From: Xestospongia bergquistia
Taxonomy: Eukaryota; Porifera; Demospongiae; Haplosclerida; Petrosiidae
Assembly (NCBI GenBank): GCA_963965975.1
Contig: OZ014419.1
Coordinates: 6,652,150-6,716,149 of the forward strand
Length of the DNA: 64,000 bases
Reading direction: 5' to 3'
The translations under genes were made by a program, and so were the position numbers. How positions within the stretch are numbered: position 1 is the stretch's first letter; the number at the start of each line of letters is the position of its first letter. The notes below the pieces were generated by a model. The model made no database searches and was not told where the DNA came from. It saw only the letters and a program-made list of their open reading frames with translations. Positions 1-64,000 of this stretch are shown piece by piece.

Positions 1-2198
1 TCTGAGATTAGTGTCTATTTGTCTGTCTGTCCGTTCATCAACCATTCATTTAACCATCCCATATCTTCGACCCCATGCTCATATATTAATTACCATAAAC
101 TCAGCATTTTCCTGGTAGTAAATAGACTCCACATTACTACTTAACTAAATCCTCAGAGACAAAGTCTTACATCAGTATACAAATTTACATGTAGGAGACA
201 TTCCTACTCACAATTAGTAGACATCTTACAGCAGTATCACTTGCCAAGAAACCTGTTATGACTGGTAGTAATTTCTAACATCTCACAACATACTAGTCAT
301 GTATTGGACATTAGTAATTCTAAGGTTTGAGAAGTATTATTTCAGGAGCTGCCAAGTTTGGCTGCATTTATAGATTTTCTATTCTTCGTTAACAAGTTCA
401 GTTTATTATATTGTGGCAAATTAATGTCTTTAATTATGTAGGAATTGCATAGATTGTGGCAAACTTGTATACATTTCTAAAAATGTCTAGACTATAGATT
501 AAAGTCACTGGCAACTGTTGAGAGAACAGGTGTATGTTATGTTGTGTTGTTTATGGTGTATGTTGTGTTGTGTTGTTTATGGTGTTTTTACAATACATTT
601 TAGTTGTGCTTCCTTAGTTGTCAATGGGATAGAGGATTGACGACTTGTAGCAAAATATTTTAGCCAATGAGTCACTTCAGAATGAGACTACTGATGTAAA
701 CAGTGTTATCTTTGATGTTAGATTGTCTACATGAGTGGGCTATGTAATTCTGTTGTTAATAATATACCAGTAGTGTTTTGACTTTTGTAATTTTTGCCTC
801 TCTCCCTCCCTCCTTTTCTTTCCTCCCTTCTTTTCTTCTTGTCTATCTCCTATACAGTACAGAACAGTATGGTTGACATAAAGCATTTCTCTAATACAAT
901 TACCACTAATTATTACTCACATAGCACTTTTACATCTTCTGTTTGCTTGGAGCAATAAACCTGATCAGGGCCTTACGCACACACACACACTCACTAGCAC
1001 GTTATAACACATATCGGCTACTTCCAACAACAGCTATATATGTCCCATGACTGTATTATTGAGTACAGCACTCTTGATATGGACAGTTATGGATGCCAAT
1101 ATTGACTTGTCTCCATCTTCGATAAATTAGTTAATCAAATGAACTAGATTATTGACACAAACTATGATAGGATTTTGTATAATTTAGAAGTGTCTGGTAC
1201 AGTACCTTTGTCATTTATTAACATGTGACTGACTTGTTTGGTTGAAAGTCATTTTGCCTTTTGTTGTGGTTATCAATACATACCTCAACTTGTTTATAGA
1301 GTCAGTTTAATTCAATTGGCCAATTCATAGAGGAGATAGGAATGGTCAAAGAAACCACAGTCTCTGCTAAATAATGACAACAATGCTGTTTGCTTTGAGC
1401 AAGATTATGGAAGCACCATATGTATAGCATGTAGTGGTAGTCTTTGACGTAGTTTATAACAATAGAATTGAGTGGGTAGGCATATCATGTAACTACTCAT
1501 TGTGGTTGTCTGGAATGAGACAGCAAATGAAGGTGGTGTTAACTGAAATGCAGTGTGGTCATTTAAAAATAGTAAATATAATATAGACTTTCACTTGATA
1601 ACTCTTCTTAATGTTTTTTAATGAAGTACATATGCCTGCCAACTTTTTACTGTCCTTTACATCCCCTATATAGAAAACCACTGGGATTACCACCCAAACA
1701 CATACTAACCCCTTTCACAGGGTGGGGGTTGGGAAGACTTGGCTAATATGCCTAGTACAAGTCTTAGAATTCCATCCTGTATGGTCTGGCTTTGTTGATA
1801 GTCTGGTACCATTTTTAGTAACTCTACAATATACCACATACTAATATATACCATATAATGTCACAGTCTCAATTATTTCTGGACATCCCCTTGTATCAGT
1901 AATATGCCAACAAGCTGTTACTTGATCAATTGTCTTAGCCAAGATATCAGCCTGTGGGTTAATCCTTGGCACATTGTATTAACGTATCTCTTATGTGCGC
2001 ACTTATGTGGAAAGCAGCTGCTAATAAATAAAAGGATGCCAGTCAAATGTAACCACCCTAGTATGTGGTTATTGTGTAATAGTCCCTTAATTTGCACCTC
2101 AGGGATTGGCATTATAATGTTGTATACAACTATGTTCATCTCTGTTGACCATTTCTTCCTCTATTATGCTCATAATTATTATTACATATTTTTTCTAG
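1..2198. other. Non-coding stretch before the dynein exon
   Basis: No exon of a recognisable protein is seen on either strand. The stretch holds AT-rich sequence, short TGTTG-rich repeats near 535-590, a pyrimidine run near 797-845 and a short CA run near 978-992. It is either one long intron of the dynein gene that ends at 2353, or intergenic DNA in front of an isolated exon. Introns elsewhere in the window are mostly 50 to 700 bases, so an intron of over 2 kb would be unusual. Confidence 0.5.
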
Positions 2199-2353
2199 GT
2201 ATCTATACTTGTCCTTGTTATTACTATCCTAACAGAGCTGGAGGAAGTGGACGTCCATCTTTTGTGGTGGCCTGTGATCTCCGTTCGGGGCATGTCCCTG
2301 CCGATCACTTTATTAAACGAGGGACAGCGCTCTTAATGAGCTTGGATAACTAG
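2199..2353 (+). CDS. Axonemal dynein heavy chain, last exon (DNAH2-like)
   Basis: A TTTTTTCTAG acceptor precedes an exon that is open to the TAG at 2351-2353. It reads GIYTCPCYYYPNRAGG and ends in DHFIKRGTALLMSLDN. This is the C-terminal end of dynein heavy chains: the CPCYYYPNRAG segment, a strand ending in a DLRSG-type turn, and the closing W/FIKRGTALL-SLD. From memory the wording fits DNAH2-type inner-arm chains best. The product is a microtubule motor of cilia and flagella. The first base of the first codon comes from an upstream exon (phase 1). That exon, which should end in a segment like human HFRPAESRKKSAKG, was not found in the 2.2 kb upstream, so the rest of the gene is outside the window or lost. 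Confidence 0.8.
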
Positions 2354-3511
2354 CCCATTATTGTTTATACTAATCCAGAACATTGTAATTAAATTGACTA
2401 TATTTACGAGGTGTCTGATGATACTTTTGAGTAGCAACTGTCAGAGATCTATTATATGTTAAACAATACATTACATTAGGTTATTTATATAATGTTTATG
2501 TACCAATGTATTAATGGCAACTAATATCACTTGTATTTCATCAATGTTTTGGTCTCTTAGTTCCATTATGGCTATTGAGATACAACATTTATTTGTCTCC
2601 TTGTCTTTTCCATTTCTTTCACAAGTCATATTTCAAAAAAAATATTATAATTACTTGAGAGAGTTACAATAACACAATTGGAACAATATTGCAGTTTTAG
2701 CTTCTGTATAATGTCCATTAACATAACTCAATTAAGTCATAATGTGGTATGTTGTGTGTTGTGTGAGGTAGAGTAGACACATTATACCTTTTAATATTTT
2801 GTCCTAAGTGTAGTCTATGACCCATAACAAGCGAAGGCATTGTTTCTTTAAGCCACAGCTAGCCTAATTGTGTTGTCTGGGTTGACTGTGTCAATGGAAT
2901 TGAAAGCAATAGACAGGTAGGTCTAGTTGGTAAACATTGCATCTGTTGTAGATTAGACAAATGGAAAACCTATCAGAACAAAGGCTTTTCTTATTGACAC
3001 TATTAAATAGTTGGTACCAGCCCTATTGGAAAATCTAAGTATTAATATTAAGAGTTTCATTTTTCATAATTAACAGTATAAACTTTTTTTGTAATGATAC
3101 CAGCATGACAATTTATGAAATCAGTGATATAAAAAATGTCTCTAAATAAAGACATTGTACAAAGCTGCATTATGTTACAAAATTATGATAACAATAACCA
3201 TCAGATAATCTCTGTACAGCAAACATAAACAGAAAATAGGAACTGATTTTAAAATGGCACATAACAAGAAAGAGATCGTGCAAAAACTTAATCAGGGAGT
3301 GTCTATATGTAAACAGTCTGATAAGTATGCCCATTCTCTGTTCTGTCAAATTAGCTAATGCCATTTACAGTAATAATGACATTCTTACAATTACTTAAAC
3401 TGGAGGCTTGAAACAACAACAAATTTGAAGTATGAATGGACATTTTTTTAAATTAAATCACAAAGTCAAAGTGAGCACATTCTGTTGCTTGTTGAATGTA
3501 ATGTGGTTGTT
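2354..3511. other. Intergenic, convergent 3' ends
   Basis: AT-rich sequence between the dynein stop and the stop of the minus-strand adaptor gene. I see no exon, RNA gene or long repeat. Short open frames here have no splice partners and biased composition. Confidence 0.6.
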
Positions 3512-5968
3512 TTAAGCTTCAATACTAACTTCTCGACTGTGGAGGCTGCCTTGTGAGAGAGGTGACCTTTGTTCTATTATGTGACCATTCTTGTTCACTC
3601 TTCTGAGTGGTTTTGGAGGAGCATTTGGATTGATGTGTTTTGGATCAGCCATTGGTGCCGATCGTCTGGGAACATCATAAACAACATTACCAGCTACTGG
3701 AATACTGATTTTGTAGGCATAGCCTCGAACATTTTCACTAGCAACTTTATTTAAAACCTTATCAATCACTGCTGGTTCACAATATCCATTTTTATGAATA
3801 CGATAATCTGCTAAATTTGACATGACTTCATGTGCTCCCTCTCCATCTGTTTCATCATATTCTAGATCTTCTAACCGGAAAAATGGGTTTATTTCTTTGA
3901 GCTCAGAGAGAGTATCGTACTCATAACACATTTGGTCTTCCTCATCTTCATCTAATTCATCAGATGTGCTCTTTGATATTCCTCGGAATTTACCTGGATC
4001 AGGTCGTGATACATCAAGAACATCAGATTGTGATTGAGCTCTCTCCCGAGGGGGAGGGGGAGGTAACTCACGATGGAGTATATGCGTACCACTACGATGT
4101 CTGCTGGGAACTTCAGGTAATGATAAATCAGCTATGGGATGATCACGATCCATTGAAGAGTCCCGTACCTGTTCCAGTCTGGACTCGTGGTCACTAGTAT
4201 CAGAAGTGGTCTTGGACTCTGATTTTAGTCGAGTAAGTAGTTTTGGAGGAGGGGGTGGAGCACCATTAGGAATATGAGCACTTTTTGTTGGACTACTGTG
4301 TTTTGGTAGGATATTAGGTGGGCTTTTACTGACTGGACGGAAGCGAGACTCCCTTCTGGCTGGTGGTGGGGGAGGTGATAAATGGTTAGATTCCGTAACA
4401 GTTTCAAGTTTATTGTAAATTGACGGAGTCCATGACCTAGCAACTGGTGTAACAGTTTTACTTGGTGACCCAGATCTTGGAATGCTTGATGGTAAACTGC
4501 CATTTTGACGAGGCTCAGAGTTTTGATGAAGAAGCATACTGGGTGTGATAAACCCTGATTCACTATCATCGGTTTCTCGTCCTGGTGTGACACTATCACG
4601 AAATGGAAGTTGAGTGTATCTGTTTGCTGTATCACTGTTGCAACGTGATCGATGAGATGGCGATGATATCTTGACTGATTTCTTGGTGGGACTAGAAGGT
4701 TTACCATTTGTGCAAGTAGGAGAGGAAATAAAAGCTGATGAGCGAGGAGAATCTTCTAATTGTGGGGTTCCTGGTAAGCCAGAATCATTGCTTTCTAAAG
4801 TATTGGAATGGTCAAACATGGTGATATCAACATCACTACCATGACGATGTAAATCTGACTTTGGGATAGAAACTTTTAAATCTTCAGGCTTTTTTTTGCT
4901 GGAATAAGGAGAACTGTTACTGTTAATACGAAGGAGATTGGAATCAGAGAGTGCTGGCAATAGTCTAGGGCTGGTACTGCATTGATGAGAACAGTGATAT
5001 ATATCGCCCAATATACTACGCTCATAATGGATTTCATTAGTGTTTGGATTCTCACGAATAGCTTTCTCCATTAAAGTAAGGATGGTAGATGGTTTTTCTT
5101 GTTTAATATTCAAAGAACACCTACTATAATTTGGATCTGAGCATCGTGGACAGCATTCAAATGTTAACATTCCTCCACATTGCCCAAATGATGCAATGTG
5201 TTCTAGTCTCCAACGTTTAATAGAAACTTCTTTGACTGGACAGAGAAGGGCAATGTAGTTTGATGTAAATTGTACATTGACTGTCCCATCTTCTAAACCA
5301 TTTGGCTCAACTATGCTTGCAGAAAAAAGCGATCCATCTATCAGGAGAAAAAAAATCATTTAAACTAATCTGAAAAATGGCAAGTAGATTAATTTAATTA
5401 ATAAGAAAAAACCTCTGTACCTGCATCAATGACTTGTCGCAGTAAAGCACACCATTCTTTTAATTCACGATATGATTCTGTTGTAAAATGGTAAGAATTC
5501 TTACCCACTTTAAGAACAATGTAATTTGACTGTAGATGTCCTCGATGGCTTGAGTCTGTCATTTTGACTAACATAAGTGGTTGTGCTTCTTTGTCAAGGC
5601 ATATACTTCCTTTATACCGAGTTTTTGTATCATCTACGAAGATATCCAGGCTGGCTTCTACAGGGGAATAGACCCGCAATACACACCATCTTCTTCTGCG
5701 ACCTCCCTATAGCAGAAATACAAAATAGTATCAAATATGCACGACGCATCGCTAAAACAATAGCCGAAAATAATAGCACTAATTTTGAACTTACAAATCT
5801 GAAGAAAGCAGGTTTGTGGAGGTAACCTTCCTTCAACACAGCCGGTCTGTGCGTCATGCCATCGAAAAGTGCTTGCACCCTCGTCGACTTAACTGCGTAT
5901 TTCTTTCTGAGAGATCTTCGCAAGCCATTAGGGATGTAGTCGTTGTTTGCACTGTCTTGACTAGACAT
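3512..5968 (-). CDS. PH + IRS-type PTB adaptor protein, DOK/IRS family
   Basis: Three exons (5795-5968, 5421-5706, 3512-5337) join in frame to give 761 residues. Residues about 46-153 form a PH domain (KEGYLHKP at its start, the RRRRWCVLRVYS strand, and a final helix with the KEWCALLRQ tryptophan). A PTB domain of the IRS type follows at about 155-270, with IKRWRLEHIASFGQCGGMLT and a CSLNIKQEKPSTI strand. The long tail is low complexity, with several PPPPP runs (possible SH3 sites), SP/TP sites and candidate phosphotyrosine sites, including YDVP near the C-terminus and YEYDTL. DOK and IRS proteins sit under the membrane and recruit SH2 proteins after tyrosine-kinase activation. At 761 residues it is longer than vertebrate DOK1-3. 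FRS2 lacks a PH domain, so it is less likely. The gene is divergent from CCDC39, with 358 bases between start codons. Confidence 0.82.
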
Positions 5969-6326
5969 CTTAAATAAAATTCAGCAACTTGCAGCAAATT
6001 AAAAACAGAACTAGATTAGCACACTGACTGCATGCAATTCAGCGTCGATTCTCGAATACTGACAAAACTAGCAGGACTTAGCAACTATACTAGATTAGAT
6101 CTAGTAACTTTCTCTAGGATCAGACGAAACAGAACTTTATTTGGCTATTACTGGAATAGCTGTTAGAAGGGTTCTAGTGTGTCTCGCAGTTGCATCTATT
6201 TTATACCAAAGAAGTACCCCGAGAAATAATTGGTGCCACGCCCACTTAGGTAACCATAGCAACAAATCCATCGATTACAAAGTTGGTATAGTGTTTTCAA
6301 TCAAACCTTTTTGCTTTAAAGGCAAT
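5969..6326. promoter_or_regulatory. Bidirectional promoter region, adaptor gene / CCDC39
   Basis: 358 bases separate the two start codons. They hold 5' untranslated sequence for both genes and an RFX X-box near the CCDC39 side (6250-6263). An open frame runs into CCDC39 from 6141, but the CCDC39 protein start at 6327 matches the family N-terminus and the extra sequence is not conserved-looking. Confidence 0.6.
6250..6263 (+). promoter_or_regulatory. RFX X-box upstream of CCDC39
   Basis: GTAACCATAGCAAC matches the RFX consensus (two half-sites GTNRCC and RGYAAC split by 0-3 bases; here 2). It ends 63 bases before the CCDC39 start codon. In animals RFX factors drive ciliary genes through X-boxes close to the start, so site and gene agree. 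Binding itself is inferred. Confidence 0.75.
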
Positions 6327-9300
6327 ATGGCATCTGAAATCGACTTAGAGCATTTAGCTCTGCCTATCTCCAACGAAACAAACAAGAAACTTGAGCAAGA
6401 TGTCCATCAAAAACAACAAGAAATTGAGAAATTCCAACACCAAGTGAATGAACACAAAGATCGTATTCAAGTTATGAGTGATCATTTAAAGAATGTGAGA
6501 CAAGAGTTGCAACTAACTCAGGTATGTCTAAAAATAATATGTCTACTAATTTAATATTTGAATGATTCTAGGCTCTTTATGAGGCTCGAAAGAATGATGT
6601 TGAAACTGAAAAACATCTTACTCAACTAGGTGAGTATAAAATTGTACAATACTCATCTGTTTAAATCATCCCCTCAAGCTGAAAGAGAAGAAGGACGACT
6701 AAAAGATGGATATCGCAATCTCAAATCAAACCAAGAAAAATTGAATGAACAGATGAACTTGTATGAAAACAACATTTTTAGAACAAACAAGAAAACGGAA
6801 GATATGAGAAAAAATATGAATTGGGATCAACAGGTATATAAGACTGATTATAAAGTCTCCATCTTTTAACTGAGAACCATTTGCTATAGTATAGTCAATG
6901 GAAGAGTGGTATAAGCATCTTTAATTTAACAATAATTTCTTTTGTGGCATCATGTCATGTGATAATCATGTGATTTTTAGGCTCTAGAGGCATGGCTTGA
7001 AGAATCAGCACGACGTGATGAGGATGCTATGACAATTACGAAATATGCAAGAGCAGATGAAAGCAAAATTAAGGTAGTCAATTAAATTTGTCAACAAGCT
7101 CTACCAATGATGTTTTGATGATAGGAGCTTACCCTTAAATTAGAGCAACTTCAAGAGACAGCAGTAAAGAAGAAACGTGAGCTTGATACAGAAACAAACG
7201 ACACACTAACTGCTCAGGTCACCATCCATCCATTATCTATAAGATTTTCCATCTATCCATTTGTGTCCATCATCCATTCATCCATTGTTTTATCCATCCA
7301 TCCATTCATCCATTATAGATTGAGTTAGATAATACTGCAGAAGCATTTCGTCATGCTCACAGTGAACGTCAGGAGCTCATCTCTCAATGGGAACAAATTA
7401 TTGAACAAATGAAAAAGAGAGATCAAGACATGGATCGCACAGCTGCTGTATGTCATATGATAGTCATGTGATAACAATGTGACATTTGTATACAGGAATT
7501 GGCTCGTTTGAAAGCTGAAACAAGAGTAATGGAGACTATGATCAGTGAGAAAAAAGTAAAGTTGTTATTGACATAGTTGGATCCATTCCTGTCTGTCCAT
7601 TCCTATTTATTAATCCATTTAATACCAATATGCTGTCCATTTAATACCAATATGCTGTCCATTTGATACCAATCTATTATTTTGATCAGCAATTTTTAGA
7701 AGAAGAGAAAATGAACAATCAAGAAATGGACAAACGTATTAAACAGTCGGAAAATATATCGTCTAAAAATCGTCTGGAGTATCAAGACAAAGAGAAGGCC
7801 AGACAACAACTACGAGATGAAGTAAAGAATTAAATTTGTCTTCTTTTGAATTTGACATGTTGTCCTTCTTGTACTTGTAGTTGGAAACTTTGAAATATTC
7901 TGTTGATCGTACTGCTGCTGATCTTGAGAGTATGAGAGCCCAAAGTCATCATCTTACAAGAGATATTAAAGACAGAAAGTATAGGTAAATAAACATTAGT
8001 AGTTTGATAAACACTGTACTAAGAGTTAATTCACCACTTGCCTACAACTTGGCCTTCCAAGATTGCTCCTATGATAAATACTGATGTTTACTAGTCTAGA
8101 GCTTACCAATGGTAGCCATTCTAGGTCACTGTGAACTGATGTTCACTAGTCTAGAGCTTACTAATGGTATCCATTTTAGGTCACTGTGAACTGATGTTCA
8201 CTAGTCTAGAGCTTACTAATGGTAGTTATTCTAGGTCACTGTGAACTGATGTTTACTAGTCTAGAGCTTACTAATGGTAGTTATTCTAGGTCACTGTGAA
8301 CTGATGTTCACTAGTCTAGAGCTTACTAATGGTAGTTATTCTAGGTCACTGTGAACTGATGTTCACTAGTCTAGAGCTTACTAATGGTAGTTATTCTAGG
8401 TCACTGTGAACTGATGTTCACTAGTCTAGAGCTTACTAATGGTAGTTATTCTAGGTCACTGTGAACTGATGTTCACTAGTCTAGAGCTTACTAATGGTAG
8501 TTATTCTAGGTCACTGTGAACTGATGTTCACTAGTCTAGAGCTTACTAATGGTAGTTATTCTAGGTCACTGTGAACTGATGTTCACTAGTCTAGAACTAA
8601 TTATATGTTATTTAATTTAGACTAGACACTCTTCAACATCAACATGCAATAATGCAAGAAGAGCACAAAAAGTCCATTTTAAAGACACTCAGTGCTGAAG
8701 AGAGAGCACATAAAATGGACCAATTATTAGCAGAAGAAGAAAACAAAGTTGACCAGTTAGAGAAAGCCGTAGCTGTCCATCGTGAAAAACAATTCAAGAA
8801 AGTTCAAGAACTTCATGATCTCAAGAGAATGAAGCAAAACATGGAGGCTGAAATACAGGTACAATTACAGCACTAAACCTTTTTACAACAAAATCGAGCA
8901 CTAAACCATTTCCTCCTAACATTAGTATAAAATGGTCAACATGACCAGATATTAATATATTAATCAGACTAAAGACTAAATTATAGTTTCTTATAATTAT
9001 ATAGATGACTACTTTAATATGTTATCAATTCTTATTTATTTTCTAGGGCTCCAGGGTAGCATTACGTAATCTCATTTCCAAGCAACGTAAGATAGATGAA
9101 GAGGCACTTAAACAACAAGAACTTCTCTACACTCAAGACTTTCAACTGCAACAACTTGAACATAAATTGAACAGACTAGAAGGAGAAAGAACTGATGAAG
9201 AAAAGGCTCATCTTGATAACAAAATTAAAGTAAAATAATAAATATTATTTAAAATTTGTGACTTGTGACAAAATGTTACATGGACTCGTTTCATTAAGCA

Positions 9301-10413
9301 TGAATGATTCTTTCACACATGTGTTACTTTCATTCTTAGGAATTGGAATCAGTCTGGGAGAACCAGCATCAGTCTGAGACTGTGTTAAGAAACCAGTTAA
9401 AAAGACTTCAAGATGATTTAAGGAGAATCACTCGCCAGGTTGATAAAGGACAAAAGGAACAAGACATTTTAATGGGCAAGATTGGTAAGCACACTTGTCC
9501 AGTAGTATATTCATACTTATATTTGTACACTAATACTTAATTTTAATACATGATCAATTTTGTCAATGATCTTCTATCTTTTTTTTAGATGAGCTTGTAC
9601 TTCATATTGATAGCACTCAAAGAGAACTTAAAAAAATCACTGCTACCAAACAAGTATGTAGTAAATATTTATGTTAAAGTACTGTTTGTCAATTTTCATT
9701 TTTACCATATGTGGTATGATATAAGTTGTTGTCCTTATAGGATCTAATGGTTGATGAAAACATCATTAAACTTGAGATTAAAAGGTTTCTGAGACATTGA
9801 CACACAAACAGTTCTAACCTTATTACAAAGTTACCAAACATCATTATTGTTGTTCCATTATATACATGACTTACATATTGTCACCATTAGTTGTTTTACC
9901 ACAGCAGGTTAACTATACCTTGTATAAGGATATCAATGACAGCATATATTACATGTAGCTATTCTCTTACTTACATTTATTATGTCTGTTCTACTATTTC
10001 TAGACTAAGAGATATGTTATTCTCACATGCTGACGATGTTATTGGATTGGAGAAGGAAAAGTTACAACTAGTCACAGTATGTGAATACACAATGGGTGTG
10101 GTTTTTATTGTATTGTTTTAGGCCATGACAGAGCGAAATCGAGAGATTTCTGTGCATAAAGATATGGTGAAAGCTCAGATCAAGAGTTGTGAGTCTGAAC
10201 GGCAGACTGTTAGGTAAAGAGTGTGTGCTGTGTTAATGGTCAGTCTTTGTTCTTATTCAGTGCTCAATTACATGATCGTATTGCTAAGATTGATCGTTTG
10301 AGGAAACGCTATGAAATATTAATGGTATCCATGGCCCCTCCTGAAGGAGAAGAAGAACATTCTCAAACCTACTATGTCATCAAGGTTTTCTTCTTGTTTT
10401 TTTTCCTCTATTA

Positions 10414-10495
<82 letters not shown>

Positions 10496-10863
10496 TCTCT
10501 TATAGGCAGCTCAGGAGCGTGAGGAGATACAGAGAGAAGGTGATGAGCTAGATGCCAAGATTAGGAAAGCTGAGAAAGAAATTCAAGCTTTGGAGAACAC
10601 TTTGGCTTTAATGAATGTAAAGAATGAGAAATATCGAAAGAGTTTACAAAATTTTGATCCCACAGGTTAAGTTATATTACCAAATTAGGAAGTATTCATT
10701 AATAACATTTTTCTATAGGTAATGAAGCTACTGAACTAGATACTTTGGAAGGACAATGGAGAGCTTCTATGGACAAATATAGACATAAAAAGAAACAACT
10801 TCGTCAACTAGAAACAGATATACAAGTATGTCTAATAATGCACTACAAGTACATGTATAATCA

Positions 10864-10894
<31 letters not shown>

Positions 10895-12121
10895 TCTCCC
10901 TCCTTCTCTCTCTTCTCCTCTAGTCTTTATCTAATACACTAACTGGATTAACTGATGAAAAACATACTTACCAACAGTTCCAGGAAAAGACTAAGGTAGA
11001 GTACTATACTACTGTACTGTATGTCATAAGCAAAAACATTCTTTCAAAAACAGGATCAACTAACTGTGTATGAAAAAGAACTTGAAGACATTAAAACTAA
11101 AATAGAGCGAGCTACAAAGCAAGTGAGTCCATCAATATTTACATCAGTATATCAGAGGGTGTGGTTTGTTTGTTCCTTATAGTCAAATAAATTAGTAAAA
11201 GAGTTAAGACTACGTAAAAGCTCGACAGGGAAGACAGATATTGAGGTAAGGACAGAGTTTAATTTTTATGTTTTGACTATACAAACAGGTCATGTCCTAC
11301 AATGTCTATATACTAATGTAATTAGGGTATTGTTTAGCAGACGTGTATAATTTATATGTATTGCATGTTACATGTACTTCAAATAGACTTGCATAGTACA
11401 TATTCATTGGTATGCATCTATGCATTGTGGTTAAGACAAACTGAATTATAATAATATGGATGGATGAATAATTTAATTGATTAATGGATAGATAGTAATG
11501 AGATGAGTGTTATTTATCGTTAGGATGATATTGAGTTGAGAGAACTTCGTGATTTCAATACTTCAGCACTTCAACAATTAGGAAACATTGCCACACAGGA
11601 TCCACATCTTACTGAAATCATCCACCTCTTACTATCACAGGTTAACTCACAAATTTTCAATGCATAATTTCATTTATTATAATGCTTTATAACATATCTA
11701 TATGTAGGTTGGTTTACCGCCTCCATCTTCTCCATCTGGTAGTCGAGTTAGCTCCTTGCCTATGTCGGCACGGAGTTCCACCAGTCAACTTAGCTCTTCA
11801 AGGTTTGTGCAACATAATTCTACATAATTACATGTTATATATCTCTCTCTCTCTCTCATTAGGAGCAGTTTAAGTTCTCGTCAATCCACACCTCGCAAAT
11901 CGCTCCAATCTAAAACCCTGGATATTGGAGTTACTGCCTTGACTATGTCCAGTGGAACAACACCTCATGATACCAGCCCTCATAGCAGTGTCAGTTATAT
12001 AGGAAGCAAAGGAAGTGAAGGTCGTCGAGTTCGTTCCAAGCCTTCCTCACCTATCTCCTCTTCATCGAGGGATAGTTCTAGACCCCCCAGTAGCTTAGAC
12101 TTAACTATCAAACCAACTTAA
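6327..12121 (+). CDS. CCDC39: CCDC39, axonemal ruler coiled-coil protein
   Basis: About twenty short exons encode a protein of roughly 900 residues, near the human 941. Strongly conserved stretches include [20 protein letters not shown] (exons at 6657 and 6981), a [18 protein letters not shown] block near 7361 and the ELARLKAE block near 7498. Nearly the whole protein is coiled coil; the tail from about 11710 is Ser/Pro/Arg-rich. The first exon is 6327-6521, starting [17 protein letters not shown], which aligns with the human start. CCDC39 pairs with CCDC40 as the 96-nm molecular ruler that places inner dynein arms and the dynein regulatory complex on doublet microtubules. Its promoter has an RFX X-box. 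Introns hold a CCAT-rich repeat (7240-7318), a 55-base minisatellite (8081-8594) and CT runs (10419-10500, 10864-10920). ENOX follows on the same strand 223 bases after the stop. Confidence 0.93.
7240..7318. repeat. CCAT/CATT short tandem repeat in a CCDC39 intron
   Basis: Runs of CCAT, CCATT and CATTCATC between the exon ending in CTGCTCAG and the exon starting ATTGAGTTAGAT. Similar CCAT or ATGG runs occur in other introns of this window (21360-21435, 41878-41935). Confidence 0.8.
8081..8594 (+). repeat. 55-base minisatellite in a CCDC39 intron
   Basis: About nine head-to-tail copies of a 55-base unit that starts CTGATGTTCACTAGTCTAGA and passes through GCTTACTAATGGTAGTTATT and CTAGGTCACTGTGAA. 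Copies in the middle are almost identical; the first two carry several changes and the last is cut short. The unit is clearly related to the 60-base unit at 37147-37510 in the SERP1 gene. Confidence 0.95.
10419..10500. repeat. (CT)n microsatellite in a CCDC39 intron
   Basis: A nearly pure CT run that directly precedes the acceptor before the exon starting GCAGCTCAGGAGCGTGAG, so it also serves as an extended polypyrimidine tract. A second shorter run lies at 10864-10920, in front of the next-but-one exon. Confidence 0.9.
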
Positions 12122-12312
12122 GTAATATTACTACTAATATATTACTAATATAATATATAATATATAATATATTACTACAATATCTATGGGATTAAATAAA
12201 TGTCAAAATAAAATTAAATTAATTACTAATTATTATTCATAGCGGTTGTTTATTAATTAATTAATAATTATTTTCATAACGGTTGTTTATTTAATTACAA
12301 TTATTATCGCAC

Positions 12313-12323
12313 TGCGCATGCGC
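12313..12323 (+). promoter_or_regulatory. NRF1 (alpha-PAL) palindrome upstream of ENOX
   Basis: TGCGCATGCGC is a full NRF1 core palindrome. It lies 21 bases before the first ATG (12345) and 45 before the second (12369), in an otherwise very AT-rich, CpG-poor stretch between CCDC39 and ENOX, which makes it stand out. Use by NRF1 is inferred from the consensus. Confidence 0.65.
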
Positions 12324-12344
12324 TCTATTAAGTGACACGAGGAA

Positions 12345-15300
12345 TTGGGTACTCTCCAAGTACATAAAATGTTTCGTGATGACTATGATTATGATCCTCC
12401 TGCTTCCTCACGATATCGAGACTACTTATATGAAAGAGAACGCTACGATGAAAGGGACAGACCCTTGAGAGGCAGTTATGGTTCTCCTCTTGATGATCCT
12501 TACTATCGTGGGCGTAGACCCGATGACATATTGCCACTTCCTCGACCAAAAGAACCATTACTAGGCCGATTTAGAATGGAAGATACAAATTCTTATGTAC
12601 AAGGCTCAGTCACAATAACCCCACCCCCTCTGTTCCAATCTAAACCACCCCTACGTGACAAACCACCAAAATGTAATACAGTCTTCGTTGGTACTCTTCC
12701 TGAGAGTATTACCGAAAAACATTTGTATGATATATTTTATGAATGTGGTTCTATACAGGATATTCGAATATCAAGAAGCAGAACCTTTGGTCATGTCGAG
12801 TTTAAATATGAGAGCGCTGTCGATAAAGCTATTCAGTTTAATGGTTTCACTATTACAATCAATGGACTTAACAGTGAGGAAAGTTCATCCATTCAAGTTG
12901 ACTATGCTCAATCAAGAGAGTCATCTGATGCTAAGCGCCGAATGAAAAGTGGAGAATTTTTAGTGTTCAATGCACCCAATGCTCACATTATTTCTAGCGA
13001 TCTACGTAATGATGATACCTTTGAATTTGCTTCTAAAAACCTCATACAATGGATGGAAAAAGGAAGCTGTTCTCCTACAACTGCTAACACATTCTTTGGT
13101 CTCCTGAGTACTGTCAATACACACTGTCATAAGTTGGAGAAAGATTTGAAGAGTAAAGAAGAAGAACATGAAAAATTCTTGAAAAAAAAGATCGATCAGT
13201 TACAAGATTTACTGATTCAGTGTAAGTTCTTGACAAGAACTTCCCTTATTCTCATATAAATGACTTCATTAAGGGAGTTTCCTCTTATCAGAATTTAATT
13301 AACAAAGTTAATTATTGTGTAAGTATCATTGAAGGCTTTATGAAGCTCTAACAAGTACTGCCTAATATTACATATATACTATATAATATTAGAGTGTACT
13401 ATATAATATTAATATGTACTATTATAATATTAGGGTTTACTATATAGTAGTGATATGTACTATATAATATTAATATGTACTATATAATATTAGGGTTTAC
13501 TATATAGTAGTGATATGTACTATATAATATTAATATGTACTATATAATATTAGGGTTTACTATATAGTAGTGATATGTACTATATAATATTAATAATGTA
13601 CTATATAATATTAGGGTTTACTATATAGTAGTGATATGTACTATATAATATTAATATGTACTATATAATATTAGGGTTTACTATATAGTAGTGATATGTA
13701 TTATATAATATTAATATGTACTATTATAATATTAGGGTTTACTATATAGTAGTGATATGTACTATATAATATTAATATGTACTATATAATATTAGGGTTT
13801 ACTATATAGTAGTGATATGTACTATATAATATTAATATGTACTATTATAATATTAGGACGTACTAGCTAACATTTACTATTATAATATTAATATGTGCTT
13901 GTAAGAAATATCTTAGTATTACTAAATGTACTATTTTTTCTTCTTGTTGCCTAGGTGATGGCCTAGAGTCTGTCTTTGATGCTTCAATGCAGAAAAGGGC
14001 CTGGGACAATTTTACCAAACCTCAACGTAAGACCATTACTCAATGGAAAGAACACATACAGAATATGATTGGACTCGTGAAGGCTTCCATCAAGAATGCG
14101 AAAGAATTGAGAGGAAAAGCTGATGAACCTGCTGCAAAGAAAATGAAATCAGACCACAGTGAGATTTTACATAGTGTCAGCTAACTTGGATTTTTGTTGG
14201 GGGTTAATAATTGTGTAGACAGAGGGTTAATTAATGTACATCATATAGCAGCCATTTTGTATAATTTTATTACTATCAGATGACAGTAATGTTGATGAAG
14301 CAACTGAAGCCAAACTGTCTCGAGCTGAACGTGAGATAGAACAGTTGAAAGTTGATCGCGAGATTGCAATTGAGAAAAAAGAGAAACAGGTCAACCTTTA
14401 ACTCATACAGTAGTGTAGTCTATATGCCTTTCCTTCTCCTATATGTATAGATATTGCAGCTGAAGACATTATTAGCAAAATTCAAACAAGTAAGCAGTAA
14501 TTCAGAGCCTAAAGTCACATACCTTACTAGTAGTCAGTTGTTTTATGTATTATACACAAATAGTGGGTGGTTACCTTCAATATAGTGGTTATTGTTGTTC
14601 AATATAGTGGTCATTGTTGTTTTTGTTTGGTATAGAATTGTCCAGATGAGTGGGAAAAGATTGTCGGAGGAGGAGGAGGTAGTGGTAATAGTGAGAACGG
14701 CCAACAGCAACAAGATCCAGAACAGGTAAGAGCTTCTTTATGCACTTGTAGTTGTCAGGTAAGAAAGCCATTGAGAAAACCATAAATGGAATGTCTATGG
14801 AAGTTTAGCATTAGTTATAAATACATTGTTTAAAAGGGCCAAATTAAACCTCCTTTGGTTCAACTATAATAGAGGTTTCAAACAGCATTATGAATTAGGT
14901 AGATACTGACAGTAGAGCTGCACAGGTAGAAGAGCTTATGTATTGGTCACATGCTCTAGTAGCGTTTACACACATTCCACCACCTCCCTTCTGTTTTATA
15001 CTGGCTTACCTTCTTGCTGCATGGCTGTCAAAGGTCATAGCATCACAGAACAATAAAGACGAGAATAATGAAGAGAACGAAGGAGACAATGAAGGAGAAT
15101 GGGAAGTTATTGATGGTGTCAACATGGATGATCTCAACAGAGCTCTAGATGGAGGGTCACTTGGAGAAAATACTCTGGCTGCCGCAGCTGCTGCTTATGC
15201 TCAACTTCGTACTCAAATAGGTTCAAAAAGTGAAGAGACAGGATTGGGACTTAGTGAGCACGATATTGCTCTATCTGCTGTAATGGCTGCCTTTCTAACT

Positions 15301-15549
15301 GTCCATCCTCTTGGAGCATCTTTGGAAGAGATTGAGTTCTATTTTCAGACATTGAACACAACTTATAACTCAATATATTTGGAGTCACTTCTGCAACGTT
15401 TGCCTAAAGTTTTCCAGCTGTCGAAGGCAGCTAATGGTCAGCCTCGTTGGTGGTTCTTAGGATTTCAGACTGTGTCTATGCCACAGTATGGGGCTGTGTC
15501 TGAACAAGGCGATACTATTGAAATGGTTGATGTGGACAAAAATAAGTAG
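12345..15549 (+). CDS. ENOX family protein (RRM, coiled coil, C-terminal ENOX domain)
   Basis: Exons: 12345-13221, 13955-14158, 14280-14389, 14451-14489, 14636-14725, then 14899 to 15549. The Arg/Asp/Tyr-rich start (MFRDDYDYD from the second ATG at 12369) is followed by an RRM: NTVFVGTLPESITEKHLYDI and FGHVEFKYESAVDKAI. Next comes the ENOX helical region (FASKNLIQWMEKG...NTFFGLLSTVNTHCHKLEKD), then AWDNFTKPQRKTITQWKEH, a coiled coil, and the C-terminal domain (SAVMAAFLTVHPLGASLEEI...LLQRLPKVFQL...RWWFLGF). Domain order and motifs match human ENOX1/ENOX2, described as cell-surface thiol-disulfide exchangers with hydroquinone oxidase activity. The part at 14925-15040 reads YWSHALVAFTHIPPPPFC through a hydrophobic run, unlike the family, and may be a retained intron. 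The ATG choice (12345 or 12369) is open. Confidence 0.9.
13385..13860 (+). repeat. 60-base AT-rich tandem repeat in an ENOX intron
   Basis: About eight copies of a unit of about 60 bases containing TGATATGTACTATATAATAT and TAGGGTTTACTATATAGTAG. Rows at 13441 and 13501 are identical; other copies differ by one-base indels. The unit contains the self-complementary TACTATATAGTA, so single strands could fold back. The repeat fills most of the first ENOX intron. Confidence 0.92.
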
Positions 15550-15818
15550 TGACAACAAAAACATGACATTTTATTTACATCATGTGTTTATACAAATATT
15601 TCATTGTTATCTTTATTGTTGGACAATACCAACATTATTGAATTGTAAAATTATAATTGATTATGTTTATTAAGAAATGGGAAATGCTTTGTGTAAATTG
15701 GAAAAATATAAATAATTTATAAATTTAATTGGGATATCTAATAACTATTCAGAATAAAATACTGGAAATCATAGTTAATGTCTTCACAATGGGGGTGTGG
15801 TTTGTTGTCCTTGTACAA

Positions 15819-22399
<6,581 letters not shown>

Positions 22400-22715
22400 T
22401 ATCTGATTTAGTTCTTCACAGAGGAGAGAGAAAGATCCCCTGTCTTAGGGAGCTTTGTCCAGCCACACCTAGACTTACACGTGACGTATTGGGTGTGGTT
22501 ACTGTTTAACTAGAAAATTTTAAGTATCCCAGTAATGTAACGGAGTTAGGTTCCGGACTTTGAAATATAGATTTTCGGACGTGAACAGAAACATTCTGAA
22601 ATTCTGTACAGAAATTAGATGCTATTAAGCTCCGTAAACTATAATATTGTGCTTGTTGACTTGAACTAACATATTGAATGACTGACAATCACTAACCAAT
22701 TTAATACTTTAGGAG
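22400..22715. promoter_or_regulatory. Bidirectional promoter region, PEX1 / RPP38
   Basis: 316 bases between divergent start codons. It contains CACGTGACGT at 22479-22488, which combines an E-box (CACGTGAC, the USF/TFE type) with a CRE-like half-site (TGACGT), and a GGGTGTGG block at 22490-22497. Both motifs are seen; the factors are inferred. Confidence 0.55.
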
Positions 22716-23698
22716 ATGGCTACAAGTACTCCAAAATCAAGGGGAACAGCATCTTTCAAAAAATACTCCTCAAAAACCATTAAACATGTTCTGAACACAC
22801 CACATGCGCTGAAGTGGTAAGCAGTACATTAGTAATATATAATGTTTGATTCCCAATCAATTATAGGCCTATAGTTGCTCAAAATTGCAGTGAAGAAACT
22901 ATAGATATATTAATCAGGTACCGTTTGAGTAGAAACCCTTTATTGTAACTGTCTCTAATATACTACATATTATGATCTGATTTTCAATTTTACTTTTCTG
23001 ACTTTTATGTGACATTTCCTATTTTAAAGGTCTCTAACAGATGTCAACTTAGCCCCACCTACAAAATCCCCCGCTACTGCAGTACAAACAAAAATCCAAT
23101 CAACTTCAACTGACATCATAAACACAGTAGATGTTATAATAGATGAAACCTCTTGTATTAAACCTATAGAGTCTACTAAACGAGAGTTACTAATTGTTGG
23201 AATCAATGCAGTTACAAGATGCCTAGAGAAAGGGAAGATGAGAGGAGGTGTGGTCTGTCTATCAGCTGAACCAAGTCTCATGACTCAGCATATAATGATA
23301 TTAGCTGCCACTAGACAATGTCCAATAATGGCATTACATAATGTTAGTTCTAGACTAGCTCCAGTACTTGGAATTAAAAGCGTTTTAGCACTAGGATTTA
23401 AAGTAAGCTTATCAACATTCCATTAATATGTATCAAAGCATCTGTTCTTTAGAAACTAGATTTACATGAAGGGATTAATGATCCATTCTCAGAGATAGTA
23501 ACTTATCTCATGTCACATGCACCTCCCATTGAAGTCCCTTGGTTATCTGTTGTTGATAGAGTAACCTCCTCTGATAATGAAGAACCAAGTGAGAAAAGAC
23601 TTAAACTAGATGGAAGCACAGATAAACTAAGTTCTACCTGTACCACTTATGTACCCCTTCAAATGAAATCAATGATTATTTGTAAGAAAGAGAAATAA
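22716..23698 (+). CDS. RPP38: RNase P/MRP subunit p38 (L7Ae fold)
   Basis: About four exons, starting MATSTPKSRGTASFKKYSSK. The core reads LLIVGINAVTRCLEKGKMRG, VVCLSAEPSLMTQHIMILAA, PIMALHNVSSRLAPVLGIKS and VLALGFK, followed by a VPWLSVVDRV tail segment. This is the L7Ae/L30e/S12e RNA-binding fold in the arrangement of RPP38: the G-I-N-x-V-T-R-x-L-E helix, the central strand, and the LGIKSVLALGFK end. RPP38 binds kink-turn RNA in nuclear RNase P and RNase MRP, which process tRNA and rRNA precursors. NHP2 and other L7Ae proteins are shorter and lack the C-terminal segment. Only 26 bases separate its stop from the stop of RNASEH2B on the other strand. Confidence 0.85.
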
Positions 23699-23724
23699 GT
23701 GAAGATATACCACAATTAATTGTA

Positions 23725-25887
23725 CTACTTTTTGCCAAAGAAACTGGCCATTGATTTCATGCCTTTTATGTTCACTTTTGCTAAAGCTTTATGAGCAGCT
23801 GTAGCAGATTTTGATAGACTCTAAAAGAAATATCCAGCAATTAATGAAGATTAGTGAAGGTATATATATCTTACTACCTTTTTGAGAGTTGGTTGTTGTG
23901 GAGCAGAGAGAGTTTTAGTATAATCTTCAGCAGGTTCTGCTAAAGCAAATTTCTAATAAAACAAATATTGTCATAATATAACAATTAATGGTCTTACTTT
24001 AGAAGGTGGAGGATTGCTCTCTTGATCAAGCTCAATACTATGTTTAGTTGTAACTGAACTAGAATACTTGGAAGACAATTGTTCACTTAGTGAAGATGGG
24101 AGGTAGTCTTGTATCATGCCACATGCATAATACAAATAGTCATCTAATAAAGTGATCAATATTGTTACTACCTAATATTACTAAGTAATATTGATATACT
24201 GCCAAATATAAAGAATATAGAGATAAATCTTTTATTTTATACATAAATAACTAATATGTCCTAACCATGTGTGACGGAAATGTATTTAGTACTCCTAACA
24301 TAGCCTGTACTCTGTGATCCACTGCCCACATAAATACTCTCATTCTTTAATGTTTCTGCTAATAGCTCCACCTACAAATAGTAAGGAGTTAATACAGTGA
24401 ATTTGGTATCACAAGATCAATCCCATGTCGTTGCTAATAACAACAGATTAATTAATATTAACATACTATTGTACTAGAACTGAATAGTACGGTAATGGAG
24501 AGAGACTAACCTTTTTTGTTAGCCATTTTAGAGTTTTATCTTTATTATAACGATAGACAGTGTCACCAGTGTGTAATTCTACAAAAGAATATTACATTTA
24601 TAACAATATTATTATATTATATTATCAATTTCTACTAATAATCAACACAATTTGTTAAACAATAGTTAATTACCAAAATCAAAGAAAGTGGTCACTGTAT
24701 ACACTAGTAGTATATCGTAAAACATGTCCAATTATAATATACCTTTTCTATCAGTAATGTTGTCCCACTGATCAGAAGAAATCAGTTGTTCCAATATGGC
24801 CGACTGAGGGTATGACTCACAACTCAAAAGACTATCCAAAGTAGTAAATTTCTCTGACTACAATAAAAAGAACAATATAGCAAAAATTACTATATCAACT
24901 ACATGTACATATACATCTTACCATAGCAACAATTACCATGGAAACAATCACATTAGCATTATATTTTCAACTTTACAATGTCAAAACCAACTAGTCATAT
25001 GCATTGTTCAATTCCATGCATTATCAGTAAGTTTCAAAACCAATTGAAGACATGGAATATCTAAATCATAATTCATGCAAACAGTCATAGCATATATGTC
25101 ACCATAGCAACAACTGTTACATAAAAAGATTGACATAGCAATAACAAGCACACTATTTACTATACTAGTAACAGTTACCATAGCAACATTACTATAGAAT
25201 TTCAGTATAGCATGCATAATAAAATAACTAACCTTTGTTGATTTACTTGATTTATTATCTGGTACAATTATTGCAAGAGCTAAAAATAATGGATCCATTG
25301 GTGTACATATGTATAAACTACCATCTTTAAAATCAGTATAAAAATGAGATAAAATTCAAATTTTAAGTAGTTATTCACGTAAAATTTTACCTGACTGGAC
25401 TGAGTTGTCAATAAACCAAGATCTGTATTTATTTGATTGTTTATTAATTTCATATAATGACTTTTGGTCTGCAGATAACAAATATTGTCTAGATGAACCT
25501 AACGAATTAAGTGAGCATTATATAGAATATACACACCATACCAGTATGAGGATCAGGATAACTTATAAATTGAGGGGTGGAGTCTGCTTGCGTTTCATTT
25601 GAAACTGGCATCAGTACAGAATCTGCAGGATCAATCAATAAAATGCAAGCCACACCCCCTTATTAAAACTTACTTGGCAATATCATAACCCATTGTTTTG
25701 TCTTTGCTACTACAGTGGGTGTGGCTTTTGTTTGCTTAAATATTAGGGCACTGTCCTGTGAGTCGACAAAGCTACTAGTCAACGAGGACTCACGGGAGAA
25801 TCCACCTTGTGATAAATCTGACTCTGCTCCTTCATCACTGATCAATGTATCCACACTTTTGCTTCTGCTACAATTTCTGGTCAGCAT
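23725..25887 (-). CDS. RNASEH2B: Ribonuclease H2 subunit B
   Basis: Several exons match RNASEH2B along its length: KQWVMILPNSV (human RQHVFLVSEYL), YLLSADQKSLYEI, SWFIDNSVQSG, TPMDPLFLALAIIVP, DDYLYYACGMIQDYLPSSLS (human IRYAHGLISDYIPKELS), AEDYTKT, AAHKALAKVNVKGMKSMASF and a final FGKK. The C-terminal MKSMASFF is a PIP-box-like motif, as in human MKSIDTFF, which binds PCNA. The protein is a structural subunit of the RNase H2 complex that removes ribonucleotides from DNA. It has an N-terminal extension of about 60 residues, rich in Ser, that the human protein lacks (MLTRNCSRSKSVDTLISDEG); the true start could be further downstream. It is divergent from the NALF-like gene with 98 bases between starts. 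Confidence 0.9.
24916..25187. repeat. Cluster of X-box-like palindromes in RNASEH2B introns
   Basis: Four related 14-mers occur within 272 bases: CTTACCATAGCAAC and ATTACCATGGAAAC near 24916-24948, GTCACCATAGCAAC at 25098-25111, and GTTACCATAGCAAC at 25174-25187. The last two fit the RFX X-box consensus. They may be sites, or copies of a short dispersed repeat. Confidence 0.5.
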
Positions 25888-25985
25888 GTCACGATATAAT
25901 TCCGGACCGAGACTGAATGGTCCCGGCGGACCAATTTTAGTCCCCCCCGGACCGATTATATTGAACAGTCCTACTTCAGATCATA
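25888..25985. promoter_or_regulatory. 98-base bidirectional promoter, RNASEH2B / NALF-like
   Basis: Start codons on opposite strands are 98 bases apart, so the core promoters overlap or lie inside the neighbour's 5' end. The stretch has two GGxCCxCCCGG-type GC-rich blocks (25913-25955), unusual against the AT-rich surroundings. Confidence 0.6.
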
Positions 25986-27177
25986 ATGAACCTGTTTGCT
26001 GAAGCCATCTTGATTGTGCTCTTCTCATGTCAAATCGTAGCACAAAATGGTCCTCTCTTTCTAGTAGCCACTAAAAGTGACGCTCAACAAGATGATAATT
26101 CTCTGTATGAAGCCACAACATACACTCAAGTTGAATCATCTGAGTATAATCATCAATGTGAATGTGAAGTCCACATGAGTGATAATACGTTATCCTATCA
26201 AGGATTAGATTATAACAGTAGAGTAGAGCTCTGTAACTCCAGTGATACAACCTTTCTTGATTTTTGTTCAAGTCTCCTTTTTCAAACAGAAAATGGCGAT
26301 AATTATACATACAACATTAGGGTACAAACAGCTGTAGAGGACACTACTAGTAGTACTGGTATATATAATAATCGTGAAGAATTGTGTAGAGATACTGAAA
26401 ATATACGAGATGAACTGCAGAAGTTTGAATCGATTTTGGAAAGAACCCTGGTTTGTGTGTACTTAAAGGCCTGTGAAAACAAGACAACTTGTTTAGTAAG
26501 TCATTAAATTTAAATCATTTGCAAAGGGTTAAATTTAAAGAGCATATTTTGAAATAAATAGTAAAATGACTAATAAACAATAGTAATAAATTGGCTATCT
26601 TTTAACAAGATCAGACTTATTAATATTTGATAAGTAATTGTTAAGTTATATATGATATTTTTTCTTTTAGAATGCCTACATTCGTTGGTTATGTACTACC
26701 CAATTAATACTATATACTTCCAAAAATGATACCAGCTGGCATTGTCCTTCCAATGATACAGTTATTGGGACTGATGGTATTAGTTATGTTCGTATTAAAC
26801 CTTGTTTTGGAGTTTGTACTGACGTATTGAGAATGTGTCCATATTATTTACTGACTAGCTATCAATCTGATGATAAATCAGGATACATTTATGGGGGATA
26901 CCCGGCATTTGCCTGTCCAAGTAAGACGTATCTATATATATCACAATGCCTAGCAAATATTGAAATGGGATTATTTGAAACAGTTCTTGTTAAGTATTAT
27001 GACTTAGTTTAATATGTTGAAATACATTTTTATTTTATAGGTCAGCAAACTATTGGCAGGTACTTCACATATGCTAATGAAGATTGTGATTGTGTAGGTA
27101 ATGGACATATCTCTTATTATCATAACCTACTAACATTATTAATAGTATTAGTAACTTTAACTTCACTATTAATTTAA
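25986..27177 (+). CDS. NALF/FAM155 family (Mid1-like) cysteine-rich membrane protein
   Basis: Three exons (25986-26495, 26671-26920, 27041-27177) give 298 residues. A signal peptide (MNLFAEAILIVLFSCQIVAQ) starts it. The lumenal part is N-glycosylation-rich (NYT, NDT, NKT) and has a cysteine pattern like FAM155/NALF: a CxNAYIRWLCTTQL segment, then IKPCFGVCTDVLRMCPYYLL, YIYGGYPAFACP, and a CDC near the end. Human FAM155A has the corresponding KAVYKAWLCSEYF, PCKQYCLEVQTRCPFILP and YGGLPGFIC. A hydrophobic tail (NLLTLLIVLVTLTSLLI) closes the protein, as in the family. NALF1/2 are auxiliary subunits of the NALCN sodium leak channel; yeast Mid1 serves the related Cch1. The function in this animal is inferred, and a NALCN-type partner would be expected elsewhere. 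The family call rests on the motif pattern. Confidence 0.75.
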
Positions 27178-27485
27178 GAATTCTATCACAAGCTTTACTA
27201 AGTTATCAATTGTCTTTTTTAACGCTTAATTTATTTAAAATTCCTCTCTCAAATCACCTGTATAATTATTTTTTAATATTGTTATAATTTTATGAATAAT
27301 AGATAACAGAATATTTAATATTCATTTCTATTATTAACTATAACACTTTTTCTCGGATCTAAACATTATTGATTTATTAGAAGTATCATAGATGAAAACC
27401 TTTTATGATTGCATATGGTCTGACATATTAACAATAATAATAACATTAATTGTAAGTGTCTCCATTGCTATATATATGGGTGTGG
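27178..27485. other. Convergent intergenic spacer, NALF-like / GPR180
   Basis: Very AT-rich, about 308 bases, with 3' untranslated sequence and no exon seen. Confidence 0.6.
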
Positions 27486-29416
27486 TCAATCCATTCTAGC
27501 TCCACCTCTATCTCTTTTAAAGGGTAAAGTTGTGGACGATAATGTCGATACCTCCCAATACAAACTACGAGAAAGGAATTGTTTACTTAGCAACAGCATA
27601 GCAACGGATTGGATTATAATTGTGCCTATAGTTACAACCTGAAAGTGAGGGTTAAATAATGCATATTTTAACCCCATCCTTACTCTATGTCTCCAATATT
27701 CTGCAATGACCATTGCAACTAACATGAGCAGAGGAAAAGATAAAAACCAGAGATAGCAAGCCTGTCACAAACAAAACAATAACAATTTTAACAGTATAGT
27801 GGGAAATATAAATTGGTTCTGATCAAGGATTAAAATTTTGCATTTTTCATTCTCAATTTAGAGTGTTTTGATAAAAATGAAAGACTGACATGCCATATCT
27901 ATAGAGCCATTATGACAACTCACAAATGAGAAGGATTGATAGAAGTTCTTACGTAAAACACTCCTTTCATTACTCATTGTGTTGTGAAGATTATAACCAA
28001 ATAACATAGCAAGTACAATACGAAGGAGGACAAGTAAAAAACCAGGTAGATTCTCATGAACGTGGTAAGTATAATGACTTTCATCATATGATTGTTCCCA
28101 TAAAACTAGAATTATCTATTGGCAATAACAATTATATAAACAACAACTAATAATACAATATTTGGCACACACAAACTGTTATGATACACTTATAATGACA
28201 AACAATTAATATGTATGTCATATATGTAGACTTACCTCAACCACACCCACTGATATTATTAGTATTGACTGTTTCTTATCATGTAAAGGATGAGAAACAG
28301 ATGAACCTAATGTCCAGCCGAGAGACATGGATAGTAACATCCACGTCATGATCAATTGAGCTAGTACATCTAATACTGTAGAAACAAAGTTATTACTACA
28401 AGGAAAAGATAATTTCTTTACTTTCTGATGTAATTTCACAAAATAAACTTCCTTGGCCGTCGTTTTTAAAGCTAAAGAAACAAATCATGTGACAGATCAT
28501 GTGACACGTACCACTTACACCCATAGGTGTACCAGCATAAAGAATGAAGCAAAGAAGTGTATGGCAATAGCAGCTGCTAACATTTGCAGTGCCTACTTTT
28601 TTAATTGAGCCATCGTTAAATTATTTTAATGCTTCATACCTCATGCATAGGTCCTCCTTTCTGTATAGATTGCCACACCCTCTTGGCAAATAAACTAATA
28701 CCTCCAAGATATAACATAATCACTAATGCATACATACTGAGTAGTCCTATAATGACAATGGGTAATACCCTACATCATGAATTATAAATTACATATATAT
28801 ATACCCTTTTCATCTTCTCCAAAATGATCATTAGCTATACCATATGAGTCAGGATTTAAAAATGTTAATGTATACCCTATGAATGTGTCTTCAATGGGTG
28901 CTTCTAGGAGACAAGTACTAGGATCAGCGTATACCACATACCAAAAGTGTGGTCTTAACCATTGGTTAATAAATTGTTGTCCTTCAATATTGTGAATACC
29001 AACTGACAGGAATTGAGTAAGAAGTCCAAGATCAAGAAAAGTAGTTTTATACGACATAAATAAATAAATGTTTGTTGTAATTTGAACATCCTACCTGAGA
29101 AACGTGACCTGGCAATCTTCATCGTACAGTTCATTTCAGTCACAGCGTCTTGCCAATTGTCATCTAGATAAAAGTACCATCTACCATTAGATGTAGTGTT
29201 TGTTTCATAGTGAAAGAGAGCTTTTCTATCTAAAAAACAAATTGATATTGGATAATTAGGAATGGATGACTCACCATGGAAACAAAACTTGCTTACAAAA
29301 GTTCCCTGGTCTACCCAAGCCTGCTTTGAGCTTACAATGCCACTGACTATCTTCCCTTCTGCTATACTAGCCAGCACTAATATAATCACAGTTACTATTG
29401 TTAACAACAGAGCCAT
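27486..29416 (-). CDS. GPR180: GPR180-like seven-helix (GOST family) membrane protein
   Basis: About eight exons. The protein starts with a signal peptide (MALLLTIVTVIILVLASIAE), followed by a beta-rich lumenal domain with FCFHGESSIPNYPISICFLD and HFWYVVYADPSTCLLEAPIE, then seven hydrophobic segments. Signatures shared with human GPR180 are FLNPDSYGIANDHFGEDE, the WQSIQKGGPMHE loop, LDVLAQLIMTWMLLSMSLGW, VVTIGTIIIQSVAMLLLSKQ and the C-terminal SLYWEVSTLSSTTLPF (human SLYWEVSSLSSVTLPL). GPR180 belongs to the GOLD-domain seven-helix proteins and has been linked to vascular and TGF-beta/CTHRC1 signalling; TMEM145 is the nearest paralogue. The C-terminal wording fits GPR180 better. The gene is divergent from glycogenin, with 177 bases between starts. 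Confidence 0.9.
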
Positions 29417-29593
29417 AAATAATTATTCCCTAAAAGTGTGTGGGCTTTTGTGAGTAAGCCCCTCCTGTTAATAATTGCATGTAGATATACTGTCGTGTGT
29501 CTAAAGTGGGCGGCAACTCCAAACTACTTCCAAAGAAGCCTTCTCGAAGCCTTATCGAAGCTCTCAGTCACGAGTGTACAGATACATTCTATA
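29417..29593. promoter_or_regulatory. Bidirectional promoter region, GPR180 / glycogenin
   Basis: 177 bases between divergent start codons. No clear factor site seen beyond an imperfect CTTCTCGAAGCCTTATCGAAG repeat near 29540-29560, whose TCTCGAAG/ATCGAAG halves resemble a heat-shock-element-like arrangement. Confidence 0.4.
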
Positions 29594-31057
29594 ATGGCAA
29601 GCCGACCAGGTATGTACATAAAAAACATATGACATTACATTTCATTTGAAATATAACAATCAGTTCAGTAAGTACATTAAATGTATATTATATATAGAAC
29701 ATTGATGGTGCATACCTAACTATTATCTTAACTAATGCAGATAGCACAGAAGCCTATGTATCCTTGGTAACCAATAACCAATATGCACATGGTGCAATTA
29801 CACTTGGCCGTTCCTTGAGGGACACTCGAACTGAACGTAAACTCTGTCTCATGATAACTGACCAGGTCTCAGAAGACATGAGGTCAGTTAGTATATGCAT
29901 CAGTCTGCATATCAATATTCCTCTTTTGTTGTAGGGGACAGCTAAGGAATCTATGGGATGAGATCATTGTTATTGAAGAATTAACAAGTGGAGATCAAGA
30001 AAGTCTTGAGTTACTGCAACGACCAGAACTAGGAGTAACTTTTTCTAAAATACATGCTTGGCGACTTATCCATTATACGAAATGTGTATTTCTTGATGCT
30101 GATACAATGATAATACGGAATATAGATGAACTTTTTGAAAGAGAAGAATTATCAGCTGCTCCTGACATTGGTTGGCCAGATCTCTTTAATTCTGGTGTCT
30201 TTGTTTTTCAACCAAGTCTAGATACTTTTGCAGCATTGATAGATACTGCAAAAACTGAAGGAAGTTATGATGGTGAGACAACCTCTTTCTCTCTCTTTAT
30301 CTTTACTCTCTTTACCAGGTGGTGATCAAGGATTGTTAAATACACACTGGAGTGATTGGTCTATTAGTGATAGTTCTCATCGTCTTCCATTTACTTATAA
30401 TGTTGTTGCTAGTCTTACATACAGCTACCCTCCTGCTTTCAAAAGGTATAATCTGTTAATATTGTCCTCTATCTATCACTTTCTTCTCTCTCTCTCTCTC
30501 TCTCTGCAGGTTTCTTAACGACATTAAAGTTATTCACTTCCTTGGTTCTATCAAACCTTGGCAACATCACTATGTTCATAAAGAAGACACACTTGTATTA
30601 CATCCATCTATTGATAGTAAGCAGTATGGATCAATTGAATATATTCAGCGATGGTGGCAGATCTATATGTCCACACGACAAACAACTAGTTTAACAACAG
30701 ATCAAGTAATAGATGAGCCAGTGATGACAATTGAAGAAGTACAAGTAATAAATATATATAAACTAGAATGTTGATGATGTAACATTATGGATTATGTAAT
30801 ATGTGAATTTGTAGTATGTGAGTCTTGAATCTCTAGTTTGAGTGTATGGGTATGAGATAATAGATTTTGTAACTATACTATTAAAGTTTTGGTATCAATG
30901 TTCTTGCTCTTTTTATTTTTAGTCTGAGGATATACCACAACCTTATGTACCAACAGAAGAGGAAAGAAGAGCTTCTTGGGAGAGAGGACAGCCTGATGTT
31001 CATGGCGTTGATCAGTCTGATACACTTATTGAAAATATTCTTGCTAAACTGCAATGA
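29594..31057 (+). CDS. GYG1: Glycogenin, self-glucosylating primer of glycogen
   Basis: The first coding exon is only 16 bases (29594-29609, MASRP plus one base); the second is 29741-29882. The GT8 fold is complete: YVSLVTNNQYAHGAITLGRS, FSKIHAWRLIHYTKCVFLDA with the DAD metal-binding motif, REELSAAPDIGWPDLFNSGV, GGDQGLLN and VIHFLGSIKPW. The acceptor tyrosine segment SLTYSYPPAF keeps both tyrosines around human Tyr195 (SIYSYLPAF). The C-terminal glycogen-synthase-binding segment is present: PYVPTEEERRASWERGQPDV and a final SDTLIENILAKLQ. The enzyme attaches glucose from UDP-glucose to itself and so starts glycogen granules in the cytosol. It is about the length of vertebrate GYG1. Which vertebrate paralogue it matches is not meaningful here. 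Confidence 0.95.
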
Positions 31058-31464
31058 CTTCTTTTTTGAGAATTGTGGAGCATTTTTTGTGCCACAGATT
31101 CAATATACAGGTAGTTTTATAATTTTGTGTGTCCGGAATAATTTTGATTTTACTGTTTCTAATTTTTTTTAATTTTGGCGCTAATAAAATCCAAAATTTT
31201 GTCGGTTTAATTCATAATTTGAAGCTCAAATTTCTGTGGCTTCGTGACGTGGTGCTGGAGGGGCTGCCATCTTTTCTCTTTCCCAGTCTTCTAGAGACGT
31301 AGGACCTAAAATAAGAGTTTCATTGCGACTCTATTTATTTTTAACTAGTGTTATTTTAATTTGAAAACTGTAGGATAACGATTTACAGTAGAATTAGAGT
31401 TTGGCAGTAGAGGTGACAAATATAGTAGAATGCCTTCTTTGTCGGTGATTGATTCGTCGTCACA
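31058..31464. other. Intergenic region with possible regulatory sites and a short minus-strand exon
   Basis: Between glycogenin and the TSC22-family gene. On the minus strand, TTATTTTAG at about 31307-31315 precedes GTCCTACG and an open stretch that reads PTSLEDWEREKMAAPPAPRH and stops at about 31226; I do not recognise it and no upstream exon was found. On the plus strand TGACGTGG at 31245-31252 equals the UPR element core. AAGATGGC occurs inverted near 31270 and again at 31502, as in YY1 sites. Confidence 0.35.
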
Positions 31465-33712
31465 ATGCCCTTTCTACCACTGTTAGACCCAGGAGAGGGC
31501 AAGATGGCCGAAGAGAACAACAGGAATAGTCCCCATCCGTTGTTCTCGCCACCTCCGATGTCACCATTCACGCGTTCTCGTTCCCCTATGTGTCAAGAAG
31601 ATGGCACACCTGTGAGATTGGACGAAGGCATGGCGACTAGAAGTGCTTTCGAGATAACCAGCGTCTCTCATATTCCTGAAGAGAATGAAGATGTGGAGGG
31701 AATGCAAGCACATGCTTCTAAAGATGCTGATGATCTTCAGGGAAGTCTGTTGGAAGCTGGTAACAATAGATACAGTAATAGTAGCGGAGATTCAGAAGAG
31801 TTTTCAGAAACTCCAATCGAACACTTGTCCTCCAATTCTCATGACAACAGTCAGACTCCCATTGAAAGTTACTTAGCCCCTCCCACTAATCCATCCCCCA
31901 AGCCATCAGATGTCACTAATGGTGTCACCCAGGTTCCTCAGAGTCGATTTAGACGAGTCAACCAATATTTGCGTGGGCGATGGTTGGTCCGTGATACTTT
32001 AGAGCCTGAGGAGCAGCGACCTGAAAGTGAAATGAGAATGGCCTCCTTACCTACATCCTCAAAGAATATCTTAGAAAATGTCGCTACATCTCCTTCAATC
32101 AGTCGCAAACATCAACAAACTAGTCCATTGACAAATACAAACACCAATTCAGAAGCTTATTCTCATAACCATGAACACAGTCGAAGTAGCAGTGAGGTTA
32201 GCAATCCGATTGATCTTCCATCTAGTAATCAGCCATTGTCTCGTGACGCAACTAGTGATAAAATCTTCAATACAGCGGAATCAATACATTCTCTATCTAG
32301 AACAGGCAGTATGTCTTCTGTAGTTAAGTCAGTTGATGGAGACGACAGAGAATTAGGAGTACAGGAAGATGTTGAATCAATGGCTTTTAATCGCCAAACA
32401 CCAGATATTCCAACGTCAGTATCACAGCCATCTTCAACTATGCTAGAACGAAGCCCTGCTATTTGTCGTTGTGATGAGTGCATCCCTGGGTAAGATTTAA
32501 TTATAATGAGGGATGAAGGGAGGAGTGTTTTTAATATGTGGTCACTTGGTCTGTTTTTTGGTTTACAAGCGAATCTGCACGTTGAATGTAGATAGATATT
32601 TCATTAGTAAAAATTGTATCAGTTCACTGGGAAAGATGGTAGCAGTTGCTGATAGGTAATTCACTAGTAAAGATATTGTAGTTCACTTTTATCTGTTCTG
32701 TGATTCAGCTGTTACTGTGCGTGGTTTGTCTCATTTGTCAGTGCATCTAGGAATGTGTTATTTAGTGTGTATATAAGCTTGAGGCTTGTAAACCACAACA
32801 CACTAATATTGACTTGGCTCAACCTGTCTTGGTTTGCATTCCATATCTAATGACAACCATGTCGTTGAATATAGCTTGATATATAAGACTATGTATTGTA
32901 ATAGTTTGTACATATTTGTCTTGAGGGAAACTTGTTTTATGCTGAAATGTGAGTGCTATTTTAATCTCTCCCTCCCCCCCCTCTCTCTCTCCCTTTCTCT
33001 CCCCCTCCCTCTCTCTCTATCTCAGTGCTATTCAAAACAGGTCAATAAATGATCACCAACAATCACTGGAGATTGCCATGGTACACACATGTTACTACAT
33101 GTTATACTAGTAGTTCAAGTTAGATTAGGGAATACACACTAATGTTTGTGTAAGGAATTGTTTAGTGTAGTAATATGCCTATGGAGTGAATCACTAACAA
33201 AAAATTTAATATGAGAGGTATAAAGTAGATTGTTCAACAGACCTTAATATACTAGGCGCATAATGCTTCTTTATGTTAACGTCAAATGAACCTGAACATT
33301 ATAGTAACTGAACAACCATGTAGTCAGTTATGCCATCCTATGCTAAACATGGGAGGAAATCATACTTATGTGCATTGTACATAGTAAAAGTAATGTTCAA
33401 TCATTAATGGTTTGATGTTTATTGTATAGTCTAACTAAACCATTACATTGAAGAGTACAAAAATCACACTAACAAAAGATTTCCCTTGAATGAAAGTATT
33501 TCTTTATTCCACAGTGTCACTTACAACAGCAGTTGATTCAGTATTTGCAGTGCAATGAGAAAACTCTACTAGAACATAACAAGATCTTGGAAGAGAATGA
33601 GAGATTGAAAAAGCAGGTTCAAGAACTGGAGTTAGAGAATAAACAATTACTCACTCGTCTGGAATCTACCTCACAACAAAACTATGAGTCCTCCACTGTT
33701 CCATATTCTTAG
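31465..33712 (+). CDS. TSC22 domain family protein, long isoform type
   Basis: Three exons (31465-32489, 33026-33080, 33515-33712). The long first exon is disordered, rich in Ser, Pro and Asn, and carries the two short motifs of long TSC22D proteins: SAFEITSVSHIPEENEDVEG (vertebrate SGFQITSV) and SRFRRVNQYLRGRW (vertebrate SRFRVVKLD...GRW). The last two exons encode a short helix (SLEIAMCHLQQQLIQYLQ), aligning weakly with the TSC box (IEQAMDLVKSHLMFAV), and a leucine zipper (LEENERLKKQVQELELENKQ). These proteins dimerise and act in transcription and in WNK/NRBP osmotic signalling. The TSC box is diverged, so the family call rests on the motifs together with the zipper. The start may be 31465 or 31504 (MAEENN), where the AAGATGGCC context is typical. 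Confidence 0.75.
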
Positions 33713-34024
33713 TAGTAATGTAATGAATCAAAAAAGTTCAAACAAACTAAATATGTCTTCCCTCTATGTATTATATTGTGTCTGTAGTGGGTGTGATGAA
33801 ATGTGAATAGCATCCTTCATTAGTTAGAGACACACACATGTAACTTATCTCTCTCCCCTCCTTGTATCATTTTACTTTTTCTTTCTCTACTCTCTGACTG
33901 AAAAAAAAAACGATGTGGTTGATTTATTTAAATTATTATCAATAAAGCAATAATTGAAATACAACCAGAATTGATGCCAATGAAAACAATTTTAATAAAA
34001 GAGATATTATTTGTACACTTATTG
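33713..34024. other. Convergent intergenic spacer, TSC22-family / SLC2A13
   Basis: About 312 bases of AT-rich 3' sequence with a CT-rich patch and an A run near 33901. No gene seen. Confidence 0.6.
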
Positions 34025-36290
34025 TTAATTGTTCTCTTCCTTTTTGTTACTTAATCTGTAATAGTGAGTTTGTCGTAAACCTGGTGGTGGACAAATAGGT
34101 CCTTTAAATAATTCATCAACTTCTTCCAAACTCTTCCCTCGAGTCTCTGGCAAAAGGAGGAACAAAAATATCCATCCTCCTAACGCCATACCCACATAGA
34201 GACTGAAAGCACCATAACGTGTAAGGTAACGAGTAAGATGAAGAAAAGTCAGCGAAACAAGCAAGTTAGATATCCAGTTTGTTGTAGATGAAGCTGAGTT
34301 TCCTATGCTCCGAGCCCAGTTGGGATAGACCTCTGCATTAACAGTCCAAGGTATAGGTCCCATACCAGGAGAAAAAGAGACAATATATAAGACTAATGCA
34401 ACCAAAGCAAGCCATGAAAATTTATTAGGACAAGAAGAATGTAAAGTCCCATAATAGTAGGTATTGTTTGGTGGTGACAGACTTGGGGCAGTGTAAGTCA
34501 AATCATTACAAGAAGAATTGTATGTTTGCAATAATAAAGAAGACTCGGGTACCCAACAAATTTGTTTGCTATCTTTGGTGATGGCCCATTTACGATTAAC
34601 ACAATATCCACTTGTATCCCTTTGACCATATGTTCCATTAGAGGGAAATAAACAGTAAAAACAATTGTCTGTAATGACACAATCATCACAGTGCTGTAAT
34701 GAGCATTGTTCTGTTGGACAGGTGGGCTGAGTGGTGGTACTAGCTAAGTAAAATGCTATGGCAAGTAATGAAAGACTGAAAATAATTCCAATGAGACTGG
34801 CCAATGCCAATTTACGACGGCCCACCTTCTCTACACAATACACACCTATTAGAGTGAATATAAAGTTACCAAATGCAATGACACCTCCAAGTCCTATTGC
34901 TAAATGATCATTATCAACTCCAGCCATTTTTAAGATAGTAGGTGAGTAGTACCTAAACATGAAAAAAATTTGAATTAAATTAAGAATGTATAGATCTAGT
35001 AAGTGGCAAAGTTTTAAGACTGTATCTGGAATTAGAGTCTAATTTAGTGTGTATTTTTAATATTAAGTAGTAGTATATATAAGAACTGTTCAGTTTGTTC
35101 ACTACTTCTTACATGACAGTATTAATGCCAGATAGTTGCTGAATGGCTTGGAGTCCACAGCCAACAACAAGTGCCATCAGTAGATGTCGATGGGTCAGCA
35201 TAATCCATAGTTTGACAAAGAGATCTAAAGTGGGACAACATATGAAATGACCAATGAAAAATAGTGCATTCACTTTTCTCATTCTGCTTAGCTGTTTGCT
35301 GCAAGTCAGCATATATCTCTTGCAGTTCTTTTTCAATAGACGCTTCACTTGCTTTCTTCCCTCTTAACTAAAATTGATATAATTTTGTAAGCACAAACTT
35401 GTATAGTTTAACCTTTCTTAGTATTAGCTTTGATTTTGTTGTCTTTCCTTTTCCTACCAACCAACGTGGACTTTCAGGAAGAAATATAAAAGCTACCAAT
35501 CTTATTAATGAAGGAATAGCAGCCAATCCTAACATGTACCTCCAACCTTGTCTCGTATAGCTAAAGGCAAAATCAATGATTCCAGCTACAAACTGACCAC
35601 ATGTAACGGCCATATTGTCAAGGACAGTTAGTCTTCCTCGGAGATTTATTGGTGAACATTCAGCTAAATACATTGGGACCGTCATACTAGCTAACCCTGC
35701 ACAGTAGAATGATGTATGTGTCATTAAAATGTGCATTAATCAACCAATCTCTTGTACATACATAACAATTGCCCAACCATTATATGTCATCATTATCACC
35801 TACCTATTCCTAAACCCACTATGAAACGTCCTACAAGAATAATTCCCCAGCCCCAAACATTAATAGGTGCAGACACCATAACTACTGCTCCAATAGTAAA
35901 AATTATAGATGCTATCATAATGGTGCGTTTTCTTCCAAGATATTCATTGCAAGAACCTCCAAATATTGTACCAACGGCTGCAGCAGCAATAGTGATACTG
36001 ACTAGAAGTTCTTTCTGTATTGTTGTCAATGTGTAGTGGTAATCTTGATCTAACACCAACAATGCACCAGAAATAACAGCTGTATCGTATCCAAATAAAA
36101 AACCACCAATGATAGAAAAAGAGACAAGAGTTAAGAGATAGCATGTAATGTGTGATGTATGAGAGCTACTGAGCTCGTCTAATAATTCAGGAAGATCTGT
36201 ATCATCAACTTCATTGTCTGAAATCAATACCCTTTCTTCCTCCTCTCCATCACTACTGGCTTGCCACCTCACTGAGTCTGATTTGGCCAT
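34025..36290 (-). CDS. SLC2A13: Proton/myo-inositol cotransporter, SLC2A13 (HMIT)-like
   Basis: A 12-helix sugar-porter of the major facilitator superfamily. The acidic N-terminus (about 50 residues) precedes GGFLFGYDTAVISGALLVLD, YLGRKRT, GRFIVGLGIG and ASMTVPMYLAECSPINLRGR; then PESPRWLVGKGK, a central loop, ALVVGCGLQAIQQLSGINTV, VEKVGRRKLALASL, PGMGPIPWTVNAEVYPNWAR and PETRGKSLEEVDELF. Loop 9 is long and has many cysteines (CPTEQCSLQHCDDC...NCFYC), a feature of HMIT rather than other GLUTs. HMIT carries myo-inositol into cells with protons. Several introns are short; one is 49 bases (35225-35273). The gene is divergent from SERP1, with 225 bases between starts. Confidence 0.92.
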
Positions 36291-36515
36291 TAATAATTGT
36301 AATAATTATTAGACCGTAAATACTTTAATTAAAGAAGTCGTGTGACTTTTCAATATAATTATTGTAACCACATCCTATAGGGTGGTCCAAAGTACAGTCC
36401 TTTGTCTTGTATTTACGTTCAGTCTGAGGTCTTGTGGCCTTTTTCGAAGTGTCTGTTTAACACAGTCTTCATTTCTCTTTCTTTTATTCGATACACTGAA
36501 TAAAATTATTTGAAG
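36291..36515. promoter_or_regulatory. Bidirectional promoter region, SLC2A13 / SERP1
   Basis: 225 bases between divergent start codons. I looked for an ER-stress element (CCAAT-N9-CCACG), because SERP1 is stress-induced in mammals, and did not find a match on either strand. Confidence 0.5.
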
Positions 36516-37600
36516 ATGCCTTCTAAACAGAGAATGAGATTGGCCAGTCAGAAACACAGCCAGAATGTCAACCACAGAGGCAATGTAGTTAAGAGTTTGG
36601 TGAGTTCAGTCTATGATGTATTAAGTTAAACACTGTCTTTATAGAAAGGAGCTGAAGAGAAGAGTCCTCTTGGCCCCTATCTTTTGGCATTCATCATCTT
36701 TGTTGTTTGTGGATCCGGTAAGTAGTATTATGTGATAAAGTGGGGGAATAATAATGTTTGTTGTAAAAAATAGTCTGACGTTAAGAGTGGCCCTTCCATT
36801 TTGAGAAATGTAAACTAATTATATTACCTGTGTTTACTGTATTTATTTAAATGTTTATGATAATAGATAAGTTTCAAAATTACATCATTAAGATAAATTT
36901 ATCATAAATTATATAACTTGTACAGTTTACTAACCAAGTATATGAACTATAGATGGGAAATGACTTGTATTAAACAGCCGATATGTTGTGTGTTGTTGTA
37001 AGGCAGTCATAGTTTATCAACAAAAGTGACACTATTGTGTTAATAGTATACTGTGTTGTCTTCTTGTCCACACCTGTTAAGGGTGTTGTCTCTTGTGGGT
37101 GCCATAATAGTTGTCTATGGAAATGACAATGTTTATTATATTAATGATAGCTATCCTAGGTCACTGTGGTAAGTACTGATGTTCATTAGTCTAATGGTTG
37201 ACGTAGGTCACTGTGGTAAGTATTGATGTTTGCTAGTCTAGAGTTTACTAATGGTAGCTATCCTAGGTCACTGTGGTAAGTTTTGATGTTCTCTAGTCTA
37301 GAGTTTACTAATGGTAGCTATCCTAGGTCACTGTGGTAAGTTTTGATGTTCACCAGTCTAGAGCTTACTAATGATAGGTAACGTAGGTCACTTTGGTAAG
37401 TATTGATGTTCACTAGTCTAGAGCTTACTAATGGTAGCTATCCTAGGTCACTGTGGTAAGTACTGATGTTCACTAGTCTAGAGCTTACTAATGGTAGCTA
37501 TTGTAGGTACTACTATAGAGGTACCTTCCTACTAATGCACATTTTTATTTTATTCATTCCAGCAATCTTCCAAATTGTTCAAAGTATTTGGATGAGTTAA
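36516..37600 (+). CDS. SERP1: SERP1/RAMP4, stress-associated ER membrane protein
   Basis: Three exons (36516-36599, 36645-36717, 37563-37600) give 64 residues. The start, MPSKQRMRLASQKHSQNVNH, then RGNVVKSLKGAEEK, and the tail helix [20 protein letters not shown] match human RAMP4 ([20 protein letters not shown], then RGNVAK, and [20 protein letters not shown]). It is a tail-anchored protein bound to the Sec61 translocon at the ribosome exit; it stabilises nascent membrane proteins during stress. The 845-base second intron is long for such a small gene and holds the 60-base minisatellite. The last coding exon has 12 codons plus the second and third bases of a split Ala codon. The gene ends convergently with TMCO3. 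Confidence 0.95.
37147..37510 (+). repeat. 60-base minisatellite in the SERP1 second intron
   Basis: About six copies of a unit that runs CTAGGTCACTGTGGTAAGTA, CTGATGTTCACTAGTCTAGA, GCTTACTAATGGTAGCTATC. Four consecutive rows from 37261 keep an exact 60-base period. The unit equals the 55-base unit at 8081-8594 plus five bases, where GTGGTAAGTACTG replaces GTGAACTG. Each 60-base copy therefore carries a GGTAAGT splice-donor-like word. Confidence 0.95.
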
Positions 37601-37873
37601 CTTGTCCCCAAACCCTCCAATAAAGTGCAGTTGTCTTGTCCTCTTGCCCTCTCTTCCTCAACTAATAAATTCATTGATAAAAACACACCATGTTGTACTA
37701 CATATATGCACAACCTTAAAAATGCTAAATTAAAGTGACCATAATTAATTGTCTAATATTGTAAATTATGTAAAATTGATACCATAATGTTTTGAACTTA
37801 ACAGTTTTATTGTTATTATAATAAAGATTTGTTGCCTTAATTCTATAATAGTGCCATCACTCTAATAATAAAT

Positions 37874-39770
37874 CTAAGTATTTGGTTTTGATTGTGGCAA
37901 AAATCTTCTCTGAAGTAATGTCCTTGTGTAATCAAAACATTGTACTAGTGGTGCACTAGTACGTGTGAGAGACCGAGGTCTACTGACTGCTGATAAAAGG
38001 CGAGGCAATCTCCAAAGGATGGGAGAAAGAATTAAACTTAGTGCTGTTACACTAAGTAAAACCAAATACGTCTAGAAGAAAGAAATATAGAGATAGGAGA
38101 AGGTTTGTCTCAAGTTATAACTTCTATTTATCATGAGGACATTAGTGATCCTCTTTAAAAAGTGAAGACAGTAATAGTCAATTAGTCTAATTATTTTGCC
38201 ATTAGCCTGTCAATGAAGTTATGTAAAAGGATCATGAAAAGGGCATGCATTGTGTGACCCCTACCTCCTAAATTAGGAACTATACATTAAACAGCCTTAT
38301 TAGTATGGAGAACTCCTAGAAGACTAGTTATATAACTGATGGGGACTTCCTCTGGAATGTAATGTTATTAAAAGTGGCTTTGTTTATATGAAGATAATCC
38401 TTAGTTTCATTTACCTCCCGTGTAATGATTCTCAGACGACGTGCTCTACTGCATAATACAAATGAGAACTCACTGACTTGAGCCATTGATAATGCTGATA
38501 ACCACGTCAATTGACGACAATATCCAGTGAAATAGCCAATCAAAGTAAAATTGATTGATAGCTGTATATGTGTACATGAGTAATAGAATATGTTGATATT
38601 AAAGATGATTGGTAATATTCCCAGTAATTACTAGGGGTTACTTAATATTGACTCACTTTAAAAAGGACTACACAAAAGGTGACAGAAAAAATAGTAAAAA
38701 ATTCAGAGAGAAGAAAGGTAGGAAAGACATGAAAACCTAGAAAGAGAGAGAGAAAAAATTTCCTGTCATTGTTCAAAGGCAGACTTACCTACAGATGCAA
38801 AGAAAATTGCTGCAAATAATTCTCTAATCGGTTCAATAAGTTTTTTAATCTATGCATCAAATAATAAATATTTATTTATTAATTGAGTTAGTATTACCTG
38901 TTCTACAGTAAGACTACCTTGTGTTGTAATAGCCATCCCAGCAAGAAAACAACCTAGCTCAAGAGATGCACCAAGAAATATGGAAGCCTATAAAACAAAG
39001 AGGAACACAACAATATTTTAGTAAATATACTTGAATGTTTTCAGCTACAAAACTAGCAACTAACACTATTTAGGATCATCTGATCAACTCTTAATATACA
39101 TACATAATATTTCTTAATTCTTAATTTTTTCGTACTTTACTGTTATGTTTATGTTGTTATAGGACTTACTGCTAAAAGAAGGAAACAAATAGTAAGAGAG
39201 CCTAAAAGCAATGTCTCTCCTTTATTCTTCACTACTGAGAGAATTTTGAAGGCTGGTTCAAGAGCACGGTGAGCAAGAAAATGAGTCAGTACCAACAAAA
39301 GAAAAAATCCCAACAATATCTAAAGGATAAAGAAAGTCAGGTACTTAGCCTCATACCCATACTGCATATAGACATAGGTATGAATCCTAGTAATGTACCT
39401 GTACAAGTTTTGCTGCATTGATGAGGTATGCAGTGAAGGAAAACTCGATTGATGATGAGGCAAAGAAGGGCATTAGTGCTACCAAAGACGCCATTTGTAT
39501 ATCCTGTATGACCATAATACCTTGTAATGAGGCGACTAAATTTGATTCAGATTCTAATATACAAAAGAGAGAAGTAATGATATATGTTCTGTTTGGTATT
39601 ATAAAATGAAGTTACAATATTGTATCACCCAAAATCTTGTTCAACACAGCACAATGAACTTTCTAACGCTATAATATTATATACATACCCTCTATTGATG
39701 TCTGACGTATACCAGTAGCCTCAACATCTTGTATACTATGAACTTTTCTTCTACTACTATTAATGACTAC

Positions 39771-39808
<38 letters not shown>

Positions 39809-41242
39809 CACATTCCATTCAATACAATATAGCATTACAGTAATCATTGAATTGTCAATAGAATGTTACATTATACCTTCAATAAGGTGATTCATTATGG
39901 TAGCACTTGACAAAGAAAGACTAGCAGCAACAAACAAGCATTGCCTCACTTTCATACCAAGAGGTACTCCTATTATAAGTGTGAGTACAATACATACTAA
40001 CAGGAGCAATCCAGAACAGTACATAGAGAAACGAAAAACCTAACAAAAAAGACACAATACAATTATTTCCATAGAAGGTAATATTATCACCTTTTTAAGT
40101 TTGTCGAGCGAGAACTCCAGACCTGCCATAAATATAATGAAAACAGCACCAAATTCACCTATAGTTTCAACTTGCACAACCGACTATAAATGGAAAACAA
40201 ATTCCTAAAATTAATTTACAATATCTTTCCATTTTACTTTCACAATATTATATCCAGCTGGTCCCAATATCATACCTGCCACTCCATACCCAAATAATGG
40301 TGGAAGGCCCATCAAGCAACACACAGCACCTAACAACGAACACACAACCAGTAATATTACAATGTCCTTTACAAGATTGGGATCATCAATTAATACAGTG
40401 AGATCACGTGGGCGTGAGAGGGTGTACTGGTTATTTAAAGAATCTACTAAAGTCACTTGGTGCTCACTACCCTGATCTAAAGGATCTTTGTAATGTCCAA
40501 TATTACTGCCTAACTTGACAACAGTCTCAATTTCTGCTCCTTGATGCACTGGTCCTTTTCCTTGGACCAAATCACTAAATATATCTTCTCTCAATTGTTT
40601 TTCCAACTTATCTGCAGCGTGAGAAATCTCTGCCAGAATGTCATTCATTAATTTGTGATGACCCTGCGAAGAATTAAGATGTTCAGGTGCCATTTTTGCT
40701 TCGCTCACTAGTTTGAGTACATCGTTGTGGTTACCCTCCACTATTAATGCAGCTGTTTGCATCTCTGCTAGTCTGGCTTCACAACTAAACCTAATAATAT
40801 CTAGCGACCGATAATCACTAGAGAGGGTCCTGTTTAGACCAACAAGAGCAATATGCAAGGCTTCTTCGCTGGCATTCAACTCTGCCTGATAAAGTTTTAA
40901 TATTTTCACTTTTAAATCAGTCTCTTTATTAACTAATGGTGACTTCAACTCAGCTGGATCTCGGCTGTGTAAACCATTTACAATGAGATTACTCATTCGG
41001 TGTGATATCATTTTTGTGAGCTCTTGTTTCTTTCTCAGCATCAATTGAACATTTCTGCAAGTAAAACGAGTACGGCCTAATTTAAGGTCTTTGTGATTTA
41101 AGTATCCGATATGTTTTCTGCGATGATGGGAAGAGGAGAGATCAGGTCCATTATTGGCGCCATCGAGACACGGTAATTTTAGCGTAAAGATTATTATAAG
41201 GAAGAGATTTACATGAAGGAACAACGAGAAGAAGGTGGACAT
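37874..41242 (-). CDS. TMCO3: TMCO3, coiled-coil plus CPA2-type cation/proton antiporter
   Basis: A signal peptide (first 29 residues) leads a helical lumenal region with [20 protein letters not shown] and several heptad-like stretches, then [20 protein letters not shown] (human VLVDSQNNQYILTRPRDSTI). The membrane domain follows: [20 protein letters not shown] and, in later exons, antiporter helices with polar breaks. Near the end come [20 protein letters not shown] (human [20 protein letters not shown]) and [24 protein letters not shown]3 belongs to the KefB/CPA2 exchangers, thought to swap K+ or Na+ for H+ in internal membranes. The exon near 39781 is preceded by a GA run. The C-terminal tail after [10 protein letters not shown] is not conserved. 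It lies 213 bases downstream of the JmjC gene on the same strand. Confidence 0.92.
39776..39806. repeat. (GA)n microsatellite in a TMCO3 intron
   Basis: About fifteen GA units (CT on the coding strand), next to a splice site as in other introns here. Confidence 0.85.
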
Positions 41243-41455
41243 CTTAAACTAAATGACAAGCAATCGCCACGCCTCCAGTTACAAAAATAATGTGGGTGCT
41301 ATTAATAGATTCAATTAGCAAAAATAACTAATAATTAATTGGTGTTTTTTTAAATAAAAAAACAAACTGTTATTGTAAGTGATTTATGCTTGAGAACAAT
41401 ATTGAAGTATTTTCAGTAAAAAACAGAGTTCAATTCTTCTATGTGCATATCTCTG

Positions 41456-42712
41456 TTATAAGCACAATCGTTTAATCTCCTCTCTATTCTGTTTAATCCA
41501 TAATTCAGTTATACCAGCTGGTCCTCTCCGCCACACATTAAGCATCAATGATGGAGTTAAATTTTCCACGAAATGAGTCCATCCTCGAGGTAGATACAGT
41601 ACCTCACCAGGCCCCATAACAAACTGCATAGGATGAGTTTTCTTATAAAGTGGAAACGTTATTAAATCTGGTTTTCCAGGACTATTTAATACTTGACTCC
41701 ATTCAAGTGAACCTTTGTCTTTAATGTAATAAAGGTACTTGTAATCTGTTGGTGGATATATGGTCCACCTCTTTCTGCCAATTAGTTGATAAACAAAGTT
41801 ATCTTTACTATCAATGTGTCCTTGAGTAAATGTACCAGCTGCTCCTATCCTATATGATATAGCATTATATTAATTTAAATGGATGAATGGATGACAATGC
41901 ATGGATGGATGAATGGATGAATAATAGATGGATAGATATCACACAATAGCATACCATCCAGTTGGCTCCAAAAAACAGTTTTTGTGTTTTCCCGGGTAAA
42001 ATGGTGGGTAATAGAATTCCTCGTCCATTACTTCAGGTGGAATTATCTTCTGTTTTGTAATATATAATCCTTTCTCTTGTTTTTTTGGTTCCCGAACTCC
42101 AGTAACTACATCAATAAAATCTGCCAATCTTACAGACACTCTATGTACATAATGTTTGCCATATTTGTTAACTTTACTGGAATAGTTGCCTTGTCTTGTA
42201 TTATGAAAGACATGATTACCCCATCTCTTTTTCACATAGTCCCATGACCAATTTTCCAAGGTAGTTCCTACTAACATATCAGTAAAGATAACAGGGAGAC
42301 CAACAGGGGATATGTAGTCAAGGAATGTTCTCTTTGAGGGTGTGGTCATACGAGATATATTATGAATATGAGGGAGCAAGTTACTAAGGAGAATCACATG
42401 ATTAAAATCTGTTCTAGACCCTTTACGATGAGGAATATTGAGCTCCTTCATTAGTAGTTTGTAATATATGTTAAGATTGTCTTTTGATGGATATTCACTA
42501 GTAGATAAGTCCAATCTCTCTGCATTGATGTGGCTTCCATCATCCACTCTTTTTTGAACTGGTTGCTTCTCATCATTTGTAATTGCATACTTGCTGCCAA
42601 GAAAAAAATATATCAGTAGAACAGTTATTAAACCCATCCATGTTGACAGAAATCCTATTGTATAACCCAACCTAGCCATTTGTGCAAACTCGCCTCCAAT
42701 TATATTTCGCAT
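41456..42712 (-). CDS. Membrane-anchored JmjC/cupin-8 dioxygenase-like protein
   Basis: Two exons (41955-42712 and 41456-41849) give 383 residues. A single transmembrane helix lies near residues 17-40 (YTIGFLSTWMGLITVLLIYF), which suggests a type II protein with a lumenal or outer catalytic domain. The domain (about 125-370) has SPVGLPVIFTDMLVGTTLEN, ENWSWDYVKKRWGN, then GHIDSKDNFVYQLIGRKRWT with the iron ligands His264 and Asp266, and LPRGWTHFVEN with the third ligand His345. A lysine in the KRWTIYPP strand would bind 2-oxoglutarate. The HxD...H triad is complete, so hydroxylase activity is plausible. It is not one of the nuclear histone demethylases; JMJD8, JMJD4 and HSPBAP1-like proteins are the nearest families. 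Its start is only 57 bases from that of AP1S. Confidence 0.78.
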
Positions 42713-42769
42713 AGAAAAGCTCCGTAAATTCTTGAATACTTGACCACACCCTACAAGTTCAACAAAGAG
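42713..42769. promoter_or_regulatory. 57-base bidirectional promoter, JmjC gene / AP1S
   Basis: Only 57 bases separate the start codons of two genes on opposite strands. Both 5' untranslated regions must be very short or overlap the neighbour. A GACCACACCC block (42742-42751; GGGTGTGG on the other strand) resembles a KLF/Sp-type site. Confidence 0.65.
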
Positions 42770-43608
42770 ATGGTAAGCTTTTTATATATTATGACATTTC
42801 AATTTTGACTGTTTGATCAACTACATCTCCTATAATAGATCCAGTTCATGTTATTGTTCAGTCGTCAGGGCAAGCTCCGCCTTCAAAAGTGGTACAATGC
42901 CTACAGTCAGAAAGACAAGAAAAAAATGTCTCGAGAACTCATTTCTACAATTCTCTCCCGCAGATCAAAAATGTGCAATATCTTAGAATATCGCGAATTT
43001 AAAATTGTATATAAAAGGTATATTTGTGTGGTGTGTGTCATAATTTAATTGTTTTGTTTCTTTTAGATATGCCAGTCTTTATTTCTGTGTTGCTGTTGAA
43101 GCTGATGATAATGAATTAATTACGCTGGAAATTATTCACAGATATGTTGAATTATTAGACAAATACTTTGGCAGTGTATGTTAACTCACCTCTTAACCAA
43201 TCTATATCTATTTTGTTCACTTTTGTAGGTATGTGAATTGGACATCATCTTTAACTTTGAGAAAGTAATTTGAACAAATACTAAAGGCGTGTTATAATAT
43301 TTAACTCTTCTAGGCCTATTATATTCTAGATGAGCTACTGGTGGGTGGAGAGATTCAAGAAACAAGTAAAAAGAACATTATTCGTGCTGTAACAGCTCAA
43401 GATATGCTTCAAGAGGTAAGTCCCTTAAATGTAGTGCTATTATTGTTAATGTAGTATTTGTAAATGAATTTGTGTTAACTTCTCGGATTCTCATAATCCT
43501 CTGTCTTTTTCTTTTCTTTTTTTGTGTGCCTATATGTGTTTTATTTCATAGGAAACAGAGAATCCCAGAAGTACACAAGGTGTCCTTGAAGAAATGGGAC
43601 TAGCATAG
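42770..43608 (+). CDS. AP1S1: AP-1 clathrin adaptor complex, sigma subunit
   Basis: Six coding exons give 161 residues (human AP1S1 has 158). The first coding exon contributes only the ATG (42770-42772) before a GTAAGC donor; exon 2 begins at 42839 with [19 protein letters not shown], which matches human [19 protein letters not shown] after the Met. The body is highly conserved: [60 protein letters not shown] and the end VLEEMGLA. The subunit is the small core chain of AP-1, which sorts cargo at the trans-Golgi and endosomes and reads acidic dileucine signals with gamma. There is a three-residue insert (STQG region) before the end. AP-2 sigma is excluded by the VLEEMGLA tail. Confidence 0.96.
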
Positions 43609-44130
43609 GCCTCCTAGTACATGCATACATACGTGATCTCTCAGCTCTATAATTAAAGTTAATAATATTATATAAACAGACTGAAATAAATTGCTATCAT
43701 CATTTATATTAGTCATGAAGCTAAAATTATTAATTATAATTGATTTGTTAAGTACAATTGAAATGTACATACTAAAAGTGAACATGTTGTATTGTATTCT
43801 AGAGAGAAGTGGTGATTGATGTATTGAAAGAGTCTGATCTTCTTTAAAATGTCATTTACAGATTTTGAATCAATTTGCTGTTTGTTGTGTGAATTAAATC
43901 ATTCCTTATCATTAATTTTTAATACAAATTTGACTGTTATTAGAAAAATAGTTTTTTTTATTTAAAATTAATAATGTGTTAAAATTTGGTACTCTGCTGA
44001 CCCAAGCCTGACTCACCTTTGTGTACTAGAACCATGGAACTATTCAATATTAAATGATAACAATTCAAGAAACTCCCATACAAATTATATGCGTAAATTG
44101 ACAAAAGGTTTTTAATGCATGAACAAAGGG
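43609..44130. other. Convergent intergenic spacer, AP1S / RHBDD1
   Basis: About 520 bases of AT-rich sequence. Holds both 3' untranslated regions; no exon, RNA gene or repeat recognised. Confidence 0.6.
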
Positions 44131-45380
44131 TTAGTAATTTGGACGTCTTCTTGTACTGATAGTATCACCAGATAACCTCCTCAGTCTAGCAGCTCGAATA
44201 TCTTCCATAGACATTTCTCTCTCCTCAACTATATCATCAATAGGAGGAGCTGATGGCAAGCTATCTTCTTCATACGATTCATAATGTCTACCACGAGATC
44301 TGATAGTATCTTCATATTCAGGATTGTAAGGTGGTGGACGAGAAGAATTGTAATTATATCTATCTGCCCAGCTTCTTCTTATTGCTTCTTGAACTTGTTC
44401 ATCACTTTCATCTTCATTTCTTCTACTATGAGTACCTATATCAATATAAAGAAAATATTCATTATTGGATTGTCAATTGGTTCTACAAATTTAATTCCAC
44501 TCTCTTTGAATTGATTATTGACTAACCTGAAGGACGTACAGTATAATGATATGACCGTCTTCCAAAATTATGAAAAGTATTCCCTAAAATGAATGAGGTA
44601 AGAATGTCATATATAATATTATTATTATTATTATGTAGCTGTTCCTTTACCTGACAACATATTTATTGGTAAATCCATAATTTGTTTTAATGGTCCAGAA
44701 ACATAAGCTAATCCAACCAAAATACCAGCAAGATGACCAACGAATGAAACATTTGGAAAGAGAACAGAGATTAAAATAAGTTCTGCCCACACAGCTAATT
44801 TAGTGGGAATTGGGAACATGAACACATAGGTCATTCCATTTGGTTGAAGATGTGTTGTCAGAACCTTTATTACAAAAATAACACCAGAGAATCCAACAGC
44901 ACATGTAGTAACATAAGAGAATACATTAAATACCTCTGCTAAGAGATAGTTAATGACCACATACACAATACTAGTCAGTATTGAGAAGACAGCTATTATA
45001 TAACCAAAATAAAGGCTACCATAATGTTTCTCTAATGTTCTTGATTTCCACATAAAGGAGGCCATATTATAGTAAAGATGCCAAGAATCAGCATGAACAA
45101 ATGGAGCTAAAATGAGTCGATTCCATTGATGTTGAAACCATACAGTTTGTACACTAATACAACTCTCACTAATACTTGGCCAATGGAGATAGCGTCGTAA
45201 TTGACTAACATTGAGTTCGGGTCTGATAAATGCTACAATATTGATTCCCAGCAGTATGAGAGTTGTAGGAATGAATTCATTGCGTGATGATAAATATTGA
45301 ATGAAGTTAACCAGCTGAAATACTAACAGCATTAATCCAAGGTTCCCTCCTCCGCCTCTTCTTCCATATCTTCCTCTCAT
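44131..45380 (-). CDS. RHBDD1: Rhomboid protease RHBDD1 (RHBDL4), ER-associated
   Basis: Three exons. Residues 1-250 are the six-helix rhomboid core with the catalytic pair Ser165 (in AVGFSGVIF) and His216 (in SFVGHLAGILVGLAYVSGPL); human RHBDD1 has AVGFSGVLF and SFAGHLAGILVG. The family HADSWHLYYNMASFMWK and ENWNR-like QHQWNRLILAPF stretches are present. The cytosolic tail carries a ubiquitin-interacting motif (SDEQVQEAIRRSWADR; human EEEQLERALQASLWD), a PPPYNPEY stretch and a basic VCP-binding-like helix (SMEDIRAARLRRLSGD; human PEEMRRQRLHRF). RHBDL4 cleaves ubiquitinated membrane proteins in the ER and hands them to VCP for degradation. All functional elements are kept. The gene is divergent from inversin, with 193 bases between starts. 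Confidence 0.94.
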
Positions 45381-45573
45381 CCTATATCTGTATCAGTAGT
45401 AAACCTACAATATCGAGAACTTATAAGAATGAAATTAACACTCAATTACATGTCAACAAAAATACATAATTATGTTAGACCAATAACATTTCACCACATA
45501 AGCTTACTTTTGGGCCACGCCTATAATTTTAAATTAATTAGGGTGGGGCTCATAATAACGCACACCGAGAAAA
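45381..45573. promoter_or_regulatory. Bidirectional promoter region, RHBDD1 / inversin
   Basis: 193 bases between start codons. CCAATAACATTTCACCACA at 45480-45498 fits the ER-stress element CCAAT-N9-CCACG except for its last base. No X-box for the ciliary neighbour was found here. Confidence 0.5.
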
Positions 45574-48500
45574 TGCAGTCCTCTTATGATCAAAGTTCTA
45601 TGCCTTCACAATATGACTACTACCGCCAATTGAATGAATTATCGCTTCATTCAGCACAGTACCAAATGTCTCCTTATGAACAGCTCCTTTTGCAACAGCA
45701 ACAACAATTACTCCAACAACAAGGTATATATATATAATTATATACTGCCATTAACCGGTATCATCTATTTCAGGCTTTGAAGGACAGTACAACTATGATT
45801 TAACAGCAGAAGACACAGAATGGTTTTTGCAGGATACAACTATGGAACAGGAAATTGAGGGTCGTTTAGCTGATACAGCCCTTTTTAGTTGGGGTTTGGA
45901 TGGAAATCAAGTCAAGAAACTTGGCAGTCGATTGAATATGAGTGGTAGAAGTAGCTTTAATGTTGATTTGAAGACTTTTCTTGCACAGAAAGGTATGAAG
46001 ACAAACTGTGAGATAAGTGTTAATTTGATGTAGGCAAAAAGAATCTAGTAGGATTGCATAAAGCTGCTTCCAAAGATGATGTTAGTTCTATTATGAATAT
46101 TATTAAGGTATGTATACCATATTAAGTTCTAGTTATTTTAATTATCATGTTTTAATGTTGTATTTTAGAGAGAAGGTCCTAATGCTCCTTTAGACACTGC
46201 CGATGAGAATGGTTGCACACCTCTAATGTATGCAGCTATGACTGACTCAGTAGCTGCCATAGAAATGTTGTTAAACTTTAGTGTAAAACGTGAACAGGTA
46301 AAAACCAATTAGATTATAATCATATCATACTCTGTTGTGTTAATACTAGACAGATGATGTTGGACGTACTGCTGTGCATTATGCTGCATTTTATGGCAAG
46401 GCTAAAGCACTCAAATTTTTAATAGAATCCGGTTCTCACTGGTCTCCAAAGTAATCCTTGCATTATTTCTATGATGTGTTATTCTTTTTATATGCAGAGA
46501 TAGTTATGGACGAACTCCTTTACATTGGACATCAACAACATCAAACACTAAATGTCTTTCTATACTGCTAAATCATGCAAGGTATAGATAATGACATTAA
46601 TATATATATGTGTGTGTGTCTATTGATTTTATACAGTGTTGTTAATGGCAATATCAACCCTAAGGACAAAGAACAGATGACCCCAGTGCATTGTGCTGCT
46701 CAGTATAATGCAGCTAAACATATTACAATTATGAATGAAGGTAAAATAAAGATCTATTAAGTATAATTATAATGATACGTAGTTAAACTGATGACTTATT
46801 GCTATCATCCCTTTTTTAGCTGATTGTGACTTTATAGCTGTAGATATTGAAGGCAAAACAGCTCTTCATTGGACAGTAGGGAACTCTAATCCCTCTTGTC
46901 TTCATTCCATTGTCAACTATTATCCTCATCTACTTAATAAACAGTACACAATGATTTATAACTAGTTTGTAATGTCACTATCATTATATAGAGATGCTAA
47001 TGGTCACACCATCTTACATCTTACAGCTAGTATAGGCAATGTGGTTTTAGTGGAAGCATTACTTAATATTGAAGGGTATGTGACATAGACTATACATGCA
47101 TAGCACATCTTGTTTAGAGACATATCTATACATCTCTATGTTCATTAACGCTGACCTTTTTTCATCATCTATTCATTTATTAATTATATACTAATATTAC
47201 TATATCTATTGTCTATCTATCGTGAATTTAGAATTGAGATTGACGCAAGAGATAAACAAGATCGAACACCAATGCATTTATGTTGCATAGAAGGTCACAG
47301 CGACATACTTCAATTACTTTTATTGTACAAAGCTCTTGATGCCTGCATCGATACAACAGGGTATATTAAACCATAGTAGATATAATATATTAGTTATTAT
47401 AATATTAGGTTAACTGCATTACATTATGCAGTAGCTATCAATTCAATAACTTGTGTCCAATTGTTAGTCAGTAGTGGTTATACAACTCATGTACCTTCAG
47501 CTGATGAAAGAAGTGTTACTCCTCTCATGATGGCTGCCGAGAATAATTTTAGTGATATCATAATGGTATGCCTAGAATGTTAGCAATTTACATTCTTTTT
47601 TAAATGATTGATAGGCTTTGTTAAGCAGCACAGAAATTGTTGAGGAGATAAATCAATGTGATCCTAATGGCATATCAGGTTAGAAGACTAGTACTTGATT
47701 GAGTGAGATTAATTTCTTTTATTCACAGCATTACATTATGCTAGTTTGAGTGGTTCACCAGAATGTATATCAGCCTTGATAGAGTATGGAGCTGATCCAA
47801 ATCTTCTTGATAAAAGTAACATATCACCACTGTCCTTGGTATGTGAGAAAGGACACCACCTCTGCATTGAACCTGTGAGTGGAAATAATACTAATATATA
47901 TAAAAATGATTTGGTATGCTTTTAGCTTATAGCTGGTGGTGCAGCTACAGAGTTTATAGATGGTGATGGTTATACAGCCCTTCATAAAGCTGTCCTGTAT
48001 AGGCATTTAGAAGTTGCTAAGTCGCTAATTGATATGAAATGTTATATAGATGTTCTGGATGATAATGGTCAGACACCTCTACAGGTACAATACAAGTTTA
48101 ATGAGGCATTTTAATTTCATTGCCACTTTTGTTCTCAATGATCATTTTACATGATAGCTTGCTGTTTATGGTGGTGCTAAAGAAATGGTATCATTGTTGC
48201 TTCAGTCTTTATCAAATCCTAATATAATGGTATATATTATTATATATTGGTTCAATGTCCATGATTTCTTAGGATGCTAATGGTTTGACTGCAGTACACA
48301 TAGCTACTATTGAGGGACACACTGAAATACTGACGTTGATACTAGACAATGGAGGATATGTAAATAACATGGACGGAACAGAGAACAGGTGTGTATTTAA
48401 GATTGTAATGTAATATAACTAATTCCATGTACACTATATAGGTACACTTCTTTGGACTATGCTCAACATGCAAATAATACTGACTGTATTGAAGTGTTAC

Positions 48501-50217
48501 ATCAATATGGAGGTGCTACTATACATGATATCAATACTATAGCAGCCATTTATATCCAGTCTGCTTATAGAAAGTACAGGTGAGGGAAGGCTCTGATTCT
48601 ATAATAGTGTAAGAAATAGTTGAGGTCATATTTCAGATGATACCATTCACACTTACAGTAACAAATTATAAGTGAAAAAAAATTGTAAGATTCTTTGATG
48701 GTTACAGTAAAATTTACTATAGTTTAAGGAATGCAGACTTTACACTATAATACTCATTTTCCTAAAGTTATGTCGGTTAATTACCACAGTCAAAATGCAG
48801 TGGTTTGTGACAGATTCCTCCCCCCCCCCCCCATGTACACTTGAGATATCTGCAAACATGAATAGTTTGTCTAGTACTCTTCAATATAATTCCACTTATT
48901 ACATTATGTGTGATATATTATATATATAATGTATGTATGTATATGCATATATATTAGGGCTAAGAACATGCTCCGTATGCTCAAACAACAAAATGTTGCA
49001 GCTATTTGCATACAACGCTATGTAAGAGGTCTATTACAGAGAAGAAAATATCAGACTCTATGCAAACAACAAAATGCCTCCATAAAAATACAAGCTGTTG
49101 TTAGGTAAAGAAAACAAAGACATTGTCACTATTATATACTAACATTGTTACTTGTGAATTTTTAGAGGTTTTCTGGCAAGACAAAAATACAATAGATGGC
49201 TACAACAGTTCAGAGAAGAAGAAAGACAAAAACAATTGATAACTGACTTTGGTCATATGATCCTCAGTTTTCAAGAGTCTCTTCTTCGACCTATCACCAT
49301 AGAAACAAAAATATTAGAAGTAAAACAAGAAAAGAGTGACAGCCAATGGCAGGCAAGAGTTGAAATGTGTTTGAAGTTAAGAGATCACCATCTAAAACAA
49401 CAAGAAGAGTGGAAGAGGTTTCGATTGGCAGAGAAACAAAGACGCACTGATAAAGAATATCAAGAGAGACAAGCACACTTGATGAATATTATTAGTGATA
49501 GTCAGGCAAGGAGACGTTATTTTCAAGACAAATTTTTTTACACAACTAGTGTACGTTCATGTCATGAAGCAGCTGCCACTATTCAGAGAGCATATCGCCA
49601 AGCAAGACAAAGGAGAGAGACAAAGAGGAGAGAGACAGAAATGGAAGCTAGAAAGAAATTGGCTCAACAGAGATGGGCAGCTGGTGTGATTCAGCGTTCC
49701 TGGAGACGCTATAAAGAATGGAAGAAGTTTGAAAGCCAAAATCTTCGCTCTATTATGACAAATCCAGTTATTTATTTGCCTCCCCTCCTCCCATCTCAAC
49801 ATATATCTCAATTTAGATCTTATGAAAGAGGAACTATTGTGTCAGGTGAGAGTCACATGACTGTCACAATATAATATCTTTTTAATTTCAGGAACTGGAC
49901 GACGTCAACTCCATAAAACACAACAGAGTGGATTCAAAATCTTTAAGCCAATATCCACTTCATCCCACTCCAGACGTCTTTCCCACTTACAAAGACATCC
50001 TCATAAAATATATACAAAGTCATATTTAAAGGATTCTCCACGAATGAAAGCCATGCAAGATAATTGGCCGTGGGTTCACGACATAATATGGTCACCCCAT
50101 GATCCAGTTCGGCAATCTGTGCTGCCAGTTTTACAAACAACCACTAGTTGTCATAGTAACAAATCAACCACCATAACGACTACCCCATTAAAGTTACCAC
50201 AACTCTTGAATAATTAA
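45574..50217 (+). CDS. INVS: Inversin-like protein: ankyrin repeats and IQ motifs
   Basis: About 22 exons encode roughly 950 residues. A Gln-rich start (QLLLQQQQQLLQQQ) is followed by a run of about fifteen ankyrin repeats (for example GCTPLMYAAMTDSVAAIEML, GRTPLHWTSTTSNTKCLSIL, GLTALHYAVAINSITCVQLL, GYTALHKAVLYRHLEVAKSL). After the repeats comes RYTSLDYAQHANNTDCIEVL and an IQ motif (IAAIYIQSAYRKYRAK), as in human inversin (RYTPLDYALLGERHEVIQFM, then IAAFKIQAVYKGYKVR). Further IQ motifs follow (ICIQRYVRGLLQRRKY, IKIQAVVRGFLARQKY, IQRAYRQARQ, VIQRSWRRYKEW), more than the two of vertebrate inversin. Inversin anchors the inversin compartment at the ciliary base and shifts Wnt signalling to the planar polarity branch. 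The C-terminus is not conserved. A related ankyrin-IQ protein cannot be excluded. Confidence 0.8.
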
Positions 50218-50447
50218 ATAACATGTAATATTATATCTAAATATTTAATATAACATTTTATAATAAATCTATAATAATAATAATGTAATAAAATTAACTT
50301 GAAAATATCAATTCAAGGAAACAAACATCAGACTTTGTTCTTTAATTATTTTAATAATAATCTATATTTTTTTACTGGTAATAATAAAAATACTCTTGTT
50401 GATAGATGAATGAGTGGGTGTGACCATAATGTCAGCTGTAGCCACAA
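50218..50447. other. Convergent spacer, inversin / beta-arrestin
   Basis: 230 AT-rich bases between opposing stop codons, with TAATAATAA runs. No gene seen. Confidence 0.6.
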
Positions 50448-53400
50448 TTATGCTTCAGTTTCATTGTTCTCTTCCATTCCTGCAACTCTGAGACGAACAA
50501 ACTCTTCGAAAACAAAATCATCTTGGTCATTGGCATCTTCATCTCTATAGTAACACAAAAACAGATATACAGATAATTTAATCACCACTTTCTCCAATCA
50601 TCCTCCTTTTTCCTTACTTACGTATCAAAGGTAATGAGATTATGATCAATTATATCATGAACAGACACAGTATCATCAGCTGCTGGTACAGGAGCTACAA
50701 GTGAAAAGAGAATAACAAACTAAGTAAGTATAGTCACTTTACTTGTTCCACTGGCTTCGTTACCAGTAGCCTGGGTCATACTCACTTCACTTCCTTCTCC
50801 CTCCCCTTTGACATCGTTAAAAGAGGAGAGAGAGGAACGTGGAGGGAGAGTTACGACTTGGGAAATAACACGTTCCTTTGGTTTAGGATGGGTCAGAGTG
50901 AATGGGAGTTCCAGGGTGAGGTCACTAGGATAAAAGACAATGGAATGTGACCTTTACATATTAATACTAAAAATCTACAACTAAGGAGGTTACACAAAGA
51001 AAGTAGTACTACATAGTGTAGAGTTGTTTTATCTTAATTAAAAACTAAAATTGAATTTATATTAGTGAACTAAAACAACACACTAGTGTTATTGTTACTA
51101 GACACCCCTTGACCAGCTGTTCCACTTAACATGTACATATATATGTACATATATTGCTTACGATCCAAAGGCTACGATACAGCGTACTTTAACACTGTAA
51201 TGAACTACAATTCCAAGGTTCTCTCGGACTTCTCTGGTGTCCTCTGTTCCAGGAGGAAGACTATAATGAAGGAAAAAAGTATTATTTATAATATATTAAA
51301 GTATTATTTATATTATACAGTAATATAATAAAGTATTGTTTATATTATACAGTAATATACTTACTATATACTTAATGTATTGAGATATATAATTATATGG
51401 GACTTACATTGTTGATGAAGCAAGGCAGGTATCTTCATGTTTTATTTGACCATCTAGAGCAAGGCCTTTTTTGTCCTGAGAGAGAGAGAATTTGACAAGA
51501 CAAATTATTTGATATCTTACCCTGTTATCCTTGAGGAGAGGAGTGATTTCAAAACTACGTTGTAATGAAGATCCAGTAGTTATGGGGAACCCCTCTCTAA
51601 ATTTAAATAAATTGGATCACTAATTAGTGAAGGGTATTAACACATACATAATTATATAAACCACATCTACTTACACTGATTCTAATTCTGCTACAGTGCA
51701 TTTATACTCAGAATTAGCAAATAAACAAATTGCAGCAAATTGCCTCACTAGAGAGAGAGAGAGAGAGAGAGTGTGTCATTATATATCTTGTCCAATCACA
51801 TACCTGATATTCTAATCTTTTTAAGTGTCTTTGATGATCTGTTTGCAAGTGAAATGTTGACACGTATTGGTTCACCGTGATAATATGTCTAAAATGTAAA
51901 ACAACAATATGTTTACATAAATAGTCATAATAATTCCTAGAGTTAGTAACCACTTTATGTATTCTTAAATAAGTATCTCATTTTTCATTGTAATTCCAGT
52001 ATTAATAACAATTAACAAGCAACACTAGGGTCCACCTCATACAGGACATTAATTAACTAGTAATCACTAGGATCAACCTCATACAGAACATTAATTAACT
52101 AGTAATCATTAGGACTTTCTTCAACTTCTACTTACCCCTTTATCAAGATTAGCTTCAACAATCAGTGGATGTGAACTCAACATATATTGTTTTGTTAATT
52201 CAACGCTTGGCTAAAAAGAAATTTATTAAATTAACAGAGATAAACTTACCCTTTGTGTATGCCCATCTGAAGCATGAGTAATCTTTTTAATAGCCAGACG
52301 TACAGAGTTCCTAATAAATTGAATTATTATATTTGAGATGTAATATTGTGTTTGATGTGGTGATTAACAATTTCCTCTTATAAAATATAATTTAATTGAA
52401 ATTAAATTAATATAGAGTTGACATTGGCTACTAAAATATCAAACACTAAAGCTCTTACCTTTTCTCAATTTTGTCTTCCATACTTTTAGCAACATAACAT
52501 CGTAGAATAAAATCAACTCCACACGGCTATTACAAAATAGGATTAAAAGTATTTATTATCATTCTTACTTTCTCAGTATCCTGAGAGCCTGCACCCTGAG
52601 AGGGTTGTAAAGAGACTGATGGAGGCAGTCCTGTCTTAAGCTACAATAAAGAAATAGAAACCATTAAAAATCTATTATGTAATAATGATATTTGCTGCAT
52701 AAATTTCATTATAATATCAATTCCTATGAGATTATTATATCATAATAAAATCACTCCACTAAATGCATTTTCTGGAAACAATTAGACAATAAGAAGTGAT
52801 CTCTTTTCCAAGGAAAATTAAAATACTCGTTACATGTCCTTGTAGAGATGTTCCTTGTTGTATAATGTACATTTTTAAAATAGTGCTATTAATTTTGGTG
52901 TACTCACACTGAAAGTAAATGGATAGGCATTTCTGCCTAATTTCTTAAGAAGTCGAACTTGTAAGAGTGTCAATAATTGAGGTTTAGATGGATCAGGAGG
53001 TGGGTAAACTTGAATTCTCTCCTGTAATTATAAAAGTTAATCATCAGGTAAACAAACTGTGTGTGTGTGTGTGACTTACATCTACAAGATCTCTGCGAAA
53101 ATTGAGACCCAAAACATCAAGATCGTCTCGACCATAACGAAAACCGACAAGAATCTGTGCAAAAACTAGGAAAGGACAAAAAATATAACAATAGTTTTAT
53201 ATGGTATATCAATAGTCTATTAGTGTGTGTCCATATACTCAATCATTTGTTTATACATTCATCATTCATCTATTGTCTCTGTACCTTTTCTGTCTTTCTT
53301 GCTTTCTTTTTTAAAGTATTCTTGATCAATCAAAACCACTCCATCTATTTAATAATATGATATGTAATATAATATAATAAAATATCAATCTTGTTTACCT

Positions 53401-54204
53401 ATTGGATCTACCTCTGTAATATGATCAACAAAGTCACGTTTCCCTACATATACTGTAATCTTTATGGTAGGTGAGAGAGAGAGAGAGAGAGATATCATAA
53501 CAATACAGACTTCTACCACTCACCTTGGTGTTAGGGGCGGTCTTTTTAAAAACCCTGTACATCAAAGTAAGATTAAAGACATCCCAACATTCACATTATG
53601 TAAACAGCACATGCTATATACTATATTTTATCAATTGTAGCCATGGCAACAACAAAAGTAATACCAACATTTCATAGAGGGCTTGGTCCTTTCATCTTTT
53701 TTCGTCACAACTTAATAGGATAATCAATACAGATATGCTGACAGTGTGTGTGTGTATGTGCCCCTGCTATTAAGACATCACTCTTCGTCGTAGCGTTATA
53801 ACAATTAATCTTAATACTTGATGATAAATCATTTTAAATAGAGACATAACATTCTCTTTAATGCTATTTAATGACATGCTAGAAGAACAAGCTTAGCTAT
53901 GCTATTGTTATTTGCCTAGCAAAAAATAGGCCCAGATTATTGAAGATGCTAGTAACCATTTATAGCTTCAACACTTCATGCTGTATTTCATCATAATATC
54001 AATACTATAAAAGAAAAAAATGACGCAAGAAAGCATTGAAATATGCCTAAATTTATTGTTAACACTTTGAATTTATATATATATTAACAAATATATCGCC
54101 TTATAACTTAGATACCTCGTGCCATCTCTCTTGATTGGTTTCGTAGCTGGTGGTTCTTCATTTTCCATAAGACGATCGGTCTCAGTAATGCCTGCCTCAG
54201 CCAT
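50448..54204 (-). CDS. ARRB1: Non-visual (beta-) arrestin
   Basis: About fifteen short exons, first 54116-54204, second ending at 53554. After an extension of about 24 residues (MAEAGITETDRLMENEEPPA) the arrestin fold starts: GTRVFKKTAPNTKITVYVGK, RDFVDHITEVDPIDGVVLID, YGRDDLDVLGLNFRRDL, AYPFTFSLKTGLPPSVSLQP, CGVDFILRCYVA, KRNSVRLAIKK, SSHPLIVEANLDKGTYYHGE, KIRISVRQFAAICLFANSEY, KGLALDGQIKHEDTCLASST and LELPFTLTHPKP. The tail keeps both endocytic motifs: LITFD (clathrin box) and DDFVFEEFVRLRVAGM (AP2 beta binding, FxxFxxxR). The polar-core residues of the RDFVDH and LDGxIKHEDT loops are present. Arrestins bind phosphorylated GPCRs, stop G-protein coupling and drive clathrin uptake. Visual arrestins lack both tail motifs, so this is the beta type. 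Intron 1 (53555-54114) is the longest in the gene. Confidence 0.96.
53637..53650. promoter_or_regulatory. X-box palindrome in beta-arrestin intron 1
   Basis: GTAGCCATGGCAAC fits the RFX consensus with half-sites split by two bases. It is intronic, over 450 bases inside the gene, so its role is uncertain. Confidence 0.4.
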
Positions 54205-54659
54205 CTCACTCTCTCTCTCTCCTTTCACATACACAGTACTAAAGTTCAGTTGTTGATTTTATTAGGGGCGTGGCTCACAAGTTTAATTATGTAGGTATTA
54301 ATCTAATAATATTCATGAGCTATCCTATTGAACCCACAGAAGCTAGGTACTATCATCATAAAAGATGATTAAGAGATGGTGTTAAATTTAAGTATCAATT
54401 TGTAAAAGAAAGAAATTAATGTAATCATTTTGTTATACACTAAGTTACTAAATGTGATTAATACAACACCTTACAGATCTAGAGTGCGTTTAAATCGTTT
54501 GACACATATTTTCTTCTTTTATGTTGTCAGTTAAACTATTTATTCCAATAAAAGATGTACATAGTGAAAGTAAACTATTTAAAATAAAAATACAACAAGT
54601 AATCAATTATTAGTGTCATCCTTCAAAACAAAGAAAGACATGAGCATTATGGAATACGA

Positions 54660-54850
54660 ACTACGACAAAAATAGGCGCCAAATTCACGATTATTGCACA
54701 CTCAAAATTCACGATTTTACTAGTAATTCACGGTTATTGCATATTCAAATTTCACGATTTTACCGGAAATTCGCGATTTTCTCATTTCACAATTCACGAC
54801 TTTACTGTGAATTCACGATTATTGCAATTCGCGAATTCACTATTCTACAG
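54660..54850. repeat. AATTCACGATT short interspersed motif cluster
   Basis: About nine copies of words such as AATTCACGATTATTGCA and ATTCACGATTTTAC, alternating and partly changed to AATTCGCGATT, between two AT-rich spacers upstream of beta-arrestin. It looks like the remains of a short tandem or inverted-repeat element. Confidence 0.7.
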
Positions 54851-55059
54851 GTACAATTAGCAATCTTTGTAAGTATCGATACTCGATAATACTGGAAATT
54901 CCTTCCATTTCAGTATTAAGGTGGGGATGAAGTAGGCGTCACAATTGGGCGTGGTGATGAACAGAATGATTCTCTTCTTATTATATGAAGGTACTTGCTA
55001 AGGTGATGTTCTCAATATACTATTTACTTTTGTTTTCATTTGTGATATTTATGAGATGA

Positions 55060-55077
55060 TGATTATTATTGTTATTA

Positions 55078-55111
<34 letters not shown>

Positions 55112-55113
55112 CT
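55060..55113. repeat. (ATT)n microsatellite
   Basis: GATTATTATTGTTATTATTG grading into a pure ATT run, directly in front of the reverse-transcriptase remnant. Confidence 0.9.
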
Positions 55114-55139
55114 CTCCTCCACATTCTATGGCAATATAC

Positions 55140-55960
55140 CATCTCAAGAGAGGACCCCCTGGCTATGGCCATGTATGGGATAAGCACATTACTATTGATT
55201 GATCACCTTAGGAAAAACAAGTCAGTTGATCAGGTCTAGTATGCTGATGATTCACCTGCTGGTGGTAGTCTTCAGAATTTGAATTTGTGATGGGATCAGC
55301 CAAATACGCTAGCCCAACACTATGGTTACTCTCCAATAATTGGAAGACTCAATTACTTCTAAAACCTGACTTCAACTATGAGGCAAGGAGGGTCTCTGCT
55401 GGTTCTGGGATACAGATTAGTTCAGATGGGTTTGAATATCTTGGAGGTGCTATTGGATCTCACAACTTCATAAGACAAATTGTTTAAAATAAGATCAGTC
55501 TTTGGTGTGAGGAGCTTAACACCCTGAACTTCATCACTAAGTCCCAACCTCATGCTGCTTATGCAGCCTTCACTCACACAGTAATGTCACATTGGACTTA
55601 CTTCTTTCAGATTACAGATTTGTTGGCAACTTTTCTATAAGAGATCCTCCAACCTTTGGAAGAGACGCTGCGATTAAAATTTATTCCCTCCCTATCTGAC
55701 AGAAACCCACCTGGGGAACTGGAACGGGACCTTTTGGCCTTACCAACTCACCTGTGAAGTCTGGGATTACAGAAACCAGCTACTTTTGCATCAGTACAAT
55801 TCTTCAATTTGTGGACCCCTCATTAAACTCATTAACAAGCAATCAACATCTCCAAACCTATTGGACTGTCGCTGGGAACAACTCTGGATCAAAACCTCCA
55901 TTCAAGGAGAAAAGAGGACGTATATGCAACATTTATGCCTCCTTTGTGTGCCACAACATG
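55140..55960 (+). mobile_element. Retroelement reverse-transcriptase fossil
   Basis: Pieces of a reverse transcriptase domain are seen: a YADDSPAGGSL-type active-site region near 55240, a LGGAIGSHNFIRQIV segment near 55440 and later downstream pieces near 55540 and 55680. Segments of this wording are common in RT genes of sponge and cnidarian genomes; the element family (LINE-like or DIRS-like) is not settled from the sequence. The copy is clearly broken in many places and lacks a full 5' part and recognisable termini, so it is an old remnant. Confidence 0.6.
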
Positions 55961-55982
55961 TCAATAGAGCCAAGTCTGCAAC

Positions 55983-55985
55983 AAA

Positions 55986-56022
<37 letters not shown>

Positions 56023-56210
56023 GTTGTTGTTACTGTTGTTGTTATTGTTATTATTATTATCATTATTATTTTAATGGCTATTACTATTACTATTATTATT
56101 TTTGTTAACATTTATTTACTATTATTACCATTATCATTATTAAGTATTAGTAATAGTATTACTATTAGTTTAGTAGTAGTAGTAGTAGTAGTATTGTTAT
56201 TGTTATAAGT
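55983..56210. repeat. TTA/TTG-rich low-complexity tract
   Basis: About 230 bases of ATT, GTT and TAG triplets. It gives long apparent open frames of Ile, Val and Leu, which come from composition alone. Confidence 0.95.
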
Positions 56211-56739
56211 CATTTCTAAATTTTATAATAATTTGAAGTTCACTATTGGTTTCTATATTGTCCACAGAATGTTCAATTAGTTCTTTTCACTGATTCTTGT
56301 TGGTTATGTATGAAATTTTTTTTCTCTGTTATTGATTGGTAATTATATATATTATCACTAATTAATGGTGTTTGCTTAGTAGAACTACCAGTCATTTCAG
56401 AAGTAATTAAAGGGTCAATACTAGGCACACCAAATACATCAAACAGGCACACCAGTCATAGTTATAATAACATGTTATGTTCCTTAAATTATCAAGTATT
56501 GAAAGTAAAAAAGTTGTTCTTCAGAAGTTGTTATATTTTACAAAGTCTGCCTATTATTTCAATAGATAATTTGTGTCAAAAGTCTTAACATCTGTGCAGC
56601 AGTCTTTAAAATCAATTTTCTATGAGTGTAAATAGCTTATGTAGTAGATGATGAGGTTTTACACAAGATATGTTTGATCGGTACATTAGTAATAAAATTA
56701 ACATGACAAAAATTACATTACCTAATCGTTATGATTAGA

Positions 56740-57590
56740 AATGTGATAAAACCTAATGTCCAAACATAAAGCCTTAAGATATCTATAGCAGATCTTAAAC
56801 AATTAATTTCTATTAGTCAAAGTCATCAATTGACACAGGATTAATTTGACACAGGATTAATTTGAAAAGTCAATTTTAATTACCAATTCACCTTAGAGAA
56901 ACAACACCTCAATAATCATAATTACAAGAGCCTTAAGCCCTAATGCCGAACTTAAAGTCTTAAAATCTCTATCGCAATCCTTAAACCCTAGTTTATATGA
57001 GTGAAAATGACCAATAGAGTAGATACTGAAGTTTTGTGACAAAATATCTTTCAAAGTGACATTGTTAACAAATTCATATGAGAAGAATGACATGACCTTA
57101 ATTGTATGATTGCAATGGCCTTAAACCCTAATCACCATGCAGAAAACCTTAAGATGTCTATGGCAGTCCTTAAAGTCTAATTTTTATGAGTCAACCCTAA
57201 TATGCCAACATCAAGCCTTAAGATTTCTATTGCAAACTTTAATTGATCCCTCCTTTATATGAGTAAAGTAGCGAATGAAGTATATACTGAAGTTTGGTAC
57301 AATATATATATATATATATGAGAAAAATGACATCATCCTAATTGATATGATTAGAGTAAATTTAAACCCTAATTGCCAAAGATAAAGCTTAAAGTGGCTA
57401 TGACATCCCTTATACCTTAATTATTTTGTGTGAAAATGGAGTAAATATTGAAGTTTAGGCACAAGATATCTTTGGAAAGTGATGTTAGTAACCAATTCAC
57501 TTGTGAAATATGACATCATCCTAACTGGCATGATTACAATGCCTAATCGTCAAACATAAAGCAAGTCTATGGCAGTCCTTAACTCAAACT
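56740..57590. repeat. Degenerate tandem repeat, period about 170-186 bases
   Basis: Six recognisable starts of the form CCCTAATxxCCAAACATAAAG followed by a CTTAAGATxTCTATxGCAGTCCTTAA core lie at about 56752, 56938, 57124, 57194, 57365 and 57541. Spacings are 186, 186, 70, 171 and 176. A TATGAGTxAAAxTG block and a GTAGATACTGAAGTTT block recur between them. The copies have drifted well apart, so the array is old. Confidence 0.75.
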
Positions 57591-57603
57591 ATACAATACT
57601 TTG

Positions 57604-58012
57604 ATAAAAAGGTGAGCTTGATCAACTATTGAACAGACTTCAAACTCTTGGTGTGACAGATGCCATGAAGTCTCACCCAATTAGTACTGATCCTTTATGC
57701 CCTACTGAATTGACTCCAGGTATTGATTGAATAGAAGAGTCAACAGTATGTGTAATCTGTGGTAATGTTGTTTATTCTTCTATTCCTAATTAGGACTATC
57801 AAGTCACTGTTTCAAAACTGAGTTGGCTACTCTGAGAATTCAAGTCATAGAAAGGAGAAAGAAATGTCAACGTATGTACATTTGGTGACTATTTAAGGAC
57901 TTCAGTAATCCAGCAACCTTGTATCCAACAGCTTCTACATGTACTATTCACTTTCTCACTCACTCTACCTACACAATACTACAATGACTATAATCAATTT
58001 AAACTCAAGGTG
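57604..58012 (+). pseudogene. Fragment of a HECT-gene 3' end (paralogue of 62783-63540)
   Basis: 57604-57725 reads ELDQLLNRLQTLGV and MKSHPIS, as in the HECT gene at 62783-62850. The following 150 bases, including the intron-like GTATTGATTGAATAGA and the block CAAGTCATAGAAAGGAGAAA, also match 62909-63055. 57919-58012 matches the HECT C-lobe end (63451-63535), including the TCTACATGTACT that holds the catalytic cysteine codon. No upstream domain is present, and part of the sequence between the blocks is missing, so it is a truncated pseudogene copy. Confidence 0.8.
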
Positions 58013-58359
58013 GGTTATCTGTGTGTGCTTAATAAAGATGGATGGTTGGATTGAAAGCATAGACAAATTTGAGAAGGAATAGAGATGATTAAGAGAATCT
58101 GTCCCTCGAGTTCTATAGGCACTACGAAGGCTCTTATAAGGGAGCTGACCATTAATTTTGTTTGGAAGCATGCGTATACCTAGAATTGCTGGTTCCTAAT
58201 TGCTGGGACTTCACTCCTGTGACTGGAGTAGTCCACCAACTGATTGTTCAATTAACTACTGATTCAGTGATATAACTAATCAAAATTTGGATGACCTAGT
58301 TAACGAGATTGTAACACGCTTACCTGCTAGTAATGTGCAATCAATACAGACCCTGCTTA

Positions 58360-59165
58360 AAGGAAATGGTGGGATATTGCTAAAAGAAAATGGTCTATTC
58401 ATTGCATTGACTCCTTGGGACTTGAAACTAGGCTACATAAAACTCTGATTGTCGGCAATATAATGTTGGCACATTGATGGATATTATAAAAGTATAAGGT
58501 GGCGGTGAGTAATACATTGCAGTATAGATGGACATTGCTGAGTTCCAGTTTACTGAAATGTAACCTCTAGTGACAAAGCTGTGACTGTTTTTAATGAATT
58601 TTTGCAAGTTGTTGAGTGTTATGGATTACCAATTTGTGTACGTTTGGACCATGGACGAGAAAATTTCTAGTTGGACACTTCATGCTTGAGCATTCCGAGA
58701 GAGGTCCAGAGAGAGGAAGTTTCATTTGTGGTAGAAGTGTCCACAAATAAAGAAGACAGCTTTTATGAAGTGATCTTTTCATGGCTGCATTAGTTTCTGT
58801 TACTTCCTGTTTATTTGCTGGAAGAAGTGGGTCTATTAGATCCAGTTAGTGAAGTTGATGTATGTGTACTTCACTTTGTTTATCTATGTAGAAACCACTT
58901 TTTCTTTTGAAGTCTAACAAAAAAAAGAAAAGACGGCTGAGTACAGCTGAGAAGAAAATACTCATTTCAATGTGTTCATTCGTTGTCTTTGCTATATTTA
59001 CTTCAGTACATACTGGGTATGTCACAGCTATAGCTGAAAAATTTATTGCTGCAATACAATGTTAAGTAGCCGTGTTTCGTGAGGCATGGTGTAATCATCC
59101 TCTCAGTATAGCACACAACCAAACGCCACATCAGCTACGGATTCTCAGAACGCCTCAAGCTAGGA
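58360..59165 (+). mobile_element. Integrase (rve-type) element fossil
   Basis: Pieces of a DDE integrase are visible: a region with VxxYGLPI-like and RLDHGxEN-like wording near 58615-58665, MLEHxERGPERGSFICGRSV near 58685, and FREAWCNHPLSIAHNQTPHQ near 59075. These match the integrase-core genes that are frequent in sponge, cnidarian and fish genomes, where the parent element (Ginger-like DNA transposon or a retroelement) is not always clear. It is broken in several places, without recognised terminal repeats, and old. Confidence 0.65.
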
Positions 59166-59625
59166 TGGAAACACCAACTAGCAGGGTAGTACTAGGAGTT
59201 ACTGGAATTACTGAAATATGTATATTTTGTAATTAGTGCCATGTTATACAATACGTGGGTTAGTCCATGTAATGTATAAAGCATAATATTAACTATTACT
59301 CATCATGACATCAGTTACAACAAGTACATGTGACCTTGATTACTGTACATGATGTAAAGATGTCATTTATTAATGCATTAACTTTATTGAGGTTGGGTAT
59401 TAAATTTTCACAGATAATGTTGGGAACAGTTTGTATATCTTTTATTAAATATTTACCATATCCAGAACTTCTTGTATTAACAATAAGATTAAAAATGTAT
59501 TTTGAAATCACCAATTAATAACAGAGTAAATGACAAATAAGGAAAAGAACTAATATGAAAATTTTGAGATGATATAAGAGACCGATAGTGAACTTCATAT
59601 TATTATATAAAATTATAAAAACGAC

Positions 59626-59631
<6 letters not shown>

Positions 59632-59699
<68 letters not shown>

Positions 59700-59710
59700 T
59701 ATAATAATAG
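59632..59710. repeat. (TAA)n microsatellite
   Basis: About twenty-four TAA/AAT units, 220 bases before the HECT gene start. Confidence 0.95.
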
Positions 59711-59929
59711 ATCTAGTCACAGTTCAGTGACCAATCAGATTTTGCTATGTCAATCTTTGTTGTACCGCCAAAAAAGTATCTAGAAAGTAGAAACGAACGT
59801 CTTCCTACTGTTTGCTAAGTCTTTATAGTGGTACGAAGATAAGTTTGAAGTTTGAGAGAGGTTGTCTGTAAGTATCAACTGTCAAGTGTTTACGTTTTAC
59901 CAACTTATTTAACTAGGGTAGTTTCAAAC

Positions 59930-61360
59930 ATGGCAGGTTTTTTTTCACAGGATCTTGTTGAAAAGGCTCAAGAGGCAATAAGAATTATGGAGTCATTTAC
60001 CTTGCCTACTCCATCATTAGCATCTCAAGGCCCTACTACTAGCTCTGGTGAGACTGAACTATGTATGTATACTATACATGCATACCGCGTATGTCTAGTC
60101 ACTTGCATTCACAAAGACAAAAGCATGATCAGCTGGCATACCAGAAAAATATCAACTAATGTAAACTTTTGCCCCTATGTAGTTATTGCTATCATAGTAT
60201 AAGGAACACCTGCATGCAGGTATATAGGTTGATAAATGACCTTTCATGTATGCCTACCTATGTATGTATAGGTAATGCAGGGGATACGGTGATTCAACAA
60301 ACATGTGATATTGCACTGAGCAATCTCCGAAGGGCCAGGGAAGCCCTCACTGCTAGAGTTCGAGAATCGAGAAATGAAAGTTCTTTCAGCAGAGAATTTA
60401 CCCGAGCATCACCTTTCTTAGGACAGAAGAGAAGCTCTGTGAACCAACTGGACAAGCGACCATGTAAACGTGCAGCAAGGACACGGACACAAAAATTTGT
60501 TTGTTTAAGTCATTGTGCTCAAGATATCATACCAACTACTGATGCAGAGAAAGATGCTTTGTTGGGAGCTGGGCTTGGGGAAAAGAAGATTGTTGTTGAA
60601 AATGTTGACTGCTCAGGGGAAGAGTTTTGTGAGCTATTACATGCAGCATTTCCAAAATTAAAAGATTCTGGTGGCTTCATATTTGCAAAGTGCAAATGTA
60701 ATTCGCGGTTTTTAGAACGACTCTCATCAATGTGTTTAACCTCACCAAGAGCTTTACAAGAAGAAATTGGTAACTCTAGAACATACATTATTCCATTGGA
60801 GAGAGATTTAGACTTGACACCCTGCCATCTTCCACCTTGGGTAAGGCTTGCTGATTGTTAATCTCAACATATTTATTTATCATACATGTACATATAGCCT
60901 GTGGTGAAGTGCCTATCGTGTGCTAAAGACATTCCTGTTACAGTGTTTTGTCATCATTTGTCATCATGTATAAAGTCAAGGTGAGATGTCTACTATGCTT
61001 ATGGTTTGAGTTGATTATATGTCATGTAGGAGAGGGCTAGAGGAGGATATGCAACAATCAAGTGATGAGGATTTAGACCCACCCCCACCAACCTTTGTTC
61101 ATCTTCCACATCCTTCCATGTCATCAAGTAATGTTGAGCTTCTCGATGAAGAGTCTGATCTGGAAATTGAAGAGACAGAAGATGCAATTGTCACACATAC
61201 ACTTGAGCTAAGCATTAATGAATTTGATGAAGTTGGCAGGTAATGCTGCATATAGTTAGAGCTTATACTTTCCATACTTTCTCTCTCTCTCCAGAGATGG
61301 AGAGAATCTACTAGAGAGACAAGCAAACAAAATTGGATACTTACAACAACATAATGCTTA
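59930..61360 (+). CDS. G2E3-like HECT gene, intact N-terminal part
   Basis: Exons 59930-60047, 60272-60840, 60898-60960 or so, 61030-61239 and 61295-61360 join in frame. The protein starts MAGFFSQDLVEKAQEAIRIM; a basic low-complexity segment is followed by a domain with FCELLHAAFPKLKDSGGFIF and TYIIPLERDLDL, the wording of the N-terminal domain in G2/M-phase-specific E3 ligase-like (G2E3-like) proteins. Next is CLSCAKDIPVTVFCHHLSSC, a Cys2-His-Cys zinc motif that resembles UBZ fingers, and an acidic stretch. The exon at 61295 ends in TAG, giving a short form. Splicing the 61239 donor to 61767 instead stays in frame and leads into the HECT part. No function is shown; a role in ubiquitin binding is inferred. 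Confidence 0.7.
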
Positions 61361-61466
61361 GGATGAAGAATAATGAAAACACAAGCAAGAACAATGTAAT
61401 AAAAAATTGATAATGAATGGACTATTTTAGTTATTTCTGCATTCCTGCCTTATAATTTAATGGCCA

Positions 61467-61467
<1 letters not shown>

Positions 61468-61518
<51 letters not shown>
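61468..61518. repeat. (TA)n microsatellite
   Basis: About 25 TA units in the intron between the short-form last exon and the HECT exons. Confidence 0.95.
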
Positions 61519-61523
<5 letters not shown>

Positions 61524-61766
61524 TACATATAGTTAGTCAGTGTGTTATTTTATAATTATGTAATTGACATTTGTTAAGTCACTAATCAACTACACTGATG
61601 AAATGTAATTGAATTATATGAAACCTCTATCCTCTAACATCTACATCATAAAGTCTATTCACTTCTCATGTGACAAAGGCAAATGTTAAAGACAGTTGTA
61701 TCTCTGTCAGTCTTGTCTGAATACATTAATATAGTTAGAGCTTTTAAACCTCTCTTGTCTCTGTAG

Positions 61767-63576
61767 TTATTCAATGGAAGACATCATACAAAGGTTGTCC
61801 AGAAAAGTGGAGCAATATGATGAATTTTTATTGGAAGTTGACAGAGAATGTGTACTTGCAGACGGTTTTAAAATTGTGAACAATTGCGACTTTTCTCCCA
61901 CTAAACTTATCAAAGTATGTACAAGTTGTATTTTCACATAAACTAGACTTTCTTCAATAGGTTGTCTTCAAAGGAAAACAGGGTGAAGATGGTGGAGGAC
62001 TGGGAAGAGAACTTTGGCACCTTTTAAAAGTAGTTCGACATGATATTTTTGGTCTTCAGGTATATAATGCATGAAATCATTTGAATGATGTTGACAGTTT
62101 TAAACATATAATGTCTGTTGCTGCTAATGATTTTCTCTCAACTCCATTGTAGACAAATGTTTTTTACAAAATTGGCTCTTTGATGTCTGAATCTCTTAGT
62201 CAAGGAGGATCAGGCTATCCTTATATCTGTAAAAGGGTTTATACGATTACCTTTGTGGCAAGGAGCTTAACGAAATCACTATTGACTATACTATTATACC
62301 TAATTATGACATCAAGCTATTAGTAAGCAAGGTAAATAAGTCATGATGACTATGTTATAGGTACTTCTAATTTAAGAGTGTATTCAGCTGAGATTTACTG
62401 AACTAGCCTAATTTTGTTGTGTAGTTTCTTTATTTTATGTTAAAAAAAGAATCACAGTACTATTCCCACAATACAACTTTATAATTTGTTTATAACTTTC
62501 CTACTTAAGCAGTTAGGGACACTTTTCCAATCTCTCTTATTTATGGACTTGTTAATTGTTGTCTTAGATGATAGATGCTGTCAGCAATGAGCAGATCCAA
62601 GTCCTATCAATGGATGCAATAGAAGTACTGTCCTACTGTGGGTTCAATAAGAGTCCCACAACATTGACACTTGAAGATCGTTCTACCTTAGTGCATAGAA
62701 TCACAATGTACTATACAATACTTGAAGATCGTTCTACCTTAGTGCATAGAATCACAATGTACTATACAATACTTCGATCAAAAGCCGAGCTTGATCAACT
62801 ATTGAATGGACTTCAAACTCTTGGTGTGCCAGATGACATGAAGTCTCACCCGATTAGTCTTAGAACTCCTCTTCACTGCTCCTTCACACTCTAATGAATT
62901 GACTTCAGGTATTGATTGAATAGAAAAGTCGATAGTACATATAATCTGTGGTAATGATTTTGCTCTTTTATTTCTAATAGTGAGTATCAAGTCACTGTTT
63001 CAAAACCGAGTTCACTACTCTGAGAATTCAAGTCATAGAAAGGAGAAAGAGATGGCAACGTACATACTTTTTGGTGACTGCAAAAGTAAGCATCCTATTT
63101 ATTAAAAATAAATATTCATTTACCAATAATGTCAATACTTTCTGGTGATGGGGTTGGCCTTGTGGTTTATAGCTCACTAAGTAATGACATGATTGAGTTA
63201 GTTTCAGCCTCCATTGTCTTAGTGGTTTCTTTGATATCATTTCATTAGTCACTTTATGTATACATTTACTAAGATTAGTTGTAAAGTTTGCATATACTGT
63301 TTATATACTTTCAATATACTTTCACATTCCTTACAGGTGGGAGTAATGAAGTTTCCTTAAAGGACATTCTGAGTTTTTACTGGTTCATCAGCTGTACCTC
63401 CACTCGAGTTTGATATAGATCCAACTCTGTCATTCAGCGACGATGCAGTCTATCCAACAGCCTCTACATGTACTTTCACACTCACTCTACCTACACGATA
63501 TTACATTGACTATAATCAATTTAAACTCAAAATGGATCAGGCCTTTACTTGTCATGGTGGGTTTGGTGTAGTTTGA
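61767..63576 (+). pseudogene. HECT ubiquitin-ligase domain of the G2E3-like gene, decayed
   Basis: Exons at 61767-61914, 61961-62059, 62153-62331, 62568-62880 and a last one at about 63336-63576 carry a HECT domain: VVFKGKQGEDGGGLGRELWH, NVFYKIGSLMSESLSQGG, IEVLSYCGFNKSPTTL, AELDQLLNGLQTLGVPDDMK, and the C-lobe DPTLSFSDDAVYPTASTCTF with the expected catalytic cysteine and the GFGVV end. The frame shifts at least three times against the family: near 62243-62247 (before LCGKELNEI), near 62860 (before APSHSNELTS) and near 63378 (before TGSSAVPPLEF). A 51-base in-frame tandem duplication lies at 62673-62774. A shortened product or a pseudogene is likely; sequencing error is possible but unlikely at three points. 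Confidence 0.7.
62673..62774 (+). repeat. 51-base tandem duplication inside the HECT exon
   Basis: Two identical copies of a 51-base unit, which adds LEDRSTLVHRITMYYTI a second time in frame. The identity means the duplication is recent. Confidence 0.95.
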
Positions 63577-63814
63577 TTAATGTTATGTTCAATACATTTA
63601 TGCTCTTGATAAAAACTAGTTTATCTTATGCTCAATCTATCTTACGTTCATTGTATTCATTTTATGTTTTTTTGGACAGTGTAGTCTCTGCAATATATAC
63701 ACTTGATGAATTTTTGGTGAAAACCATTTTGTCAATGAATAGTTTATTTCACACTCAATCTGTTTATATTTTTGGAAGGGAATCATAATTATTTTTTTGA
63801 AAAAGGGAAAATGT
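63577..63814. other. Convergent spacer after the HECT gene
   Basis: AT-rich 3' sequence with no gene seen on either strand; short T and A runs near 63790. Confidence 0.5.
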
Positions 63815-64000
63815 TTATGTAACTGTTCGTGGTGGAGAGTGGCAACTTGAGATGAAGCCTTTCGCTAAGATGTAGTGTTCTACACCAAATTTTGTGTCTG
63901 GATACTGTTGAAGTTCTTTTGTTAACGAGACTCTTTGATGTTCAGTTAAGAAATTAGATGGAAGATCAGGAACAATTACAGTATTACTATCATCATCACT
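63815..64000 (-). CDS. C-terminal exon of an unidentified gene (cut by window end)
   Basis: On the minus strand the sequence is open from the window edge to a TAA at 63815-63817, 61 codons. It starts with SDDDSNTVIVPDLPSNFLTE and ends SSCHSPPRTVT. Codon use and the lack of stops suggest coding sequence, although a random open stretch of this length is possible in one frame. I do not recognise the family. It would be convergent with the HECT gene. Confidence 0.4.
   Translation of the reverse strand, partial: SDDDSNTVIVPDLPSNFLTEHQRVSLTKELQQYPDTKFGVEHYILAKGFISSCHSPPRTVT

Follow-up and report, generated by a model that had tools for sequence, protein, structure and literature searches.

Tandem arrays of one unit in CCDC39 and SERP1 introns of a sponge, probable members of a dispersed 60-bp minisatellite family

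Why should two unrelated introns, 29 kb apart, hold tandem arrays of what looks like one and the same unit? The question arises in a 64,000-nucleotide stretch of the genome of the sponge Xestospongia bergquistia, referred to here as the window (C9:6652150-6716149, in a genome of 146,460,797 bases on 21 contigs; G+C content 34%). The two arrays, A and B, and their host introns are listed in Table 1. By TRF, array A has a period of 55 and a 97% match, and six of its nine full copies are identical, which supports, for this array, the recent internal expansion that had been proposed from the letters of the window. The TRF core of array B spans 37204-37508 (period 60, 5.1 copies, 91% match), and its limits were widened from this core by wraparound alignment to the 60-bp unit. 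The consensus units of the two arrays are identical except for a five-base gap, with GTGGTAAGTACTGATG in B and GTGAACTGATG in A; TRF, the listing of copies and this comparison bear out the proposal that one unit underlies both arrays. The word GGTAAGT, said to occur in each copy of the second form, is present in all complete copies of array B and absent from its final, cut-off copy, and the claim stands for the complete copies only. The host genes had been named CCDC39 and SERP1, and Pfam matches agree with both names: exon readings joined by hand gave CCDC39 at E=1e-18 for the host of array A and RAMP4 at E=2.8e-26 for that of array B. Both arrays lie in the sense orientation relative to their host genes, and array A stops about 25 nt short of the CCDC39 intron acceptor. 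An Rfam scan of the window at the gathering threshold returned no matches. Elsewhere in the window, positions 57588-57890 and 62761-63079 are 82% similar, and at 56.6-57.6 kb there are several stretches of about 244 bp each, related and close to one another.

Table 1. Arrays A and B and the introns that host them (window positions)
Feature	Position	Strand	Description	Basis
Array A	8080-8595	+	55-bp unit, 9.4 copies	TRF, copies listed
Array B	37139-37511	+	60-bp unit, 6.2 copies, degenerate edge units	TRF core and wraparound alignment
CCDC39 intron hosting array A	7985-8620	+		Sequence, joined exon reading against Pfam, exon scan
SERP1 (RAMP4) intron hosting array B	36718-37562	+		Sequence, joined exon reading against Pfam

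The unit is far from confined to the window. A search of the whole genome for a 31-mer of the unit, up to three mismatches being allowed, gave 905 matches on the forward and 1,028 on the reverse strand, 1,933 in all, while the reversed 31-mer, used as a control, matched on neither strand. The earlier claim of spread, for which a genome-wide search for the unit had been named as the check, is thereby confirmed by a large number of further copies. With array A as query, 112 matches came from the best 40 of 441 candidates, and with array B 155 matches from the best 40 of 436; among the matches listed for the two queries we compiled at least 61 distinct arrays on 12 contigs. The same tandem unit is thus found at many unlinked loci, as in a dispersed satellite or minisatellite family. 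The DNA that we fetched held 71 arrays, A and B included, with 754 units, 615 of them complete, and all fetched loci of the family were arrays. The biggest array among the matches listed (C1:9200264-9206572, about 6.3 kb) lies on the largest contig; it and the array at C9:6785102 stand outside the unit statistics. At loci L039, L040, L065 and L005, arrays of opposite orientation lie 0-0.8 kb apart, and in L040 the two orientations abut. An exact 23-mer found no match in viral contigs. Text searches, as opposed to sequence searches, of the literature on sponge minisatellites, introners with tandem repeats and splice-donor minisatellites turned up no such family by name.

Genome-wide, units of this family have the 60-bp form; the 55-bp unit is a private variant of array A. 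With one mismatch allowed, the 55-bp junction had nine matches in the genome, all nine of them inside array A. Given this restriction, it is array A that lost five bases, and with them the donor word; the sequence-only reading, which had credited the second form with five more bases, had the direction reversed. A local five-base deletion would have given the 55-bp form, which would then have spread across array A. The deletion creates a perfect six-base inverted repeat, GTGAAC TGAT GTTCAC, in the array A unit, and the 55-bp dimer is predicted to fold better as single-stranded DNA than its shuffles (z -3.0); for the 60-bp dimer, predicted folding was no better than that of shuffles on either strand. 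Private variants such as this one could serve to time events.

Variation in the 60-bp unit points to a mixed pool. Two common master variants differ at unit position 7, which is C in one (C7) and T in the other (T7). Exact copies were found in 27 arrays for C7 and in 26 for T7, and among arrays of four or more complete units 30 of 64 contain both variants in two or more copies each. Such mixing, together with exact master units in many arrays, is expected if multi-unit pieces seed arrays, although recurrent C-to-T change can also explain the mixing. Unit identity is only slightly higher within arrays (93.5%) than between them (90.6%). Arrays L065 (on C4) and L071 (on C14) have an exact block of 135 bases in common, with four non-consensus changes; a common 90-mer bearing at least two non-consensus variants was found in only 7 of 2,485 array pairs, so that donor and recipient are mostly untraceable. 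Edge units diverge more than inner units (5.9% against 4.2%; 45 of 66 arrays, p = 0.0007), array A being excluded from this test as well as from the per-position table. More diverged edge units are the usual mark of turnover by unequal exchange. Taken together, the unit pool and the divergence at the edges fit a course in which multi-unit pieces drawn from a mixed pool seed arrays that then turn over locally. At L059 (C4:9587550-9588100), part of the coding exon next to the array, which by eye looks RRM-like, is found with its donor inside one array copy; exon sequence was apparently copied there as the array grew.

We conclude that arrays A and B are probably members of a dispersed, satellite-like 60-bp minisatellite family that recombination or repair has dispersed in pieces of several units. 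This reading is based on the many short arrays, their unrelated flanks and random registers, variants that are common to chromosomes, the occurrence of both orientations and the clustering in outer arms. Such pieces would leave existing arrays by copying or release, possibly as DNA circles or as the template or filler with which a double-strand break is mended. They would then enter non-coding DNA at any register, in part in the chromosome region of their origin; we infer this insertion step itself. The pasted arrays would then grow and shrink via unequal exchange, and selection would remove insertions into exons, so that the remaining arrays would often be intronic.

The chromosomal distribution of the family is skewed. 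Contigs C1 to C14 total 140.8 Mb and C15 has at least 4.8 Mb, which gives about 15 large contigs, including two outsized ones. There were no exact matches to TTAGGG x5, and contig ends therefore stand in for chromosome ends. Among the matches listed, 58 of 61 arrays lie in the outer half of contigs and 51 of 61 in the outer 30% (Kolmogorov-Smirnov test against uniform, p = 1e-17); after collapse at 100 kb these figures are 40 and 34 of 43 (p = 1e-10). The list of 61 consists of best-scored candidates only, and it was re-checked with a complete exact-match listing of a less common variant, whose 50 matches, all listed, form 26 loci, 24 of them in the outer half. Contigs C1 and C2, which make up 30% of the genome, hold one of the 61 arrays among the matches listed, where 18 would be expected, and none of the 26 loci in the complete exact listing. 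Among the matches listed for the exact 31-mer, C1 has one more locus, at 13.75 Mb, and C2 has no match between those of C1 and C3. Diverged relatives (66-81% identity) of an unrelated AT-rich 60-bp tandem array at window positions 13395-13857 are present on many contigs and form with it a second dispersed tandem family. Among the matches listed, the outer half of contigs holds 29 of the 31 places that this family occupies outside C1 and C2, and after collapse at 100 kb its listed positions do not differ from those of the 60-bp family (Mann-Whitney p = 0.42); listed kinase matches are mildly biased outward too. The arm bias is therefore not unique to the 60-bp family. Its arrays are also clumped, with 13 of 58 neighbour gaps at or below 15 kb among the fetched arrays, which are not a random sample.

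The strongest alternative is that of old loci which gene conversion or ectopic exchange, acting mainly in the outer arms of chromosomes, has kept alike. The concentration of arrays in these arms and the greater divergence of array edges than of interiors would suit such exchange, as would the likeness of arrays by distance, for which arrays with fewer than three full units were omitted and 67 of 70 used. All pairs within 300 kb were more alike than random pairs (mean distance 4.36 against 5.20, permutation p = 0.003), and the 47 pairs 30-300 kb apart had a mean distance of 3.93 against 5.20 overall (p = 0.0002). The 27 pairs within 30 kb were no more alike than random (p = 0.45 and 0.47 in two tests), possibly owing to short, noisy arrays among them; arrays as local offspring of their neighbours thus find no support at that range, though they may at 30-300 kb. 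Likeness within 300 kb implies some regional relation, whether by regional spread or by exchange, and it moved slight weight from our preferred reading to exchange. On the other side, every locus still requires a first insertion, and the 55-bp form of array A has stayed fully private and was not overwritten by other arrays. We regard exchange as the main source of the likeness as possible, with odds well below those of spread by multi-unit pieces.

Dispersal of multi-unit pieces and carriage by a transposon make different predictions for the sequence around the arrays. A Helitron- or Helentron-like or foldback element would bring the repeats as an internal array; such carriage is known for Cg_HINE elements of the oyster (PMC7492417), and the close inverted pairs at L039, L040, L065 and L005 could be taken in favour of one. 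We compared array-masked flanks all against all by BLAST, in short flanks and then in about 119 kb of flanking DNA that included the 1.2-1.4 kb flanks of 40 arrays, and found no common flank across the family. Flank sequence adjoining the array edge is common to only two pairs, C1:13.745 with C4:8.538-8.541 Mb and C4:9.563 with C4:9.576 Mb. The C1/C4 common flank has three matches genome-wide, all confined to those two regions, which further argues against a carrier; the two regions have about 2 kb in common, including a second tandem array. Judged by sequence, this pair is a segmental duplication in which array length later changed (4.6 against 9.7 copies). Arrays L118 and L122 have a 141-bp repeat in common, away from the array edges. 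The other flank matches, of 34-72 bp (L060/L137, L060/L107 and L147/window), are neither at edges nor recurrent, and some further ones are simple-repeat-like stretches.

The array termini gave a similar picture. For the 66 arrays with both ends within the fetched DNA, arrays scoring below 40 and L066, which duplicates part of L005, being excluded, starts and ends showed no significant preference for any position in the unit (Rayleigh p = 0.41 and 0.36; chi-square p = 0.22 and 0.37). No target-site duplication was seen between left and right flanks, whose longest common word averaged 4.62 against 4.55 in shuffled pairs. Apart from the two duplicated pairs, then, flanks are unrelated and edges have no fixed register, as in a dispersed satellite family; neither the conserved flanking modules and termini of a Helitron- or Helentron-borne repeat nor the target-site duplication of a TIR or foldback transposon was found. 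The end register fell within six bases of the start register in 12 of the 66 arrays, against 14.3 expected, and this independence gives no indication of whole-circle insertion in particular. The sequence-only reading had suggested spread by a mobile carrier or by gene conversion. Its first half finds no support, for want of a common flank, fixed termini or a target-site duplication signal, and a transposon carrier is improbable; its second half is possible, arrays within 300 kb being somewhat more alike than random.

How the arrays lie with respect to genes was approached with an exon finder that combines codon usage from long open reading frames with splice weights. Run on the flanks of 50 arrays, it called 143 exons, against 19 on the reversed sequence. 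Both sides agreed on strand for 26 of the 50 arrays, exons were found on one side for 12, the sides conflicted for 4 and no exon was found for 8; array B is counted among the 26 via exons of neighbouring genes. The same agreeing-strand rule picked out 27 of 91 non-exonic places in the window, and against this background, which is one window, the arrays look moderately enriched in introns. Ten of the 26 resolved arrays are sense to their genes and 16 antisense (p = 0.33), the automatic call for array B having been removed and L079 set to sense by its nearest exons; with array B added by hand as sense, the count is 11 against 16. These counts speak against a sense-strand bias of intronic arrays, which had been raised for checking.

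Some host introns are very short outside the array. The intron-boundary step covered 32 of the 50 sampled arrays, and at 7 of these 32 loci a short intron is filled by the array except for 38-65 nt, with a predicted donor and acceptor; at one of these loci, L071, the predicted donor lies inside the array. By the same exon predictor, about 1.1% of non-exonic DNA falls in introns of 30-70 nt, and 7 of 32 loci is thus, per base, far above chance. Other tandem arrays lay in introns with at most 70 nt outside the array in 8 of 51 cases in the same flanks and in 0 of 27 in the window, so that the 60-bp family, at 7 of 50, does not differ from them, at 8 of 78 (Fisher p = 0.35). Among TRF rows of at least 100 bp, 5 of 23 fell in short introns, overlapping rows of one array being counted apart. 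Targeting of minimal introns as a trait special to the 60-bp family was accordingly rejected, and the short-intron pattern is general to tandem arrays in these genes. The length-weighted, per-base null may itself be unfair, in that long introns are perhaps grown short ones. We speculate, tentatively, that minimal introns (about 40-70 nt) are preferred sites of array growth, with lengthening in one step and at a rate per intron. On the same conjecture, which we hold to be possible without favouring it, several unrelated minisatellites would fill the intron interior and leave about 10-50 nt per splice site. If the pattern holds, it would tie intron lengthening to tandem-array insertion in a manner that is directly testable between related species.

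Introners are repeated sequence in many introns, and the 60-bp family resembles them in that respect. The sense unit also contains GTAAGT, TACTAAT and CCTAG, with its TAG, in the order of a 51-nt intron. A splicing-linked unit of this kind, with donor, branch-like and acceptor words, would spread as or into introns via splicing. At L071 (C14:386489) a predicted exon ends exactly at the array start, the array's first GTAAGT being the predicted host donor; this is a suggestive single locus. The unit as a mini-intron, striking by eye, was nevertheless rejected: 159 of 1,000 shuffles were equally intron-like, the unit acceptor is weak with a score near zero, splice-like positions are not significantly more conserved (divergence 3.7% against 5.7%, p = 0.36), and the donor word is retained alike in sense and antisense arrays (0.76 and 0.77). 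Element ends do not coincide with splice sites as they do in introners; the predicted donor lay in the array in 1 of the 16 junction sets listed, that of L071, and the predicted acceptors of all 16 lay outside it. The family differs from introners further in occurring in both orientations and in that an intronic position could be assigned to no more than 26 of 50 arrays. Spread by splicing is, in our estimate, very improbable.

A local segmental duplication connecting arrays A and B, the simpler reading in the absence of other copies, is suggested by the mere 29 kb between them and can be dismissed, refuted as it is by the many other copies genome-wide, by A and B flanks that have no match and by a unit distance of 12.8 between A and B, which are less alike than average (means 9.5 for A and 8.0 for B).

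Spread as multi-unit pieces places the 60-bp family beside dispersed satellites of other animals. TCAST of Tribolium is a dispersed euchromatic satellite that is enriched in introns and reported mainly as single repeats (PMC5844308), and the 1.688 family of Drosophila has an array in introns of the duplicated Netrin genes, with differing lengths (PMC7642928). Like the sponge family, each is spread over many euchromatic sites, introns often among them, and the likeness is one of behaviour; the unit here is 60 bp. Whereas TCAST is described mainly as single repeats, all fetched loci are arrays here. The sponge family also differs from both in its outer-arm bias and its scarcity on the two largest contigs, and it has no large mother array among the matches listed, the largest being about 6.3 kb (C1:9.20 Mb). 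For mollusc satellite DNA of the DTHS3 class, junctions along the whole monomer, anonymous flanks and bordering monomers without notable difference are reported (PMC5139131); junctions without a fixed point and anonymous flanks recur here, while the units at array edges diverge slightly more than those inside. The oyster Cg_HINE consists of Helentron-borne satellite-like repeats in dispersed short arrays (PMC7492417), and the sponge family resembles it in its dispersed short arrays and differs in that conserved flanking modules were not found. By analogy, then, the 60-bp family appears to behave like TCAST, 1.688 and the mollusc satellite DNAs, and does not pass as a Helentron-borne repeat. 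Dispersed satellites in euchromatin and introns are already known; what is new is the 60-bp family itself as a further member, a countable example of a minisatellite dispersed over an animal genome without a visible carrier.
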